A stretch of 64,000 bases of DNA from Neolewinella xylanilytica (GTDB taxonomy: Bacteria; Bacteroidota; Bacteroidia; Chitinophagales; Saprospiraceae), in contig NZ_PTJC01000005.1 in NCBI RefSeq assembly GCF_002934605.1, positions 1,550,001 through 1,614,000 of the forward strand, read 5' to 3'. Of this stretch, positions 1-64,000 are shown in pieces. The notes below the pieces were generated by a model. That model saw only the letters and a program-made list of their open reading frames with translations, did no database searches and was not told the origin of the DNA. Positions within the stretch are counted from its first letter, which is position 1, and every line of letters begins with the position of its first letter. The position numbers and the translations under genes were made by a program.

Positions 1-1254
1 GAAGAAGGCCGGTAGTCCCCACACCTTCAGCAAAAACCAACACAGGAGCAATTCCCCGATAAGCAACGAGATACTCCCGAACCATTCCAGCAAGAAATTG
101 AAGTAGCCGAGACCGGGGTCGCCCATTCCGGCGAAATTGGTTAGCCAGGCTGGCCCGTCAGCGGAACAGGAGATCACCACTGGCACCGCCAGCGCGAAGA
201 CGAGGAGACCCACCACCGGTCCTCCCGAACGACGTCGCCAGCCGTAGCGCTCGGTCATGGTCCGCAGCGCGGGCTCGAAGAGCGACACGGCCGAGGTCAA
301 AATGGCTACCCCCAGGAGGAAGAAAAATAACAGGCCGACCCACTGGGCGGCCATACCGTAGGTTTTGAAAATTTCGACCAGGTTGATGAAGACCAGCGGC
401 GGACCGGCGTAGATGTCCCCTTCCGCCCCGCCAATGAGGGGCAGCACCAGCACCGCGCCAAGAATGGCTACGGCGGTATCCAGGTGGACGATCTGCGGGG
501 CCGCGCGGAGCACGTTCGTTTCCCGGTCGGCGTGGGTGGCGAAGGTCATCATGGAAACCGCGCCAAGCCCGAGACTGAAAAAGGCTTGTCCGAGCGCGTG
601 CAGTAGTCCCAGTTCCCGGTTGTCCGTCGGGATGAGCAGCCCGCGCCAGTCAAACTTCAGCAGGTTCGGATAATCCAGTGCGCCGGGGCGCAGGAGCGGC
701 AGAGACACGATCAAAAAGATCAATAACAACCCGAGGACCGGCATGGCGAATTTGCCCAATCGCTCGATCCCGGCGTACAATTCCCGGGAACAGACGAAGG
801 CCACCATAGCGGTAAACAGTCCCGTGAAGAGCAACGCCCGCGGGATGGTGCCGATGGCTGCTCCAAAGGCCGGTCCGGCCGGGGTAGTGGCCACCGCGGC
901 GTAATCCGTCAGGTAGGTCCAGACGTAGTCAAGCGTCCACCCCGCTAGGACGAGATAAAACGACGCGACCATGATGGAGGTCAGAATTCCCAGCCAGGCT
1001 ACCGCCTGCCAATTTTTCGAGGTGCCCGGCCAGGTGAAGGCTTCGGTAGCGTCGGTGCCACGCCGTTTGCCCATGGCATTCTCCAGTACCATCAGCGGTA
1101 TGCCCATCAACAGGGTGAAGACGACGAAAGCCAGGATGTAGGCACTCCCCCCGAAGTAGTGCACCCGGTAGGGAAAGATCACCAGGTTGGCTACCCCGAT
1201 GGCGGCGCCGGCGGAGGCCAGGACGTGACCTACGCGAGAGAATCTTACGGACAT
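1..1254 (-). CDS. Sodium-dependent transporter, NSS/SNF family (3' end outside window)
   Basis: Translating the minus strand from the ATG at 1254 gives an uninterrupted membrane protein running off the window edge, with 418 codons visible. The start reads SRVGHVLASAGAAIGVANL followed by FPY, the conserved first-helix signature of neurotransmitter:sodium symporters, whose unwound helix binds Na+ and an amino-acid-like substrate. Further hydrophobic segments follow at regular spacing, and the family motif GKRRGTDATEAF sits after helix 2. Family knowledge points to Na+-coupled uptake of an amino acid or related compound; the substrate cannot be read from sequence. The C-terminus is missing only because the window ends. 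It is the gene after the 30-bp repeat, with about 340 bp of spacer before it. Confidence 0.9.
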   Translation of the reverse strand, partial: MSVRFSRVGHVLASAGAAIGVANLVIFPYRVHYFGGSAYILAFVVFTLLMGIPLMVLENAMGKRRGTDATEAFTWPGTSKNWQAVAWLGILTSIMVASFYLVLAGWTLDYVWTYLTDYAAVATTPAGPAFGAAIGTIPRALLFTGLFTAMVAFVCSRELYAGIERLGKFAMPVLGLLLIFLIVSLPLLRPGALDYPNLLKFDWRGLLIPTDNRELGLLHALGQAFFSLGLGAVSMMTFATHADRETNVLRAAPQIVHLDTAVAILGAVLVLPLIGGAEGDIYAGPPLVFINLVEIFKTYGMAAQWVGLLFFFLLGVAILTSAVSLFEPALRTMTERYGWRRRSGGPVVGLLVFALAVPVVISCSADGPAWLTNFAGMGDPGLGYFNFLLEWFGSISLLIGELLLCWFLLKVWGLPAFF

Positions 1255-1404
1255 GGGGTGAAGATAGGGGCCCGCTGCCGACCTTCCGCTGAGGAAAATT
1301 ACCGGGGAATACCTTTTCACCGGGTGTGGGAGGGGGGCAGGGTCCTATGTGCCAATGTTAACTGCAGGTTAAGAAATCGATGGTCGTCGGTAGCGAAAGT
1401 GGTC

Positions 1405-1546
1405 CGACGAGTTATCGTCGCGCGAGTAGCCGTCCGACGAGTAACCGTCGCGCGAGTAGCCGTCCGACGAGTAACCGTCGCGCGAGTAGTCGTCCGACGA
1501 GTAACCGTCGCACGAGTAGCCGTCCGACGAGGAACCGTCGCGCGAG
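1405..1546. repeat. 30-bp tandem repeat, about 4.7 copies, built from two 15-bp halves
   Basis: Near-identical 30-bp units start at 1405, 1435, 1465, 1495 and 1525 (the last partial). Each unit consists of two related 15-bp halves (CGACGAGTAACCGTC and GCGCGAGTAGCCGTC). The first half plus the next base contains the inverted pair CGACG/CGTCG with a 6-base loop, so each unit could form a small hairpin. Because the period is a multiple of three, several reading frames stay open through it on both strands. One minus-strand frame (1369-1611) reads as D-G-Y-S repeats. None has independent support as a gene. The array fills most of the 340-bp gap between the NSS and Bcr genes; nothing else is visible there. 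Confidence 0.85.
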
Positions 1547-1594
1547 CCAGCCCGCCAAGCTCGCCCTGCCATCTTTTCGAGCGGTAAGCAACCC

Positions 1595-2800
1595 TTAGGT
1601 GGAGGTGGCAACCGTCATGCGACGGCTCCCCACTGTCAGCAGGGTAAGCGCTATTCCCCCACATACGGCCATCACCCCGACCATCGGCAGGGCCGTTTCG
1701 TTCTGGAGCACGCCGACGAGTCCGGAAGCCAGGGCTCCCACCGCCATCTGTAGCGACCCCATCAGCGCCGAAGCACTCCCCGCCGTATGTTGCATCGTAT
1801 CGAGCGACAGGGCGCTGGAGTTGGGGAAAATGAACCCAAGACAGAAGAGGTAAGCGAAGATGAGGGCGGTGGTCGCAATCAGGTTGGTGTAGCCAAAGTA
1901 GACGTCAGCGAAAAGCAGACCCGCGGTCACGCACTGCCCAATCAGCGCCAGGAAGACGATGCGTTCGCTCGACCGGTTCCGCAGGCTCCGATTATTCAGC
2001 TGGGTAGCCGTCACCAAACCCGCGGCAATAATGGCGAATACGATCCCGTACTGCTGCTCATTCAGTCCGAACAACTCCAGGTAGAGATGGGGAGATCCAC
2101 TCAGGTAGGCGTAGAGGCCGGCCGAGGAAAACGCTCCGGTAAGGGCATACACGATGAAATGCCGATCGGTGATGATGGACCAATAGTTCCGGGCAATGGC
2201 GTTCGGTCTTAGGGAATAGTAGGGGTTGATCCGGTCGTAACTTCTTAGTAGCAAATAGCCCCCCGTGAGGATCAGTAAAGACATCCCCGCCAGAATACCG
2301 AAGACGTACCGCCACCCGAAAGCCGTGGTGATGAAGCCGCCCAACGTGGGGGCGATGATCGGGGAAACGGCGATCACCATCATCAGCAGCGAAAAGACCT
2401 TGGCCATCTCCTTGGTTTCGAAGAGGTCGCGCACGATGGCGCGGGAAGCGACCAATCCCCCGCAGGCACCCAGCGCCTGAAAGAACCGAAAAACGATCAG
2501 CATCTCAATCGTAGTGGAAAACGCGCAGGCTACCGAGCTAAGGGCGTAGATCGTAAGCCCGATGTACATGGGTCGCTTCCGGCCAAAGCGCTCCAGCAGA
2601 GGGCCGTAAATCAACTGACCGATGGCCAGGCCCACGAAAAAGCTCGACAGCGAAAGCGAGACCCGGCTGATATCGGTGCCGAGATTTTCGGCAATGCCCC
2701 CGAAGGCGGGTAGGTACATGTCAATGGAGAGCGGTCCGATGGTGGTCAGGGAGCCGAGCACCAGGATGAGGAGGAACCGGTTTTCTGTTGGATCTGGCAT
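1595..2800 (-). CDS. Bcr/CflA-type multidrug efflux MFS transporter
   Basis: A 401-aa, 12-helix major facilitator, probably a proton-driven drug exporter of the inner membrane. The N-terminal helix carries the TIGPLSIDMYLPAF signature typical of the Bcr/CflA (DHA1) group. The loop after helix 2 has GPLLERFGRKRP, the MFS motif A. The reading frame stays open about 86 codons upstream of the chosen start, but that part overlaps the neighbouring oxidoreductase gene and is not membrane-like, so the ATG at 2800 (MPDPTENRF) is preferred. It lies 26 bp after the LLM oxidoreductase gene on the same strand, so the two may be co-transcribed. Substrate unknown. Confidence 0.88.
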   Translation of the reverse strand: MPDPTENRFLLILVLGSLTTIGPLSIDMYLPAFGGIAENLGTDISRVSLSLSSFFVGLAIGQLIYGPLLERFGRKRPMYIGLTIYALSSVACAFSTTIEMLIVFRFFQALGACGGLVASRAIVRDLFETKEMAKVFSLLMMVIAVSPIIAPTLGGFITTAFGWRYVFGILAGMSLLILTGGYLLLRSYDRINPYYSLRPNAIARNYWSIITDRHFIVYALTGAFSSAGLYAYLSGSPHLYLELFGLNEQQYGIVFAIIAAGLVTATQLNNRSLRNRSSERIVFLALIGQCVTAGLLFADVYFGYTNLIATTALIFAYLFCLGFIFPNSSALSLDTMQHTAGSASALMGSLQMAVGALASGLVGVLQNETALPMVGVMAVCGGIALTLLTVGSRRMTVATST

Positions 2801-2826
2801 GGGGGATTGGAAATGCTGGGTATTCG

Positions 2827-3855
2827 TTAGCCCGCTTTGACGCGGGGCGCTACTTCTTTTCCGATAAGCTCGATTGCCCGCAAGCGTTGCTCGTGGGTAA
2901 GTTCGGCACTGTCCATCTGGAAGGTCAGGCGGTCGATGCCACCGAGGGCTTCGGAGTGCCGCAGGATCTTGGCGGCTACTTCCTCCGGTCCACCGACCAA
3001 TAAGGCGCCCTGGGGACCCCGTTGGGCGTCGAAGTGGGGCCGGCTTTGTGGTCTCCAACCCCTTTCCTTGCCGATCTTGTTCATCGTGCGGGTATGGCCG
3101 GGGTAAAAATCTTCCACAGCCTGCTCGGTGGTTTCAGCCACGTAACCCAGAGAATGCAGGCCGACCTTCATCCCCGTCGGGTCGTGACCGGCCTCCCGCC
3201 AGGCATTCCGGTAAAGATCGACGAGCGGACGAAAGCGGTGGGTCTCCCCGCCGATCACGGCTACCATGAGTGGCATACCAAGGGTGCCTGCACGGGCGAA
3301 GGAAGCGGGCGTACCACCGACGCCCAGCCAGATCGGTATGGGATCCCGGGCGGGGCGCGGATATACGGGTTGGTCGTTGAGCGCCGGCCGGAATTTTCCC
3401 GACCAGGTGACCCGCTTATTATCGCGAATTTGTAGCAGCAGCCCCAGCTTTTCCGTAAACAACTCATCGTAGGTCGACAGGTCGTAGCCGAACAGGGGAA
3501 AGGCATCGATGAAGGAACCCCGGCCCACCACCAGCTCGGTGCGCCCTCTAGAGATCAGGTCGAGGGTGGCAAAACTCTGGAATACCCGCACCGGATCGGC
3601 CGCGCTGAGTACGGTGACCGCGCTGGTGAGCTTGATTTGCTCGGTGCGTGCCGCTGCGGCCGCTAAAATGGTTACGGGGGAGGAGTCGAAGTAGTCGGGG
3701 CGGTGGTGTTCCCCCATTCCGAATACGTCGATGCCCATTTTATCGGCGTGCACGATCCGGTCCAGCAAGTCCTGCATTGATTTTTCGGCGTGTAGCACGT
3801 CACCGGTGTTCTCGTCGATCACTGCGGAACCGAAGCTGTCAAATCCTATCTCCAT
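2827..3855 (-). CDS. LLM-class (luciferase-like) flavin-dependent oxidoreductase
   Basis: A 342-aa TIM-barrel enzyme of the bacterial luciferase-like monooxygenase superfamily, expected to bind F420 or FMN. Recognisable pieces are the N-terminal strand MEIGFDSFG, GMGEHHRPDYFDSSPV around residues 47-62 (the EHH motif common in the FMN branch), TSAVTVLSAADPVRVFQ, and WLGVGGTPASFARAG in the phosphate-binding region. The length is normal for the family. It is the first gene of a likely pair with the Bcr transporter. The substrate is not predictable, but oxidation plus efflux would suit detoxification (inference). It lies downstream of the ribosomal-operon terminator at 3913-3946. Confidence 0.88.
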   Translation of the reverse strand: MEIGFDSFGSAVIDENTGDVLHAEKSMQDLLDRIVHADKMGIDVFGMGEHHRPDYFDSSPVTILAAAAARTEQIKLTSAVTVLSAADPVRVFQSFATLDLISRGRTELVVGRGSFIDAFPLFGYDLSTYDELFTEKLGLLLQIRDNKRVTWSGKFRPALNDQPVYPRPARDPIPIWLGVGGTPASFARAGTLGMPLMVAVIGGETHRFRPLVDLYRNAWREAGHDPTGMKVGLHSLGYVAETTEQAVEDFYPGHTRTMNKIGKERGWRPQSRPHFDAQRGPQGALLVGGPEEVAAKILRHSEALGGIDRLTFQMDSAELTHEQRLRAIELIGKEVAPRVKAG

Positions 3856-3912
3856 GGTCTGATAATTTCGTGTAGGAACAATGGATACGTGGGTAGAGTT
3901 CCCTGCAAAAGA

Positions 3913-3946
3913 AAAAGCCCGGATCGCGTACGCAACCCGGGCTTTT
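3913..3946 (-). terminator. Rho-independent terminator after rplQ
   Basis: A perfect 10-bp inverted repeat (AAAAGCCCGG / CCGGGCTTTT) with a 14-base loop. Read on the minus strand it lies 18 bp beyond the rplQ stop and is followed by a T-rich stretch (CTTTTTCTTTT). It closes the ribosomal protein operon. Confidence 0.85.
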
Positions 3947-3963
3947 AACGGAAGGGGAAGGGC

Positions 3964-4509
3964 TTATTCTTCCTCGTTTCCTTCCTTGGTTTCGCTGGTA
4001 GCGGCAGTAGCTGCGGCGGCGGTAGCTGCGGCGGCCGTTTCGGTATTTTGGTTGTTGGTAGCGGTAGCGGCGTCGTTGCTGCCCCCTTTACCGCGGCGGC
4101 GGCTACGGCGGGTGCGTCCTTTCGACTTGGCTTCATCCTTGTTGTAGACCTCGTTGAAGTCGACGAACTCGATCATGGCGGTCTCGGCACCGTCACCCAG
4201 GCGGGAGCCAGTTTTGATGACGCGGAGGTACCCCCCCGGGCGATCCCCGATCTTATCGGCCACCGTGCTGAACAGCTCCATTACGGCCTCTTTATTCTGC
4301 AGGTAGCTAAATACGGTACGCCGGTTGTGGGTATCGTTGGTCTTGGCGCGCGTTATGATGGGCTCGGCGTAAGTACGCAGGGCTTTGGCCTTGGCCAACG
4401 TCGTATTGATCCGCTTATGCGTGATCAGCGCGATCGTGAGGTTACGCAGCAGAGCCTTCCGGTGGGCGGTCTTGCGACCCAAGTGGTTAAATTTCTTACC
4501 GTGACGCAT
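3964..4509 (-). CDS. rplQ: 50S ribosomal protein L17
   Basis: The start [19 protein letters not shown] is the diagnostic L17 N-terminus, so the ATG at 4509 is chosen over the longer open frame to 4563. The protein is 181 aa. The conserved L17 fold occupies about the first 120 residues, followed by a basic stretch ([13 protein letters not shown]) and a low-complexity Ala/Thr tail ending in acidic residues. C-terminal extensions like this are common in Bacteroidota L17. L17 sits next to the nascent-peptide exit tunnel of the large subunit. It is the last gene of the operon, separated from rpoA by an unusually long, hairpin-rich spacer. Confidence 0.97.
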
Positions 4510-4631
4510 GTCAGGAAAATTTGCCGGCAACACACACCTCACGCTCGTATGCGGATCGGGCAACCGCGAGGGGGAGGGGTAATTTGCCGAGGTTGTTTTG
4601 GATAAAAACTACATCCTTGCGGATGACCCGG

Positions 4632-4730
4632 GCCGCGCGGAGCGCGGAGGTAGTCTGTTAGTCTGTTAGTCTGTTAGTTGGCTTCACCGGTTAGCGGGGC
4701 CAACTAAAAGACTAAAGAACTAACAGACTA
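4632..4730. repeat. Hairpin and direct-repeat cluster in the rpoA-rplQ spacer
   Basis: The 237-bp spacer between rpoA and rplQ is packed with structure. A GC hairpin (CCGCGC-GGA-GCGCGG) lies at 4633-4647. The phrase AGTCTGTT then repeats three times (4652-4675). An outer inverted repeat TAGTCTGTTAG (4651-4661) pairs with CTAACAGACTA (4720-4730), and an inner one TTAGTTGGC (4674-4682) pairs with GCCAACTAA (4699-4707). A further small hairpin (AGCGC-TTC-GCGCT, 4736-4748) overlaps the rpoA stop. The 15-mer GACTAAAGAACTAAC at 4710-4724 recurs in reverse complement twice at 13.2 kb, so this is a dispersed intergenic repeat. Confidence 0.8.
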
Positions 4731-4746
4731 ATAAAAGCGCTTCGCG

Positions 4747-5748
4747 CTACTCTTCGTCCAGCTTGTACTTGCTAAGGTCCATACCGAAGGTCAGGCCTTT
4801 CTCCACGAGGAGCTCTTCGATCTCGACGAGCGACTTCTTACCGAAGTTGCGGAACTTGAGCAGTTCGTGGGTGTCGTAGCGAACGAGTTCGCCGAGGCTG
4901 TTGATCTTGGCGGCCTTGAGGCAGTTGTAGGCACGTACCGACAGGTCGAGGTCTTCGAGGCTTGTCTTGAGCAGCTTGCGCATGTGCAGGATGTGCTCGT
5001 CGACGATGGTTTCTTCGCGGGCACCGGTGCTCTGGAACTCGATCGGCTCGTCGGTGATCAGCATCAGGTGCTGAATCAGGATACGGGCGGCTTCGCGAAC
5101 GGCATCCTCCGGGTGGATGGTACCGTCGGTCTTGACTTCGAGAATCAGGTTCTCATAGTCGGTACGCTGACCAACGCGGGTAGATTCCACGCGGTAGGCA
5201 ACGTTCTTGATCGGGGTATAGATGGCATCGACGGGAATGACGCCGATCGGAGCGTTCTTCGGCAGGTTGTCGTCTGCGGGAATGTAGCCGTAGCCCTTGG
5301 TCACGGTCAGTTCGACTTCCAGGTTGACGAAGGGTTCCATGGTACACAGCACCAGGTCGGGGTTCATCACCTTGAAAACATTGGTATGCTCGTCGATATC
5401 CGCAGCGGTAAATTGCTCCTTGCCACTGATGGTGAGGTAGATCTTCTCCTCCTCCATGTCGTCGTTCTCGATGGTTTGCTTGAGACGGACCTGCTTGAGG
5501 TTGAGAATAATTTCCACCACGTCTTCCACAACCCCACGGATGGTTCCGAATTCGTGATCGACACCGGCGATACGTACGGCGGAAATGGCAAAACCCTCAA
5601 GGCTGCTCAGGAGCACGCGACGCAGGGAGTTGCCGATGGTTTGGCCGAACCCGGGTTCCAGGGGTTTAAATTCAAAGTTGCCGTGGAAGTCGTCCGACTT
5701 CTGCATCGTGATCTTATCCGGCTTCTGGAAATTTAGGATACTGCTCAT
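4747..5748 (-). CDS. rpoA: DNA-directed RNA polymerase subunit alpha
   Basis: A 333-aa alpha subunit that dimerises to nucleate RNA polymerase assembly. The N-terminal domain covers about residues 1-235 and includes [26 protein letters not shown], split here as [17 protein letters not shown], the conserved dimerisation and beta-contact region. The C-terminal DNA- and activator-binding domain is at about 255-320 ([18 protein letters not shown], then [18 protein letters not shown]). Length and order are normal for Bacteroidota. It lies between rpsD and rplQ. A terminator-like hairpin precedes it after rpsD, so expression may be partly uncoupled from the genes upstream. Confidence 0.98.
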
Positions 5749-5861
5749 ACTTTATTTACTGACTTGGAGTGCTTTATGTCCGCGAATGACCGGGGCAACA
5801 ACACCAGGGATATAAAATTAGTTGGCCCTAACCGGCGGTGGGCCGAATCAGGGCTAAGAAA

Positions 5862-5901
5862 AGGGGTGACCGACGGTCCGCGGTGGCGTCCGGCCACCCC
5901 T
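5862..5901 (-). terminator. Terminator-like hairpin between rpsD and rpoA
   Basis: CGGCCACCCCT at 5891-5901 pairs with AGGGGTGACCG at 5862-5872 (10 of 11 positions). On the minus strand the stem is followed by TTTTCTT, giving a classical intrinsic terminator shape 8 bp after the rpsD stop. Inside a ribosomal operon this may act as a partial terminator that sets the ratio of S4 to the RNA polymerase alpha subunit (inference). Confidence 0.65.
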
Positions 5902-5909
5902 CATCCAAA

Positions 5910-6524
5910 TTACTTCGAGTAAAGCTCGACGATCAACTGGGTGTTGATCTTCTCGGGGATATTCTCGCGCTCGGGGTAATCGATGAAGGTTCCTTCCATC
6001 TTTTCCTGATTGAACGAAAGCCATCCGTAGTTGCGGACGTCATTGCGACCGCTCATCGTTTCGCGAATCACCTCCAGCCCCTGAGATTTACCGCGTACGG
6101 AGATCACGTCGCCGGGACGAAGTTGGGTGGAGGGAATATTATTGAGGCGGCCGTTGAGCATGATGTGGCGGTGCGACACCAGCTGACGGGCAGCGCGACG
6201 AGTAGGAGCCAGTCCGAGACGGAACACGACATTGTCCAGGCGGGCCTCCAGGTATTGCAGTAACAATTCACCGGTAATACCCCGCGAAGCGGCGGCACTC
6301 TTGAACAGGTTGAGGAACTGCCGTTCCAATACACCGTAGGTGTACTTGGCTTTCTGCTTTTCGGTGAGCTGGAGCTTATAGTCAGAGGGCTGACGGCGGC
6401 GGCCACGGCTGTTACCGTGTTGGCCGGGCTTGTATTTTTTACGCTCGAACGCGCGGCTGTAGCCAAAAATGGGCTCGCCCAATGCGCGGGCTTTTTTAGC
6501 CTTGGGGCCAGTATATCTAGCCAT
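5910..6524 (-). CDS. rpsD: 30S ribosomal protein S4
   Basis: A 204-aa primary 16S rRNA-binding protein that starts assembly of the 30S body. The start MARYTGPKAKKARALGEPIF and the phrase KKYKPGQHG are typical of Bacteroidota S4. The S4 RNA-binding domain is at about residues 93-155 (RLDNVVFRLGLAPTRRAARQ, then LVSHRHIMLNGR). The C-terminus ending in IVELYSK is also typical. In many bacteria S4 autoregulates its operon by binding the mRNA leader; the 116-bp spacer ahead of the gene leaves room for that, but no known S4 site was recognised. Confidence 0.98.
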   Translation of the reverse strand: MARYTGPKAKKARALGEPIFGYSRAFERKKYKPGQHGNSRGRRRQPSDYKLQLTEKQKAKYTYGVLERQFLNLFKSAAASRGITGELLLQYLEARLDNVVFRLGLAPTRRAARQLVSHRHIMLNGRLNNIPSTQLRPGDVISVRGKSQGLEVIRETMSGRNDVRNYGWLSFNQEKMEGTFIDYPERENIPEKINTQLIVELYSK

Positions 6525-6640
6525 AGTGACGGGGATGTTGAAAGGTTACTGAATCGTCTCCTCCGGAACGGGAAACAGAGTAGTATCTTGGTGAAGTCCG
6601 CAACGCGGTGGCTCACCAAGCCCGGAAAAAGCAAGGTCGC

Positions 6641-7039
6641 TTAGACGCGACGACGCTTGGGCGGACGGCAGCCGTTGTGCGGCATGGGGGTTACGTCCTT
6701 GATCTTAGCTACACGGATACCGGCACCGTCGATGGCGCGGATAGCTGCCTCACGACCGCTACCCGGGCCCTTAACGTATACCTCGACGACGCGTAGACCG
6801 GCTTCGTAAGCTACGCGGGCGGCGTTGCCGGAAGCGACCTGGGCGGCATAGGGAGTGCTTTTCTTGCTGCCGCGGAATTTCTCCTTACCGGCGCTACCCC
6901 AGCTGATGACGTCACCGGCCTTGTTGGTGATCGAAATAATGATGTTATTAAACGAAGCCTGGATGTATACCAGCCCTTCGTTGTCTACTTTTACTTTGCG
7001 CTTCTTAACTACGCGGCTGCCTGCCTGTCTTTTGGCCAT
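6641..7039 (-). CDS. rpsK: 30S ribosomal protein S11
   Basis: A 132-aa platform protein that contacts 16S rRNA near the mRNA exit. Conserved parts are [40 protein letters not shown] and the C-terminal [18 protein letters not shown]. Its ATG overlaps the rpsM stop by one base (TAATG), so the two are translationally coupled. The length is normal. Confidence 0.98.
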
Positions 7040-7416
7040 TACTTAGTCGCTTTTTTCTTGTTCGCTACGGTCTTACGCTTACCCTTACGGGTACGGGCGT
7101 TGGTTTGGGTACGCTGTCCGCGGAGGGGAAGACCCTTACGGTGACGGAGGCCACGGTAACAGCCGATGTCCATCAGGCGCTTGATATTCGTTTGTACTTC
7201 GGTACGCAGATCACCTTCCACCTTGTATTCGTTGGTGATGAGGTTGGAAATGGTCCGGATATCTTCGTCGGTCCAGTCCTGCACCTTGGTATCCTGTTCG
7301 ACACCGGCGCGCTGGAGAATCTCCGCAGCGCGGGTATCCCCTACGCCAAAGACGTAAGTAAGACTGACGATGCCGCGCTTGTTACGCGGCAGATCTACTC
7401 CTGCAATTCTTGCCAT
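7039..7416 (-). CDS. rpsM: 30S ribosomal protein S13
   Basis: A 125-aa head protein forming intersubunit bridges and contacting P-site tRNA. It starts [15 protein letters not shown] and contains the helix-two-turn-helix region ([20 protein letters not shown]). The basic tail ([20 protein letters not shown]) is the family signature. It follows rpmJ by 17 bp and overlaps rpsK by one base. Confidence 0.98.
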
Positions 7417-7433
7417 AGTAACTCTAGCTTAGC

Positions 7434-7550
7434 TTATCCCTGACGTTGCTTGAACTTCGGGTTCTTTTTGTTAATAATGTAGACTTTTCCCTTGCGACGC
7501 ACAATCTTGCAATCGGCCGAACGCTTTTTGACGGAGGGTCTGACTTTCAT
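7434..7550 (-). CDS. rpmJ: 50S ribosomal protein L36
   Basis: A 38-aa protein read from the ATG at 7550 to the TAA at 7434. It starts [20 protein letters not shown] and ends [10 protein letters not shown], the standard L36 sequence and length. The [13 protein letters not shown] segment retains C but not the full zinc-binding C-x2-C...C/H set of C+ L36 forms (only one Cys is seen), so this is the zinc-free (C-) type. It lies between infA and rpsM, its usual position. Confidence 0.95.
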
Positions 7551-7586
7551 AGTAAGGTTAATTTACGACCAGCGGCAGTCCGAAGG

Positions 7587-7805
7587 CTATTTGTAACGGT
7601 AAGTGATGCGTCCGCGACTCAGGTCGTACGGACTCATCTCTACAGCTACCTTATCACCGGGAAGAATTTTGATGTAGTGCATCCGCATCTTGCCGGAGAT
7701 CGTCGCCTTGATTTCGTGGTCGTTTTCTAGCCGTACCCGGAACATCGCGTTCGAGAGGGCCTCTTCAATCACGCCATCCTGCTTGATCAGGTCTTTTTTG
7801 GACAT
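7587..7805 (-). CDS. infA: Translation initiation factor IF-1
   Basis: A 72-aa OB-fold protein that occupies the ribosomal A site during initiation. It starts [20 protein letters not shown] and carries the diagnostic [20 protein letters not shown] and [20 protein letters not shown] segments, ending [10 protein letters not shown] strong Bacteroidota promoter lies 19-50 bp upstream, making infA the first gene of the rpmJ-rpsM-rpsK-rpsD-rpoA-rplQ unit. Confidence 0.98.
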
Positions 7806-7823
7806 GTTTTAAATTTCGGAGGG

Positions 7824-7855
7824 CAAAGGTAAGATTATTTTCTTATCCGCCCAAA
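7824..7855 (-). promoter_or_regulatory. Consensus Bacteroidota promoter of infA operon
   Basis: On the minus strand a -33 TTTG (7852-7855) is followed after 20 bases by TACCTTTG (7824-7831), an exact match to the TTTG-N19-21-TAnnTTTG primary sigma consensus of Bacteroidota. The predicted transcription start falls a few bases before the infA ATG at 7805. The 227-bp gap up to map also holds an inverted repeat, GGTAACCG (7919-7926) with CGGTTACC (7952-7959), of unknown role. Confidence 0.85.
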
Positions 7856-8032
7856 TGGTTTACGGAGCTATTTTCCCTAGGTAAAGGTTTTTACCCCCTA
7901 AGTAGTTGAAAATAAGTAGGTAACCGCCAGCTTTACTGATTCGCTGCCGATCGGTTACCGCTTCACCGTCCTGTGGATCTGACCAGGGACGACCTTGCCA
8001 ACCCCCCGCGCCGAAGCAAAAGGATAGCTCGC

Positions 8033-8911
8033 CTACCGGATTACCTCCACCGGTTGATAGACCGCCACCAGCGCCTCGTCGAGGTTATCGACGTATTTAA
8101 GGTTGTCGTTCCGGCGAATGGCCTCCTCGATGGGGCGGTGATCGCTCATCAGGTCGGCTGGTTCGCCGTCGGGCCGGATGGCGATGCTGTGCTCGTAGTG
8201 GGCCGCCGGGCTGCCGTCGACGGTAATGATGGTCCAGCCGTCCGCCCGACTCACCACGCTGCGTTTGCCCAGGGTGATCATCGGTTCGATCGCGATAATC
8301 AGGCCGGCCTTTAGGACGGGTCCCCGGCCACGCTTGCCGAAATTCGGTACGTCGGGGGCTTCGTGCAGGCTGCGGCCCAAACCGTGGCCGACCAACTCCC
8401 GTACGGCTCCGTAGCCACATTCCCGTTCGGTGTAGTGCTGGACCGCGTGGCTGATATCGCCTACCCGGTTGCCTTGCCGGGCGGCGTCGATGCCCAGGTA
8501 AAGGCTGTGTTTGGTTCGGCGGCAGAGGTCCATGATGGGTTCGGTCACGTCGCCAACGCAGAAGGTATAGGCCGCATCGCCGTAGAACTCGTCGACGACC
8601 GTACCACAATCGATGGAGAGAATATCCCCGTCCTCAAAAATCTGGTGCTCGTTCGGTAGGCCGTGAACGACCTCTTCGTTGCGCGATACCAGCAGGGTAG
8701 AGGGGCAGCCGTACAGTCCTTTGAAACCAGGTACCGCGCCGTGATCCCGGATGTACGTTTCGGCGAAGGCGTCAATTTCCTTTCCGCTCAGGCCGGGGCG
8801 AAGCATTTTGGCTACCTCGGTGAGGGTATCGCACACCAACTGGCAGGCCTTGCGGCTACGTTCGATCTCCTCAGGCGTCTTAAAAATCATCTTGCGGCCT
8901 TTGCGTGCCAT
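8033..8911 (-). CDS. map: Methionine aminopeptidase, type I
   Basis: Removes the N-terminal Met from nascent proteins. All five dimetal ligands of the family can be placed: Asp in SIDCGTVVDEF and the second Asp in YGDAAYTF, His in GHGLGRSLHEAP, Glu in IAIEPMI and Glu in YEHSIAI. The frame is open to 8983, but a TACCTTTG promoter element at 8953-8960 lies inside that extension, so the ATG at 8911 (MARKGRKMIF, 292 aa) is preferred; MIFKTPEEIE at 8890 is also possible. There is a short C-terminal extension beyond the usual end. secY, the usual upstream partner, is absent: a divergent parA takes its place. Confidence 0.95.
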   Translation of the reverse strand: MARKGRKMIFKTPEEIERSRKACQLVCDTLTEVAKMLRPGLSGKEIDAFAETYIRDHGAVPGFKGLYGCPSTLLVSRNEEVVHGLPNEHQIFEDGDILSIDCGTVVDEFYGDAAYTFCVGDVTEPIMDLCRRTKHSLYLGIDAARQGNRVGDISHAVQHYTERECGYGAVRELVGHGLGRSLHEAPDVPNFGKRGRGPVLKAGLIIAIEPMITLGKRSVVSRADGWTIITVDGSPAAHYEHSIAIRPDGEPADLMSDHRPIEEAIRRNDNLKYVDNLDEALVAVYQPVEVIR

Positions 8912-8952
8912 AGTTCGCGGGGTTACGTATTGGGGTAGGTAACGCGGGAGGA

Positions 8953-8960
8953 CAAAGGTA
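8953..8960 (-). promoter_or_regulatory. -7 element of map promoter
   Basis: TACCTTTG on the minus strand, a perfect TAnnTTTG, lies 41 bp before the preferred map ATG. No clear TTTG was found at the -33 distance. It supports the short start at 8911. Confidence 0.55.
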
Positions 8961-8998
8961 GTTGAAGTTTTGCTGTCGTGCATGGGGTCCGCCCCGCA

Positions 8999-9014
8999 CC
9001 CGCGCCCCGGCGCC
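8999..9014 (-). repeat. Dispersed GC palindrome GGCGCCGGGGCGCGGG, copy 1
   Basis: Found between divergent map and parA. The core GCGCC-GG-GGCGC is a perfect inverted repeat. The same 15-16 bases recur at 38687-38702 and 61028-61042, and with one change at 19382-19397, always between genes. Confidence 0.6.
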
Positions 9015-9058
9015 CCCCGCTCATGAAGTAGCGCGGCTAATTCATTACCTTCGCCGCC

Positions 9059-9841
9059 ATGGGCAAAGTAGTTGCAATTGCGAACCAGAAAGGGGGGGTG
9101 GGGAAAACCACCACTACCATTAATCTAGGGGCGTCCCTGGCCATTCTGGAACGTAAAGTCCTCATCGTCGATGCCGACCCGCAGGCCAATGCGACCAGCG
9201 GGGTTGGCATACCCGCCGAAGACCTGGAAGCCAGCATTTACGAGGTGCTGATCAACGGCCTCGACGTCAACGAGGTCGTTTACGAGACGGAGACGCCAAA
9301 CCTCCACATCGTCCCCTCCAGCATCAACCTGGTCGGGGCGGAGGTCGAGCTGATCAACCGCTTCCGCCGGGAAGACGTGATGCGCAACAGCATTATCGAG
9401 CCGTTGCGCCGGCATTACGATTATATTCTCATCGATTGCCTGCCGAGCCTGGGGTTACTGACCATCAACGCCCTGACGGCGGCCGACTCGGTGCTCATTC
9501 CCGTGCAGTGCGAGTATTTCGCCCTGGAGGGCCTGACCAAGCTGCAGAGTACCATTCAGCTCGTGCAGAAACAGCTAAATCCGAAGCTGGAAATCGAGGG
9601 TATCCTGCTGAGTATGTACGACCAGCGGCTGCGCCTGGCGAATATGGTGGTGGATTCGGTACGGGATACCTTCGGCGACGAAGCCTTCAAGACCATCATC
9701 CACCGCAACGCCCGCATCAGCGAGGCCCCGAATATGCACCTCCCCGTCGTAATGATCAATGCCGGTAGCCGAGGGGCGAAAAACTTCCTCAGCCTGGCCG
9801 AGGAATTTCTGCTTAAGAACGGCGAACGCATTACCCGGTGA
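9059..9841 (+). CDS. ParA/Soj-family chromosome partitioning ATPase
   Basis: A 260-aa deviant Walker ATPase that forms nucleoid-bound dimers to move or position cargo. The deviant Walker A KGGVGKTT is at residues 11-18, DADPQAN (Walker A') at 38-44, and the Walker B-like [15 protein letters not shown] follows. It is full length and ends [16 protein letters not shown] at 9059; a near-consensus TACCTTCG lies at 9046-9053. The usual partner parB is not adjacent; instead the stop overlaps the GTG of a membrane protein. It could be the chromosomal Soj or a dedicated positioning ATPase; the high similarity to Soj makes the former more likely. Confidence 0.92.
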
Positions 9842-11337
9842 GTAGAAAAAAACGTCGCAAGGCCAGCGTAAGTCAGTCCCCTAACCCCGGTCCGGTTCCG
9901 GCGTCGAGCCAGTGGCGTTTCTTCGTCTGGGCGTGCTGCTTCTTCTTCCTGGCCGCCCTCCTCGTCCAACTGGACGTGATGACCGCCTGGCCCGGAGGGG
10001 AAGGCTTTGCCCTGGCCCGGGCCCTGGATGCCGGCTGGGGCGACTACCTGCCCGCCTCGATCAACCACGTCCTGCTGCCCCTGGGCGACGCGCTTTCCGA
10101 CGACCCCGATTCCCGCTTCCTGTTCCCCCGCATGCTCTCGGCCTTCTGGCTGGTGCTGGCCGCATTCTTTACGTATCGGTGGACGAGCCGCTTGTTCGGC
10201 ACCCAGGTCAGCCAGTTGGCGCTCCTTTGCGCCGGGGCTTCCTTGTTCCTGCCGTTCTTCGGCAAGGTCGCCACGGCCGATACCCTGGCGTTGCTGGGCC
10301 ACGCCGGCATGCTCTGGTCGTTGCTGCTGTACGCGCTGGCGAAAGACCAGCGGAAGATCTACGCCTTCGGGGTGTTCGTGCTGCTGGCAGCCATTGCCGC
10401 TCCGGTTTCCACCCTGCTGCTTTCCATGATGGTGGTGGTGCTGGCGGTCTTCCAACGTACGGACTACTCCTGGACTACCCCGGCCGGCGTGGCGGTCGGG
10501 ATCAGCATGCTGGTGTTGCTCGTGCAGGGCCCCCAGGGAGCGAACACTTACTGGTATTACGGTCAGGAAGACAGCCGCGTATTGGACCTGCTCTACTACG
10601 GCCTGCTCGGTATGCTGCCGCTGGCGGGGTGGGTAATTGCCGGCTTCCGCGACCTCATCTTCAAAGCCCGCAATTTCGAACAGTTTTCCATGATCGTCGG
10701 CATGGCGATGGTCGTCACCCTACTGGCCCAGTCGCTGTTGTTTATGTACCTCGTCGCGCTGCTCGCCGGTAAGCAAATGCAGCTGTACTTCAGCGAACCG
10801 AACTACCCGTGGAAGGATTTCGTGCGGGCCACTTCGGTGGTTCAGTTGGTAGTGGCCTTCATCGGCGCGTTCTTGCTGCTTACGGGCGGGGCGATCTCCT
10901 TTCCCGGCGGGGGCTTCCGGGCCGCTCTGGGCATGGCCGCCGCCTACTGGATCTTCAGTCTGTTGGCGGTATTGGGCATCTTCGGCGACCGCCGGAATTT
11001 CGCGCTGGGTGGTTCCATCCTTTCCGGCATGCTCACGGTGATGTTTTTCTGGGTGCAGGTGTATCCCTACGTGGAGGTGGAGCGCTCCTGGCCCGAGGAT
11101 TTGCTGTCGCAGGTAACGGAGCCGGCCACCCTGCAAATTCCCGACGAGGCCGACGAGAGCGAGCTCAGTACGGCCCTTCCGTACTTTCGCATGGCGGGTT
11201 GGGAGTTGGCGCAGGAAGGTAGCTACCGCCTTTCCATGGCTCCCGTTGCGGCCGATTCGTTGGAGGGCGCCGGCGCGCGGGTGCGGGGCCGTGCCATCCT
11301 TCAACCGCTCACCTTCGTCCTTTCCCCGGTGGAATAA
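9838..11337 (+). CDS. Polytopic membrane protein, GT-C (ArnT/PMT-like) glycosyltransferase candidate
   Basis: A 499-aa protein with a basic N-terminus and about ten hydrophobic segments. The start is the GTG at 9838, which overlaps the parA stop (GTGA), implying translational coupling. The layout resembles ArnT/PMT enzymes: a long first periplasmic loop, then [39 protein letters not shown] and [14 protein letters not shown], the usual order of the GT-C core. The catalytic acidic pair expected in loop 1 (DE) is only weakly matched by [11 protein letters not shown], so activity is uncertain. The soluble C-terminus (about 420-499) is unique. If functional it would transfer a lipid-linked sugar on the periplasmic side. 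Could instead be a non-catalytic relative. Confidence 0.6.
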
Positions 11338-11464
11338 CGTCCGGCATTGTCGGAACCGTAAGGAATGCATCGCCCGCGGTAACCTATTTCCTTGGCCCGG
11401 CAGACCGCATATTTTTCGCCGCGAAACGGAAGAATCGGTGTAAGTTGCTCGAAACTTTGCGATC

Positions 11465-11824
11465 ATGAAAAAAGAAACCATCGGGTTGATCCTGGTAGGC
11501 CTGGTTGGTCTGGCGCTCTTCGCCAGCGGGATGATGAAACTTTTCGCCCCACCACCGGAAGTCGTGGAATCCATGGGGTCGAACCTACCGCTGTTGGCCA
11601 TCGTGGAGATCGGCACGGTCGTGGTCATGGCCATCCCGCGGACGCGACTGCTGGGCATCCTGCTGATGGCGAGTTACCTCGGGGGCGTCATCGCGTTCGA
11701 ATGGCTACAGATGCCGGGCTTTCCGGTGGCGGGGGTTATCCTCAACACCCTACTTTACGTGGGCGCCGCGCTTTACCGTCCGTGGCTGACCAAGGGCGCT
11801 TATTCCGGTATCCCGACGGCCTAG
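11465..11824 (+). CDS. DoxX-like small membrane protein
   Basis: A 119-aa protein with four predicted membrane helices. It starts MKKETIGLILVGLVGLALF, continues ASGMMKLFAPPPEVVESM, and ends with a Trp-containing LYRPWLTKG. The helix layout and the G-x-x-K-L motif in the first loop match the DoxX-like family (PF13564). Such proteins often accompany redox or thiol-stress functions, but none is evident here. It stands between the GT-C-like gene (127 bp upstream) and the sugar porter (51 bp downstream) on the same strand, possibly sharing a transcript with the latter. Confidence 0.8.
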   Translation: MKKETIGLILVGLVGLALFASGMMKLFAPPPEVVESMGSNLPLLAIVEIGTVVVMAIPRTRLLGILLMASYLGGVIAFEWLQMPGFPVAGVILNTLLYVGAALYRPWLTKGAYSGIPTA

Positions 11825-11875
11825 GCTTATCTTTCCGCACCGCCGGTCTGGGCGGGATTAGTAAAATCATCGATC

Positions 11876-13204
11876 ATGAATACAGCACGGGTCTGGACTT
11901 GGGCCATCACCGTCGCGCTGGGCGGCTTTCTTTTTGGTTTCGACACGGCCGTCATCAGCGGAGCGGAGAAAGCCATCCAGGCGGAATTCGGCCTGAGCGA
12001 CCTGGCCATCGGTCAGATCGTGGCCATGGCCCTTTACGGCACCATTATCGGAGCGATCTTCGGCGGGGTGCCGGCCGACCGCTTTGGGCGCAGGGCTACG
12101 CTCATCGCCATTGCGGTGCTTTACCTCGTTTCCGCGGCCGGTTCGGCGCTGGCGGCGGACCCCCTGCAACTCAATATCTTTCGCTTCCTCGGCGGACTCG
12201 GGGTTGGGGCCAGCTCCGTGGTTGCCCCCATGTACATCACGGAAGTAGCACCGGCCGGGCAGCGAGGACAGCTGGTTGCGGCCTTTCAGCTCAACCTGGT
12301 CCTCGGTATCCTGGTAGCCTACTTCAGTAACTACCTGATCGTGAACGCCACAGTTACCATCGACTGGCGGTTGATGCTGGGGGTAGAAGTGGCGCCGGCA
12401 CTGTTGTTCCTGATCCTGCTCTTTTTCGTCCCGCGCAGCCCCCGGTGGCTGCTCACTAAGGGGGGAAACCGGGCGGAGGCGCTGGATGTACTGATGCGCA
12501 TCAATCCGGCCACCGCCAACGAGGAATTGCGTAAGATCGAGCAGTCCAATACGACCCGGGAAAAGGTCGCGCTGGCAAAATTCTTCAGCGGGAAGTACAA
12601 TCGGCCGATCCTGTACGCCTTCCTGTTTGCCTTTTTCAACCAGGTATCCGGCATCAACGCGGTGATCTACTACGCGCCCCGCATCTTCGAAGCCGCGAAT
12701 CTGGGCACGGAAAGTGCCTTCCTTTCGTCGGTGGGTATCGGTGTGGTAAACGTAATTTTCACCTTCATCGGGATGTACCTTATCGACCGCAGCGGACGCA
12801 AAACGCTGATGTACCTCGGATCATTCGGTTATATTATCTCCCTCTCCGCGGTCTCCTGGGCCTTTTACACCGATAACCTGGAGGGGTTGACCGTGCCCAT
12901 CTGGCTATTCGTTTTCATCGCCAGCCACGCCATCGGACAGGGAGCGGTCATTTGGGTATTCATCAGCGAAATCTTCGGCAATGAGGTCAGGGGGCTAGGT
13001 GCTTCCCTAGGCAGTACTACGCACTGGATTTTTGCCGCCATCATCGGGGGCAACTTTCCTTTCCTGGCGGCTACGTTCGGTCAGGCGGCCATTTTCGCGG
13101 TTTTCGCCTGCTTCATGGTGGGGCAGTTGCTATTCGTTTATTTCCTGATGCCGGAGACGAAGGGGGTGGAGCTGGAAGATCTGCAGAAGGAGTTGGTGCG
13201 GTAG
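11876..13204 (+). CDS. Sugar porter family MFS transporter (XylE/GLUT type)
   Basis: A 442-aa, 12-helix sugar:H+ symporter candidate. Diagnostic motifs are GGFLFGFDTAVISGA in helix 1, DRFGRRATL after helix 2, VPRSPRW before the central loop, QVSGINAVIYYAPRIFE in helix 7, DRSGRKTLM after helix 8, and PETKG at the end. These define the sugar porter subfamily. The QVSGINAV motif lines the sugar site and suggests a hexose or pentose substrate. Two exported GH13 enzymes occur elsewhere in the window, so uptake of released glucose is plausible (inference). A TATCTTTC element 40-50 bp upstream resembles the -7 consensus. Confidence 0.92.
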   Translation: MNTARVWTWAITVALGGFLFGFDTAVISGAEKAIQAEFGLSDLAIGQIVAMALYGTIIGAIFGGVPADRFGRRATLIAIAVLYLVSAAGSALAADPLQLNIFRFLGGLGVGASSVVAPMYITEVAPAGQRGQLVAAFQLNLVLGILVAYFSNYLIVNATVTIDWRLMLGVEVAPALLFLILLFFVPRSPRWLLTKGGNRAEALDVLMRINPATANEELRKIEQSNTTREKVALAKFFSGKYNRPILYAFLFAFFNQVSGINAVIYYAPRIFEAANLGTESAFLSSVGIGVVNVIFTFIGMYLIDRSGRKTLMYLGSFGYIISLSAVSWAFYTDNLEGLTVPIWLFVFIASHAIGQGAVIWVFISEIFGNEVRGLGASLGSTTHWIFAAIIGGNFPFLAATFGQAAIFAVFACFMVGQLLFVYFLMPETKGVELEDLQKELVR

Positions 13205-13297
13205 TCGCTCCCTTCGGTCGCGGTTAGTTCTTTAGTCGCTCCCTTCGGTCGCGGTTAGTTCTTTAGTCGCTCCCCGCGGTCGCGGGGAGCGACTAAA
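13204..13297. repeat. 31-bp direct repeat ending in a 17-bp perfect hairpin
   Basis: Immediately after the sugar porter stop a 31-bp unit (starting GTCGCTCCCTTCGG) occurs twice exactly (13204-13234, 13235-13265), then begins a third time and turns into a hairpin: TTTAGTCGCTCCCCGCG (13262-13278), GT loop, and its exact complement (13281-13297). The junction 15-mer GTTAGTTCTTTAGTC (13223-13237 and 13254-13268) is the reverse complement of 4710-4724 in the rpoA-rplQ spacer. Lying between convergent genes, the hairpin may serve as a bidirectional terminator, though T-runs are short. Confidence 0.85.
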
Positions 13298-13334
13298 CTA
13301 CTACCCCGGAAGGCGAAGGCAGCCGACTACCGTA

Positions 13335-14498
13335 TTACAACTTACTCCACTTCTCGGAGCGACGCGAGTTCTCCACCACGACCTCCACGAAGCGCATGCC
13401 GCGTAGTCCGTCCTCCACGGTAGGGAAGTCCGCTTCGATTTCGGTAGGTTGCCGTCCTTCCATGCGGGCCCGCAGGGTGGCGGCGAAGTTTTTGTAGATG
13501 TTGGCGAATGCTTCCAGGTAACCCTCCGGATGGCCGGGGGGCGGTACACGCTGGGCGGCCACCGCGGCGGGGTCCAGTTCACCGACGCCGGTACGGTAGT
13601 GGATAGCGGGTTGCTCGTGCCGTTTGTAGATCAGGGTGTTCGGTTCTTGCTGGTGCCATTCCAGGCCGCCGGTTTCGCCCCATACGCGGATGTTGAGGCC
13701 GTTTTCCTCACCTACGGCAATCTGGGAACAATGCAACAGGCCTTTGGCTCCGTCCTCGAAGTGAAGCAGGATGTTGGCGTCGTCGTCCAGTTGGCGGCCT
13801 TCGACGTAGCTGGTCAGGTCGGCGCAGACTTCGGTTACCTTCAGGCCGGTGACGTATTCCGCCAGGTTCTCGGCGTGGGTGCCGATATCGCCCATGGCAC
13901 CGCCAAGGCCGGATTTGCTGGGGTCGCTGCGCCAGCTGGCCTGTTTGTTGTCCGTGGCTTCCTTCTTATCCGCCAACCATCCCTGGGGGTATTCGACTAC
14001 GATCTTGCGGATCTTGCCGAGTTTGCCGTCGCGCACCATCGCTTTGGCCTGTTTGACCATCGGGTAGCCGGTATAGTTGTGCGTCAGGGCAAATACCAAT
14101 CCCGTTTCGTTCACCAGAGCTACCAATTCCCGCGCCTCGTCGACACTGAAGGCCAGGGGCTTATCGCAAACGACGTGGAAGCCGTTCTGCAGCGCCAGCT
14201 TGGCCGGACCGAAGTGAACGTGGTTGGGCGTGACGATGGAAATGAAATCCATCCGCTCTCCCTCGGGAAGCTCCTTCTCCTTTAGGATCATCTGCTCGTA
14301 CGATCCGTAGACCCGGTTCGGTGGGAGATAAAAATCCTCTCCGCTTAAACGGGATTTCTCCGGATCCGAGCTGAACGCGCCACACACCAACTCGATCTGC
14401 TGATCGATCGCCGCGGCTATGCGGTGTACACCACCGATGAAGGCGCCACGTCCGCCACCTACCATTCCCATTCTTAATTTCCTTGCCATTCGTTGCAT
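13335..14498 (-). CDS. Gfo/Idh/MocA-family oxidoreductase
   Basis: A 387-aa NAD(P)-dependent sugar or inositol dehydrogenase-like enzyme. The N-terminal Rossmann fold has MGMVGGGRGAFIGGVHR (residues about 10-26). The family's K-P motif appears as CDKPLAFS at about 132, and the C-terminal dimerisation domain includes GDIGTHAENLAEYVTG, whose His is the likely catalytic residue. The start may be the ATG at 14498 or at 14489 (MARKLRMG). It stands alone between a repeat-rich convergent region and the secDF terminator. Substrate not predictable. Confidence 0.9.
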   Translation of the reverse strand: MQRMARKLRMGMVGGGRGAFIGGVHRIAAAIDQQIELVCGAFSSDPEKSRLSGEDFYLPPNRVYGSYEQMILKEKELPEGERMDFISIVTPNHVHFGPAKLALQNGFHVVCDKPLAFSVDEARELVALVNETGLVFALTHNYTGYPMVKQAKAMVRDGKLGKIRKIVVEYPQGWLADKKEATDNKQASWRSDPSKSGLGGAMGDIGTHAENLAEYVTGLKVTEVCADLTSYVEGRQLDDDANILLHFEDGAKGLLHCSQIAVGEENGLNIRVWGETGGLEWHQQEPNTLIYKRHEQPAIHYRTGVGELDPAAVAAQRVPPPGHPEGYLEAFANIYKNFAATLRARMEGRQPTEIEADFPTVEDGLRGMRFVEVVVENSRRSEKWSKL

Positions 14499-14679
14499 GA
14501 TTTTTTACGGTGGCAAGTATAGGGAAAAGATGGTTGTCGCGGTGGGATAGGTGGCGAACTGGCGGTCGGCGGTGGAAGCACGCGTTGAGGGCCTCGTACT
14601 TTTCCGCTTACCGGGAAGGACAACACGTCGAAGTGTCGCCGTACGCGGTAGGCGACCGGTGAGGATGCGGACCAACGAA

Positions 14680-14713
14680 AAACCCCGCCAGGAAACAAGT
14701 CCTGGCGGGGTTT
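14680..14713 (-). terminator. Rho-independent terminator after secDF
   Basis: A perfect 14-bp stem, AAACCCCGCCAGGA / TCCTGGCGGGGTTT, with a 6-base loop, followed on the minus strand by T-rich sequence (TTTTTCGTT). It lies 32 bp beyond the secDF stop. The remaining bases of the 14499-14745 gap show nothing else. Confidence 0.9.
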
Positions 14714-14745
14714 CAATCAGCCATGCTGTGGGAGGTCAGCAGTGC

Positions 14746-17700
14746 CTACGTAGTTACGGGTGATTCTGCTTCGGTCTTCACCGTCTTGACTTCCTGCTCG
14801 TCTGTCAGGTCGTACACGATAGGGGTAGCAATGAAAATCGAAGAATACGTACCGACCACGATACCCACCAGCAGGGCAAAGGCGAAGCCCTTGATGCTCG
14901 CTCCCCCGAAGAGGAACAGCACGAACACCACCAGTATAGTCGTGAAGGACGTCATGACCGTCCGGCTGATCGTACTGTTGACGGCCAGGTTGATCATGGT
15001 CTTCTTATCCTGGCTGACGTGGTTGTTCAGATACTCCCGGATCCGGTCGAATACGATCACGGTATCGTTGATGGAATAACCGATCACGGTCAGGATGGCG
15101 GCGATGAAGGCCTGGTCGACCTCCATGTTGAAGCCGATCCAGCCCCAGCATGCCGCAAAAATACCCAGCGTAATGATGGAATCGTGAAAAAGGGCGACTA
15201 CCGCACCCGTTGAGAAGCGTTTGCCCTTGAAGCGGAGCAGCAGGTACAGGAAGATGCCCAGCAGGGCGATCACGCCGGCCCATAGCGCCGAGCGCTTGAT
15301 GTCGTCGGCGATCGTTGGCCCTACCTTGCTAACGCTGGTGATGTGCGTTCCACCGTCGGATTCGATATTGCCGAATTCTTCCAGGGTCAGGGCGGTATTA
15401 CCGGTCGCTTCCACTACGCCTTCGTAGAGGGCTGCCAGTACGATATCCTGCGGCTCCTGGTCGTCGATCAGGCCGGTTTCGTTCACCAGGTAGTTGGTGA
15501 CGATGTTGTAGGTATTATCCGTGTCTACCGATTTGATGGTCGGGGTACCCTGGAAGGGACCTTCCAGACTGGTACGCAGTTCCTGGGCGGTGACGTTCTC
15601 CTCCAGAACGACGGTGTAGCTGTAGCCCCCCTTGAAGTCGACCCCGAGGTCGAAGCCACGGACCAGGATAGCCACGATGGACAGTGCCACCAGAATGCCG
15701 CTGAAGGTATAGGCGGCTTTCCGCTTGCTGAGCCAGTCGATATTCACATCGGCAAATAGGTCCTTGCTACCGCCCGTCCAGAAGGTCATCGTGCCCTTCT
15801 TTTCGACCCAGTAATCCACCAGGAGGCGACCCACCAGTACGGCCGTGAACACCGAAGCCAAGACACCCACGATCAGCACGACGGCAAAGCCCTTGATCGG
15901 GCCGAGGCCGAACCAGGCCAGTACGGTAGCAACCAGAATGGTGGTCACGTTGGCGTCGATGATCGCGCTGTAGGAATTGCCGAAACCATCCCGGACGGCC
16001 TGGGGCACCGTTTTGCCCGTGCGCAGTTCCTCCCGCACCCGCTCGTAAATGATTACGTTCGCGTCTACCGCCATACCGATGGTCAGCAGGATGCCCGCGA
16101 TGCCCGGCAGGGTCAGTACGGTTCCTAGGCTAGCCAGGGCGCCGAAGATGAATACCAGGTTAAGCAGCAGCGAAATGATGGCTACGATACCCGCTCCACC
16201 GTAGTAGAACAGCATGAAGGCGAGCACGAGGCTAAAACCGATCAGCAGCGCCGTAATGGAGCTGGTGATGTTGGCCTCACCCAGCGAGGGGCCGACGATG
16301 CTTTCCTGGATGATCTCCGTACGGGCGGGCAAGCGGCCTACCTGCAGGATATTGGCGAGGTCGGTGGCTTCCTGTACGGTGAAGTCGCCGGTAATGCTGG
16401 TGCTTCCGCCGGTAATCGCGCCGTTCACGCGGGGAGCGGATACCACCTGGCTATCCAGCACGATCGCCACCTGGCGGTTGCCGGCATTGGCGGCTTCGGT
16501 GGTCATGCGGGCCCAGATGCGGCTGCCCTCGGAGTTCATGCTGAGGTTGACGGCGACCTGGCCGTTCGGATCGGGGCCGCTGCTGGCCCGGGTCACGTAC
16601 TCGCCGGTCAGGGGCGCTTCGCCGCCGCGGGGGAGGTTCAGTTGGTAAAGCGGGTACAGCTCCACCGCGTCACCGCCCTGGTCGCCGAAGTCGAGCGGCC
16701 GATCCGCCCAGCGGTAAATGGCGTTGCGGGGGAAGAGGCGGGCGATCTCCGGGTCGCTGAGGTAGTTGGTTACCGCAGCGCGGTCACCCGCCGTGGCTAC
16801 GCCGACCACCGCCGGGCCCAGGTTACCCTGGTTGGGCGTCAGGACGCTGAACAGCGGGCCGGCCGTCTGCCGGGGCACCTCGCGCTCCTCGACGGAGGCA
16901 ATGCTGTCGGGCAGCAGGTTGCCGTCAGCGTCCGTGGCGTAGATGGTGTCCAGCACGATCTCCGTGGTGGAGAAGTCGGCGCTGTCCTGGCCTTGCGCCA
17001 ATGCTTGCCGGCGGGCCAGCAATTCATCGGCCTGGATCAGGGCGTTGACGCTGGCCTGGTCGATGTTAACGACGTCGTAGAATTCCAGGTTGGCGGCAGC
17101 TTGCAGGAAGCTGCGCGCCCGCTCGGGGTTCTCGACTCCCGGTAATTCGACCAGGATGAGGTCGCGCTCGGCGTCGAGGCTGACGTTCGGTTGCACCACG
17201 CCGAGTTCGTCGATCCGCTTGCGCAGCATGACGTACGTCAAATTGACCGTTTCGTTGGCTTTTTCCCGCAGGATGCGGAGCACCTCGGCGTCGGAGGTGT
17301 TGATGCCGATCTGGTCGCGCAGGGCGTCGTTCCGGCCGAAGATGGTGGCCAGCTGTTGGTCGCCGGCGCGTTCCATCCAGGCGTCGCCGAATAGCTCGAT
17401 AAAGTCGGCGTCGGCGGTTTGCTGAGCTTGGGAGGCTGCATTGAGGGCTTCTTCAAAGGTGGGGTCCTTGGTATTGCGGGCCAGGGTTCGGAGGAACTCC
17501 CGGAGATCCACCTGGAGGACGACGGACATGCCGCCCTTTAGGTCCAGGCCGAGGGCCAGCTGTTGGGCCTTGAGATCCTGGTAGGTGTACGATTTAATGA
17601 GCGGAAGTCGGAAGACCTCCTGGTCGGAAATGCTGTCCAGATAGGACGCGCGAGCAATGCGGTAAGCTTCGCCTGAGTCTTCTCCCGTGAGGTTTTGCGC

Positions 17701-17814
17701 GTACTCGTCCGCGTCATTTTCCACCGCGTTGGTGGGGATGACGAAGAGGTACTGTGCAACCGTCACGAGGATCATGACCACAAGGAAAAACTTGATAAGT
17801 CCCTTGCCTTGCAT
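14746..17814 (-). CDS. secDF: Fused protein translocase subunit SecDF
   Basis: A 1022-aa inner-membrane protein that uses the proton gradient to pull secreted proteins out of the Sec channel. The SecD half contains LGLDLKGGMSVVLQVD near residue 100 and the large periplasmic P1 domain. TM4 has AVDANVIIYERVREELR, with the conserved Asp. The SecF half (from about residue 690) has GVDFKGGYSYTV and YSINDTVIVFDRIREYL. The frame is open another 41 codons upstream, but that part is not secretory in character, so ATG 17814 (MQGKGLIKFFLVVMILV, a TM1 anchor) is taken. SecD-SecF fusion is usual in Bacteroidota. Confidence 0.96.
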   Translation of the reverse strand: MQGKGLIKFFLVVMILVTVAQYLFVIPTNAVENDADEYAQNLTGEDSGEAYRIARASYLDSISDQEVFRLPLIKSYTYQDLKAQQLALGLDLKGGMSVVLQVDLREFLRTLARNTKDPTFEEALNAASQAQQTADADFIELFGDAWMERAGDQQLATIFGRNDALRDQIGINTSDAEVLRILREKANETVNLTYVMLRKRIDELGVVQPNVSLDAERDLILVELPGVENPERARSFLQAAANLEFYDVVNIDQASVNALIQADELLARRQALAQGQDSADFSTTEIVLDTIYATDADGNLLPDSIASVEEREVPRQTAGPLFSVLTPNQGNLGPAVVGVATAGDRAAVTNYLSDPEIARLFPRNAIYRWADRPLDFGDQGGDAVELYPLYQLNLPRGGEAPLTGEYVTRASSGPDPNGQVAVNLSMNSEGSRIWARMTTEAANAGNRQVAIVLDSQVVSAPRVNGAITGGSTSITGDFTVQEATDLANILQVGRLPARTEIIQESIVGPSLGEANITSSITALLIGFSLVLAFMLFYYGGAGIVAIISLLLNLVFIFGALASLGTVLTLPGIAGILLTIGMAVDANVIIYERVREELRTGKTVPQAVRDGFGNSYSAIIDANVTTILVATVLAWFGLGPIKGFAVVLIVGVLASVFTAVLVGRLLVDYWVEKKGTMTFWTGGSKDLFADVNIDWLSKRKAAYTFSGILVALSIVAILVRGFDLGVDFKGGYSYTVVLEENVTAQELRTSLEGPFQGTPTIKSVDTDNTYNIVTNYLVNETGLIDDQEPQDIVLAALYEGVVEATGNTALTLEEFGNIESDGGTHITSVSKVGPTIADDIKRSALWAGVIALLGIFLYLLLRFKGKRFSTGAVVALFHDSIITLGIFAACWGWIGFNMEVDQAFIAAILTVIGYSINDTVIVFDRIREYLNNHVSQDKKTMINLAVNSTISRTVMTSFTTILVVFVLFLFGGASIKGFAFALLVGIVVGTYSSIFIATPIVYDLTDEQEVKTVKTEAESPVTT

Positions 17815-17934
17815 AGTAAAGAATTTAGGTTCCGGCGGTGCCGCCGTCGGAATCGGGCGGACCACCACGTTGAAGAAGATGGTGAAACCTTTCGCCGTCG
17901 GGGCCTCCCAGACCCGGGCCTGCGAAAGGGGCCG

Positions 17935-17942
17935 CAAATATA
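17935..17942 (-). promoter_or_regulatory. -7 element upstream of secDF
   Basis: TATATTTG on the minus strand matches TAnnTTTG exactly, about 120 bp before the secDF ATG. The -33 TTTG is not clear. If used, it leaves a leader of roughly 115 bases. Confidence 0.5.
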
Positions 17943-18093
17943 CGGTTCAGCCGATTACTAAATTGTTCGCCCCCCGTCAGGCTTTTGCGGGAAGTCGGCC
18001 TCCCTACGTGACCTTTTAACGATTCTCCGTCTAGGAATACCGCACAACCCCGGCTGCCCGGGGGTTTTATAGCTTGCTTCTAATCCTACCTGA

Positions 18094-18786
18094 ATGACAT
18101 CGCACCTGCGCTTCGGCGCAAAATTTTTCTTGCTCCTCGGTCTGTTGAGTACCTCCTTTCGGGGGGGCGCCCAGTCTCCTCTCGACGTAGGCGTTCACCT
18201 GACGCCCCAGGTTCGCTACATCACCTCGTCACCCGCCGATCTGCGCCAGACGACCATTCCGACGGTCGGTGAAGACGGCCTGGCCGTAGGTTTCGGCGGC
18301 GGCGGCTACCTGGAATACGAGTTCGCCCCCGGCTGGTCCGCCCGGGGTGGGGTTGACTTCTCGTACAAACGCAACCACTATACCGTCAAACGGACCTTCA
18401 CGGAGACCGGTGAAGTAGTCGAAGGGCACAATCGCATCGCCTACGCGAGCATCGAAGTGCCGGTTTCGCTGGTCTACCACTTCGACTACCTCCGCCACGA
18501 CAACCGCTACCTCATCGGGGTCGGTACTACGCTCAACCGGTGGAACGGCGCCCCGACCTTCCGCACGCGGTTTTTTCGGAAGGGTACGGTAGATGAGCCC
18601 GTCTCGGTAGCCAAGCACACTTTCACCGTGTTCGGCGGCTACGAGCATCCGGTTTCCCGGGCCTTCGTACTGAGTTTCGAACCCTACTTGACCTACGTGC
18701 CCAGCGAGTTTCTTCTGGAAACCGCCAGTCGCTCGAAAATTTTCCTGGAAAGCGGACTATCCGTTCGCCTCCGCCTCGACAACTGA
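18094..18786 (+). CDS. PorT-like outer-membrane beta-barrel protein (paralog 1)
   Basis: A 230-aa protein with a signal peptide (FFLLLGLLSTSFRGGAQS) and alternating beta-strands typical of eight-stranded barrels. Shared landmarks with the genes at 21499 and 22304 are GYLEYE, RGGVDFSYKR, an IEVPVSLVY strand, LIGVGTTLNRW, SFEPYLTYVPSEF and a C-terminal RLRLDN. Function unknown; such barrels are widespread and poorly characterised in Bacteroidota. Its last 30 bp overlap the convergent unknown gene at 18757-19368. Confidence 0.8.
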   Translation: MTSHLRFGAKFFLLLGLLSTSFRGGAQSPLDVGVHLTPQVRYITSSPADLRQTTIPTVGEDGLAVGFGGGGYLEYEFAPGWSARGGVDFSYKRNHYTVKRTFTETGEVVEGHNRIAYASIEVPVSLVYHFDYLRHDNRYLIGVGTTLNRWNGAPTFRTRFFRKGTVDEPVSVAKHTFTVFGGYEHPVSRAFVLSFEPYLTYVPSEFLLETASRSKIFLESGLSVRLRLDN

Positions 18787-19368
18787 GACCATCCCGTCGG
18801 TCCAGTCTTGCCACTGCATTTTACTGATGCCGACCTTACCCGCCAGGGCTACCGCTTCGTTCCGCAGCCGGTCGAGCACCGGCCCGTCGTGCACGTTCGG
18901 CCGCTCGTTCCGCCCGTGCACCTCGGCCGTTACGCACTGGCCGATTTGCCTGACGATAAAAGTGTTGGTGGCTCCTTCCGCGTAGAAGTGGGCGATGGTC
19001 CGGTCGTTGCCTGCCGGATTGGCGCATGGGGTAATGGTCAGGGACGCCCAGGGGGTGGGTACTTCTCCCGCGTTGATGGCCGTGATTCGCACCCAGTCGT
19101 AGCCGGCCCCCGAAGGACTACCCGGCCCCACCAGGTCGATTCGGATGAAGTCGCCGGGCCGCGGTGGTCGCTGCACGGGCTCGCCACTATCGCCGCATAG
19201 CCGAAATTCCGTACGGATGCCATCGTTCAGTTCTTTCCAACGATCGATTTCGTACAGCCGGGTGCTGAGCTGCTCGAAGGCTTGTCCGGCGCCGCTATCG
19301 AGGCAGTGCATGCTTACCGTATCGTGGTGGCTGCCTTCCCGGCGGCCTGGTATGTCGGCGGTTGTCAT
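18757..19368 (-). CDS. Unknown protein (203 aa)
   Basis: No family recognised. The chosen ATG at 19368 (MTTADIPGRREGSHHD) gives a soluble-looking protein without signal peptide. Notable segments are STRLYEIDRWKELNDGIRTEF, shortened here to YEIDRWKELNDGIRTEF, PPRPGDFIRIDLVGPG, WVRITAINAG and GRNERPNVHDGPVLDRLRNE. The middle, rich in beta-strand residues, could bind a ligand or nucleic acid; no catalytic motif is visible. Its 3' end overlaps beta-barrel paralog 1 on the opposite strand by 30 bp, and a GC palindrome lies 14 bp upstream of its start. Confidence 0.65.
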   Translation of the reverse strand: MTTADIPGRREGSHHDTVSMHCLDSGAGQAFEQLSTRLYEIDRWKELNDGIRTEFRLCGDSGEPVQRPPRPGDFIRIDLVGPGSPSGAGYDWVRITAINAGEVPTPWASLTITPCANPAGNDRTIAHFYAEGATNTFIVRQIGQCVTAEVHGRNERPNVHDGPVLDRLRNEAVALAGKVGISKMQWQDWTDGMVSVVEAEANG

Positions 19369-19381
19369 ATGCGGTGGTTTG

Positions 19382-19397
19382 GGCGCCGGAGCGCGGG
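19382..19397 (+). repeat. Dispersed GC palindrome, copy 2 (one mismatch)
   Basis: GGCGCCGGAGCGCGGG, differing by one base from the copies at 8999, 38687 and 61028. It is 14 bp upstream of the minus-strand ATG at 19368. Confidence 0.5.
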
Positions 19398-19477
19398 AAT
19401 AAAGATCCCGGTGGAAGCAGTACGGACCAGCTCTTTCCATCCCCTTAACACCGGCGAAAGTGATTTGTGCCGCCGGC

Positions 19478-21325
19478 TTAGCGGAGGATCAATACCGTGG
19501 CCGCGCGGGCCGGTACGGTCAGGCCGCCGGACAGTTGGTGTACCTCCCCGTCGAGGGTTTCCCCGGTAGTGGCGGAACCGAAGAGCTCCCGGTAGCGGTC
19601 GAGCGGCAACGTTACCTCCGACGTGTTTTTGTTTAGGATTACCGCTACCCGCCCGCCGTCGTCGTCGAGTCGGCCGTAGACGTACACTCCGTCCTGAGGG
19701 GCGAAGTGCAGCGTACGGCCCCGGGCGATGACCGCCTGGTCCTTCCGCCAGCGAAGCAGTTGTCTCAGGTAGGCCTGCACTTCCCGTTGCTCGGCCGATA
19801 ATCCCGAACCGGAAAAGGCACTGACGGCATCGTCCGCCCAGCCGCCGGGCATGTCGGCGCGGATCACCCCGTGGTCTCCGGGCGCCCCGTCATTATTCAG
19901 CAGCACTTCCGACCCATAATAAAACTGGGGGATGCCCCGCACGGTGGCTAAGTAGGTCAGGGCCATCTTGATGGCGGCCACGTCCCCGTCGAGTTGGGTG
20001 GCCAGCCGGTCCATGTCGTGGTTTTCGGCAAAGACCATTACGGAAAGCGGGTCGGCGTAGAGGAAGTCCATGGCCAGGGCCTCGTAGAGTTTGATGAGTC
20101 CGCGGTCCCAACCCTCTTCTTCCTGGAGTGCGGCGATCAGCGCCGCTTGCTGGGGGAAGTCCATGACGCTCGGCAGGCACGAACGATACCCGTCACTGTT
20201 TTCCTTACCGCGCTGCCAATAGGCAACGATGGCCGGTTCGTACGACCATTCCTCGCCGACGATGGAGAAGTCGGGGTATTCGTTCATGATCCGGCACGAC
20301 CATTCGGTCAGGAAATCGGCGTCGGGGTAGGGGTAGGTGTCCTGGCGAACGCCGCCCAATCCGAGCGTCTCTACCCACCAGATGCTGTGCTGGATCAGGT
20401 AGCGGGCCAGGAAGGGATTGCGCTGGTTGAGGTCGGGCATGGTGGGAACGAACCAACCGCCGATCATCAGCTCATGGTCGACCTCGGCGGCGTAGGGGTC
20501 CTGGTGGACGGTCCGTCGATGATTGGTCACCTCGGGGTTGTCCTGGAAATTCAGCCAGTCGGAGAAGGGCAGATCCTCCATCCACCAGTGCCCGGACCCG
20601 CAGTGATTGACGACCTGGTCCATGATGAGTTTGATGCCCCGCTCCCGGGCGGCTTCGGCCAGGTCGATGTAATCTTTCAGGGTGCCGAAACGGGGATCCA
20701 CGGCGTAGTAATCGGTGATGGCGTAACCGTGGTAGGACCATCCAGGCATATCGTTTTCCAGCACTGGACTGGGCCAGACGGCGGTGAAGCCCATATCAGC
20801 GACGTAATCCAAGCGGTCGGTGATGCCCCGGAGATCGCCGCCGTGGCGGGCGAATCCGGCGGTGCGGTCCACGAGCCCTTCCCGCATACCGGCTACCGAG
20901 TCGTTTTCCGGCACGGCGTTGGCGAAGCGGTCGGGGGTGATAAGGTAGATCGCGTCCGCGGAAGTGAAACCCGCAAAGGACTCCGGGTCGCGGGCGCGGG
21001 CCTGGATGGGGTAAGCGTGGGATTGGACGAGCCGGCCATTCCGCGTAAAGCGTAGTTCGATTTCCCGGGCCGGTGCGTTCGGCGAAATCGCTAGGTCCAC
21101 AAAGAGGTAATTGGGGCTGTCGGCGGAGTGGGTAGCGGTCACGGCTACGCCCTCGGCTTCCACTTCGACCTGCAGGGCTCCCACCTCCGCGCCATGAACG
21201 AGGAGTTGCAGGGTAGTGTCGTGCATGCCGGTCCACCAGTTCGGGGGCTCCACCCGTAAATCCTGGGCGGATAGGGATGCTGCGAGTAGCAAGGCTATGG
21301 GAAGCAGGTGCCGAGTAAGGTGCAT
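19478..21325 (-). CDS. Exported GH13 alpha-amylase, neopullulanase/cyclomaltodextrinase type (SusA-like)
   Basis: A 615-aa enzyme expected to hydrolyse alpha-glucan oligosaccharides in the periplasm. It has a signal peptide (LLPIALLLAASLSAQ), an N-terminal beta-sandwich beginning PPNWWTGMHDTTLQLLVHG (Cyc-maltodext_N type), the catalytic barrel, and a C-terminal beta domain. Catalytic groups are all present: Asp nucleophile in GGVRQDTYPYPD, Glu acid/base in IVGEEWSYEP, and the third Asp in FAENHDMDRL; QVVNHCG is conserved region I. It is monocistronic between the unknown gene and the second beta-barrel. No susC/susD pair is near. Confidence 0.93.
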   Translation of the reverse strand: MHLTRHLLPIALLLAASLSAQDLRVEPPNWWTGMHDTTLQLLVHGAEVGALQVEVEAEGVAVTATHSADSPNYLFVDLAISPNAPAREIELRFTRNGRLVQSHAYPIQARARDPESFAGFTSADAIYLITPDRFANAVPENDSVAGMREGLVDRTAGFARHGGDLRGITDRLDYVADMGFTAVWPSPVLENDMPGWSYHGYAITDYYAVDPRFGTLKDYIDLAEAARERGIKLIMDQVVNHCGSGHWWMEDLPFSDWLNFQDNPEVTNHRRTVHQDPYAAEVDHELMIGGWFVPTMPDLNQRNPFLARYLIQHSIWWVETLGLGGVRQDTYPYPDADFLTEWSCRIMNEYPDFSIVGEEWSYEPAIVAYWQRGKENSDGYRSCLPSVMDFPQQAALIAALQEEEGWDRGLIKLYEALAMDFLYADPLSVMVFAENHDMDRLATQLDGDVAAIKMALTYLATVRGIPQFYYGSEVLLNNDGAPGDHGVIRADMPGGWADDAVSAFSGSGLSAEQREVQAYLRQLLRWRKDQAVIARGRTLHFAPQDGVYVYGRLDDDGGRVAVILNKNTSEVTLPLDRYRELFGSATTGETLDGEVHQLSGGLTVPARAATVLILR

Positions 21326-21498
21326 GGTAGGGACTTTCTGAGCGGAAGGTACACTTCCGGCTTGGATGGGCTATTCAAGCCTATGTATGGACAATTCAAT
21401 CTTTAACATTTAATTTTCCGGTAAAGCCGCCTCCGTTTACATCTATTGGAAGGGTGACTTGTTGCACTGGTAGAACGACCCCATCCAAAATTCGCAGA

Positions 21499-22194
21499 AT
21501 GCCCAACCAATATTTGAATTGGTCAATCATTTTTAGCGCGCTATTCTTCCTGTTTTCACCTATTTCGACGGTTACCGCCCAACAGCGGCTCGATCTGGGC
21601 GTAGTGGGTGGTCCCGAAGTTAACTTCGTGGGGTCCGAACCTCGGCAGAGCGAGTTGTCCCGCATTCAGACCATCGGGGAAGCCGGAACCGCAGTCGGAT
21701 ACTTTCTTGGCGCGTATTTAGAGTATGAAGTGTTGGGTGGCCTGTATGTACGGGGCGGACTCAACTACAGCCGAAAGCGGTACAGCTACGCCGTTTCTCG
21801 CGGGCTGCCCGAACGAGGGGATGTTTCTTACGGGCAAAACCGTATCGTGTATACCGCCATTGAGGTTCCGTTAGCGATCCTTTACCGTTTCCCTTATTTA
21901 CCGAACAACGACCGCTTTCTTGTGGGCTTGGGTGGGGTAGCTGACCGCTGGGTAGGCGATCCGCAGGTGAAAACGGATTTTCTGCCCGGAAGCGCCGATC
22001 GGTCGTACATCCGGGAAGCGCACCGCTCCGTGAATTTTTTTATTGGCTACGATCATTACCTGTCCGACCGCTTTGTCATCGGCATCGAGCCTTACCTCTC
22101 TTATTCCCCTACCGAATTCCTGTTTGAGACAGAAACCATCAGTGCCAACCGCGTACAGGGTGGGATTGCCGTAAGGATTCGCTTCGACAACTGA
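21499..22194 (+). CDS. PorT-like outer-membrane beta-barrel protein (paralog 2)
   Basis: A 231-aa paralog of the 18094 gene. The frame is open from 21454, but ATG 21499 (MPNQYLNWSIIFSALFFLF) gives a proper signal peptide ending at TAQQ. Shared landmarks are AYLEYEVLGGLYVRGGLNYS, IEVPLAILYRF, FLVGLGGVADRW, IEPYLSYSPTEF and the terminal RIRFDN. Its codon use is more AT-rich at the start than that of its neighbours. Upstream AT-rich sequence at 21390-21420 holds TAATTTTC, one base off the -7 consensus. Confidence 0.8.
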   Translation: MPNQYLNWSIIFSALFFLFSPISTVTAQQRLDLGVVGGPEVNFVGSEPRQSELSRIQTIGEAGTAVGYFLGAYLEYEVLGGLYVRGGLNYSRKRYSYAVSRGLPERGDVSYGQNRIVYTAIEVPLAILYRFPYLPNNDRFLVGLGGVADRWVGDPQVKTDFLPGSADRSYIREAHRSVNFFIGYDHYLSDRFVIGIEPYLSYSPTEFLFETETISANRVQGGIAVRIRFDN

Positions 22195-22303
22195 TCGGGG
22201 CGCGCCTTCGCCGGGCCGTCGAAAACTCTTAACATCGTACTAAGGAAAGTTAGTTGTGAGTTAGAAGGAAGACATTCATTCTTCCCAAAAAACTCCTGCC
22301 TCT

Positions 22304-22987
22304 ATGCGGCAATTGCTACGCTATTCTACCGTATTCGTGTTTTTTCTTGGATTACAGTTTAGCCCACTCGGGGCGCAGACTAGGCTATCGTATGGATTCC
22401 ATCTCTCTCCGGAGGTGAATTATATCATGTCCACGCCTAAATCAAGCCGCGATAAAAAGCTGACCACCGGCAAGTCCGGGATGGCTGCATCCGCCAGTCT
22501 GGGAGGCTATTTGGAATACGAGCTGATCCCGAACATCTACCTCCGCGGCGGCATGAACGTTGCCGTCCGCCGGCATTACTACGAAGTGGAGCGCCGCTTC
22601 GAGGAGACCGACGAAATAGCGATGGGAGAAAACAAGGTGACGTACTACGCCATCGAGATGCCCGGCGCCATCGTGGCCCGAACCAATTTTATGAAAAAGA
22701 ACGACCGCTTTCTCATCGGAGTCGGTGGCGTACTCAACCGCTGGATCGGCGATCCCTGGATTGAAAACAGTTTCATAAACGGGAGCGCCAACCCCGAGTA
22801 TCGCACCTTCGCCAAGCAGACCGTTACCGGCTTCATTGGCTACGAATTCGAGCTGTCGCGCCATTCCTCGATGTCCATCGAGCCGTATCTTTCCTACACT
22901 CCGACCAGGTTCTATTTCGAAAATTATTCTTACGCCGACGTGAAAGCCGAAGGCGGTATCTCCTTCCGCGTCCGCTTCGATACCTAG
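22304..22987 (+). CDS. PorT-like outer-membrane beta-barrel protein (paralog 3)
   Basis: A 227-aa third copy of the family. Signal peptide YSTVFVFFLGLQFSPLGAQ, then GFHLSPEVNYIMSTP, GGYLEYELIPNIYLRGGMN, IEMPGAIVARTNF, LIGVGGVLNRWIGDPW, IEPYLSYTPTRFYFE and FRVRFDT. It follows paralog 2 by 109 bp and likely shares its regulation. A C-terminal aromatic residue, normal for many barrels, is absent; all three paralogs end D-N or D-T instead. Confidence 0.8.
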   Translation: MRQLLRYSTVFVFFLGLQFSPLGAQTRLSYGFHLSPEVNYIMSTPKSSRDKKLTTGKSGMAASASLGGYLEYELIPNIYLRGGMNVAVRRHYYEVERRFEETDEIAMGENKVTYYAIEMPGAIVARTNFMKKNDRFLIGVGGVLNRWIGDPWIENSFINGSANPEYRTFAKQTVTGFIGYEFELSRHSSMSIEPYLSYTPTRFYFENYSYADVKAEGGISFRVRFDT

Positions 22988-22993
22988 GACAGG

Positions 22994-23737
22994 TTACAGC
23001 GCTACCGGCACCAGATGCCAGAGTGCCGCTGCCGCAGTTGCCCCGAGCATGGGCCCGACCACCGGGATCCACGCGTACGACCAGTTGCTATCGCCCTTAT
23101 TCGAGAGCGGTAGGGTGGCATGGGCAACGCGCGGCCCGAGATCGCGGGCCGGATTGATGGCGTAGCCGGTCGGTCCGCCCAGGCTCAGACCGATACCCAG
23201 TACGACCAGGGCTACGGGCAGGGCATCTAATGCACCGAGACTTCCCGCGTCCTCACCGAATTTAGGTCCGGTGATGTAGAGCACGGCAAAGACGAGCACG
23301 AAGGTTCCGATCGCTTCGGTGAGGACATTGGATACCGCATTCGGAATGGCCGGATCGGTACTGAAGGTCGCCAGTATTTTCCCCGGGTCGTCCGTGGCAC
23401 GGTAGTGGTCCCGGTAGGCCAGGATCACCAGCGCTTGACCGACGAAGGCCCCGGCAACCTGCGTCAGGAAGTATCCCGGTACCAGTGCCCAGGAAAATTT
23501 CCCCGCCCATGCCAGCCCGAGCGTAACCGCCGGATTCAGGTGGGCCCCGGAAAGGGGAGCCGTAATAAATACCGCCGTGAATACGGCAATGGCCCAGGCG
23601 AAGGTGATCGAAATAAGACCGCCGTCGTGCCCCTTGGTTTTGTCCAGCAGCACGTTGGCCACTACGCCGTTACCGAGCAGAATGAGGATGGCGGTGCCGA
23701 TGAATTCACCTAGGTAAGCAATGGTAGCTGTTGTCAT
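22994..23737 (-). CDS. glpF: Aquaglyceroporin / glycerol uptake facilitator (MIP family)
   Basis: A 247-aa inner-membrane channel with six helices and two NPA half-helices: SGAHLNPAVTLGLA and GYAINPARDLGPRV. The Asp after the second NPA (NPARD) is the residue that distinguishes glycerol facilitators from water-selective channels, so glycerol or a similar small polyol is the likely cargo. No glpK or glpD is adjacent. It converges on beta-barrel paralog 3 with only 6 bp between stops. Confidence 0.9.
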   Translation of the reverse strand: MTTATIAYLGEFIGTAILILLGNGVVANVLLDKTKGHDGGLISITFAWAIAVFTAVFITAPLSGAHLNPAVTLGLAWAGKFSWALVPGYFLTQVAGAFVGQALVILAYRDHYRATDDPGKILATFSTDPAIPNAVSNVLTEAIGTFVLVFAVLYITGPKFGEDAGSLGALDALPVALVVLGIGLSLGGPTGYAINPARDLGPRVAHATLPLSNKGDSNWSYAWIPVVGPMLGATAAAALWHLVPVAL

Positions 23738-23852
23738 GATCGAACGCTAAACGGGTAAACCGAATGCTGATCGGTCGAAGGAAGCGCTCCGACCGGTAAT
23801 TTCCCTCCAGTATACGCAGAATCAGCGTTTCAAAGCCAGACCGGCCTCCCAT

Positions 23853-24494
23853 TCATATTTCCCCCTTCAGTTTTTTGTGTACTACCTCCATTTTGGAGTT
23901 CACCTGCAGTTTGCGGTAAATATTCTTGATGTGGTCGCGGACGGTTTCGATGCTGATGTCCAGCCGCTCGCCGATCTCACGGTAGCTCAGGTTGTCTACC
24001 AGGCCCTGTACGATTTCGAGTTGCCGCGACGTCAGTTGGTCGGCTACGTTGACGGTCGACTTTTTGCGCTGCTGATTGTGGAAGGCCACTACCTGCCGGG
24101 CGATACTGGGGCTCATGTAGCTACCTCCCCGGTTTACGGTGTGCACCGCGTCGCGGATAATGGTGGGGTTGACCCGTCGCTTCGAGATGTACCCCACGGC
24201 CCCCGCCTGCAACGCCCGGAAGATGTTATCGCTCTCATCGCTGTTGGTCAGCATGATGATGTCCATTGCCGGCCAGCGCTCCAGCAGCTTGGGAATTCCG
24301 GCGATGCCGTTCATTCCCGGCAGCATAATGTCAAGGAGTAGCGTGTTCAGTGGGCTACTGGCTGGCAAGCGGGTCAAAAACTCTTCTACGCTGGTCGCTG
24401 CCAATTCTACCCGGACTTCCCGGTTGCCCTCGAAGCATTCCTCGACACTGGCGAGCATGATCGGCTCGTCTTCAATTATACCCAAATGGATCAT
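23853..24494 (-). CDS. Response regulator, NarL/LuxR type
   Basis: A 213-aa two-domain regulator. The receiver domain (1-120) has the acidic pair in GIIEDEP, the phospho-acceptor Asp in LLLDIMLPGMNG, Thr in IIMLTNSD and Lys in GYISKRRVN. The DNA-binding domain (150-210) is LTSRQLEIVQGLVDNLSYREIG, split here as LTSRQLEIVQGLV and YREIGERLDISIETVRDHI, the LuxR helix-turn-helix. No histidine kinase is nearby, so its signal is unknown. It precedes no obvious operon; hemJ is upstream on the same strand with 28 bp between the two genes. Confidence 0.92.
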   Translation of the reverse strand: MIHLGIIEDEPIMLASVEECFEGNREVRVELAATSVEEFLTRLPASSPLNTLLLDIMLPGMNGIAGIPKLLERWPAMDIIMLTNSDESDNIFRALQAGAVGYISKRRVNPTIIRDAVHTVNRGGSYMSPSIARQVVAFHNQQRKKSTVNVADQLTSRQLEIVQGLVDNLSYREIGERLDISIETVRDHIKNIYRKLQVNSKMEVVHKKLKGEI

Positions 24495-24522
24495 TCCTGT
24501 TGTAGTTAGTTACGGGTCTAAG

Positions 24523-25104
24523 TTATTCGGTGGATGCCCGACGGTTGCGGTAAGCTACGGCCCCGCGGTACACCAATAGGCAGAAGAGCAATACACCGAT
24601 TCCAAGGTACAGATAACTTAGCTCACCGACTTTGCCGTAAATCACTATAAATACGATACTTACCAGAAAGAACGTGGGGACCTCATTCCACAACCGTAGC
24701 TGCCAGGTCGAGAAGGGGCGTTCGCCGGAGCGCATCGGTAGCATCAATTTTCGTTTGGTATACACCTGGTAGACCGTCAGCCCGACTACGGCCGCTAGTT
24801 TGACCGCAAGCCAACCGGGCGTCCCACTGATGAAATAGTCGGGATTTACGGCAACCATCACTAACCCACCAGTCCAGGTAACCATCATGGCAGGGTTGGT
24901 AATGATCCGATACACCCGGTCTTCCATCCCGATGTATTCCCGTTGGAGAATTTCCGCCCGTAAGGCACCGTCCGGTGCACCGTCACTAGGCAGCCGATCC
25001 GTCTCGGCGTGATTCACCAACAGCCGGCCCAGAAAGAAGAGTCCGGCGAACCAGCTGACGAATCCGATAACGTGGAGCGCTTTGGCGAAAAGGATCAGGT
25101 CCAT
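24523..25104 (-). CDS. hemJ: Protoporphyrinogen oxidase HemJ (CopD-like)
   Basis: A 193-aa membrane protein that oxidises protoporphyrinogen IX late in heme synthesis. The start MDLILFAKALHVIGFVSWFA contains the family's essential His in the first helix, and AGLFFLGRLLVNHAE follows. YIGMEDRVYRIITNPAM and GWLAVKLAAVVGL carry the other conserved positions, including the Lys in W-L-x-x-K. The frame is open to 25137, but the extension adds nothing hydrophobic, so ATG 25104 is preferred. It was formerly annotated as a CopD-domain protein; the length fits HemJ. Confidence 0.88.
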   Translation of the reverse strand: MDLILFAKALHVIGFVSWFAGLFFLGRLLVNHAETDRLPSDGAPDGALRAEILQREYIGMEDRVYRIITNPAMMVTWTGGLVMVAVNPDYFISGTPGWLAVKLAAVVGLTVYQVYTKRKLMLPMRSGERPFSTWQLRLWNEVPTFFLVSIVFIVIYGKVGELSYLYLGIGVLLFCLLVYRGAVAYRNRRASTE

Positions 25105-25308
25105 AGACCGCAAAACTACGGTACCCGTGTTCGCCATCGCTCAATTTCGCGTCAAAAGAACGGGCTTACAGCGTCTCCCGGGGTTAAGTGTTAAGGACGA
25201 ATCTTTGCCGAACATGGTCCCTTACCCCGCCGTTTACGCACCGAATGCAAGGGGTTTGGGCCCCGGCATGGGCTACCTAGTAACAATCAACTATCTGATA
25301 TCCGTTTT

Positions 25309-25377
25309 ATGAAATTTGACGAGCTTTGCGGCAAGTTATTCGTAGTTCTGCTACTCATCGCGCTCTTGTACGCATAA
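25309..25377 (+). CDS. Possible 22-aa membrane microprotein / leader peptide
   Basis: ATG at 25309, TAA at 25375-25377. The peptide starts MKFDELCGKLF and continues as a single hydrophobic stretch, VVLLLIALLYA. Its stop lies one base before the GTG start of the GT2 gene, an arrangement seen in translational coupling. The length and single-TM character are compatible with a real small protein, but with 22 codons chance cannot be excluded. Confidence 0.35.
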   Translation: MKFDELCGKLFVVLLLIALLYA

Positions 25378-25378
25378 T

Positions 25379-26095
25379 GTGAAACCTGCTTCCACGCTTT
25401 CTATCGTTGTACCCGCCTTTAATGAAGCGGCAACCATTCACCGCATCCTCGATCGGGTGAAAGCCGTGGAGTTGATCGGTAATCTGCAAAAGGAAATTCT
25501 GATTATCAATGACTGCTCCACCGACGATACCGAAGGGGCCATCGATCGCTATGTCCGGCAGAACCCCGATCTGAACATTCGCTACCACCGCCATCCCCAA
25601 AATCTCGGAAAGGGTGCCGCCCTGCATACCGGTATCCGCCTGGCAACGGGAGAGTACCTCATCATTCAGGACGCAGATCTTGAGTATGATCCCCGGGAAT
25701 ACAACGAATTACTGCAACCCATTCTCGATGGCTTCGCGGACGTAGTCTACGGCAGTCGGTTTCAGGGAAGTAAGCCCCACCGCATCCTCTTTTTCTGGCA
25801 TACGCTGGGCAACAAGTTTCTGACCACCCTCAGCAATGCCTTCAACAACCTGAACCTGACGGATATGGAGACCTGCTACAAGCTGTTCCGTACCCGGCAG
25901 TTACAATCGCTCGTTCTGCGGGAGCAGCGGTTCGGCTTCGAGCCGGAAGTAACGGCCAAGATCAGCCGCATTCCGGGCATCCGGATTTACGAAGTCGGTA
26001 TCAGTTATTACGGGCGTACCTACCAGGAAGGAAAGAAGATCGGTTGGCGCGATGGCTTCCGGGCGATCTACTGCATCCTGAAGTACGGTATGTAG
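25379..26095 (+). CDS. GT2 glycosyltransferase, dolichyl-phosphate mannose synthase-like
   Basis: A 238-aa cytosolic GT-A enzyme likely making a polyprenyl-phosphate sugar. It starts at a GTG (MKPASTLSIVVPAFNEAATI). Motifs are VVPAFNEA at the nucleotide site, INDCSTDDT, RHPQNLGKGAALHTG and the metal-binding DADLEYDPREY. The C-terminal DMETCYKLFR and GFEPEVTAKIS are typical of the DPM1-like bacterial subfamily. Polyprenyl-P-sugars are donors for GT-C enzymes, one candidate of which lies at 9838-11337 (not adjacent, so only a hint). A bidirectional terminator follows. Confidence 0.9.
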   Translation: MKPASTLSIVVPAFNEAATIHRILDRVKAVELIGNLQKEILIINDCSTDDTEGAIDRYVRQNPDLNIRYHRHPQNLGKGAALHTGIRLATGEYLIIQDADLEYDPREYNELLQPILDGFADVVYGSRFQGSKPHRILFFWHTLGNKFLTTLSNAFNNLNLTDMETCYKLFRTRQLQSLVLREQRFGFEPEVTAKISRIPGIRIYEVGISYYGRTYQEGKKIGWRDGFRAIYCILKYGM

Positions 26096-26105
26096 ACCGA
26101 CCCAT

Positions 26106-26149
26106 AAAAAAGCAGCATGGGCGCTCATTGGCTCATGCTGCTCTTTTTT
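26106..26149. terminator. Bidirectional intrinsic terminator
   Basis: AGCAGCATG (26111-26119) pairs with CATGCTGCT (26134-26142), flanked by an A-run on the left and a T-run on the right. It thus works in both directions between the convergent GT2 and M16 genes. Confidence 0.85.
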
Positions 26150-26170
26150 AGGACACGCCTTTTGTTACGG

Positions 26171-28309
26171 CTAATCGATGGTAAAGATTTCCGGATCCAA
26201 CTCCGTATTCACTTCCACGGAAGTAGCCGACAGCTCGATCGGGAAAGGTGCCATACCCGTCAGGGTCATTTGGTGGGGGAAAAGTATCCCCCGCACCGGC
26301 TGATAGTCGGAATAGCGCTGGGTGAGCGTCTGCGGGCCCTGGCTCCGGATCGTTTGCACTTTCAGCATGGTCTCCGCGTCGTAGTACTCGCGTACCGGGC
26401 CACCCGCACCGTTCACGACGAGCACGACGGCCTGCTTGCCATCCACCATTTCCGTACCCTCCAGGGTGACATCGGACAGGTTTTCGAGGTAGTTGGCTTC
26501 CGGGAAGATCACGGCCTGTTCCGCCAGGGCCTGTACGGCCGCTTCCGGTAGTTCAACGGCCTGTCCCATCTGCTTGACCTGTGCCTTGCCGGCCGCATAC
26601 CGCTGGTCGGCCACGACCATGCCGCTCATGCTGGTCTGGCTGCTCATCCTGCCGTCGCTGGTGGTAGTCATGGACTGGGAGAGGGTTTGCCCCTGAACGG
26701 ATCCCTCCAGCATCATGGAAACGTTCTCCAGGGCCAGCGCCTGTTCCTTGCCGCCGATCGCGTCGAAGTACCCGTTCAGTACCTGTTCCGCGGTCAGATC
26801 GGTTGGTGCAGCGGTTTCCGTCCTATCCACTGGTTGCCCGTTCACGTCATAGTAGTTCACGGTACCGCTGGTAGCGAAGCGGGCGAGTTTGTCGGCTACG
26901 GAGGGGTCGCCCACCACGATGATGTTCGTATTGCCGGCGGTAACGATATCGTTGGCTACCTCGGCCACGTCGTTGAGGCTGCTGTTCTGTACCACCTGGA
27001 GGTATTCCGGGTAGAAATCGCGGTCCAGATCGTAATGGACGGTATTCAGTGCATAACTGGCTATCCGTTGGGGGCTCTCCAGCGCACGGCCGAAGGAACC
27101 CATCGTCCGGGCCTTGGCCACGGCCAGTTCCGCGGAGTCTACCGGCTCGTCCGTCAGGCGCTCCAGTTCGTAGAGGAATTCCGCCACGGCCGAATCCGTC
27201 ACCTCATTGCGGACGCTAGCGTAAGCGCGAAAACTACCCACCCGGGGATCGTCGCTGATACTGCTATACGCGCCGTAGGTGTAGGCTTTGTCTTCGCGCA
27301 GGTTCGACAGCAACCGGCTGTTGAAACCACTGCCCAATGCCTGGTCCACTAGGCCCGCGCGGATGGACGCTTTCGTACCAGGCTCCAGTTCCACGGGGTG
27401 GGAAACGATGATGTTGGATTGAACCGATCCGGGGCGGGAAACGAAGTTGACCGTTACGCCATCGGGCCGCTGGGGAGTAGGGAACTCCGGAACGGCCACG
27501 TCCCGTTCCTCCCAATCGCTGAAATGCTCCGTCGCCAGGCGGCGGGCTTCTTCCGGACGGAGGTCGCCTACCATCACCAGGTAGCTGCGGTTCGGTACGA
27601 AGTACGTGTCGTAGACCGACTTCACTACCTCCAGGTCGATCGAATCGAGGGTTTCCTGCGTCATCTGCTCTCCGTAGGGGTGATTGGTGCCGTAGGTGAT
27701 CGCCTGGCTTACCCGTCCGGCGATGGCGTCCGGGCTGGTGACCTGCTGAGCGAGGGCCGCACGGGCGTCTTCCTTCACCTTCGCGAATTCAGACTCCGGG
27801 AATTCGGCGTTCAGGATCACCTTGCTCATGAGGTCGATCACTTCCTCCTTGTATTTGCTGATGGTAGAGGCGTAGGCCCCGGCCCCGCTGGTGCTCAGAT
27901 TGGCGCCGATGAAGTCGACGGCCTCGTCGATCTCTTCCTTGGTCATGTCGGTCGTTGCGCGACGGAGCATACTGCCCAGGAGTTGCTGTGCACCTGCGTA
28001 CGCGCCCTCTAAATGCGGCGGAACGTCCACGAAAAGCTGGTAGCTGACCCGGGGGAGCTTGTGGTTTTCGACCAGGACTACGGTGAGCCCGTTATCCAGT
28101 TCGAATTCCTCGAAATCGCCCAACTGAATCTCGGGCGCCGGTCCGGGCTCGGGGGCCGTGGCTCTGAAATCTTCGTTGGCCACCGGTGCCGCGGTTTGGG
28201 TGGGCGGCGGGGGCGCGGGTTCCGTGCCGGTGGTAGCCGGCTTGGGTGTCCCGCAAGAGAAACCCAGCAACAGAAGCAGGATTGCCAGGGGAAAATATAA
28301 TCGTTGCAT
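26171..28309 (-). CDS. M16 (insulinase) family lipoprotein lacking the zinc motif
   Basis: A 712-aa envelope protein with a lipoprotein signal (LLLLLGFSC) and a Pro-rich linker to about residue 55. It contains an M16 fold: FELDNGLTVVLVENHKLPRV, then LPRVSYQLFVDVPPHLEG, and the second half with RLLSNLREDKAYTYGAYS, the R/Y signature of the C-terminal M16 domain. At the place of HxxEH it reads AGAQQLLGSM, so it cannot bind zinc and is a non-catalytic subunit. About 200 extra C-terminal residues form a beta-rich domain. The catalytic partner is 29 bp upstream. Confidence 0.9.
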   Translation of the reverse strand: MQRLYFPLAILLLLLGFSCGTPKPATTGTEPAPPPPTQTAAPVANEDFRATAPEPGPAPEIQLGDFEEFELDNGLTVVLVENHKLPRVSYQLFVDVPPHLEGAYAGAQQLLGSMLRRATTDMTKEEIDEAVDFIGANLSTSGAGAYASTISKYKEEVIDLMSKVILNAEFPESEFAKVKEDARAALAQQVTSPDAIAGRVSQAITYGTNHPYGEQMTQETLDSIDLEVVKSVYDTYFVPNRSYLVMVGDLRPEEARRLATEHFSDWEERDVAVPEFPTPQRPDGVTVNFVSRPGSVQSNIIVSHPVELEPGTKASIRAGLVDQALGSGFNSRLLSNLREDKAYTYGAYSSISDDPRVGSFRAYASVRNEVTDSAVAEFLYELERLTDEPVDSAELAVAKARTMGSFGRALESPQRIASYALNTVHYDLDRDFYPEYLQVVQNSSLNDVAEVANDIVTAGNTNIIVVGDPSVADKLARFATSGTVNYYDVNGQPVDRTETAAPTDLTAEQVLNGYFDAIGGKEQALALENVSMMLEGSVQGQTLSQSMTTTSDGRMSSQTSMSGMVVADQRYAAGKAQVKQMGQAVELPEAAVQALAEQAVIFPEANYLENLSDVTLEGTEMVDGKQAVVLVVNGAGGPVREYYDAETMLKVQTIRSQGPQTLTQRYSDYQPVRGILFPHQMTLTGMAPFPIELSATSVEVNTELDPEIFTID

Positions 28310-28338
28310 GGTATAGAATTCTTGGTGAGGGTTTTAGG

Positions 28339-29673
28339 CTAGCGGCTGCTGGGCTGGGGAAGCCAGTAAAGGAGGACGCGGTTGTCGTCCGTGTAGTATT
28401 CCCGGGCGACGCGGCGGATGTCTTCCTTGGTCACCGCTAGGTAGCGATCGGTTTCGGTATTGATCAGGTTGGCATCTCCGAGAAACATTTCGTTGTTGGC
28501 GAGGCTTTCGGCAATGCCCGCCACGCTACCGTAGCCGGAAATGGCGCTTACCTCGATCTGGTTGCGAAGCTTCTGAAATTCCCGGTCGGTGATGAGATCA
28601 TTCTGCAGCCGCTCGATTTCGGCCTGAAAGGCTTCCTCCACGGGGCGCAGGTCTTCGGTGCCCGGAGGCGTAAGGGCGTAGGCGATGGCCAATCCCGGAT
28701 CCTGGCTGGAGGAGGGGAAGCTACCGACCTGAACGGCTAACTCCTTTTCGTCAACCAGCGCTTTGTTCAGTCGGCTGCTCTGTCCCTGGCTGAGCACCTG
28801 GTTTAGCATGCTGATGGCGTAGTAGTCCGGATTGCTACGGGCAACGGTGCGGTAACCCATGACCAGGGCGGGTAGGGGCACCTGGTCGTAAACGGTGTCC
28901 CGGATTTCGCCGCCGAGGGGTGGTTCGACTACGTCCACCCGGGGGGGCTCCGGTCCGCGGGGAATATCGGCGAAGTACTTCGCTACCAATTCCTTGGTTT
29001 CCTCTACGTTGATGTCTCCGGCGATACTGAGGATGGCGTTGTTGGGCACGTAGTAGGTCTCATAAAACCGCTTAAAGTCGGCTTCTTCGGCACTGGTGAG
29101 GTCTTCCATGTAGCCGATATTGGGGTCCTTGTACGGGTGTTCCTTGAAGGCGCGCTTGTACAATTCCATGGTGAGGGTACCATAGGGCTGGTTGTCGTAC
29201 CGCTGCCGGCGTTCCTCCTTGACGACGTCGCGTTGGGTTTCTACGCCGACGTTCTGGACCTTGGCGTGCAGCAGCCGTTCGCTTTCGATCCATAACCCGA
29301 GCGCCAGTTGGTTGCTGGGAAGAATCTCGTAGTAATAGGTCCGGTCGAGGCTGGTATTGGCGTTCAGCGCCCCGCCGGCTCCTTCGACGTAGTCGTCAAT
29401 GGCGCCGCGTTCGAGGTTTTCGCTTCCCTCGAAGAGGAGGTGCTCGAAGAAGTGGGCGAACCCGGTGCGGTCCTCGAAGCTGTCCTTACCCCCGACTTCA
29501 TACATAATGGAGACGGCTACGATGGGAGTGGTGTTGTCCTGGTGGAGAATGACCTTCAGGCCATTGTCCAACTCATACTCCACGAAGTCGATGGTGGTCG
29601 ACTGGGCAACGGCCACGACGGACAATCCGACCAAAAAGCAAAGCAGCAACAGCCACCGGTTTAAAGCATGCAT
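28339..29673 (-). CDS. M16 family zinc metalloprotease (catalytic subunit)
   Basis: A 444-aa secreted peptidase with signal peptide (LLLLCFLVGLSVVAVAQ). The inverted zinc motif HxxEH is in GFAHFFEHLLFEGSEN at about residue 75, with the third ligand Glu in the downstream helix (ETQRDVVKEERRQ). The C-terminal half has LPALVMGYRTVARSNPDYYA and SSRLNKALVDEKELA. The frame is open much further upstream, but ATG 29673 (MHALNRWLLLLCF) gives the signal peptide. It and the inactive lipoprotein subunit form a two-gene operon, reminiscent of the alpha/beta arrangement in mitochondrial processing peptidase. A TATTTTCG element lies 25-32 bp upstream. Confidence 0.93.
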   Translation of the reverse strand: MHALNRWLLLLCFLVGLSVVAVAQSTTIDFVEYELDNGLKVILHQDNTTPIVAVSIMYEVGGKDSFEDRTGFAHFFEHLLFEGSENLERGAIDDYVEGAGGALNANTSLDRTYYYEILPSNQLALGLWIESERLLHAKVQNVGVETQRDVVKEERRQRYDNQPYGTLTMELYKRAFKEHPYKDPNIGYMEDLTSAEEADFKRFYETYYVPNNAILSIAGDINVEETKELVAKYFADIPRGPEPPRVDVVEPPLGGEIRDTVYDQVPLPALVMGYRTVARSNPDYYAISMLNQVLSQGQSSRLNKALVDEKELAVQVGSFPSSSQDPGLAIAYALTPPGTEDLRPVEEAFQAEIERLQNDLITDREFQKLRNQIEVSAISGYGSVAGIAESLANNEMFLGDANLINTETDRYLAVTKEDIRRVAREYYTDDNRVLLYWLPQPSSR

Positions 29674-29734
29674 AAGGGTAGTGTTTTCTCGAATAACCGA
29701 AAATACACCACTTCGTTGAAAAACGGGTAGGGGG

Positions 29735-30145
29735 TTAAATCGCGCCGACGTCCTTCCGGCGACGCTCCAGTTCCTGTTGGATAATGCACCGCAGCCGTTT
29801 GCCCCGATCGTGGCATTGGAACCTGCCCCGCATGTACAGATTGCCGGCGATGAGCAAAAGGGTGAGGAACAACAGCGCGGCCAGCGTGCCATACACTACG
29901 GGAAGCCACCCGAGTAAACCCGCCGCGCAAGCCATGAATAACATGAGGGGAACGCAGATAGCGAGGCGGAAAATGGTCCGCCGGATTTCCCGCAACCGCA
30001 TGGATTCAATGCGTAACCGACGCAACAACTGGTGCAGCTCATGCGTAGCGTATGCTTTAGCGCCTCCCGTTAGGATCAGGAGAAAATCATTGTTGCCCGC
30101 CTGTTCGAGACGATTGATTTGCCGGTTCCAGAAGCGATCTGCCAT
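29735..30145 (-). CDS. Small two-helix membrane protein of unknown function
   Basis: A 136-aa protein not assigned to a family. ATG 30145 (MADRFWNRQINRLEQAG) is chosen because a well-formed promoter sits just upstream and excludes the longer open frame. There is an N-terminal cytosolic region rich in charged residues (LRRLRIESMRLREIRRTIF), two adjacent membrane helices at about 74-118, and a basic C-terminal tail (IIQQELERRRKDVGAI). The layout recalls anti-sigma or cell-division accessory proteins, but there is no specific evidence. It is divergent from recQ. Confidence 0.65.
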   Translation of the reverse strand: MADRFWNRQINRLEQAGNNDFLLILTGGAKAYATHELHQLLRRLRIESMRLREIRRTIFRLAICVPLMLFMACAAGLLGWLPVVYGTLAALLFLTLLLIAGNLYMRGRFQCHDRGKRLRCIIQQELERRRKDVGAI

Positions 30146-30154
30146 CTTAACAGC

Positions 30155-30185
30155 TAAAATTATAGACTTGTCCCGGAGGTTCAAA
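30155..30185 (-). promoter_or_regulatory. Promoter of the two-helix membrane protein gene
   Basis: On the minus strand TTTG (30182-30185), a 19-base spacer and TAATTTTA (30155-30162) match the Bacteroidota promoter at 11 of the 12 positions counted over both boxes including the free ones; the last base of the -7 box is A rather than G. It lies 10 bp from the ATG at 30145. Confidence 0.6.
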
Positions 30186-30233
30186 GGAAAAGAAAAGAAA
30201 ATCATTTCTACCGGCAGATATAATTCAAACAGC

Positions 30234-30265
30234 CTTGTAATTATTAAAACATTTTGTAATATTTG
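30234..30265 (+). promoter_or_regulatory. Probable recQ-operon promoter
   Basis: CTTG (30234-30237), a 19-base spacer and TAATATTTG (30257-30265) resemble TTTG-N19-TAnnTTTG with one base change in the first box and one extra base in the second. The recQ ATG follows at 30290. Confidence 0.5.
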
Positions 30266-30289
30266 CGATTGCTGCCACAAAGAGAGACT

Positions 30290-32509
30290 ATGACATCCGT
30301 ACCGGCCCGCGCCGCCTTGAAAAAGTATTTCGGTTACGACGATTTCCGGCCGTTGCAGCAGGCCATCATCGAGCACGTGTACGCGGGTAAGGATGGCATC
30401 GTGCTGATGCCCACCGGCGGCGGTAAGTCCATGTGTTTCCAGATTCCTGCGGTTACGATGACCGGGACGGCGGTGGTCGTCAGTCCCCTGATCTCCCTGA
30501 TGAAAGACCAGGTCGACGGGCTACGCGCGGTCGGGGTACGCGCCGCCTTTCTGAATAGTACCCAGCGGGGAAGCGAGAGCCATGAGGTCGAACAGGCCTA
30601 CGAAAACGGCGAACTTCACCTACTGTACGTGAGTCCGGAAAAGCTGCTCTCTTCCGGTTTCTTCACCTTTCTCCGGCGGCGGCGGGTCTGCCTCTTCGCC
30701 ATTGACGAGGCCCACTGCATCTCCGCCTGGGGGCACGACTTCCGTCCGGAATACACCCGGCTGCGGCAGCTCAAGCAAGCCTTTCCCAATGTTCCGGTAC
30801 TGGCCCTGACCGCCACGGCCGACCGCCTGACGCGGCGCGACATGGCCGAGCAGCTCGGCATCGCGGACGCCCAGCAATTTATCGCTTCCTTTAACCGGCC
30901 GAATTTGCGGCTGGAGGTACGGCCGGGCCAGAAGCGCCGGGAGCAGATCGTACGCTTTCTGCGCGACCGCCCCCAGCAGGCCGGCATTATTTACTGTTTG
31001 AGCCGGAAGCAAACCGAGCAGCTATCGGAAAAGTTACGCGAAGCGGGCTACCGCAGTGAAGCTTACCACGCCGGACTTACCGCGGATCGGCGGGCCAAAG
31101 TGCAGTCCGACTTCATTCGCGACAAAACCCTCATCGTCTGTGCCACGATCGCCTTCGGCATGGGGATCGACAAGAGTAACGTACGGTGGGTGATCCACTA
31201 CACCATGCCCAAAAACCTGGAGAACTACTACCAGGAGATCGGCCGGGCAGGCCGCGACGGGACGGATGCCGACACGCTGCTATTTTACTCCTACAACGAC
31301 TATTTGACGCTGAAGGACATGATTTCCGGGAGTGGGAACGCCGAGATCCAGTTGGCTAAGCTCGACCGGATGAAGGAGTACGCCGAAAGCCTGGCCTGCC
31401 GCCGCCGAATCCTGCTGAATTACTTCAGCGAGGACCACGGCGAAGATTGCGGCAATTGCGACGTCTGCGCCAACCCCCCGGAACGCTTTGACGGTACCGT
31501 ACTGGCGCAAAAGGCCCTTAGTGCGGTTGCCCGACTGCGGGAGTCGACGGGCATCGGCCTGACCATCGATATTCTCCGTGGCTCCGGACGCAAGGACGTG
31601 CTCGCCAACGGCTACGATCAGATCAAGACGTACGGGGCGGGGCGGGATATGTCCACCTACGATTGGAGCCAGTACTTCGGACAGCTGATTAGCCTGGGGT
31701 ACCTCTACGTTGCCCACGAGGACTTCAATAAACTTCGCCTCGCGCCCGCCGCCCGCCGGGTGCTTTTCGAAGGGGAAACCGTGGAGCTCGTAAAGTTCCA
31801 GACCATCCGTGATCGCAAGCAGGCGGAGGAAAGCCAGACGGCCAAACGCGCCGCTGCCCCTCGGAGCCGCAACTCCCTCTTCGATGTACTGCGAGAACTC
31901 CGGCGCACCCTCGCCCGGGAGGCCTCCATACCGCCATACCTGATCTTTTCCGATAGGACGCTCGAGGAAATGGCCGCCGCCGAACCGACTTCCGAACGGG
32001 AGATGGCCCGGATTAACGGGGTCGGCGAAGTCAAGCTGGCCCGCTTTGGCGATCACTTTATCCAGGCGATTAAAAACTTCGACGGCGGAGCGGAAGCGCC
32101 GGAACCGGAACCCGTAAAGAAACGCGACGGCGACGTCCGCAAGGCCCGTCGCGCCGAGGATCGCGAGCGCCACGGCGATACGCCCACCCATCTGGTGAGC
32201 CTGGCGGCACTGCAGGCGGGGGAATCCGTGAAGGCCATCGCTACCGCCCGCGGGGTTAAGCCGGCTACGGTGTACAGCCACCTGGTAAAGGCCTATCGGG
32301 AAGGAAGCGACTTTGCCATCGAATCCCTGTTGCCGGCGGAAGCCCGGGACTGGATCGACGAGGCGACACAATCGACGGACGAAGCCGGGGGGCGAAAAGC
32401 CATCCTGGCGTACATTGCCGCGCATCACCGCGAGGGAGTGGTACAGTATCACCACCTCGAGCTGATGGAAGCCTTTCGTAATCGCTACCCCCTAACCCCA
32501 ACCCCATGA
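30290..32509 (+). CDS. recQ: ATP-dependent DNA helicase RecQ
   Basis: A 739-aa 3'-5' helicase. The helicase core (1-330) has the RecQ motif 0 region FGYDDFRPLQQAIIEHV, Walker A MPTGGGKSMCFQIP, DEAHCISAWGHDFRPEY and QEIGRAGRDG. The zinc-binding domain carries CRRR, then DCGNCDVC. RQC and HRDC domains follow (LREL..REASIPPYLIFSDRTLEEMA). The extreme C-terminus (about 640-700) is a helix-turn-helix (LQAGESVKAIATARGVKPAT) seen in Bacteroidota and Bacillus-type RecQ. It is the first gene of a four-gene overlapping operon with GGCT, sbcD and sbcC. Confidence 0.97.
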   Translation: MTSVPARAALKKYFGYDDFRPLQQAIIEHVYAGKDGIVLMPTGGGKSMCFQIPAVTMTGTAVVVSPLISLMKDQVDGLRAVGVRAAFLNSTQRGSESHEVEQAYENGELHLLYVSPEKLLSSGFFTFLRRRRVCLFAIDEAHCISAWGHDFRPEYTRLRQLKQAFPNVPVLALTATADRLTRRDMAEQLGIADAQQFIASFNRPNLRLEVRPGQKRREQIVRFLRDRPQQAGIIYCLSRKQTEQLSEKLREAGYRSEAYHAGLTADRRAKVQSDFIRDKTLIVCATIAFGMGIDKSNVRWVIHYTMPKNLENYYQEIGRAGRDGTDADTLLFYSYNDYLTLKDMISGSGNAEIQLAKLDRMKEYAESLACRRRILLNYFSEDHGEDCGNCDVCANPPERFDGTVLAQKALSAVARLRESTGIGLTIDILRGSGRKDVLANGYDQIKTYGAGRDMSTYDWSQYFGQLISLGYLYVAHEDFNKLRLAPAARRVLFEGETVELVKFQTIRDRKQAEESQTAKRAAAPRSRNSLFDVLRELRRTLAREASIPPYLIFSDRTLEEMAAAEPTSEREMARINGVGEVKLARFGDHFIQAIKNFDGGAEAPEPEPVKKRDGDVRKARRAEDRERHGDTPTHLVSLAALQAGESVKAIATARGVKPATVYSHLVKAYREGSDFAIESLLPAEARDWIDEATQSTDEAGGRKAILAYIAAHHREGVVQYHHLELMEAFRNRYPLTPTP

Positions 32510-32943
32510 GTGATTCATCGAACTACCTATTCGTATACGGTACGTTGCGCAGCGACATACCCTCGAGTATGAGCAAGTTTCTCCGGCGCCGGGCTACCCT
32601 GGTGGGTAAGGCCACCGTTGTGGGACGGCTGGTGGACCTGGGTGGTTATCCGGGCTTCATCACGGGAGAAGGCACCACGAAGGGAGAGTTGTACCGCATT
32701 GGTGAAGAGCAGGCGGCGGAAACCTGGCAAATGCTGGACGCTTACGAGGGGGTGTCCGGGCTGGATTCCGATCACTACCGACGGGTAGTGGTTGACGTAC
32801 AGGTGGGTGACGGTGGCCGTTTCCGGGCTCAGACCTACGAATACCAGCAATCGGCCGAAGGGAAAACGGAAATCCCCCACGGAGACTATCCGCCCTTCTA
32901 CCGCAACAACCCCGCGCACCGAAAATTCACCGGCAACGACTGA
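32506..32943 (+). CDS. Gamma-glutamylcyclotransferase-like (GGCT/AIG2) protein
   Basis: A 145-aa BtrG-like fold protein. The N-terminal YLFVYGTLRSDIPSSMSKFL contains the family's Y-G-T-L-R substrate loop. The catalytic Glu is in MLDAYEGVSG, and the C-terminus YPPFYRNNPAHRKF closes the pocket. Family members cyclise gamma-glutamyl amides to 5-oxoproline, but many bacterial members have unknown substrates. ATG overlaps the recQ stop by 4 bp, and its stop overlaps the sbcD ATG (TGATG), so it is translated with the DNA-repair genes; why is unclear. Confidence 0.88.
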   Translation: MSDSSNYLFVYGTLRSDIPSSMSKFLRRRATLVGKATVVGRLVDLGGYPGFITGEGTTKGELYRIGEEQAAETWQMLDAYEGVSGLDSDHYRRVVVDVQVGDGGRFRAQTYEYQQSAEGKTEIPHGDYPPFYRNNPAHRKFTGND

Positions 32944-34217
32944 TGCGCATCCTTCATACGGCAGACTGGCATCTCGGGCACCGGCTGTACGGCAACGACC
33001 GAACCGAGGAGCACGAGCGGGCACTTGATTGGTTACTCCGGACCGTTCGGGACCGGCGGGTCGATCTCCTCATCGTAGCCGGCGACGTGTTCGATAGCAT
33101 GAACCCATCCAATACCGCCCGAAATTTATACTACCGATTCCTCGGTCAGTTACAGAGCACCGGCTGCCGTACCGCGGTGATCGTAGGGGGTAACCACGAT
33201 AGCCCCAGTCAATTGGATGCTCCCGCCAGCCTGTTGCGGCACCTGAACGTTCATGTCATCGGTGGCGCCCGGGAGGTCGTAGCCGATCAAATCATTCGGA
33301 TTACCGGTGCCGATACTTCCTCCTCGGAGGTCGTTATCGCAGCTGTACCATACTTGCGGGACCGCGATCTGAAATTCAGTGTGGTCGGAGAGAGTGCGGG
33401 AGATAAGGTGGAGCGGATGCGCGCGGCTATTCGCCAGCATTACCAGGACGTGGCCGCCGCCGCCCGGGCTGCCCGCACCGATGCCCGGACTCCGATCGTC
33501 GCCACCGGCCACCTCTTCGCTTCCGGCGGGGAAGATGCTGACGATAAGATCACCAACATCTATCTCGCGGACCGGAACAACATCGAGGCGGGCCACTTCG
33601 ACCCTTGCTTCGATTACGTGGCCTTGGGCCATATTCACCGCCCGCAGCGGGTTGGGGGGCAGGAGCACATTCGGTACTCCGGTAGTCTGATCCCGCTCAC
33701 CTTTGGGGAAGCGCAGGTCGATCAGTCCGTTTGCTTGGTCGAGTTGGCCGGAGCTGGGGAACCGGTTAAAACCGAGAAGATTGCCGTTCCGACCTACCGA
33801 GCCCTGGTAACCTGTCGGGGCCCCGTAGAGGAGGTGAAAGCCGCCTTGTCACAACTCGTGTCCCGACAGCGTAGCGCCGATCGCGATGATCGCCCGCCCT
33901 GGGTCGACATCCGCGTCGAAACCCCGCATCCACTACCCTTACTTCGGGAAGAACTTCAGGAGGTGGTCACCCCCAGGGAAGACGAAAGCAATGCGGGAAT
34001 GAATAGCCTTCCGCTGATCCTGCGGTGCACCACCGTGCTTCCCGTGGGTAATCGCCGGCAGTTTGAAGTAGAGACGGTGAATCTGGAAGAGCTACACCCG
34101 GAAGAGGTCTTCCATCACCTGTGCCACGGCGGAGAAGCAACACGACCGGACTATCCCGAATTGCTCGAATCTTTCCGTGAATTGCGCGGATGGATGGAAG
34201 ATCAGACGGGCACATGA
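32943..34217 (+). CDS. sbcD: Exonuclease SbcCD, subunit D
   Basis: A 424-aa Mre11-type nuclease. Metal-binding motifs appear in order: HTADWHLGHRLYG, VAGDVFDSMNPSN, VGGNHDSPSQ, TGHLFASGG and ALGHIHRPQ. A capping and SbcC-binding domain follows. It forms a complex with SbcC that opens hairpins and protein-blocked ends. ATG overlaps the GGCT stop by one base; its own stop overlaps the sbcC ATG (ATGA). Confidence 0.97.
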   Translation: MRILHTADWHLGHRLYGNDRTEEHERALDWLLRTVRDRRVDLLIVAGDVFDSMNPSNTARNLYYRFLGQLQSTGCRTAVIVGGNHDSPSQLDAPASLLRHLNVHVIGGAREVVADQIIRITGADTSSSEVVIAAVPYLRDRDLKFSVVGESAGDKVERMRAAIRQHYQDVAAAARAARTDARTPIVATGHLFASGGEDADDKITNIYLADRNNIEAGHFDPCFDYVALGHIHRPQRVGGQEHIRYSGSLIPLTFGEAQVDQSVCLVELAGAGEPVKTEKIAVPTYRALVTCRGPVEEVKAALSQLVSRQRSADRDDRPPWVDIRVETPHPLPLLREELQEVVTPREDESNAGMNSLPLILRCTTVLPVGNRRQFEVETVNLEELHPEEVFHHLCHGGEATRPDYPELLESFRELRGWMEDQTGT

Positions 34218-37200
34218 AGATTCTGGCGATCAACATTTTTAATCTCAATTCCCTCGTGGGGCTTCAGACAATCGACTTCCGCACCGAGCCCCTGCGATCG
34301 GCGGGTTTGTACGCCATTGTCGGTCCTACGGGTGCCGGCAAGTCCACCGTACTCGATGCCATCACCCTGGCACTCTACGGGCGGACGGAACGCGACACGT
34401 ACGGTGCCGAAGTAATGAGCCACGGCACCGGCGAATGCTTTGCCGAAGTGATCTTCGAAACCGGCGCGGGTACCTTCCTGAGCCGGTGGGAACGCCGTCG
34501 CGCCCGACAACGCCCCGACGGGAACCTACAAACCGCCCAGCTGCAACTCAATCGCCTGGATCCGGACGACGGGCTGTTCAAACCCTTGCCCGCCGATAAG
34601 CTCCAGGAGGTGAAAGAGTTGACCCGCAAGACGATCGGATTGGACTACGACCAATTCGTTCGATCGGTCATGCTTACGCAGGGTCAGTTCGCGCGCTTTT
34701 TGTCCTCCACCACCAAGGAGCGGGCCGATATTCTGGAGAAGATTACGGGCACGGAGATATATAGCCGCATCAGCCAATCCGCCTTCGAACGGCATAAGCT
34801 CGCCCGCGAAGCCTTCGAACGGCTACGGGAAAGTCAACGGCACTTGGTCCCCTTGTCGGTGGAGGATCGCGCGGAAGTTCAGGGCCGCTACGATACTTTG
34901 CACGCCGAAATTGAGACCCTACGACCCCGACTAGCGGAGTTCCGCCGGCACATCGAGTTGCACCGACGGTTCCAATCCATCACGGAGCGGCACGGTCAGC
35001 GAAAGGAAACGTATGCCGTGGCGGAAAATGATTGGGCGAATTTGCTATCCATCCGCGAGGCACTATCGGCAAGCCGGCGCGTTGCTCCTTTCCGCGAGCC
35101 TCTTGCCGGCCATGACCGGTTAAAGCGGGAAAGAGAACAAGCCGAAATACATCTCCGGGAACAAACGGCCCTCCGCGAAGCGCGTAACCGGGAAGTGGGA
35201 GAGAAAGCGGCCGCCGCCCAGGGAGCCCGCACTGCGTGGTCGGATTACGAATCCGGAAAGCCAGACTGGCAGCAGCGACTGGCTGCTGCCGCGGAGACGG
35301 AAACCCAGCTCACCGTACGTCAGCGGGAGGAGGCAGCCGATCTATCCGAGCGGGCTCAGGCGGAGGAGCGGGGGAACCGTTTGGCGGAGGAAGTTAATGC
35401 GTCCGCCAGTCAGGCCGCGAAGCTGCGGCAGCTGTTGCAGGAGCGGGATCCGGAAGCCATTACCCGGGAATTGACCGAACTCGAGGATCGGCTGCAGGAA
35501 CTGGTTAATCGTCGCGATCAACTCCAGGAATGGCAAGTCCGCCTCGATCTCGAATCCCGCCTGGAAGGTTTACGGAAAGAGAGCGAACGCTTTAGCAGCG
35601 AACTGGAGGAAGTTAGGTCGTTGCAGCAAGCCGCCGCGCAGGAACTCAGCCGCGCCGAAAAATTGGTAGAAACCCGGCAGCGCATGCTGACTCGGCTGGA
35701 GCAATCCAAGGGAGTCGAGCATTTACGGCACGAACTCGCGGAGGGGGAGTCCTGTCCCGTCTGCGGTTCGACCCACCATCCCGCCCTAGAGGAAGGAGCG
35801 ACCGATCTGGATGCCGATATTCGCACCGCACGATCGGATCTCCGCACCATCACGGAGCAACGCAACCTCGCGCGTCAGCAGGATCGGCAAGCAGCTACCG
35901 CGCTGGCGCAAACGGAAACGCGCTATCAGGAACACCGGAAGCGCGAACAGGAATTGAGCTTGCAGCTCGAATCCGGAGCGCCGGAACGGGAGCGTCCGCC
36001 GGGTAGTCTGGAGGAAATTGTCGACCTGCTCGCGCAGGTTCGTAGTCAGGGACAATCCACTCAGGATCAACTGCAAAAACTCCGGCAACTCCGCTCCGCA
36101 GCGCGGGAGTTATCCCAGCTGCTACCCAAATTGGAAGCCCAGCAACGGCAACTGAAAGAGAACGAGGGTGCCCTGAGCCGGCTGATGGAATGGGGCCGGC
36201 AACGGACTACGGAAATGGAGGCACTGCGGGATAAACGCCGCCGGCTCATAGGAGGGGATTCCGTGGAGGCAGCACGAAAACAAGCGGACGATCGCGAAGC
36301 CGGCCTGCGGAAAACGCTCGCAGAGCGGGAATCCGAGCTGCAACAAGCGCTGTCGGCGGCCCGAACGGCGGAGGAGCGGGAAGCGGATCGCCGTAAGCAG
36401 CTCTCTGAATTGGAGCAATCCATCGCGGCCCTTGATCTGCACCTTGGCCAGTTGCTAAACAAGCATGGCCTGGAGTCCTTAGCGGTGGCCCGCAGTCTAC
36501 TGCTACCGGCCGACCGGGAAGCGCAATACACCAAACTACGCGAAGCAACCCAGCTGAGACTCCACTCGCAGCGGGATGCCCTGGCTTCTGCTACCCAGGA
36601 GCTTGCGGCTGCCGCAACGGCCGTTAAGGACCTGCCGGCCGCTCCGGACCTATCCGCTGAACTCGATAAGGTGGAACGGCGGGCGGAGGAATTAAATCAG
36701 GAAAAGGGATCGGTGCTGAAAGAGCTGGAGCAGGACGATCAGCGCCGCTTCGCCTATGGCATCTTGGTCGAAGAACTGGAGCGAGCCGATAACGAACGGC
36801 AGCGTTGGGCGCGCCTCAACGACCTGATCGGGCAAAAGGACGGGGTAAAGTTCAGCCGCTTCGCCCAAACGCTCACCCTGCAACGACTCGTCGAGGCGGG
36901 AAACCGTCACCTGCGGCGAATCAACGAACGGTATCGGATGCGTCACCGGGCCGCGGACGATATGAGCCGGGAAAATCTGGAACTCGAAATCATCGATACT
37001 TTCCAAAACGATAACTGCCGGCCGATGACCACTCTAAGCGGCGGGGAAACCTTCATCGTCAGCTTAGCCTTGGCCCTCGGATTATCGGAACTCGCCAGCG
37101 GTCAGACGAACATCCGCTCGCTGTTCATCGACGAAGGCTTTGGCACCCTGGATGAAAAGATTCTGGACGATGCCGTCTCCGCACTGGAACAACTGCAGGG

Positions 37201-37324
37201 CCAGGGGAAGACGATCGGCCTCATCAGCCATGTAAAGGAGTTGCGTGAGCGGATCTACTGCCAGATTCAACTCACGCCGCGGGGAAGCGGCCACAGTCAG
37301 CTTTCGGTCACTCCCTCGTCGTGA
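34214..37324 (+). CDS. sbcC: Exonuclease SbcCD, subunit C (Rad50-type ATPase)
   Basis: A 1036-aa SMC-like ATPase. The N-terminal ATPase lobe has Walker A IVGPTGAGKSTVLDAITLAL (residues about 35-54), then VMLTQGQFARFLSS. Two long coiled coils flank the zinc hook SCPVCGSTHHPAL near residue 515. The C-terminal lobe has the signature TLSGGETFIVSLALAL and Walker B SLFIDEGFGTLD. Length is normal. The last 28 bp overlap the convergent alpha/beta hydrolase. It works with SbcD; co-transcription with RecQ would join helicase and nuclease functions at blocked forks. Confidence 0.97.
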   Translation: MKILAINIFNLNSLVGLQTIDFRTEPLRSAGLYAIVGPTGAGKSTVLDAITLALYGRTERDTYGAEVMSHGTGECFAEVIFETGAGTFLSRWERRRARQRPDGNLQTAQLQLNRLDPDDGLFKPLPADKLQEVKELTRKTIGLDYDQFVRSVMLTQGQFARFLSSTTKERADILEKITGTEIYSRISQSAFERHKLAREAFERLRESQRHLVPLSVEDRAEVQGRYDTLHAEIETLRPRLAEFRRHIELHRRFQSITERHGQRKETYAVAENDWANLLSIREALSASRRVAPFREPLAGHDRLKREREQAEIHLREQTALREARNREVGEKAAAAQGARTAWSDYESGKPDWQQRLAAAAETETQLTVRQREEAADLSERAQAEERGNRLAEEVNASASQAAKLRQLLQERDPEAITRELTELEDRLQELVNRRDQLQEWQVRLDLESRLEGLRKESERFSSELEEVRSLQQAAAQELSRAEKLVETRQRMLTRLEQSKGVEHLRHELAEGESCPVCGSTHHPALEEGATDLDADIRTARSDLRTITEQRNLARQQDRQAATALAQTETRYQEHRKREQELSLQLESGAPERERPPGSLEEIVDLLAQVRSQGQSTQDQLQKLRQLRSAARELSQLLPKLEAQQRQLKENEGALSRLMEWGRQRTTEMEALRDKRRRLIGGDSVEAARKQADDREAGLRKTLAERESELQQALSAARTAEEREADRRKQLSELEQSIAALDLHLGQLLNKHGLESLAVARSLLLPADREAQYTKLREATQLRLHSQRDALASATQELAAAATAVKDLPAAPDLSAELDKVERRAEELNQEKGSVLKELEQDDQRRFAYGILVEELERADNERQRWARLNDLIGQKDGVKFSRFAQTLTLQRLVEAGNRHLRRINERYRMRHRAADDMSRENLELEIIDTFQNDNCRPMTTLSGGETFIVSLALALGLSELASGQTNIRSLFIDEGFGTLDEKILDDAVSALEQLQGQGKTIGLISHVKELRERIYCQIQLTPRGSGHSQLSVTPSS

Positions 37325-38199
37325 CGAGCTAGCCAACCAAGCAGCGCACCGCGAAACGCGTCCGGCGCTTCGGCAAAGGACACGTGCCCCACGCCGTCCA
37401 AGGCAAGTAACTCGCCGTTGGGTAAGCGCTCCGCGTACGCCCGCTGGTGCGCGAAGGGGATGATGGGATCCCGGGTGCCGGCGATGGCCAGGACGGGAAT
37501 CGTGATGCCGGCCACTTCGTCCATCAAGTCCATATTCAGCAGGTAACGGAATAGCACCCGCTGTCCGTGAATGGAATGCCGGCTGACGTCCGGAAAGATG
37601 TGCTCCAGGGTGGGGTCCAGCTCGGGGTAAGCGAAGAGCTGTCGCCACCGTCGGGCGTAGAAGACGGTGGCGAGTTTCAGAAAAACGATGTGTTGCTGCA
37701 TCACCCACCACGCCAGGTGAAAGAGGGCCTTCCGGAATAGATTCCCCGTACTGAAGAATTGCAGTACCCCCTCCAGTCCCTTTGCCCGCCCGGTCATAAA
37801 TCCCCCAATACTAATCACCGAAAGCACCCGACCGGGATGCTTCGCGGCGTAGTTCAGACAGGCAAAGGCGCCAAGACTGTAGCCGGCCAGGTGAAATTTT
37901 CCGGCGGGGAGCACGGAATCTACCGCTTCACGTACCAACTCGGCAAAGAGCGTTTCGCTCAGCGCGTCCACGCTAATATCCCCCGCATAGGTGCTGGGGT
38001 AATGGAGCGGCAGACTGATGGAGTACCAGCTGCGCGAAGCCCGGATCTCTTCGTACATGGCGGCCTCCCAGAAGCGCAGACTGGCCGTCAGTCCGTGAAT
38101 CCAGACCACGGGCGGGCGGGTAGCTTCCGCATTCGAGTGCGACAAGATCGCCAGGCTATGACCGCCGTGGCTAACGAAAGAAAGGAGTGGCTCGGACAT
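37297..38199 (-). CDS. Alpha/beta hydrolase
   Basis: A 300-aa serine hydrolase of unknown substrate. The oxyanion hole is in VVWIHGLTASLRFWE, the nucleophile Ser in LAGYSLGAFACLNYA, the acid in IAGTRDPIIPFAHQ and the catalytic His in DGVGHVSFAEAP. A helical cap (about 130-200) with Trp- and Phe-rich helices suggests a lipophilic substrate. No signal peptide, so cytosolic. It overlaps the end of sbcC by 28 bp on the opposite strand. Confidence 0.88.
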   Translation of the reverse strand: MSEPLLSFVSHGGHSLAILSHSNAEATRPPVVWIHGLTASLRFWEAAMYEEIRASRSWYSISLPLHYPSTYAGDISVDALSETLFAELVREAVDSVLPAGKFHLAGYSLGAFACLNYAAKHPGRVLSVISIGGFMTGRAKGLEGVLQFFSTGNLFRKALFHLAWWVMQQHIVFLKLATVFYARRWRQLFAYPELDPTLEHIFPDVSRHSIHGQRVLFRYLLNMDLMDEVAGITIPVLAIAGTRDPIIPFAHQRAYAERLPNGELLALDGVGHVSFAEAPDAFRGALLGWLARHDEGVTES

Positions 38200-38320
38200 A
38201 AGTCGGCTGGCGAACGAAATCGGGGCCGGGGGGTTAGATTGGGGCAGCCCCGCTGATTAGCGGTCGCAAGGTAGGCCCAAACCGGCTTACCACTATTTCC
38301 ATCACCAAAACCAAGCATTT

Positions 38321-38614
38321 ATGCAGGTTATCATCCATAACTCTTCCGAACTGTCGGACGTCACTACCAAGGTCATCAACGAGAAAGTCAATAAGCTCGA
38401 AACCTACTACGACCGCATCGAACGGGCGGAAGTGTTCCTTAAGGAAGACGATGGCAGCGCCGCCAACGGGCACACCGTGGATATCCGGCTCTTCATCCCC
38501 GGTAACGATCTTTTCGCCACCCACACCGACGAAAGCATCGAGCGCGCGACCGCCGAGGTCACCGAAGCCCTCCGTCGCCAGATCCTTAAGCACAAGAGCA
38601 AGCAAAGTAACTAG
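38321..38614 (+). CDS. hpf: Ribosome hibernation promoting factor, short form
   Basis: A 97-aa protein of the HPF/RaiA family, starting MQVIIHNSSELSDVTTKVIN, with KLETYYDRIERAEVFLKED and DIRLFIPGNDLFATHTDESI. It lacks the long C-terminal dimerisation domain, so it is a short form that would bind the 30S decoding region in stationary phase. In many Bacteroidota this gene precedes tufA; here it is monocistronic with its own terminator. Confidence 0.9.
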   Translation: MQVIIHNSSELSDVTTKVINEKVNKLETYYDRIERAEVFLKEDDGSAANGHTVDIRLFIPGNDLFATHTDESIERATAEVTEALRRQILKHKSKQSN

Positions 38615-38640
38615 GCCCATTCACTGGCAACTAGCCGCCC

Positions 38641-38674
38641 AAAAGGCCCGATCGAATTTTCGGTCGGGCCTTTT
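38641..38674 (+). terminator. Rho-independent terminator after hpf
   Basis: AAAAGGCCCGA (38641-38651) pairs with TCGGGCCTTTT (38664-38674), with extra pairing into the loop. It ends in a T-run 27 bp after the hpf stop begins to be cleared. Confidence 0.85.
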
Positions 38675-38686
38675 GCGTTTATTTCG

Positions 38687-38702
38687 GGCGCCGGGGCGCG
38701 GG
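38687..38702 (+). repeat. Dispersed GC palindrome, copy 3
   Basis: GGCGCCGGGGCGCGGG lies between the hpf terminator and purC, 47 bp before the purC ATG. It is identical to the copy at 8999-9014. Confidence 0.6.
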
Positions 38703-38749
38703 AACCAAACCAGCCCGATATCCCGTAATATTGCCCAAAATATTCCCCC

Positions 38750-39709
38750 ATGGCCAATGCCCTCCGCGAAACTAATTTTTCCTTCGATCCGCCGGCCACG
38801 CTGTATCGGGGCAAGGTCAGAGACGTCTACCGGCGGGACGGACAATTGCTGATGGTCGCCAGCGATCGCATCAGCGCCTTCGACCACGTACTGCCGCGCG
38901 CCATCCCCCACAAGGGACAGATTCTTAACCAGATCGCCGCCCATTTTTTGGAGGCTACCCGCGACATCTGCCCCAACTGGCTGGAAAGCAACCCGGATCC
39001 CAACGTAGCCATCGGCAAGGCCTGTCAGCCGGTGCCCATCGAGATGGTCATCCGGGGCTACCTCGTCGGACACGGATGGCGGGAGTACCAGGCCGGCAAA
39101 CGGGAACTCTGCGGCGTGCCGATGCCCGAGGGCATGAAGGAAGCCGATGCCTTTCCCGAACCCATCATTACCCCCGCCACGAAGGCCGAGGAAGGGCACG
39201 ACGAAGACATCAGCCGGGAAGCAATCCTGGAACGGGGTATCGTCGCACCCGACGTCTACCGGAAATTGGAAAACTATACCCGCCGTCTCTTTGCCCGGGG
39301 TACGGCCATGGCCGCCGAGCGCGGATTGATCCTCGTTGACACCAAGTACGAATTCGGCATTGCGGACGGCGAGATCTACCTCATCGATGAAATCCATACC
39401 CCCGATTCCAGCCGCTACTTTTACGCCGAGGGTTACGCCGACCGGCAGGCCCGGGGGGAGCACCAAAAGCAGCTCAGCAAGGAGTTCGTTCGGGAATGGC
39501 TCATGGAGCACGACTTTCGCGGCCTCGCAGGCCAAACGATGCCGGAGATGCCCGACGAGTTTGTCGAGCGCATCACCGCCCGCTACACCGAGCTTTTCGA
39601 ACTCATCACCGGGAAAACGTTTCAACCCGCCGCTACGGAGGATATCGCGGCCCGAATCGCTAGCAACCTTTCCGCCACGGACTGGAAACCCATCGCGAAA
39701 GCCTGGTGA
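38750..39709 (+). CDS. purC: SAICAR synthetase (phosphoribosylaminoimidazole-succinocarboxamide synthase)
   Basis: A 319-aa ATP-dependent ligase of purine synthesis that joins CAIR and aspartate. It is the longer, eukaryote-like/Bacteroidota form. Motifs are LYRGKVRDVYRRDGQLLMVA, SDRISAFDHVLPRAIPHKG, VPIEMVIRGYLVGHGW and the metal-binding LIDEIHTPDSSRYF. ATG 38750 (MANALRETNFSF). It stands alone, 44 bp ahead of an FAH-family gene. Confidence 0.97.
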   Translation: MANALRETNFSFDPPATLYRGKVRDVYRRDGQLLMVASDRISAFDHVLPRAIPHKGQILNQIAAHFLEATRDICPNWLESNPDPNVAIGKACQPVPIEMVIRGYLVGHGWREYQAGKRELCGVPMPEGMKEADAFPEPIITPATKAEEGHDEDISREAILERGIVAPDVYRKLENYTRRLFARGTAMAAERGLILVDTKYEFGIADGEIYLIDEIHTPDSSRYFYAEGYADRQARGEHQKQLSKEFVREWLMEHDFRGLAGQTMPEMPDEFVERITARYTELFELITGKTFQPAATEDIAARIASNLSATDWKPIAKAW

Positions 39710-39752
39710 CGCGGCCCTGATCATCTATGTTTAACGTCCAAACCCACCACCC

Positions 39753-40379
39753 ATGAAAATCATATGCATCGGCCGGAACTATGCCGCCCACGCCGCCGAA
39801 CTCGGCAACGCCCGCCCCGAGCGGCCTATTGTGTTCATGAAGCCAGGTTCCGCTATTCTGCCCAACAACAAACCCTTCTACTACCCGGAATTTAGCAAGG
39901 ATATCCACTACGAAGTGGAACTGGTCGTCCGGATCGCGAAGAACGGCCGCCACGTCGAACCCCAATTCGCCCTGGACTACGTCGAAAGCATCGGCCTGGG
40001 GCTGGATCTCACCGCCCGCGACCTACAGCAACACTGCAAGGAAAACGGCCATCCCTGGGAGGTTGCCAAGGCTTTCGACCATTCGGCTCCGCTTTCGCCC
40101 GAATTTTACCCACCCAAGGATTTCAGTGACCTCAACGATATCGAATTCACCCTGGAAAAGAACGGGGAAGAAGTGCAGCACGGCCACAGCCGCAATATGA
40201 TTTTTCCCCTCACCGAGTTGATCTGCTACACCAGCCAGTATTTCCGACTACAGAAGGGCGACCTGCTCTTCACCGGTACACCGGAAGGGGTAGGGGGCTT
40301 GCAGGTCGGTGACGAGCTCATCGGCCACCTCTATACCAAAGAGGGAAAGAAGGAGATGTTCCGGACGCGGGTGAAGTAA
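39753..40379 (+). CDS. Fumarylacetoacetate hydrolase (FAH) family protein
   Basis: A 208-aa mixed-beta-roll enzyme, shorter than FAH itself and of YcgM/FAHD1 size. It starts MKIICIGRNYAAHAAELGN; FMKPGSAI binds the substrate carboxylate. HYEVELVVRI contains the E-x-E metal ligands, with the third (Asp) in GLGLDLTARDLQ. GDLLFTGTPEGVG is the family C-terminal signature. FAHD1-type enzymes act as acylpyruvases or oxaloacetate decarboxylases/tautomerases; which applies here is unknown. Confidence 0.9.
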   Translation: MKIICIGRNYAAHAAELGNARPERPIVFMKPGSAILPNNKPFYYPEFSKDIHYEVELVVRIAKNGRHVEPQFALDYVESIGLGLDLTARDLQQHCKENGHPWEVAKAFDHSAPLSPEFYPPKDFSDLNDIEFTLEKNGEEVQHGHSRNMIFPLTELICYTSQYFRLQKGDLLFTGTPEGVGGLQVGDELIGHLYTKEGKKEMFRTRVK

Positions 40380-40634
40380 GGGGGGTAGTGCCGGGCGGCC
40401 TATGTAGTGGCTCTATACCTACCGATCAGCATCTTTGCTGGGATGGGTTTTGCTTTTGGCGCGCTTATCATTAACGTAAAAACGAATGCGTTCCCACCCG
40501 AGGTGAGAATCGGCCGCGTATGTTTCGGCTGCTAAGGGGAGGGGGGGACTGTTGTAATGACTTGCCCGGATATGGATCACCACCCGGTTGGGTAAGCAGA
40601 GCCGGAGAATTACCTCACGTAGGAGCATAAAAAT
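40380..40634. other. Gene-free spacer downstream of tmRNA
   Basis: About 320 bp separate the FAH gene from the tmRNA 3' end. The last part is the tmRNA terminator. The rest has no convincing gene: one minus-strand frame (40419-40772) is open but runs into the tmRNA itself. No second copy of the tmRNA 3' end, which would mark an integrated island, was seen. Confidence 0.6.
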
Positions 40635-40698
40635 ACCCGTAGTCAGTCGTAGCCAGATAACGAGTTCGTAACTGACTGATGTACAACTAACTACGGGT
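40635..40698 (-). terminator. Intrinsic terminator of tmRNA
   Basis: On the minus strand ACCCGTAGTTAGT (40698-40686) pairs with ACTGACTACGGGT (40647-40635), 12 of 13 positions, with a 38-base loop. The run ATTTTTA follows. It begins 5 bp after the tmRNA 3' end. Confidence 0.75.
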
Positions 40699-40702
40699 GA
40701 AG

Positions 40703-41072
40703 TGGAGGCGGCGAGATTCGAACTCGCGTCCAGCGAAAGCGCAAGGCAGCTTTCTACATGCTTATTTACCAATCGAATTTTCGAGCACCGGGTAAGTATG
40801 GTAACCCACTCATTCGGTGCCTTAAATCCTTAATCTCGCTCACGATTCGGATTAGGATCATGAGCCAGCCCGAGGGGGTGATGATATGCGGCGCAGTGTG
40901 TATCAGGCGTCAACTACACGGCACATTTAGACAGCTAAACTGAGTTTAGGCTGCCATGGCATAGCTGGGAGTGCCAACTAAGGGTTGGATCGTTATTTTT
41001 TACGGAGTAACCAATCATGCTCCGGCATGCTTACTACAAAGCTTACTTCCCTGTCGATTCCGGTACGCCCCC
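40703..41072 (-). ncRNA. ssrA: Transfer-messenger RNA (tmRNA)
   Basis: The minus strand starts GGGGGCGTACCGGAATCGACAG and ends with a T-arm (GGACGCGAGTTCGAATCTCGC) plus CGCCTCC and discriminator A. Split here: T-loop TTCGAAT, acceptor 5' GGGGGCG pairing with 3' CGCCTCC (one G-U). CCA is not encoded. The RNA is 370 nt, a one-piece tmRNA. It rescues ribosomes stalled on broken mRNAs by adding a proteolysis tag. The resume codon GGC follows TTAGTT, close to the usual TAGTC context. The 3' terminator is strong; no clear promoter was found upstream of 41072. Confidence 0.95.
40946..40975 (-). other. tmRNA tag-peptide reading frame
   Basis: The frame from the GGC at 40975 to the TAA at 40946 encodes GTPSYAMAA. 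The A-M-A-A end resembles other Bacteroidota tags, and the small apolar C-terminus is what ClpXP recognises. The T-P at positions 2-3 replaces the usual E-N/E-E. Confidence 0.85.
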
Positions 41073-41358
41073 GTTGGGACTCAGCTCCTCTTTCGATTCA
41101 CTGACCTTCTGAGGGTAAACGCGCTCGGTTCGGGGATAGTTCGGAGGTTAATCCGCTTGTTGGTAAGTCTTTTCATTTTTATCAACCGAAGCAGGAGCGG
41201 GTCAACTACCGACTCCGGCTGCGCTCGCTTATAGAAAAGGGAATCGCGCGATGCATGCTGCGCCGTCCTAAAGGAGCGTAGAGAGTTATTCCGGTGTCGT
41301 TAGGGTAGAGGACCCCGAGAGATCCGGATGATTGCCTCTCTCCGGCCCGTACCACTCC
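41073..41358. other. Spacer between tmRNA and the beta-helix gene
   Basis: 286 bp without a gene. Only weak structure is visible: GTTGGTAA and TTATCAAC about 12 bases apart near 41160-41185, and a GCGC pair around a palindromic ATGCAT near 41250. No promoter for tmRNA could be assigned. Confidence 0.5.
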
Positions 41359-43914
41359 CTACTGGCTGCTGGCGTCGTAGGTAACGACCTGGTTGGGGCC
41401 CACCCCGTCAAAACGGTACTCGTTGTTACTGACTTTGTAGTACAGCTTTGGCCGCACCAGGGTGAACTCGAACTTATCGAGGGGATTCATCGCCGCATCG
41501 AATTTAAAGCCCGGCACGTTGGTCACGATCGGCATACCGTGGATTTCCATTTCCACGTCCGTACGGAAATTGGTCCGCCCGGCGTCGCCCGCCCCGGTAA
41601 CCAGCGCCCCGTGGGATATGCGGCGATCGTCGATGTCGTCCGACCTGCCCCCCTGCCACACCGCGAGGCTGTTGCGCATGAGCAACGATTGGGGCGGGCT
41701 CCGGAAAACCTGGTCGAAGTTTCCGATAAACTCGAAGTCGTTGATTTTCGATACTCCGCCAATGGTAAAGGCCGTCTCCCCGTTCTGGCCCACGCCGCTC
41801 ACGCTCGTCAGGTCGGTCTCCTCCGGACCCGATCCGGTCGCACCGAAGATGGACGAGACCACCCCGCTACCCCGCAAGCCGTTGATGAACAAGCCCGGCG
41901 ATTTGATACTGATCAGCGCATCCACATCGATCGCGGACATGGTGCAATCCTCTATCGTTACTCTTCCCCCCGCGGTCGCCGACCATTGGTTGATGTCATT
42001 ATTCAGGATCACGCCATCCCCGCCCATCTGTACGAATTCGCAGTCGCGGAAGAGGGTATTGCCGGTAGTCAGGCCGACTGACATCACCCCGATGGGTTGG
42101 TTTCCACCCATCGGGGAAGCCCGCTCCGTATTTTTTGCGTCGAAGAAGAAGTAGTCACCGATAAACTTCGTTCCCTCCGAAAATTCAATGATGGCGTGTT
42201 TGATGTTGATCCAGCGGGTCCCCGTACTCACGAAATTGGTCATGCTGCGGGCGATTTGTGAGCCGACCCACTGACCCGGCGCGGCCTCGATCACGCAGTC
42301 TTTCATCCGAAAGTTCAGGCCGCCGTCGCCGTTCAGGGTCAGCCCGCCTTTCTCGTTCGCTTTGTACAGCATATGGACGCGCTCCGCTCCGCAGTCCACC
42401 AAATTGGATACGGTAAAGGCATTGTAGTTGGCCCGGACAGACATATCCCGCACCCAGCCGCCGCGCAGCGTCCGGGTTGCCAGGAACAGGGTCCGGCTCT
42501 TCATCACCCGTAGCTCGTTTTCCGCATACCTGGTACCCGCCGGGTCATTGAATTTTCCCGCTACGTTCTCGATGGTGTAGGTGTTATTCCCGTCGTCCGA
42601 TACCAGTCGGAACAAGTTGTTGCCGTATGAGAAGGTCTTATCGGGCCCGCCCGGCGCTTTTCGACTGGCGAAACCGGGGTCTCGGTTGAACTGAACCTGC
42701 ACGGTCCGGCCCTCCACAGGCATCGTAAAGGCACTTAGTCCGCCAATGCTGCTCGCATTCTCCACGCTCAGGTCTCGTTGAAACGGATACTCGAAGATGA
42801 TCCGGGCACCCCGAATCTCCCGCACCACGTTGAACTGGCCGCCGTCGACGTCGAAGCCCATCCCGCCGTTGCGGGCAAACACCGTCTGGCCCGACTTGAA
42901 AATCCCCGCCATGGACGCGTCCTTCAAGTCCAGGTAGTTCTGCCCGGCGTTGACCTGGTCCGTAAAGGTGGCCTGGAACTCCAGGTTCGAGTCGGAGTCG
43001 GTCCACCCGAGCGACCGTGCCGGACTGTACTCAATGCCTCCGGGCTGAAAACCATCGGCGTTGTAGCGCTCACAGAGGAGGTAGGTTTTTCCCATCCCCT
43101 GGCCGTACACCTCAATACTGTCGTAGAGTACGTCCTCGCTGTTCTCGTAGCGCAAGTGCAGCGTGAGGGCTCCTTTGCTCACCCGGTGTTTGCCCCGCTC
43201 CCGACCGAAGAGGGTACGGACCCCATCCGTGGTATCGACCATGGCGTAGCCCCCGTATCCGAACTCTATGCGGCCCTTCCCCTTGACCGCGGCCAGCGCC
43301 TTGCGGTATCCGTGGTAGCTCTTCGTTCCGTAACTTTTTAGCTCCAGGTCGGAGGAGTCGAATACCGCATCCGGTTTGGAACCGAACCAGTCTACCTTCG
43401 CGTATTTTTTGCCCAGATGAACGTGCCCCTCTCCGATAAAAATCTCCTTAAACGGGGCGTTCACCGCTCCATTTATGGTAAGGTCGACCGCGTTGTCCAG
43501 CAACTGGAACTGCCCCGGCCCTTCCTGGAAAGTGAAGTTAATGCGGTCGGAGAGCTCCAGGTCCTCCCGGAGGTATACTTTTTGCCGCAGGATAATCAGG
43601 ATCTCCTCGTCGGGGTCCAGCGCGCGTAAATACGCTTCGGTAACGTCTACCTCCTGTTTTCCTTCGGAGGTAATGACTTCGGAAGGACTTCCCGGGTCGA
43701 CCGGACTCGCGGCCCCGGCAAGCGAAAAATTGTCGACGGACTGACCGAGCAGGTTAGTCGCTACCGTCATCGCAACCAGATCCCCGGCATGCAAACCCCT
43801 TCGATTCGCATCCTGGGCCGTAAGCGTCGGGTAGGAGCTTACGGCCCACAGGCAGCATATGGCGGTTCGGATAAGAGAGGTTAGGGATAGAGCGGATAGC
43901 GGGTATTCCGTCAT
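41359..43914 (-). CDS. Secreted right-handed beta-helix protein, pectate-lyase/tailspike-like
   Basis: An 851-aa exported protein. ATG 43914 gives a signal peptide (TAICCLWAVSSYPTLTAQ). After an N-terminal region with LRQKVYLREDLELSDRINF, the protein has repeated short beta-strand coils with ladders of G, N and hydrophobics (FRDCEFVQMGGDGVILNND, VTIEDCTMSAIDVDALIS), typical of pectin-lyase-fold helices. No known catalytic site was identified, so either glycan binding or hydrolysis is possible. The sequence lacks a T9SS C-terminal motif and ends YDASSQ. A homologous family was not recognised. Position next to tmRNA, a frequent insertion site, hints at acquisition (inference). Confidence 0.75.
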   Translation of the reverse strand: MTEYPLSALSLTSLIRTAICCLWAVSSYPTLTAQDANRRGLHAGDLVAMTVATNLLGQSVDNFSLAGAASPVDPGSPSEVITSEGKQEVDVTEAYLRALDPDEEILIILRQKVYLREDLELSDRINFTFQEGPGQFQLLDNAVDLTINGAVNAPFKEIFIGEGHVHLGKKYAKVDWFGSKPDAVFDSSDLELKSYGTKSYHGYRKALAAVKGKGRIEFGYGGYAMVDTTDGVRTLFGRERGKHRVSKGALTLHLRYENSEDVLYDSIEVYGQGMGKTYLLCERYNADGFQPGGIEYSPARSLGWTDSDSNLEFQATFTDQVNAGQNYLDLKDASMAGIFKSGQTVFARNGGMGFDVDGGQFNVVREIRGARIIFEYPFQRDLSVENASSIGGLSAFTMPVEGRTVQVQFNRDPGFASRKAPGGPDKTFSYGNNLFRLVSDDGNNTYTIENVAGKFNDPAGTRYAENELRVMKSRTLFLATRTLRGGWVRDMSVRANYNAFTVSNLVDCGAERVHMLYKANEKGGLTLNGDGGLNFRMKDCVIEAAPGQWVGSQIARSMTNFVSTGTRWINIKHAIIEFSEGTKFIGDYFFFDAKNTERASPMGGNQPIGVMSVGLTTGNTLFRDCEFVQMGGDGVILNNDINQWSATAGGRVTIEDCTMSAIDVDALISIKSPGLFINGLRGSGVVSSIFGATGSGPEETDLTSVSGVGQNGETAFTIGGVSKINDFEFIGNFDQVFRSPPQSLLMRNSLAVWQGGRSDDIDDRRISHGALVTGAGDAGRTNFRTDVEMEIHGMPIVTNVPGFKFDAAMNPLDKFEFTLVRPKLYYKVSNNEYRFDGVGPNQVVTYDASSQ

Positions 43915-44125
43915 GCTGGAAGGCTTGTGTGCTGGTGGATAAATCGGTGCGGGGGAAATCGGCCGGCTACGCCCCCCCACACACAATACGCACGGAACCT
44001 ACCGCCTGGTTGTTGCCGCTCCTGACAATTAACGTATTCCGTTGCCCACTGCCACGGCGAAGCTCTGGAAGGTGGGAGGGGGACCCCCTAATTTAAACCG
44101 AGGATGCCTTCGGACGGAACGTCCC

Positions 44126-44389
44126 TTACATCTTCATCCGAATGGGAACTTCCCCGAAGTACCGGTGGAACATGCTCTTGCCGTTCAGGCTTTTGGCGGA
44201 CTTCCGGGCCTCCTGCTCGGTACAGGGAGCCATGGCCTCGATGGCGGAGGGATGAATCAGCAGCTGCCGGTCCAGCAGCACCGGAGCAAGCCGCACCATG
44301 TCTGGAATTTCAGTTGCTCCCTCTCCAAGCGCGGCAACGAACCGCATTTTAGACTTCAGGGTAATGACGTAGTAGGAACGTTCAGACAT
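44126..44389 (-). CDS. Small protein of unknown function (87 aa)
   Basis: ATG 44389 (MSERSYYVITLKSKMRFVAA) preferred over 44398. It is a soluble, mixed alpha/beta small protein: two strands, then PDMVRLAPVLLDRQLLIHPS and TEQEARKSAKSLNGKSMFHRYF. No family recognised and no catalytic motif. It is alone between the beta-helix gene and the T9SS amylase on the same strand. A small GC hairpin (AGGGG-GAC-CCCCT) lies 37 bp past its stop. Confidence 0.5.
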   Translation of the reverse strand: MSERSYYVITLKSKMRFVAALGEGATEIPDMVRLAPVLLDRQLLIHPSAIEAMAPCTEQEARKSAKSLNGKSMFHRYFGEVPIRMKM

Positions 44390-44485
44390 AGTGGACAATA
44401 GCTAATTCGAGTAATGAAAAGACAACAGGCGATCAGCGGCCATTCGGATAACAAACGGCCTGACCGACATTGACAACGCGTGGGT

Positions 44486-47400
44486 TTATTGTAGTAACAA
44501 CGCATTGACCGCGGAAGTGCCTTCCGCGCGGATTTGAATAAAATACGTTCCGGCGGGGAGATCCCCCAAAGCGCTTTCCAACCGCTGCGGGCCGGCGCTT
44601 AGTTGTCCGTCGTAAAGGTTACGGACCGGCCGGCCCATCAGGTCGAGCAACCGTACGTTCACCGGGGAGGCACCCTCTAGCGTGAACGTAGTCACTACTT
44701 GCCCCGCCGTCGGGTTCGGACTGAGGGTGAAGCGGAAACGGTCGACCGCAAGGTCGTTGGTAGCGGTGAGCCGACCACCGTCCCGGGCCACGTCCTGCGA
44801 CAGGTACAGGTGGTATTCCCCCGGCGCGAGCTCGATCGCTGCGGCTGGATCGATTACTTCCAAGGTTTGTCCGCCGAAGTAATCGTACCAGGTGCCCGCC
44901 CTTGGGAACGGATTGGCTACCGTTCTGCTTGTTACGCCGAAATTACCGATCACCGCCGCCGCGCCATCGGCACTACTGAGGTGGACGTATTTGGTTTCCC
45001 CGGCAAAACTGGCGGAGGTCACCTCCCCGTGGAAGTAATCGTAGTTATTACGGACGTACAGTAGGTCCGCGATCGTGTGGTACAGGTCCTGTCGGTTCGG
45101 ATCGTCCCGGTACTCCCAAACGATGGGCTTCGGGCCGGTCCGGCAGGGCTCGCTGACGGTACCGTCCTCGCAGTAATTGATTGGGTAGTCGTAGCCGAGT
45201 TCACCGAACTGCCACAGCATCTTCGGGCCGGGCAGGCTATAAAAGAAGGCGGAAGCGAGTTCCGCTCGGTCGAGCGCCGTAGGCAGTTCGGTGATGTCGT
45301 AGCTCCCGCTGCCGTTGCCGAACTGCACGTTTTTGTAGACCATGCGCTCCTCGTCGTGGCTTTCCATGTAGGCAAGCAGGCTAGGCTGTTCGAAGCCCCG
45401 GTTGTCGGCCAGGGCGGAGGCGAAATCGGATTTGCTGTCCTCGTTATAGCCCATCGCACCCTCCAGGTAGGCGTCGTGGGGTTGGCCGCCCGACCAGAAG
45501 TACATTCCCTTGCCGTACTGCGCCAGTTCGTTCTCCTCCCGGCTTTCCCCGAGGTGCTCCATGATGACGTAGGCTTCGGGATCCACCGACCAGACCTGGT
45601 CGGCGTACTCCTTGATAATCGCGACGCGGGACGCATCGTAGGCATTCCAACCGGGGATGTCGGTACTTACATTCTGGGTGAAGCCTTTACTCAGGTCGAA
45701 ACGGAAACCATCCACGTGGAATTCCCGCAGCCAGTAGGCCAGGGTGGTCTTCACGTACTCCCGGGTCAACGCGCTTTCGTGGTTCAGGTCGCTGCCTACA
45801 TTGAAGGGATGGCGGGCGGTCACGTTGGCGTAGGGGTTATTCGGTCCGGGGTAGAACGACTGTTCTCCGGGCCACATCCCGATCAGCGGGCTCTCCCCGA
45901 AGGCATGGTTATAGACAACGTCCAGAATGACGGCTATGCCCCGCTGGTGGGCGGCGTCGACGAACCGCTTCAGGCCTTCCGGTGCCCCGTAGTACTTATC
46001 CAGCGCCATGTGAAAACTCACGTTATAGCCCCAACTGATGTTCCCTTCGAATTCGGTGACGGGCAGCAGTTCGATCGCGTTGACCCCCAGGCGGGCCAGG
46101 TAGTCGATGGTATCGGTCAGGGTCTGGTAGTCGTGGGCGGCGATAAAGTCACGAATCAACAACTCGTACACGACCATCCGTTCCGGGTCTGGTGCCTCGA
46201 AGTCCGTAACGGTCCAGTCGTACGCCGGTGCATCCAGGCGGACCCAAGTGAGTATCCCGTCCGCCTTCTCCGAGGGGTAGGGGGGGATACCCGGAAAGGT
46301 CGTCTCCGGGATGAAGGGGTCATCGTCCGGATCGAGTACCAGGGTACTGTAGGGGTCCGCGAAGCGGCCGTCGTCGTCAATGGCGTACTGGTACAGCAGG
46401 TCTTCCGCCGGCAGGTCTTCCGCTTCGATTTTGAGCCAGAAGGAGGTGTCGTTGGGGGAACGCACCATCCGGGATGCGGCCGTCGGCGACCAATTGTTGA
46501 AGTTGCCCACCACGAATACGTCGGATTTTTGCGGCGCGCGCAGGTGTAATAGCATTCCCCCGTCAGACGTAGGGGTGGCTCCGGGACGAGCGTCATCCGG
46601 AACCGCGGCAACCTCCGGAGATCCGGTGATGAAGGTAACGGTGGTGTAGGCGGATGCTCCCAGGTAAGTAGCCGTAATGGTGTAGGTAGTGACGTCACCC
46701 TCCGGTAGCGTCACCGATTCGGTAACGGTAGCGGAATTGGTCGTGGCGATCACGGTGGTGCCGTCCGAAATTTCCAGATCGGCCGTGACGTAGGAAGTCG
46801 CTGCAATGGTGTACGCTTCTCCGGGATCAGCCTGGATAACCGAACTACCGGGAGCCGTGAGATCCACCACGAGTTGGCCGCTGATCCGAAAAGAATCGGC
46901 TGCTGCTTCGGTGTTGTTGCTCGCCACCGCCCGGATAGTGTGCATCCCCGGGGTAAGTAGTCGTACGTCGTAGGACAAGTCCGTAGCCGTGGTAGTCGTC
47001 AGCAGGCTATCGTTATCGTAAAGCGATATGGTGGCCTCCGAAGTGGTACCGACCGTCACCGGCAGTGGCCGTCCGAGGGCGTAGGTCGGGGTTCCCGGGT
47101 TGCCGGCCAGATTAATGGCCAATTCGGAACCATTGCTGACGGCTACGAAGATGTCGGCGTTACCGGTGGCTTTGCCTTCCCGGTTGCCGGTGGCGTCCCG
47201 GAATACCAGGGCCAGCCGCAGGATATCTTCCGCTTCGGGTACATTGAAGTATTCCCGAAGACTGGGGCTGAAGGTGTAGGTGTAGGTATTGGGCGCGCCG
47301 TCGACGGGGCTGAGCTTCCATGCTTCGTTGGCTTGTCCCCACGTGGTGGCCGTATACCGCCATTCCACGTCCGTGGCGCTTTCGGAAGTAACCACTCCGG

Positions 47401-47575
47401 TGTGCAGGTAAACGTCGCAGTTGCAGTCGTTGAGCCCGCCGGTGCCGAGGCTGGCATCAAAGGTTATGGTGAGGGGTTGGTCGGCGACCGGCGCGGCCGG
47501 ATTCGTCGTAATAAGTTGGGCGTTTGCAAGGGCTCCGGCCACAAGGACCAGCATGAGGGTAAAGATTTGGTGCAT
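44486..47575 (-). CDS. Secreted multidomain GH13 alpha-amylase with T9SS C-terminal signal
   Basis: A 1029-aa enzyme: signal peptide (MLVLVAGALANAQ), two N-terminal beta-sandwich modules (about 20-290), a glycogen-binding E-set/CBM48-like domain (VFVVGNFNNWSPTAASRM, residues 350-450), the GH13 barrel (about 470-830), and a C-terminal beta module. Catalytic residues are in DGFRFDLSKGF (nucleophile), VIMEHLGE (acid/base) and YMESHDEERM. The last about 80 residues (RFTLSPNPTAGQVVTTF, then LPAGTYFIQI) are a type IX secretion sorting domain, so the enzyme is exported through the outer membrane and probably anchored. It would degrade starch-like polymers outside the cell. Confidence 0.93.
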   Translation of the reverse strand: MHQIFTLMLVLVAGALANAQLITTNPAAPVADQPLTITFDASLGTGGLNDCNCDVYLHTGVVTSESATDVEWRYTATTWGQANEAWKLSPVDGAPNTYTYTFSPSLREYFNVPEAEDILRLALVFRDATGNREGKATGNADIFVAVSNGSELAINLAGNPGTPTYALGRPLPVTVGTTSEATISLYDNDSLLTTTTATDLSYDVRLLTPGMHTIRAVASNNTEAAADSFRISGQLVVDLTAPGSSVIQADPGEAYTIAATSYVTADLEISDGTTVIATTNSATVTESVTLPEGDVTTYTITATYLGASAYTTVTFITGSPEVAAVPDDARPGATPTSDGGMLLHLRAPQKSDVFVVGNFNNWSPTAASRMVRSPNDTSFWLKIEAEDLPAEDLLYQYAIDDDGRFADPYSTLVLDPDDDPFIPETTFPGIPPYPSEKADGILTWVRLDAPAYDWTVTDFEAPDPERMVVYELLIRDFIAAHDYQTLTDTIDYLARLGVNAIELLPVTEFEGNISWGYNVSFHMALDKYYGAPEGLKRFVDAAHQRGIAVILDVVYNHAFGESPLIGMWPGEQSFYPGPNNPYANVTARHPFNVGSDLNHESALTREYVKTTLAYWLREFHVDGFRFDLSKGFTQNVSTDIPGWNAYDASRVAIIKEYADQVWSVDPEAYVIMEHLGESREENELAQYGKGMYFWSGGQPHDAYLEGAMGYNEDSKSDFASALADNRGFEQPSLLAYMESHDEERMVYKNVQFGNGSGSYDITELPTALDRAELASAFFYSLPGPKMLWQFGELGYDYPINYCEDGTVSEPCRTGPKPIVWEYRDDPNRQDLYHTIADLLYVRNNYDYFHGEVTSASFAGETKYVHLSSADGAAAVIGNFGVTSRTVANPFPRAGTWYDYFGGQTLEVIDPAAAIELAPGEYHLYLSQDVARDGGRLTATNDLAVDRFRFTLSPNPTAGQVVTTFTLEGASPVNVRLLDLMGRPVRNLYDGQLSAGPQRLESALGDLPAGTYFIQIRAEGTSAVNALLLQ

Positions 47576-47631
47576 GATCGGGCGGTTAGGGTAAACGGGA
47601 AAAAGAAAACTAGCGGAGCGGGTAAATATAA

Positions 47632-47661
47632 AAGCCCCCCGGAAGTAAATCCGGAGGGCTT
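47632..47661 (-). terminator. Rho-independent terminator after the RRM protein gene
   Basis: AAGCCCCCCGGA (47632-47643) pairs with TCCGGAGGGCTT (47650-47661), 11 of 12 positions. A T-rich tail (TTTTATATTT) follows on the minus strand. It ends the RNA-binding protein transcript 28 bp past its stop. Confidence 0.8.
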
Positions 47662-47688
47662 CTTATTCAGTCGGAGTGTCCGAAGACA

Positions 47689-48414
<726 letters not shown>

Positions 48415-48586
48415 AATGAGGAAGAAAATGGATAAAACAAATGGTAATGTTGAAGGCAATGCCTAAATAGATATTGTAAGCAAAATCAGATTATACGGTA
48501 GCCAACTCCAAAACCGTGACAGAATAATTAAAAAACAACATTCATCCGAAATGTTCCGGACAGTTGCAAAAATAAGCCCTAAATAG

Positions 48587-49780
48587 ATGGAAAACCTAAC
48601 TTTTTGCGGAATTCTCCTCTTCTTTCTACTTGGATGTCAGGAAATTGGGTCTTCCCGGGAGCCCGATGCCGCGATAGAGGCCTCCATCGGGCAATTGCGC
48701 CGCACGTACGCACCGGATCGCCGCACCGATCGCGTAGAGGTAGCGGTGATCCGCAGCGGCGACAGCGTGGTCTTCGACGGGTATACGACCGTAGCCGCGG
48801 CCGCCGCGTCGCTTGACTCCCTGGTGGCCGCTACCCCGGGAGGGGTCAACCGCGTGCGGCAGCTACCCGCGGCGGAAGGCTACGCGCTGATCCGGGTGTC
48901 GGTAGCCAACATCCGTACCGAGCCGGGCCACTCCAGCGAGTTGACATCGCAAGCGCTGATGGGCACCCCCGTAAGCCTGCTGGACTACCGGGACGGCTGG
49001 TTCCTGATCCGCACGCCCGATCGGTACATCGCCTGGCTGGAGGAGGGGGCGCTGGTCCGGGTTTCGGCTGAGGAATTGGCTGAGTGGTTTTCCGGCGATC
49101 TTGTTGCCTGCGCTCCGGCGCAAACGACCGTTTATGCCACGGATCGGGGTATCGTCTCGGAGCTCGTGGCGGGTGGCCTGGTGAAAAAAATAGGCGATGT
49201 GGCGGGTGATCGGGTACCCATTCGGCTACCCGACGGGCGGACGGGGTACGTAGGCCCGGACGAAATACTCCCCTACGAGCAACTGGCGACGCCGGCATCC
49301 GTGTCCGTGGACGACGTGCTGGCCACCGCCTTCGCCCAGGCCGGCAAACCCTACCTGTGGGGCGGCACCAGTCCGAAGGGGATGGACTGCAGCGGCTTTA
49401 CCAAGACCGCCTACTACCTCAACGGCTACGTCATTCCGCGGGATGCCAGTCAACAGGTGCACGCGGGGGAGGTGGTAACGCTGGACGAGTCCTTCAGCCG
49501 CTTGGAACGGGGCGATTTGCTCTTTTTCGGCAACTACCGCGACGACGGCAGCGAGCGGGTTACCCACGTAGGTTTTTACCTCGGAGACGGTCGCTTTTTG
49601 CACGCCGGGGCCGACAACGGCTACATTACGGAAAATTCGCTGATCGAGGGAACGGCCGACTACGCCGAGCACCGACGCAACAGTCTGCTTCGGGCGCGGC
49701 GGCTCCGCGAGGGGGACCCCGGCGTGGTCCGCATCGATACGGCCTTCGCCGCCGTTTATACGAGATCTTCGTCGCGGTAG
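48587..49780 (+). CDS. NlpC/P60 peptidoglycan endopeptidase lipoprotein with SH3 domains
   Basis: A 397-aa envelope protein. Lipobox LLGC at residues 14-17. Two bacterial SH3-like domains lie at about 95-225 (VSVANIRTEPGHSSELTSQA and VPIRLPDGRTGYVGPDEIL). The NlpC/P60 domain (about 240-395) has catalytic Cys in KGMDCSGFTKTAYY, His in VTHVGFYLGDGRF and the third residue in LHAG. It cleaves peptide cross-bridges between D-gamma-glutamyl and diamino acids. Its stop overlaps the convergent 2TM gene by 25 bp. Confidence 0.93.
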   Translation: MENLTFCGILLFFLLGCQEIGSSREPDAAIEASIGQLRRTYAPDRRTDRVEVAVIRSGDSVVFDGYTTVAAAAASLDSLVAATPGGVNRVRQLPAAEGYALIRVSVANIRTEPGHSSELTSQALMGTPVSLLDYRDGWFLIRTPDRYIAWLEEGALVRVSAEELAEWFSGDLVACAPAQTTVYATDRGIVSELVAGGLVKKIGDVAGDRVPIRLPDGRTGYVGPDEILPYEQLATPASVSVDDVLATAFAQAGKPYLWGGTSPKGMDCSGFTKTAYYLNGYVIPRDASQQVHAGEVVTLDESFSRLERGDLLFFGNYRDDGSERVTHVGFYLGDGRFLHAGADNGYITENSLIEGTADYAEHRRNSLLRARRLREGDPGVVRIDTAFAAVYTRSSSR

Positions 49781-50091
49781 GGGCGCCGGTCGAGTTCCTT
49801 GAGCTCCATCCGGTCCTCCAGGTCCGGCAGGGGAGTGCCCCGCTCCTCCTCGCGGGGGTGGACGTCTTCGGGGTCGGCAAGCGGCCCGTACAAGCTCATG
49901 GCCTGCATGGCGATACCGATGCCCCAGCCGAGAATGGGCCACACGGCCCAACCGATGCTGCCGATGGTGAAGAGGTTGAGGATGATGAAAAACGCGGACA
50001 TGACCAGGTAGGTACGTAAGTGCCGGCGGAAGTCGATCTTCTTCTCCCGGAGGCTTTTGTCGTCGTACTTTTTACTGCGTTGCTTTCTCAT
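49756..50091 (-). CDS. 2TM domain-containing protein
   Basis: A 111-aa protein. The N-terminus is basic (MRKQRSKKYDDKSLREKK), then FRRHLRTYLVMSAFFIILNL and IGWAVWPILGWGIGIAMQAM, the two adjacent helices of the 2TM family (PF13239). A charged tail follows. In histidine kinases of the LytS type this module is fused to a kinase; here it stands alone. It directly follows psd (5 bp), and probably shares its transcript. Confidence 0.85.
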   Translation of the reverse strand: MRKQRSKKYDDKSLREKKIDFRRHLRTYLVMSAFFIILNLFTIGSIGWAVWPILGWGIGIAMQAMSLYGPLADPEDVHPREEERGTPLPDLEDRMELKELDRRPYRDEDLV

Positions 50092-50096
50092 GCTCC

Positions 50097-50747
50097 TTAT
50101 TCAAGCTCGGCGATGACGGTTTTATTGCCCTTTACCTTCTGGCCGATCTCGACCCGGAGGCGGGTACCGATCGGAAGGAAAAGATCAACCCGACTACCGA
50201 ATTTGATAAATCCGAAATCTTCTCCCTGAACCACCTGCTGGCCCTCCTCCAGGTAGTTTTTGATGCGCTTGGCCAACGCGCCGGCGATCTGTCGCAGCAG
50301 GATCTCCGTTTCGCCGGTGTCGATGACCACGGTGGTGCGTTCGTTCTCCGTGCTGCTTTTGGGGTGCCAGGCAACCAGGTATTTTCCGGGGTGATATTTA
50401 TTGTACTTCACCAGTCCGCTTACGGGGTTGCGATTGACGTGCACGTTCACCGGTGACATGAAGATGCTCACCTGCAGCCGTTTGGCGCGAAAGTATTCCG
50501 GTTCGTAGGCCTCCTCGATGACGACGACCTTTCCGTCGGCCGGGGCGTAAACCAGGTGGTCCGCTTCCTCGGGCACCATGCGGCGGGGATTGCGGAAAAA
50601 CTGGAGAATAGTGAGGAAAAATAGACCGGCAGCGATTGCCACGATCGGCAACTGAGCCGGAGCTTTCCAGGCCACGAGGCCGACGATCAGGCCTAGGCCG
50701 ACGAAGAGTAACGCCAACATCCGGCGACCTTCCGGATGTATTCGCAT
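50097..50747 (-). CDS. psd: Phosphatidylserine decarboxylase, short (PSD-A-like) type
   Basis: A 216-aa pyruvoyl enzyme that makes phosphatidylethanolamine. The ATG at 50747 (MRIHPEGRRMLALLF) is chosen over an upstream TTG. Two N-terminal helices anchor it in the membrane. VYAPADGKVVVIEEA, VSIFMSPVNVHVNRNPVSG and the self-cleavage region FIKFGSRVDLFLP (Ser becomes the pyruvoyl group; GSR replaces the LGST of the long form) are visible. The length fits the short class. TAAAGATA (50847-50854), a near -7 element in reverse, lies about 100 bp upstream. Confidence 0.93.
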   Translation of the reverse strand: MRIHPEGRRMLALLFVGLGLIVGLVAWKAPAQLPIVAIAAGLFFLTILQFFRNPRRMVPEEADHLVYAPADGKVVVIEEAYEPEYFRAKRLQVSIFMSPVNVHVNRNPVSGLVKYNKYHPGKYLVAWHPKSSTENERTTVVIDTGETEILLRQIAGALAKRIKNYLEEGQQVVQGEDFGFIKFGSRVDLFLPIGTRLRVEIGQKVKGNKTVIAELE

Positions 50748-50759
50748 GGGTTTACGCAA

Positions 50760-51125
50760 GGCAGGGTGGTTTAGTAGCAGACAATGAGCTGGCTTTCGGG
50801 GATATGTCAGAGGATAACAGGGTGGAGGGGGTAGAGTTTGTTACCGTAAAGATATGGATCTAACAATCTGAAGAATTACTACCGACGGCAGGGTGCTAAC
50901 GCACGGATGGGCCATCGGTCGGTTCCGCATGTTTCCCGTGCTAACAGCAAGGGTGGCTGTACAACGTCGGGTGACCTACCGATCGGTACGCCCGGAAGAT
51001 AAATACCTTTTCCTAGGTGCTCAATGATTTTTCTCCGGTCGCCGCGGGTCGCGGGTCCGGGTTCACGAAGCGGACTGCCACCGCGACAACGGTAGCGGCG
51101 ACGCGCGCCAAAACCGGAGGAAAGT
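50760..51125. other. Spacer between divergent psd and LysE-type genes
   Basis: About 370 bp without a gene. It holds the near-consensus promoter element for psd (TATCTTTA on the minus strand, 50847-50854), another candidate TACCTTTT on the plus strand (51004-51011), and the phrase TGCTAAC at two places flanking a CACGG/CCGTG inverted pair (50896-50955). No other structure noticed. Confidence 0.5.
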
Positions 51126-51133
51126 TACCTTTG
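51126..51133 (+). promoter_or_regulatory. -7 element of the LysE - acyl-CoA dehydrogenase - deacetylase/methyltransferase transcript
   Basis: TACCTTTG, an exact TAnnTTTG, 22 bp before the ATG at 51156. A matching TTTG at -33 is not evident. It argues against the longer GTG start at 51138. Confidence 0.55.
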
Positions 51134-51155
51134 GGCGGTGGAAACCTTGAACGCC

Positions 51156-51764
51156 ATGCTACTTGGGCTGGCCGCCGCGGCCGGGGCGACCTTGCTTCCG
51201 GGCATGTTGAATATGACCAGCGTGAATGTCAGCCTCCGGGCCGGCCGTCGGACCGCCTACATCTTTGCCCTGGGAATGGCTACCACGGTGCTGCTTCAGG
51301 CCGGGATCGCCGTGTTTTTCGCCGGCTTCCTGAACGACCACGCTTTGGTGGTGGATGCCCTGCGGCAGTGTGCCATCCTGGTCTTTCTTTTCCTGTCGGC
51401 TTTCTTCCTCTTCAAGGGTATCCGCGCCCGGGTCGCGGAGGCTTCCCAGCCCGATCGGCCCTACCGCGGAAGCCCCTTCCTGCGGGGCACGTTGCTGGCG
51501 GTGATGAACCTCCTCACGGTGCCTTATTTCTTTGCTACCAGTGGCTGGTTTCTGGCCAATGGATCGCTGCACGACACGGCCCTGGCCCGGATAGTCTTTG
51601 CCGGGAGCGCCGGCGTCGGTGCCCTGGTCATCTTCATGGGCTACGCGCGGGCGGCCCACTGGATGCACCGAAACGCCAGGTTCGTGACCCGGAACATCAA
51701 CTATTTGCTGAGCGGCCTCCTGCTCGTGTTGGCGGTAGCGCAGGGACTTCGTCTCTATTTCTGA
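51156..51764 (+). CDS. LysE/RhtB-family exporter
   Basis: A 202-aa, six-helix membrane protein (ATG 51156, MLLGLAAAAGATLLPGMLN). The LysE fold is recognised by the G-x-x-x-x-P-G-x first helix (AAGATLLPGMLNMTSVNVSL), RAGRRTAYIFALGMATTVLL and the C-terminal hydrophobic pair. Members export amino acids or small amphipathic metabolites. It is the first gene ahead of an acyl-CoA dehydrogenase and a deacetylase/methyltransferase fusion on the same strand, 70 bp upstream, and could export or handle their product. Confidence 0.82.
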   Translation: MLLGLAAAAGATLLPGMLNMTSVNVSLRAGRRTAYIFALGMATTVLLQAGIAVFFAGFLNDHALVVDALRQCAILVFLFLSAFFLFKGIRARVAEASQPDRPYRGSPFLRGTLLAVMNLLTVPYFFATSGWFLANGSLHDTALARIVFAGSAGVGALVIFMGYARAAHWMHRNARFVTRNINYLLSGLLLVLAVAQGLRLYF

Positions 51765-51834
51765 CCCACCGGGCCGCGATGGCTAATTTCGAGAACGGCA
51801 AACATTGGGCGGGTCGCGGGGATTTGATTGGCAT

Positions 51835-52950
51835 ATGTCAGCTAATGTCAACACCGGGGAATTTCCCTCCCCGAATGCGATCGGGCAAGGGGTCAAAAAC
51901 CAGTTTAAGGAGTGGGCGGCGGAGACCTTCGCCCACGGCGGATATCCCGCATCGGAGATGGGTGTACTGGCCAACGCCGGCCTGCTAAGCTGTATGCTGC
52001 CCGGCGAACCGCTGGATCTCACCGCCCCGGGGCGGGGGAAACTTCTCGAGCTGTTGCGAACCATCGGGGAAGGCAATCTTTCCGTAGGCCGCATCTACGA
52101 AGGGCACGTAAACGCTATACAGCTAATCGCGCTTTACGGCACCGAGGCACAGCGACAGCGCTACTTTACGGATGCCCGTCGGGGCCACGTATTCGGGGTC
52201 TGGAATACGGAAATGGCCGATGGCGTCCGCTTCCATCCGGCACCCACCGGCTTGCGGGTCTCCGGGAGCAAATCCTTTTGTAGCGGATCCATTCACGTGA
52301 CGCGCCCCATTATCACCGGGCAACTGGCGCCGGGCGGGAATACGGCCGGCGGTTGGCAGATGGCCGTCGTCCCACTGGACAAGCACCAGCCACCGGTGGA
52401 CCGCACCTTCTGGACCACTACCGGAATGAAGAACAGCGTCAGCCATAAGATAGACTTTACCGACATCCATCTCGCAGCGGACGACCTGCTGGGGCAGCCG
52501 AACGACTACAACCGCCAACCCCACCTGAGCGGAGGAGCCGTACGTTTCGCGGCCGTTCAACTCGGCGGGGCGGAGGCGATCCTGCACGCCACCCGTACCT
52601 ACCTTCGGCAGATGGAGCGGACCGCAGACCCCCACCAGCGGATGCGATTAGGACAGATGGTGATTGGGGTGGAAAGCGGCAAACTATGGCTCCGGAGAGC
52701 AGGAGAAATGCTGGACAGCCAACCGGACGCCGACGCCATCGTGAATATGGCCAATCAGGTCCGGACGGCCATTACCGGTTACTGTAAAGAATGCCTCGAG
52801 TTGTCCGACCAGAGCGTCGGGGCACGCGGCATGCTCCCCCCCCAGCCCCTTGCCCGACTGCACGCCGATCTACGGGTGTATTTACGTCAGCCAGCTCCCG
52901 ACGCTACCCTCGGCGCGGTCGGTCAATACTTTCTGGATGGAGCATCCTAA
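51835..52950 (+). CDS. Acyl-CoA dehydrogenase-like flavoprotein
   Basis: A 371-aa member of the acyl-CoA dehydrogenase fold. ATG 51835 (MSANVNTGEFPSPNAIGQG) is chosen over the frame open from 51805. It has the helical N-domain (LLRTIGEGNLSVGRIYEGHV), the beta-domain with GVWNTEM in place of the usual A-x-TE motif, and the C-domain (VRFAAVQLGGAEAILHATRT, VGARGMLPP). No canonical catalytic Glu at the family position was placed, so the activity may be unusual. It overlaps the fusion gene that follows by 14 bp. In distant bacteria similar proteins lie beside PIG-L deacetylases and NodS-like methyltransferases (recalled, not checked). Confidence 0.85.
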   Translation: MSANVNTGEFPSPNAIGQGVKNQFKEWAAETFAHGGYPASEMGVLANAGLLSCMLPGEPLDLTAPGRGKLLELLRTIGEGNLSVGRIYEGHVNAIQLIALYGTEAQRQRYFTDARRGHVFGVWNTEMADGVRFHPAPTGLRVSGSKSFCSGSIHVTRPIITGQLAPGGNTAGGWQMAVVPLDKHQPPVDRTFWTTTGMKNSVSHKIDFTDIHLAADDLLGQPNDYNRQPHLSGGAVRFAAVQLGGAEAILHATRTYLRQMERTADPHQRMRLGQMVIGVESGKLWLRRAGEMLDSQPDADAIVNMANQVRTAITGYCKECLELSDQSVGARGMLPPQPLARLHADLRVYLRQPAPDATLGAVGQYFLDGAS

Positions 52951-54310
52951 CCTGAACCCGGAGCGGCTGGAGGAAGCTAAGCGCCGCCTCTATTCGGAGG
53001 TTCCCCCCCACCCGGCGAGCGATTTACTTGCCTGGCAGTCCACGGTAATTTTTTCTCCTCATCCCGACGATGAGTCGCTGGGGTGCGGGGGCCTCATCAG
53101 CCAACTGGGCGATTACGGCAAGGACGTGCGGGTCGTGTTCGTGACGGACGGGAGCATGTCCCACCCGAACTCCACCAAGTTTCCGCCGGAGGCCAGGGCG
53201 GCACTGCGGCGGGAAGAGGCCCGGAAAGCCTGTTCGTTACTCGGTGTAGGCCCGGACCGGGTGTTTTTCCTCGCCTTACCCGACGGTCAGGTTCCCTCCG
53301 AGTGGGAGCCCACCTTTTCCGGGGTGGTTTCCGACTTGGTAGCCTTGATCGCGCCGTGGGGGGTGGATACGTTCGTGGTGCCGTGGCGACGCGATCCCCA
53401 CGAAGACCACCGCGCCACGTGGGAAATCTGCCGCAGCGCCGCCAACCGCTTGGAGCAACCACTCCGGTGGGTAGAGTATCCCGTTTGGATGTGGGAGGCC
53501 CGCAATCTCGTCGACTTGCCGCGGGAAGAAGAAGTAATCGGCTGGGGGCTGGAAATCGAAAACAAGCTAGCGGTGAAGGAGGCGGCCATCCGGGCCCACG
53601 CCTCCCAGTGGCTGGGGGTGATCGACGACGACCCCGCCGGCTTCCAACTGCCGGAGGAAATGATCGCCAAGTTTCTACGCCCCCGGGAGGTCTACTTCGT
53701 GCCACCGGACAAACGCTACCGCAGCCTGGATAGCACCTACTTCGATGAGGTGTATCGGGACGGAACCGACCCCTGGAACTTCGAAACCAGCGCCTACGAG
53801 CGGGATAAATACGCGGCTACCCTGGCTGCCCTGCCGGATGCCCGCTACCGGCGTGCGTTGGAGATCGGCAGTTCCATCGGGGTGCTCAGTGAAGGGCTGG
53901 CGGCGCGGTGTGATGCGCTGGTCGGCGTCGACCCGGTAGCGAAAGCCCTCGACGTGGCACGTGCCCGATTGCAAGATCATCCGGCGGTATCCTTTTTACG
54001 GATGAGCGTGCCCGACGATTTCCCGGATGGGGCGTTCGATCTGGTGGTCGTTTCGGAAGTAGGTTATTACTGGAGCCGGGCCGACCTGGAAAAGGCCATC
54101 GACCTCATCGGGAAAGCACTGGAGCCGGGGGGCGTATTGCTGCTGGTCCACTATACCCCCTACGTTCCGGATTATCCCCTCACGGGTGACGAAGTGCACG
54201 AGGCCTTCAACCAACGGCTGACCGGCTTTTACCGCGTACGCGCGGATCGCGCCGATCGGTATCGGCTGGACGTATGGCGGAAAGAACGGGCTGATGGCCA
54301 CTCCGCGTAA
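52937..54310 (+). CDS. Fused PIG-L (LmbE) N-acetylglucosaminyl deacetylase and NodS-like SAM methyltransferase
   Basis: A 457-aa two-domain enzyme. The ATG at 52937 overlaps the previous gene by 14 bp. Residues 1-250 are a zinc-dependent PIG-L deacetylase: HPDDE at 42-46, VFVTDGSMSHP, and DPHEDH at 153-158, giving the His/Asp metal ligands. Residues 265-457 are a class I methyltransferase: DPWNFETSAYERDKYAATLA (279-298) is a NodS hallmark, SAM motif I is ALEIGSSIGVLSEG, and VVSEVGYYWS is motif IV. The deacetylase would remove N-acetyl from a GlcNAc unit and the methyltransferase could methylate the resulting amine, as NodB and NodS do successively in Nod factor synthesis. The fusion itself makes that channeling plausible. 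Substrate unknown. Confidence 0.92.
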   Translation: MEHPNLNPERLEEAKRRLYSEVPPHPASDLLAWQSTVIFSPHPDDESLGCGGLISQLGDYGKDVRVVFVTDGSMSHPNSTKFPPEARAALRREEARKACSLLGVGPDRVFFLALPDGQVPSEWEPTFSGVVSDLVALIAPWGVDTFVVPWRRDPHEDHRATWEICRSAANRLEQPLRWVEYPVWMWEARNLVDLPREEEVIGWGLEIENKLAVKEAAIRAHASQWLGVIDDDPAGFQLPEEMIAKFLRPREVYFVPPDKRYRSLDSTYFDEVYRDGTDPWNFETSAYERDKYAATLAALPDARYRRALEIGSSIGVLSEGLAARCDALVGVDPVAKALDVARARLQDHPAVSFLRMSVPDDFPDGAFDLVVVSEVGYYWSRADLEKAIDLIGKALEPGGVLLLVHYTPYVPDYPLTGDEVHEAFNQRLTGFYRVRADRADRYRLDVWRKERADGHSA

Positions 54311-55415
54311 AGGTGCGCAGTTCCTGAATAGCCACCTCAAAGGTCCGGTCGGAGAAGGAGTGGGTACGCTCGATCCGCTGCCGTATATCCAGGTAGAGTG
54401 CCCCGAAGGTCGTTGCCTGGACGATCGTCCGCTGGAGTTCGCCGGGAGAAAGCTCGAGAAATGCGGCGAGCGTGAATATGGCGGGAAGGCTACCGATCCG
54501 GCGCTCGTAAAACGCACGTCGTAGAGCTACCTTCCACTTATAGAGATCGATGCAGTGCTGCAGGCCGAAGACTACGGGACGCCGGTTTTCCTTTACCATT
54601 TTAGCCCATTCCTCCAGACTTTGGCTGAAGGTGACGCCCTCGATCCGGTTGCTGACCCGGTCGGAGGTATATACCCGCACGGCGGGATCGTGCACCGGTT
54701 CCACGTCAATCCGTTCGAGGGCCCACGCGAAGGCGGCGTCTTCGATGGACCGGAGGGGTGGCATACCGCCGCTAGCAACATACGCTTCCCGGGAAACCGC
54801 GAGGCTGGGGCCGTAATGCTGGAAATGCCGCGGCCAGGGGTCCTGAATACTCGGGTCGATCATGCACTCCAGCAGGGCACGGAGGCTGCGGTAGGTTACG
54901 TCCTGCAGGTGAATCTTGCGATAGTCGCGGCGACCGTTCGGCGGCACCAGTATGCGCCCCCCTACGGCCCGTGCGCCCCGTCCGAAGGCCCGTAGCGTAG
55001 CCGCGATCCAGTGAGGATCGACGACCGTATCGGCATCCGTCATGGCGATGATGCCACCCTCCGGCAGGCGCCGGGCGGCTTCGTCCATCATTAGTTTCCG
55101 GGCCACGCCCACACAGGCCTGGGCGTCCGGAAGGTCGACTTCGATGACGTGTATTGGCACCGCGGGGTATTCGTCCGCTACCCGTCGCGCCACGGCGGCG
55201 GTGGCATCGGTGCAATTATTAGCGAGCACCATTACCTCATAAAGCGATGGATCTAGCCGGCTGCCGTCGAAATCCAGCTGGTTTGCCAATGCTTCCAACG
55301 TAGGCCGTAAGAAGGCCGCTTCGTTTTTGGCAGGAATGGTTACGCAGAATTTGCAGCTCGGCAGTACCGGGGGCAGGCAAACGGGGATCACCGGCGAAAA
55401 ATCATGATGTGACAA
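54207..55415 (-). CDS. GT2 glycosyltransferase of the deacetylase/methyltransferase cluster
   Basis: A 402-aa enzyme without clear membrane helices. FCVTIPAKNEAAFLRPTLEA is the nucleotide-sugar N-terminus, VMVLANNCTDATAAVARRVA follows, and the metal-binding DxD-like motif is MTDADTVVDPHW. GGRILVPPNGRRDYRK and SGGMPPLRSIEDAAFAWALE (with the catalytic ED pair) support an inverting GT2. It is convergent with the fusion gene, and their 3' ends overlap by 104 bp, unusually long. ATG 55415 (MSHHDFSPVIPVCLPP); an additional short start after the VCLPPVLPSC stretch cannot be excluded. Confidence 0.88.
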   Translation of the reverse strand: MSHHDFSPVIPVCLPPVLPSCKFCVTIPAKNEAAFLRPTLEALANQLDFDGSRLDPSLYEVMVLANNCTDATAAVARRVADEYPAVPIHVIEVDLPDAQACVGVARKLMMDEAARRLPEGGIIAMTDADTVVDPHWIAATLRAFGRGARAVGGRILVPPNGRRDYRKIHLQDVTYRSLRALLECMIDPSIQDPWPRHFQHYGPSLAVSREAYVASGGMPPLRSIEDAAFAWALERIDVEPVHDPAVRVYTSDRVSNRIEGVTFSQSLEEWAKMVKENRRPVVFGLQHCIDLYKWKVALRRAFYERRIGSLPAIFTLAAFLELSPGELQRTIVQATTFGALYLDIRQRIERTHSFSDRTFEVAIQELRTFTRSGHQPVLSAIRPADTDRRDPRVRGKSRSAVG

Positions 55416-55524
55416 TACCTGGATTTACCCTATAAATCCGCTTTGACCCGCTCGTGTTCCGGTTGCCGTTTAATATGTCCGTGGTGGGGGACAGTGAAAG
55501 CCCCGTCTGCGGCTGCTTGGGTGG

Positions 55525-56520
55525 CTAATCCTGGTTGCCGACGACCTGTACCTCCGGCTCCAGGTCGACGCCGAACTTTTCCGCTACCGTCTCCTGCACG
55601 TGACGGCTGAAGGCCAGAATATCGCCTCCGCTGGCGCCGCCGCGGTTGACCATCACCAGAGCCTGGCGTTCATAGGTGCCTACGCGTTCGTTTCCGGCAC
55701 CCCGCAAACCGGCCCGATCGATCAGCCAGCCGGCGGGGAGTTTCACGTAGGCGTCGTCGATGGGGTAGGCAGGCAGGTCGGCATACGTCTCGCGGAGATT
55801 TCCGTAGTGGCTTCGTTCGACGACCGGGTTTTTAAAGAAGCTGCCGCTGTTGCCCAGGAAGAACCAGTCCGGGAGTTTACTGCGTCGAATATGCGTGACC
55901 GCGTTGGCGACGTCGCGGGGAGTAGGATCGGTGATGCCGGCGCGTTCCAGTTCTTCGGCAATAGCCCCGTATTCCAGTTTGAGGGGGCGTCGTTCGCTGA
56001 GGTTGAAGTCGACGGCCGTTATGAGAAAGCGACCGGGCTCCCGCTTGAAGCGGCTGTCCCGGTAGCCGAAGGCGCAGTCTTCGGGGGTAAGTTCGACCAT
56101 TCCCTTACCGTATTCCCAGGCGTGGACGGCGGTGATGAACTCCGCTACCTCCGCCCCGTAGGCGCCGATGTTCTGGACCGGGGCGGCGCCGACCGTGCCG
56201 GGGATGAGGATGAGGTTCTCCATGCCCGGGCAGCCCCGCTCCAGCGTATAGCGTACGAACTGGTTCCAGTCGGTGCCGGCGCGGACGCGGAAGCGGCCAT
56301 TTCCGTCCGTGGACTCGATGCCGCTAAGCAGCACGTGAACGGTCAGCCCGGGGATTCGCTCCAGCAGCACCAGGTTGCTGCCGCCGCCGAGGACGAGGGC
56401 GGGCTGTTCGGTAAATGCCTCCCCGGATAACTGGCCGACATCGGTCAGGGCCAGGTACCGTTCGGCGATGGCGGGTAGCCCGAAGGTATTGTAGCGTTGT
56501 AGGTTAACTCCTTCTCTCAT
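55525..56520 (-). CDS. murB: UDP-N-acetylenolpyruvoylglucosamine reductase
   Basis: A 331-aa FAD enzyme that makes UDP-MurNAc. Motifs are NTFGLPAIAERYLALTD, LGGGSNLVLLERIPGL (FAD-binding), LILIPGTVGAAPVQNIGAYG, SGSFFKNPVV (catalytic Ser) and the C-terminal Glu in DLEPEVQVVG. It is type I length. It follows the ABC exporter with a 4-bp overlap, so the two are co-transcribed; both serve the envelope. Confidence 0.97.
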   Translation of the reverse strand: MREGVNLQRYNTFGLPAIAERYLALTDVGQLSGEAFTEQPALVLGGGSNLVLLERIPGLTVHVLLSGIESTDGNGRFRVRAGTDWNQFVRYTLERGCPGMENLILIPGTVGAAPVQNIGAYGAEVAEFITAVHAWEYGKGMVELTPEDCAFGYRDSRFKREPGRFLITAVDFNLSERRPLKLEYGAIAEELERAGITDPTPRDVANAVTHIRRSKLPDWFFLGNSGSFFKNPVVERSHYGNLRETYADLPAYPIDDAYVKLPAGWLIDRAGLRGAGNERVGTYERQALVMVNRGGASGGDILAFSRHVQETVAEKFGVDLEPEVQVVGNQD

Positions 56521-58319
56521 TCGGCCAGATCGAATTGCAGCCGGGCCAGGGCGGAGTAGGCACCGTGGGGAATGGCGCTGAGCTCGCCGTGGGTGCCGGA
56601 TTCCACGATGGACCCGTTTTCGATCACATAGATACGATCCACGTCGCGGATCGTCGCCAGCCGGTGGGCAATGATGATGCTCGTACGCCCCCGCATCAGG
56701 TTGTCGAGGGCTTGCTGGACTACCCGTTCGCTCTCGGCGTCCAGGCTACTGGTAGCTTCGTCGAGCAGGAGGATTTTGGGATCCTTGAGGATGGCGCGGG
56801 CGATGGCTACCCGTTGCCGCTGGCCGCCGCTGAGCTGGATGCCGCGGTCGCCGACAATGGTATCCATTCCTTCGGGGAAGCCGTCGATAAAGTCGAGGGC
56901 ATTCGCCTGACGGGCCGCTTCGCGGATCTCCGCCTCGGTGGCGTCGAGCTTGCCGTAGGTAATGTTCTCCCGAATGGTACCGCCGAAGAGCAGGACTTCC
57001 TGGGGAACCAGGGCGAGGCTGTCCCGGTAGGCTTCGAGTCCGAAATCCCCGATGTCGTTTCCGTCGACCGTGATGCGGCCCCCCTGTACGGCGTAAAAGC
57101 GCAGCAGCAACTTGACGATGGTGGATTTGCCGCTTCCGCTGGCGCCTACCAGGGCGATCTTTTCTCCGGGCGCCGCGTAGAGATCGATATCGCGCAGCAC
57201 GGTCACGTCCGGACGGGTGGGGTAGGCAAAGGCGACGTTTTCGTAACGGATGGCGCCTTCGAACGCATGTTGCACCTGCGCTCCGGCGCCCGCTTCCGCG
57301 TGCTCGTAGTCCTCGCTGTCCAGAATGTCGATCACGCGATCGGAGGCCCCCAGTGCCGCTACGATCTCCGTGTAGAAAGTGCCGAGGCTGGCGATCGTGG
57401 CGCCGATCATGGCGGTGAAGACTACGAAGGAGAACAGGTCGCCGACGGGAAGATCGCCCGCCTGCACCAGCAGGATCGCCCGGTAAATGATGTAAAAAAG
57501 GGCACCGAACATGACGGTGACGATGAAGGCCGAAAACAGCCCCCGGACGTTGGCGGTGCGGATAGAGATAGCGACCGTTTCGTCGATACTGCGGCCGTAC
57601 CGCTGCAGCTCGAACTCCTCGTTGGTGTAGGCCTTAACGGTGGAGATGCTCTGCAGGGTTTCCTCGACGATGACGTTCGACTGCGCCAGCTTCTCCTGTC
57701 GCTCCTTGGTCATCCGGCGGAGGTACTTCCCAAAGAACATGGCCGCCACGACCACGGCGGGAAATACGAGCAGACTTACGAGTGCGAGCTGGTACATCGT
57801 TACCAGGATGTAGGCGATGGCACCGACCAGGATAATGATCTGCCGGGCAAACTCGGTGAGGGTAAGGGCGAAGACACCCTGGATCTGGGTGATGTCGTTC
57901 GTGATGCGACTCGTGATCTCGCCCACGCGACTCCGTTCGAAAAAGGGGATATTCAGCCGCAGAATTTTCTCGAATAGATCCTTGCGCAACGAAGCCATCG
58001 ACCGCTCGCTGACGATAGCCTGGATCCGGACCCGTAGAAAGCTGAGGGGGGCCTGTGCGACGATGAGGACGGCCAATACCGTAAAGATCTCGTCGATGGT
58101 GAGTCCGTACTTCCCTTCACCCTGGTAGACGTTGAGGGCCTCACCCGGCAACTGGAGGATGGTCAGGAACACGAGGCTACTGAGGCCGAGAATAATAAAA
58201 CTGAGGAGGAACAGCCAGCGGTACTGCCAGACATAGTCGAAGATGCGCAGGGAGCGGCGCAGCCTAGCCTTGGAGAGGCGGGGTTTCGGAGCTTCGGTCG
58301 GGGGAGTGGTAGCGGCCAT
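56517..58319 (-). CDS. ABC transporter, fused permease/ATPase (MsbA-like exporter)
   Basis: A 600-aa half-transporter that would act as a homodimer. Six helices (about 25-310) precede the ATPase: Walker A ALVGASGSGKSTIVKLLLR, Q-loop in ALVPQEVLLFGGTIRENITY, signature LSGGQRQRVAIARAI, Walker B ILLLDEATSSLD and the switch His in IIAHRLATI. It resembles MsbA and multidrug exporters; in Bacteroidota it may flip lipid A or another amphiphile, and lpxB lies 1.6 kb away. Substrate unproven. Its stop overlaps murB by 4 bp. Confidence 0.94.
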   Translation of the reverse strand: MAATTPPTEAPKPRLSKARLRRSLRIFDYVWQYRWLFLLSFIILGLSSLVFLTILQLPGEALNVYQGEGKYGLTIDEIFTVLAVLIVAQAPLSFLRVRIQAIVSERSMASLRKDLFEKILRLNIPFFERSRVGEITSRITNDITQIQGVFALTLTEFARQIIILVGAIAYILVTMYQLALVSLLVFPAVVVAAMFFGKYLRRMTKERQEKLAQSNVIVEETLQSISTVKAYTNEEFELQRYGRSIDETVAISIRTANVRGLFSAFIVTVMFGALFYIIYRAILLVQAGDLPVGDLFSFVVFTAMIGATIASLGTFYTEIVAALGASDRVIDILDSEDYEHAEAGAGAQVQHAFEGAIRYENVAFAYPTRPDVTVLRDIDLYAAPGEKIALVGASGSGKSTIVKLLLRFYAVQGGRITVDGNDIGDFGLEAYRDSLALVPQEVLLFGGTIRENITYGKLDATEAEIREAARQANALDFIDGFPEGMDTIVGDRGIQLSGGQRQRVAIARAILKDPKILLLDEATSSLDAESERVVQQALDNLMRGRTSIIIAHRLATIRDVDRIYVIENGSIVESGTHGELSAIPHGAYSALARLQFDLAE

Positions 58320-58547
58320 TTGAACAAAGGAAACGCTTTCGGGGCCAAAAGGTGTCGCCCGGAGCGTTTTTTGAACTTACTGTGAGATAAGTCGGTATTA
58401 TGGATTGCCCGTTGCCGTTCCGACCATGCTAAACTAATGTCGCTACCTCCGATAGTGAACGCACAATTTTAGCGGGGCTCAGTCAGTTAGAGGCATACAT
58501 TCAGTTCAAAGCTTACCCCCCAGCATACCTTACGCGAACCACCTGCG

Positions 58548-59414
58548 ATGAAAAGATTCACTATTCCCTGCTTGCTAGTGGCCCTCGGCCTAACATTTTC
58601 CGGTAGCCTGACCGCACAGGACAGCTACTTCGAACTTGGTATTCAAGGCGGCGACATGCCCTACAACGGCGATCTCAGTGCGGGTGGCGTCGGATTTCTT
58701 TCCAACTGGAACACCTTCGGCGGCTTTTACCTCCGCTACCGGCCGATTAATCGGGTCGGCTTGCGGTTTAACGGCATTTTCGGGCGCATCGATGCGTCCC
58801 GCGATTACACTGTCAGCGTCCCCGGTGGCGGTCGAACTTCCTACACCCGCACCTTCCGTTCCCCGATCACGGAGTTCAGCCTGGCCGCCGAGGTCGACCT
58901 CTTTTACCTCGGTGATCCCGACGATCGCTTCGTAGCCCCCTACATCATGGCCGGTATCGGTCGTACTTCGTTCAACCCGCAGGCGGAGAACGCCGACGGC
59001 CTGCTGGTCGATCTTCAGCCCCTGCGTACGGAAGGTCAGGGCATCGAGGGTGGTCAGTACGATCCCTTCCCTTACGACCTGGACATCATCACCTTCCACC
59101 TCGGTGGCGGTATTCGCGCTAAGCTCAGCGACCGTTTCGTACTGGGCGGCGAAGTGAGCGGCCGCGTTACGGGTACCGATTACCTGGACGACGTAAGCGC
59201 CACCCGCCTCAACTACAACGACGTGCTGGAGAACGGGGGCAGCCAGTCCGCCTACTTCTCCAATCCCGCCATTACCCCCGGTGATGACGTCCCGGATGAT
59301 TTTACCTATACCCGCGGTGGTGCTTCCAACGACTTCTACTTCCTCATCAACCTGACCCTGGGTATCCGGCTCGGCGGTTTTGGAGGCAGTGGAAGTGGCT
59401 GCTACAGTTTCTAG
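58548..59414 (+). CDS. DUF6089-like outer-membrane beta-barrel protein
   Basis: A 288-aa protein with a signal peptide (IPCLLVALGLTFSGSLTAQ). After it, ELGIQGGDMPYNGDLSAGG, GGFYLRYRPINRVGLRFN and EVDLFYLGDPDDRFVAPYIM are typical of the DUF6089/PorP-like barrels of gliding and type IX-secreting Bacteroidota. The C-terminus GFGGSGSGCYSF ends in an aromatic residue as expected for a barrel. It precedes the YqaE gene; a CGGCAA/TTGCCG hairpin (59418-59435) separates them. Confidence 0.85.
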   Translation: MKRFTIPCLLVALGLTFSGSLTAQDSYFELGIQGGDMPYNGDLSAGGVGFLSNWNTFGGFYLRYRPINRVGLRFNGIFGRIDASRDYTVSVPGGGRTSYTRTFRSPITEFSLAAEVDLFYLGDPDDRFVAPYIMAGIGRTSFNPQAENADGLLVDLQPLRTEGQGIEGGQYDPFPYDLDIITFHLGGGIRAKLSDRFVLGGEVSGRVTGTDYLDDVSATRLNYNDVLENGGSQSAYFSNPAITPGDDVPDDFTYTRGGASNDFYFLINLTLGIRLGGFGGSGSGCYSF

Positions 59415-59492
59415 CGGACGGCAATAAACCTTGCCGCGTAAGTCCGGTTGTGGACAAATGGCAATTTTGCCGATCGTTCACAAACACACCGT

Positions 59493-59927
59493 ATGAACTT
59501 ACGTTACTTTACCCTCCTCCTTTTGTTGGTGACCATCTCGTTTGGTACGTCTAACGCAGCTATTGTATCTCCGGCCACCGTCACGCCGGCGGAAACCGCC
59601 GCCACCGAGGTCACCGAAGCCGAAGCCCTCGCCGCCGCCCGGGAATACAAGGAATCGCTCGAAGCCATGTCGGCAAAGGAGCGTCGGCAGCTGAAGCGGG
59701 AACAACGCCGGGAGGTGAAGTCGGCCCTCAATGATTACCAGGGTGCCGATACCAACACCATTCTGTTGGTTATTTTGGCCATTCTCCTTCCCCCCGTTGC
59801 CGTATTGGTACACCAGGGAGAGCTGAACTCCAAGTTCTGGATCGCCCTTTTGCTGACGTTGTTGTTCTACCTGCCGGGATTGATCTATGCCCTGCTGGTG
59901 ATCTTCGGCAACAATTACAAGAAATAA
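59493..59927 (+). CDS. YqaE/Pmp3-family membrane protein with exported N-terminus
   Basis: A 144-aa protein. ATG 59493 (MNLRYFTLLLLLVTISFG) begins a signal peptide ending near SNAAI. A charged linker (AAAREYKESLEAMSAKERRQ, then LKREQRREVKS) leads to the two-helix Pmp3 core (LLVILAILLPPVAVLVHQGE, then FWIALLLTLLFYLPGLIYAL). Free-standing Pmp3 proteins of about 50 aa affect membrane potential in yeast and plants; the version with a signal peptide and charged linker is common in Bacteroidota but uncharacterised. Confidence 0.88.
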   Translation: MNLRYFTLLLLLVTISFGTSNAAIVSPATVTPAETAATEVTEAEALAAAREYKESLEAMSAKERRQLKREQRREVKSALNDYQGADTNTILLVILAILLPPVAVLVHQGELNSKFWIALLLTLLFYLPGLIYALLVIFGNNYKK

Positions 59928-59928
59928 A

Positions 59929-61011
59929 TTACCCGATAATGGCCGCGGCGGCGCGTTCCGCCGCTCCGCCTTCCCCCAGCGTCTGTCGCAGTTGCGCCAG
60001 ATCCTTTAATTGCCGGTCCCGCAAGGGGCCGGCAATTATTTTTTTGAGCTCCTGGGTCAGGCGTTCGGCGGTGAAGTCGTCCTGGATTAACTCGGTAACT
60101 ACCTCCCGGTCCATCACCAGATTGACCAGCGAAATGAATTGGATGCGACTCGCCACCAGTTTGCGCGCCAGCCAGTAGTTCAGGCGGCTTCCGCGGTAGC
60201 AGACCACCTGGGGCACGCCGAAGAGCGCGGTTTCCAGGGTGGCGGTTCCGCTGGTCACCAGGGCTGCTTTCGCGCCGGCGAGCACGTCGTAGGTGCGCCC
60301 GCTGACGAAGCGTAGCCTGGGCGGCCCGTCGGATTCCGCCAGGAGCGTACGGTAGAAGCCCTCGTCCTGACCGGGGGCGCCGGCCACTACGTAGTCGTGT
60401 TCCGGTAGACGCGCCGCCGCGGCAAGCATCCGGGGCAGGCTGCTGCTGATCTCCTGCTTCCGGGAGCCAGGCAGGAGGGCTATATGTTCCCGCGGCCGGG
60501 CTGGCCGGTCCTGGACCACGTCCAGGAGGGGGTGGCCGACGAAGGTTGCCTGGACCCCGTGCTCGGCGTAGAAGTCGGTTTCGAAGGGCAGGATCACCAG
60601 CATGCGGTCGACGTTGGCGCGCACTTGCTTGACGCGGCTGGTGTGCCAGGCCCAGATCTGCGGGCTGATGTAGTAACTGATATCTAGGCCGGCGCGGCGG
60701 GCCCATTTGGCCATGCGCAGGTTAAAACCGGGGTAATCGATCAGCACGAGACGGTCCGGACGGAAGCTTTCAATGTCGCGCTTACAGGCACGGAAGTTGG
60801 CCAGGATGGTCGGCAGGTTCCGGATCACCTCCACGAAACCCATGAACGCCAGGTCGCGGTAATGCTTGACCACGGTGGCTCCGGCTTGTTCCATCAGCTC
60901 GCCGCCCCACGCCCGGATTTCCGCTTCGGGGTCCAGGGCGCGCAAGGCGGCTACCAGGCGGGAGCCGTGGAGATCTCCGGATGCTTCGCCGGCAATGAGG
61001 TAGTAACGCAA
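59929..61011 (-). CDS. lpxB: Lipid-A-disaccharide synthase
   Basis: A 360-aa GT-B (GT19) enzyme joining UDP-2,3-diacylglucosamine and lipid X. It starts at a TTG at 61011 (MRYYLIAGEASGDLHGSR). The frame is open to another TTG at 61047, but the -7 element at 61055-61062 would put transcription start there, so the shorter form is preferred. Signatures are GEASGDLHGS, FVGHPLLDVV, ALLPGSRKQEI and TSGTATLETALFGVPQVV. It lies 1 bp from the stop of the YqaE gene. It shows the organism makes lipid A. Confidence 0.95.
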   Translation of the reverse strand: MRYYLIAGEASGDLHGSRLVAALRALDPEAEIRAWGGELMEQAGATVVKHYRDLAFMGFVEVIRNLPTILANFRACKRDIESFRPDRLVLIDYPGFNLRMAKWARRAGLDISYYISPQIWAWHTSRVKQVRANVDRMLVILPFETDFYAEHGVQATFVGHPLLDVVQDRPARPREHIALLPGSRKQEISSSLPRMLAAAARLPEHDYVVAGAPGQDEGFYRTLLAESDGPPRLRFVSGRTYDVLAGAKAALVTSGTATLETALFGVPQVVCYRGSRLNYWLARKLVASRIQFISLVNLVMDREVVTELIQDDFTAERLTQELKKIIAGPLRDRQLKDLAQLRQTLGEGGAAERAAAAIIG

Positions 61012-61027
61012 GTCGAAGGGTATTTTT

Positions 61028-61042
61028 GCGCCGGGGCGCGGG
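61028..61042 (+). repeat. Dispersed GC palindrome, copy 4
   Basis: GCGCCGGGGCGCGGG in the predicted lpxB leader, 17 bp before the TTG start. The full 16-mer's first G is replaced by T here. Confidence 0.55.
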
Positions 61043-61054
61043 AGCAAGGAAGAT

Positions 61055-61062
61055 CAAAGATA
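61055..61062 (-). promoter_or_regulatory. -7 element of lpxB promoter
   Basis: TATCTTTG on the minus strand matches TAnnTTTG. A TTCG at 61086-61089 is the nearest candidate -33 box, with a 23-base spacer, slightly long. Confidence 0.5.
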
Positions 61063-61111
61063 GCCGGGCTATTCCGGTAGTTGTCCGAACTTGGCGGCCA
61101 AAACATATCGT

Positions 61112-61573
61112 ATGTCCCTCGACTGGAAGGCCTATCGCTTCGACGAACTCGACGTGCACCTGCTCTACGCCATTCTCGCCCTGCGGCAGGAAGTCTTCGT
61201 AGTGGAGCAGACCTGTTGGTACCTGGACGCCGATGGCAAAGACCAACCGGCTATTCACGTAGTTGGCAGCTTGGACGGCAAGGTGGTGGCATATACCCGG
61301 GTTTTGCGTAAGGGCGTTTCTTACGACGCTTACGCCAGCATCGGCAGGGTAGTTACGGCGCCTTCGGTGCGCGGACACGGCGTTGGCAGGCCACTGATGC
61401 GCCAATCCATTGCGGAGCTCTACGCACGCTACGGCCGACAGCCGATCAAAATCAGCGCTCAGGCGCATTTGCAGCCCTTTTACGGGAGCCTGGGCTTTGT
61501 GGGCACCGGCAATATCTACGACGAGGACGGCATTCCGCACCGGGCGATGCTGTTGGACGATGGGGCGAGTTAG
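61112..61573 (+). CDS. elaA: GNAT N-acetyltransferase, ElaA type
   Basis: A 153-aa acetyltransferase. ATG 61112 (MSLDWKAYRFDELDVHLLYA); the upstream open part is not conserved in character. LRQEVFVVEQTCWYLDADGK is the ElaA hallmark. Acetyl-CoA is bound by GRVVTAPSVRGHGVGRPLM. SAQAHLQPFYGSLGF closes the fold. Substrate unknown. Confidence 0.92.
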   Translation: MSLDWKAYRFDELDVHLLYAILALRQEVFVVEQTCWYLDADGKDQPAIHVVGSLDGKVVAYTRVLRKGVSYDAYASIGRVVTAPSVRGHGVGRPLMRQSIAELYARYGRQPIKISAQAHLQPFYGSLGFVGTGNIYDEDGIPHRAMLLDDGAS

Positions 61574-61589
61574 GGAATGATTTGCGGCC

Positions 61590-62114
61590 TTATTCTATAT
61601 CAAAGTAGACCAGCTTTATTTGGATCTCCTCGACGGTTTGTCCGGCGCGTCGCGCCGGAACGAACGTCGGCAACTGCCGCAGGGTGCGGGCGACCTCCTT
61701 GCTTAGGTCAGCTTGCCCCCTTTTCAGCCGCTTTTTGTTAGTCGTGGCGGTGCCGGTATAGGCCGGACCGCCAACGCTGTAAGCTACCACGCGCAGCACG
61801 TCGCTCTCGCGTATGCGCATGGGGCGTGCGGCCAATTCCTCCGGGCTGAAATAGCGCGTCTCTTTTACGGTCAGCCCCCCCGCAGTATCGATGGTATAGG
61901 TAACGAAAACGGCCCCGGTGATGCCGTAAGCCCGCGCGGTTTGGGGATATTGGATGTTTTGGTAGATGGCGGTGAGGAAGCGTGATTCCGCATCGTCCGA
62001 GGTGCCGGCTTCCAGCCGAACGGAACCGGCCGGTAGGTGAGCGGCAGAATCCTGAGCGGAGAGTCCGATCACGAAACATACACCTACCCATAGGGTCAGG
62101 AAAAATCGTATCAT
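61590..62114 (-). CDS. Secreted TonB C-terminal-domain protein
   Basis: A 174-aa protein with a signal peptide (FFLTLWVGVCFVIGLSAQ) and a single TonB-like C-terminal domain: IQYPQTARAYGITGAVFVTY, the YP-x-x-A-R-x-x-x-x-G hallmark, then VARTLRQLPTFVPARRAGQT and VEEIQIKLVYFD. There is no membrane anchor or Pro-rich spacer, so it is not a standard energy transducer; such stand-alone TonB_C proteins are frequent in Bacteroidota and of unclear role. It lies next to the repeat array. Confidence 0.8.
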   Translation of the reverse strand: MIRFFLTLWVGVCFVIGLSAQDSAAHLPAGSVRLEAGTSDDAESRFLTAIYQNIQYPQTARAYGITGAVFVTYTIDTAGGLTVKETRYFSPEELAARPMRIRESDVLRVVAYSVGGPAYTGTATTNKKRLKRGQADLSKEVARTLRQLPTFVPARRAGQTVEEIQIKLVYFDIE

Positions 62115-62197
62115 CGATGAGGTTGATTAAGGAGCAGTGGCACTTAGAAGGTAGATAGAACAAACGGTGGAAAGACGGATAAGCGCCGATTGTTAAG

Positions 62198-63033
62198 GAC
62201 TTTGCTGTAGATGCAGTTGGTTAAGCGCGCCCATATAGAGGGGATTTGTCAAAGAGGCTGATGCAGATGCGGTTTGTCAAGGACGGTGATACAGATGTGA
62301 TTTGTGAGGGCGTAGAAGTGCTCACTGTCGGATCGCTGCTTCGTCGCCGAGCCGTGTTGGTCGCAAACTTTCGCGAGCAAACCGGTAAAGCGTATGCGGT
62401 CGTTGGAGAATTATTGTTCCCTGGCCGGGTTTGCCCCCCGGGCTAAGTAGCTGTGGCCCCTTCCCCAGCTACCGCGAATAGGGAGGTACCCGCCTAGCCA
62501 CGCATCCATTCTATGTAGGTTAGCTACGACGGATAGGGAGAATTGCCGGTGAAGCAGGCTAATGCAATGCAGTTCGTTCAGGACTTTGATACAGATGCGG
62601 ATTGTTGAAGGGCGCTGATGCGGATGTGATTTGTCTCGGACCCCGATGCAGAGGTGATTTGTTGACCCTGCTGCGGACGTGCTTTGTCCCGTACCCCTAG
62701 GCAGCAGCGAGTTGTTGACACTAGTGCAGCGGTGCTTTGTCAAAGATTCTGATGCGGCTGTGATTTGTTGACCCTGATGCGGATGTGCTTTGTTGACCCT
62801 GGTGCAGCGGTGCATTGTCAAAGATTCTGATGCGGCTGTGATTTGTTGACCCTGATGCGGACACGATTTGTATCGGAACCCGAGGCAGAGGTGATTTATT
62901 GACACTGGTGCAGCGGTGCATTGTCAAAGATTCTGGTGCGGATGTGATTTGTTGACCCTAATGCGGACACGATTTGTATTGGACCCCGAGGCAGAGGTGA
63001 TTTGTTGAGGACCCTGATACGGATGCGATTCGG
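62198..63033. repeat. Array of about 22 degenerate 25/28-bp units with a 106-bp higher-order period
   Basis: Four units at 62198-62308 and eighteen at 62554-63033. A typical unit starts GACCCTGATGCGG and ends GATTTGTT; units are 25 or 28 bp, the longer ones having a 3-4 base tail (TCAA, ATCG, CCCG or similar). Two four-unit blocks of 28+25+28+25 bases (62795-62900 and 62901-63006) are about 93 percent identical over 106 bp (7 differences counted by eye). A shorter related block lies at 62717-62794. No unique spacers exist, so it is not a CRISPR. The 62309-62553 segment between the two parts is non-repetitive and without a gene. ORFs across the array are artefacts of the repeats. It lies upstream of both the TonB-like gene and rarA. 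Confidence 0.9.
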
Positions 63034-63337
63034 AAGGGTAGACGGCTCCCCTTAGTGGGTGGGAGAACCCACCCGGCCGCCGCCACGCTGGCTCCCTTGC
63101 CGCGTCCAAACCACCGCCCACGCCGGTGGCCCTCTCGTTCTGTCCGGAAAGGTGAACGAAGCAAGGGATGGAGCAATGCGCCCGTATCCCGACCGGTACC
63201 TGGCCAGGCTAAGCGAATTGCCTATGTACGATGATTGGTGCCGACGGAACTAGTGCGGTCATGGAGGGTTCGTAGAGGGAATCTCCGTCGGCGATAACCC
63301 AATATAGGCGCGTTTTTTCAAACAAACAAATTGTTGG
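63034..63337. other. Spacer between the repeat array and rarA
   Basis: About 300 bp. It has one hairpin (GGGTGGG at 63057-63063, AGAA loop, CCCACCC at 63068-63074) and no gene. The AT-rich end leads to the rarA promoter element. Confidence 0.5.
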
Positions 63338-63345
63338 TAAATTTG
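63338..63345 (+). promoter_or_regulatory. -7 element upstream of rarA
   Basis: TAAATTTG matches TAnnTTTG exactly, preceded by TTTC at 63316-63319 (18-base spacer) as a one-mismatch -33 box. It leaves a leader of about 80 bases before the ATG at 63430. Confidence 0.6.
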
Positions 63346-63429
63346 CTTCCTCTGAATCAGTTACTTGCCCGCCCTTTTTAGGGTGCCGACCTTGCATCAT
63401 TTATTCCATCTCCCCCTAAGCTTTTCCCC

Positions 63430-64000
63430 ATGCAGCCCTTAGCCGAACGAATGCGCCCGAAAACCCTCGACGATTACGTCGGCCAGCAACACCTGGTCGG
63501 CAAGGGAGCCGTGTTGCGGCGGGCCATCGAGACGGGTAGGTTGCCCAGCTTTATCCTTTGGGGACCGCCCGGCGTAGGCAAAACTACCCTGGCCCAGATC
63601 GTGGCTAACCAACTCGAGGTGCCCTTCTACATGCTGAGCGCGATCAACTCGGGGGTGAAGGATGTCCGGGATACGATCGAAAAAGCGAAGCGGGGCAAGT
63701 TTTTCGAATCCGCTTCCCCGATCCTGTTCATCGACGAGATCCACCGGTTCAGTAAGTCGCAGCAAGACAGCCTCCTCGGGGCCGTGGAAGCCGGCATTGT
63801 CACCCTGATCGGGGCCACCACGGAAAACCCCAGTTTCGAAGTCATTCCCGCCCTGCTGTCGCGGGCCCAGGTATATGTGCTCGAACCGCTCGGCCGCGAG
63901 GAATTGAAGGGGATGGTCGATCGCGCCCTGGCCGACGATGACTATCTGAGCAAGATGGAAGTTCAGGTAGACGATTACGATACCCTCATCCGGTTTTCCG
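63430..64000 (+). CDS. rarA: Replication-associated recombination protein RarA (5' part)
   Basis: The 190 visible codons start MQPLAERMRPKTLDDYVGQQ. Then come LWGPPGVGKTTLAQIVANQL (Walker A), ILFIDEIHRFSKSQQDSLLG (Walker B with the RarA H-R-F-x-K-x-Q-Q-D signature) and IGATTENPSFEV (sensor 1). It is an AAA+ ATPase of the MgsA/WRNIP1 group that acts at stalled replication forks. The 3' part lies beyond the window. The leader follows the repeat array. Confidence 0.96.
   Translation, partial: MQPLAERMRPKTLDDYVGQQHLVGKGAVLRRAIETGRLPSFILWGPPGVGKTTLAQIVANQLEVPFYMLSAINSGVKDVRDTIEKAKRGKFFESASPILFIDEIHRFSKSQQDSLLGAVEAGIVTLIGATTENPSFEVIPALLSRAQVYVLEPLGREELKGMVDRALADDDYLSKMEVQVDDYDTLIRFS

Follow-up and report, generated by a model that had tools for sequence, protein, structure and literature searches.

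In Acinetobacter baumannii, genes annotated as a glycosyltransferase, a SAM-dependent methyltransferase, an LmbE protein and an acyl-CoA dehydrogenase (ACAD)-related protein (ACICU_02432-02435) are marked as one operon, and the part of that study available to us reports that two colistin-dependent mutants show them lowered 31 to 62 fold, among 33 lowered genes in all that also include otsA, otsB and a catalase gene (PMC5660220). The accessible portions of two further papers (PMC9020721, PMC6240043) draw the same four genes next to blsA, which codes for a BLUF photoreceptor, or next to a relative of that gene; the second paper shows a LysE-family gene too, on the far side of blsA. A DUF2171 gene has been described, in the excerpt available, to fall together with katE, otsA and otsB (PMC11348943); an Acinetobacter plasmid locus, taken with PMC9020721, suggests that this gene is a neighbour of the cassette in that strain. 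The available parts of PMC12029717, PMC10653896, PMC4192346, PMC13130816 and the LmbE review PMC4101496 held nothing useful on the cassette. The conserved cassette is real, and no function is assigned to it in the literature found, a search that took in few subscription papers and parts of the sources cited.

A similar arrangement is present in Neolewinella xylanilytica (GCF_002934605.1, contig NZ_PTJC01000005.1, positions 1,550,001-1,614,000), and all coordinates below refer to this 64,000-nt stretch, which we call the window. The original prediction described four genes here as a Nod-factor-like set whose product, a de-N-acetylated and methylated sugar that may be linked to a lipid, is exported. 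All four are present at the claimed place as open frames with the claimed domains above Pfam cut-offs. On the forward strand a LysE-type transporter (51138..51764; Pfam LysE 37.6 bits, cut-off 25.6) is followed by an ACAD-fold flavoprotein (51835..52950), which reaches the Pfam family scores for acyl-CoA dehydrogenase (PF00441, Acyl-CoA_dh_1, 34.2 vs 22.4 bits; PF02771, 24.9 vs 22.9 bits), and then by a 457-residue fusion (52937..54310; mean model pLDDT 94.6) of a PIG-L domain (53048..53440; PF02585, 95.6 vs 28.2 bits) to a NodS-type methyltransferase domain (53759..54139; PF05401, 55.9 vs 24 bits). The 3' end of the ACAD gene overlaps the 5' end of the fusion by 14 nt. A GT2 glycosyltransferase of soluble appearance (54207..55415, reverse strand; Pfam Glycos_transf_2 51.5 vs 23.3 bits) converges on the fusion, giving a tail-to-tail overlap of 104 nt (54207..54310). 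Starts were corrected to ATG 51835 for the ACAD and to ATG 52937 for the fusion, the M1 of which is conserved without exception in an alignment of 23 relatives; the TTG at 55415 is an unsure start for the GT2. Two reverse-strand genes lie outside the module, encoding a phosphatidylserine decarboxylase family protein (50097..50759; NCBIfam 272 vs 225 bits) and MurB (55525..56520; NCBIfam 367.9 vs 277 bits), and the flanks of the window also code for an MsbA-like ABC protein and LpxB.

We compared the presence of these genes across 60 genomes. A near full-length fusion was found in ten, the source genome included, all of them among the 21 genomes of the genus that were examined. The ACAD was found in the same ten genomes and, outside them, as a single weak match at 26% identity in a different family, and the GT2 was present in the same 10 of the 21 genus genomes. 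The chance of one partner falling on the same 10 of 21 genomes is 2.8e-6 when kinship is ignored. The LysE gene had a different pattern and was found in 20 of the 21. It neighbours murB in all five regions fetched, from four of the 11 genus genomes that lack the module and from one genome (G019) whose module is on a different contig; the spacing is 40 to 175 nt in four of these five and about 800 nt in the other (G002). In the other nine module-bearing genus genomes, including that of the window, the module lies between LysE and murB. The adjacency of LysE and murB where the module is absent indicates that LysE is a bystander, the module having either entered at its side or been lost from that site. 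LysE was also found in only six of the 80 best related loci (of at least 549 relatives), all from Neolewinella or Lewinella. Export of the product by LysE, as originally proposed, is thus not supported, given the presence pattern and the genomes where murB adjoins LysE. The four families had been expected to co-occur across genomes: the association is strong for the ACAD, the fusion and the GT2, which form a real three-gene module, and fails for LysE.

The wider distribution was assessed by scanning with 23 aligned fusions, which recovered at least 549 relatives; the best 80 loci were kept, and neither the ACAD nor the GT2 played any part in the choice. By our assignment from record titles these 80 come from Bacteroidota, Cyanobacteriota, Actinomycetota, Acidobacteriota and Verrucomicrobiota, and plasmids add Deinococcota and Pseudomonadota, giving seven phyla in all. 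An ACAD match (E up to 1e-3) was present in 78 of the 80 loci, and 74 had it immediately upstream in the same orientation. The GT2 was matched in 72 loci: in 62 it is convergent and no more than 5 kb away, in eight it shares the strand within 1 kb, and in two it lies upstream. The PIG-L and methyltransferase domains were fused in 35 of the 80 loci and encoded by separate but adjacent genes in 41, with four undetermined. In Actinomycetota the ACAD matches are distant (E 1e-4 to 1e-21) and missing at two loci, and the GT2 was matched weakly or not at all. The fusion also matched 88 plasmid records, from which 23 cassette loci were fetched, three of them from Acinetobacter and 19 with gene annotation. 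An ACAD gene stands in a row with PIG-L in 17 of the 19 (the exceptions being L104 and L119), and in one locus (L102) a TnpB gene is interposed between the two. No gene named LysE appears in the 19 annotated tables, which are incomplete according to PLSDB. The original remark that Proteobacteria have a similar gene set is borne out by the cassettes on Pseudomonadota plasmids.

The plasmid loci provided a view of the genes that accompany the cassette. In 6 of 14 plasmid replicons the cassette had OtsA (PF00982) or catalase (PF00199) encoded no more than 8 kb away, against 1.07 expected, and none of 20000 random placements reached six; removal of one or other Acinetobacter plasmid left 5 of 13, a number attained by a fraction 0.00015 of the placements. 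This test was post hoc, the two families having been chosen once the neighbours had been read, and we therefore drew up a held-out list of nine plasmids and fixed the rule before fetching them. Catalase or OtsA lay near the cassette in five of the nine, against 0.46 expected, and none of 50000 placements reached this number; with Acinetobacter left out the count was 4 of 8, where 0.25 was expected and 4 of 50000 placements got as far. Catalase is the neighbour in each of the five held-out cases, and one has OtsA too; taken alone, OtsA was not significant in this set, its 1 of 9 being attained by 6860 of 50000 placements. Three nodS loci (L113-115) and L116 were excluded from both tests because they are not the cassette, and at four loci that lack gene annotation (W15, W16, W20 and W22) the position of the cassette is that of the tblastn match alone.

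Annotated neighbours at single plasmid loci include Ku with LigD and RpoH; a general stress protein; catalase with LigD; CsbD; a DNA starvation protein; manganese catalase with a universal stress protein; and Ku with Hsp20. A Comamonas plasmid carries otsA, ACAD, PIG-L, methyltransferase, GT2 and otsB in that order on one strand. Stress-type neighbours were absent at four of the first 14 plasmid loci, and the linkage is rare among the best 80 genome loci, where we counted two KatE-type catalases, four Dps-like ferritins and no OtsA. Trehalose as a general precursor was rejected, since OtsA is absent from these 80 loci and does not track the module in the genus, being present in 12 of the 13 genus genomes looked at, with or without it. 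The recurring plasmid context is one of stress defence, not signalling. Several cassette-bearing genera are known to tolerate drying or radiation. The presence of stress-defence genes beside the cassette in many bacteria suggests that it may make a protective molecule, and on balance we lean towards a role in stress.

We next consider the fusion. The metal-site residues of its PIG-L part are H42, D44, D45, E46 and H155, D157, H158, and H42, D44, D45, H155, D157 and H158 are invariant in 65 aligned relatives (picked from 120 among 602 matches), as are the SAM-site residues E309, G311, S313 and G315. Family score and metal-site residues both assign the deacetylase half to PIG-L and not to the polysaccharide deacetylases of the NodB type, and family score and SAM-site residues place the other half in the NodS family (PF05401). 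The protein falls below the NCBIfam equivalog cut-offs for NodS proper (67.9 vs 300 bits), BshB2 (49.3 vs 195.25), BshB1 (46.2 vs 182.5) and MshB (22.4 vs 224.35). Fold comparison of the model returned NodS and chitobiose deacetylases as the nearest structures, and for the Deinococcus fusion a PDB sequence search with its N-terminal part found nothing. Deacetylation followed by methylation is the safest step to propose, since the two domains are fused in 35 or adjacent in 41 of 76 loci and both resemble enzymes acting on chitin-type amino sugars. It is therefore rather likely that the fusion deacetylates an amino sugar and then N-methylates the freed amine, and this part of the original prediction gains support from the invariant catalytic residues and the nearest structures. 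Two other ideas about the fusion were set aside. PADLOC, searched for a defence system, gave a single match, mad2, which covers the methyltransferase half only, and a tree with long branches gave no resolved placement of NodS nested among the cassette methyltransferases.

The sequence of the ACAD-fold protein points away from its database name. Where the YEGT motif has its catalytic Glu, all 30 of the members compared, hand-picked from the sequences collected, have Gln, and one ordinary ACAD has Glu when that position alone is compared. The best sequence and profile matches are the monooxygenases DszC and TdsC, followed by MsuC; DszC and TdsC are also best by fold, with the scores of dehydrogenases close to that of DszC. 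The protein lies below the NCBIfam equivalog cut-offs for SfnB (66.3 vs 430.9 bits) and DszC (62.2 vs 850 bits). An ordinary acyl-CoA dehydrogenase is unlikely given the replacement of Glu, and these comparisons indicate that the protein is probably a flavin-dependent oxygenase instead, by fold and profile a candidate group D flavin monooxygenase. Nitrososynthases N-oxygenate amino sugars. Enzymes of this type (3m9v and 4kcf, both taken to be KijD3; DnmZ; and 3mxl) are weak matches in the profile search, with E between 1e-6 and 7e-4, and are absent among the 50 fold matches listed, so that N-oxygenation by the cassette enzyme is a speculation.

The GT2 contains neither QxxRW nor C-terminal membrane helices, both of which were found in a NodC control, and has one borderline hydrophobic stretch (residues 9-27); a PDB sequence search with it gave no match. 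On these absences we reject the NodC-like synthase that had been predicted. The GT2 most likely builds the glycoside.

We give about an even chance to the reading that this mobile cassette, shared across phyla, makes a small and probably cytosolic amino-sugar glycoside for stress protection. In the pathway that we infer, from its substrates and step order to N- rather than O-methylation, the soluble GT2 would transfer an N-acetyl-amino sugar onto an acceptor that is likewise soluble; the acetyl group would then be taken off by the PIG-L part and the exposed amine methylated by the NodS part, fusion or adjacency coupling these two reactions. The DszC/TdsC-like flavoprotein would most likely oxygenate the product or its aglycone. 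As a long shot, the product could be a stress metabolite of bacteria in general, a small glycoside that might be built on trehalose or some other compatible solute. Its amino sugar would lose the acetyl group, gain an N-methyl group and be N-oxygenated by the ACAD-fold flavoprotein, and the resulting compound, of hydroxylamine or nitrone type, would protect against oxidants and drying; on this view the cassette moves between phyla, and NodS may be an offshoot of its methyltransferase.

The idea that the cassette attaches a methylated amino sugar to the cell surface, as decoration of a polysaccharide, lipopolysaccharide or glycolipid, draws on the additional glycosyltransferases in the Pedobacter, Novosphingobium and Paracoccus versions, which suggest that some lineages extend the product, on an Omp85-type gene that recurrently adjoins Hymenobacter cassettes, and on the murB, MsbA-like and lpxB flanks of the window. 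However, the murB-side flank is common to genomes without the module, and among the neighbours scanned no polymerase, flippase or polysaccharide exporter recurs, which leaves this alternative unlikely. A genuine dehydrogenase that equips the cassette to modify an acyl-amino sugar seems quite improbable: dehydrogenase fold scores come near that of DszC and ACADs with the catalytic base at a different position exist, but the uniform loss of Glu and the best sequence and profile matches, to DszC and TdsC and then to MsuC, argue against it.

The pathways to bacillithiol and mycothiol use a glycosyltransferase and then a PIG-L deacetylase, a logic that would also suit a low-molecular-weight thiol-like or other redox-cofactor pathway. 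The BshB and MshB scores are nevertheless far below their cut-offs, no cysteine ligase was found among the neighbours scanned, and methylation of the amine would be expected to block the usual coupling to cysteine; we hold such a pathway to be distinctly improbable. A Nod-factor-like route to an exported, possibly lipid-linked sugar would account for a NodS-type methyltransferase and a deacetylase with a GT2 alongside, and in seeing these genes the original prediction was right. Its remaining elements are not supported: LysE looks like a bystander, the GT2 is unlike NodC, and against the lipid part stand an ACAD whose catalytic residue and best matches are not those of a dehydrogenase and the finding of no NodA-like acyltransferase among the neighbour proteins scanned, which cover part of the cassette neighbourhoods. 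This route is very hard to credit.

The database names acyl-CoA dehydrogenase and nodulation protein S mislead for the cassette genes. Were the product a stress-protective metabolite, it would be a missing piece of bacterial survival chemistry, and NodS-type amine methylation would extend beyond symbiosis.

Set against known systems, the cassette resembles the Nod factor genes nodB, nodC and nodS (Rhizobium etli p42d, L113) in combining amino-sugar deacetylation and methylation with a GT2, the methyltransferase being of PF05401 in both. It differs in having PIG-L instead of a NodB-type deacetylase, an added ACAD, and a GT2 that lacks the sequence and membrane features of NodC, and no NodA, NodI or NodJ was seen beside it. 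Sulfitobacter indolifex (L116) carries the same three activities in one protein, GT2/NodS-type methyltransferase/polysaccharide deacetylase, with PF01522 in place of PIG-L and no ACAD annotated in the stretch shown. The diacetylchitobiose deacetylase of Pyrococcus (PDB 8bgn, 4xm2) shares 25-27% identity with the cassette enzyme, which in contrast is fused or adjacent to a methyltransferase. The flavin monooxygenases DszC and TdsC share about 20% identity with the cassette ACAD, in which LRQP stands for the DszC stretch LHDP. The blsA-side operon of Acinetobacter (ACICU_02432-02435) has the same four annotations in the parts of the papers available (PMC5660220, PMC9020721, PMC6240043), with PIG-L and methyltransferase as separate genes and the GT2 annotated inside the operon.

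The PIG-L/NodS-type methyltransferase fusion is only one of four PIG-L matches across the genome of N. xylanilytica. Elsewhere in the window, the reverse strand encodes an alpha-amylase-type protein of 1029 aa (44486-47575 (-)), whose C-terminal stretch resembles a Por secretion sorting domain with a score slightly below the cut-off (26.2 against 27 bits), and an RRM protein whose tail is long and rich in glycine (47689-48459 (-)).

The cassette row varies in arrangement and is interrupted in places. At the Leeuwenhoekiella MAG locus (L048, 1194-163) the genes for the ACAD-fold flavoprotein and the fusion are divergent, and a catalase gene lies immediately beyond GT2. Foreign genes sit within the row on two Deinococcus plasmids, encoding TnpB in L102 (6484-7836) and a DEAD/DEAH helicase in L120 (5246-7858). 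The ACAD of the latter plasmid, from Deinococcus radiodurans (2190-4529), also carries a fused N-terminal part of approximately 400 residues, for which there was no Pfam match at 0.001 and no PDB match at 0.1. A stand-alone homologue of this part is encoded immediately upstream of the ACAD in genome locus L067 (716-1798), and further stand-alone homologues are found in L046 and L024.

The cassettes of Actinomycetota are repeatedly overlapped or followed by a convergent gene of around 400 codons, which is seen in loci L055 (11077-12189), L060 (11035-12345), L082 (11104-12324) and L092 (11206-12435). No Pfam match was found for this gene in L055 or L060, and no NCBIfam match in L060; it may be a non-coding frame.

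A plasmid of Sulfitobacter indolifex (L116, 4399-7479) encodes a single protein in which a NodS-type methyltransferase is joined to GT2 and to a polysaccharide deacetylase. When this protein is compared with the cassette, the same three activities are seen to have been combined in parallel fashion.
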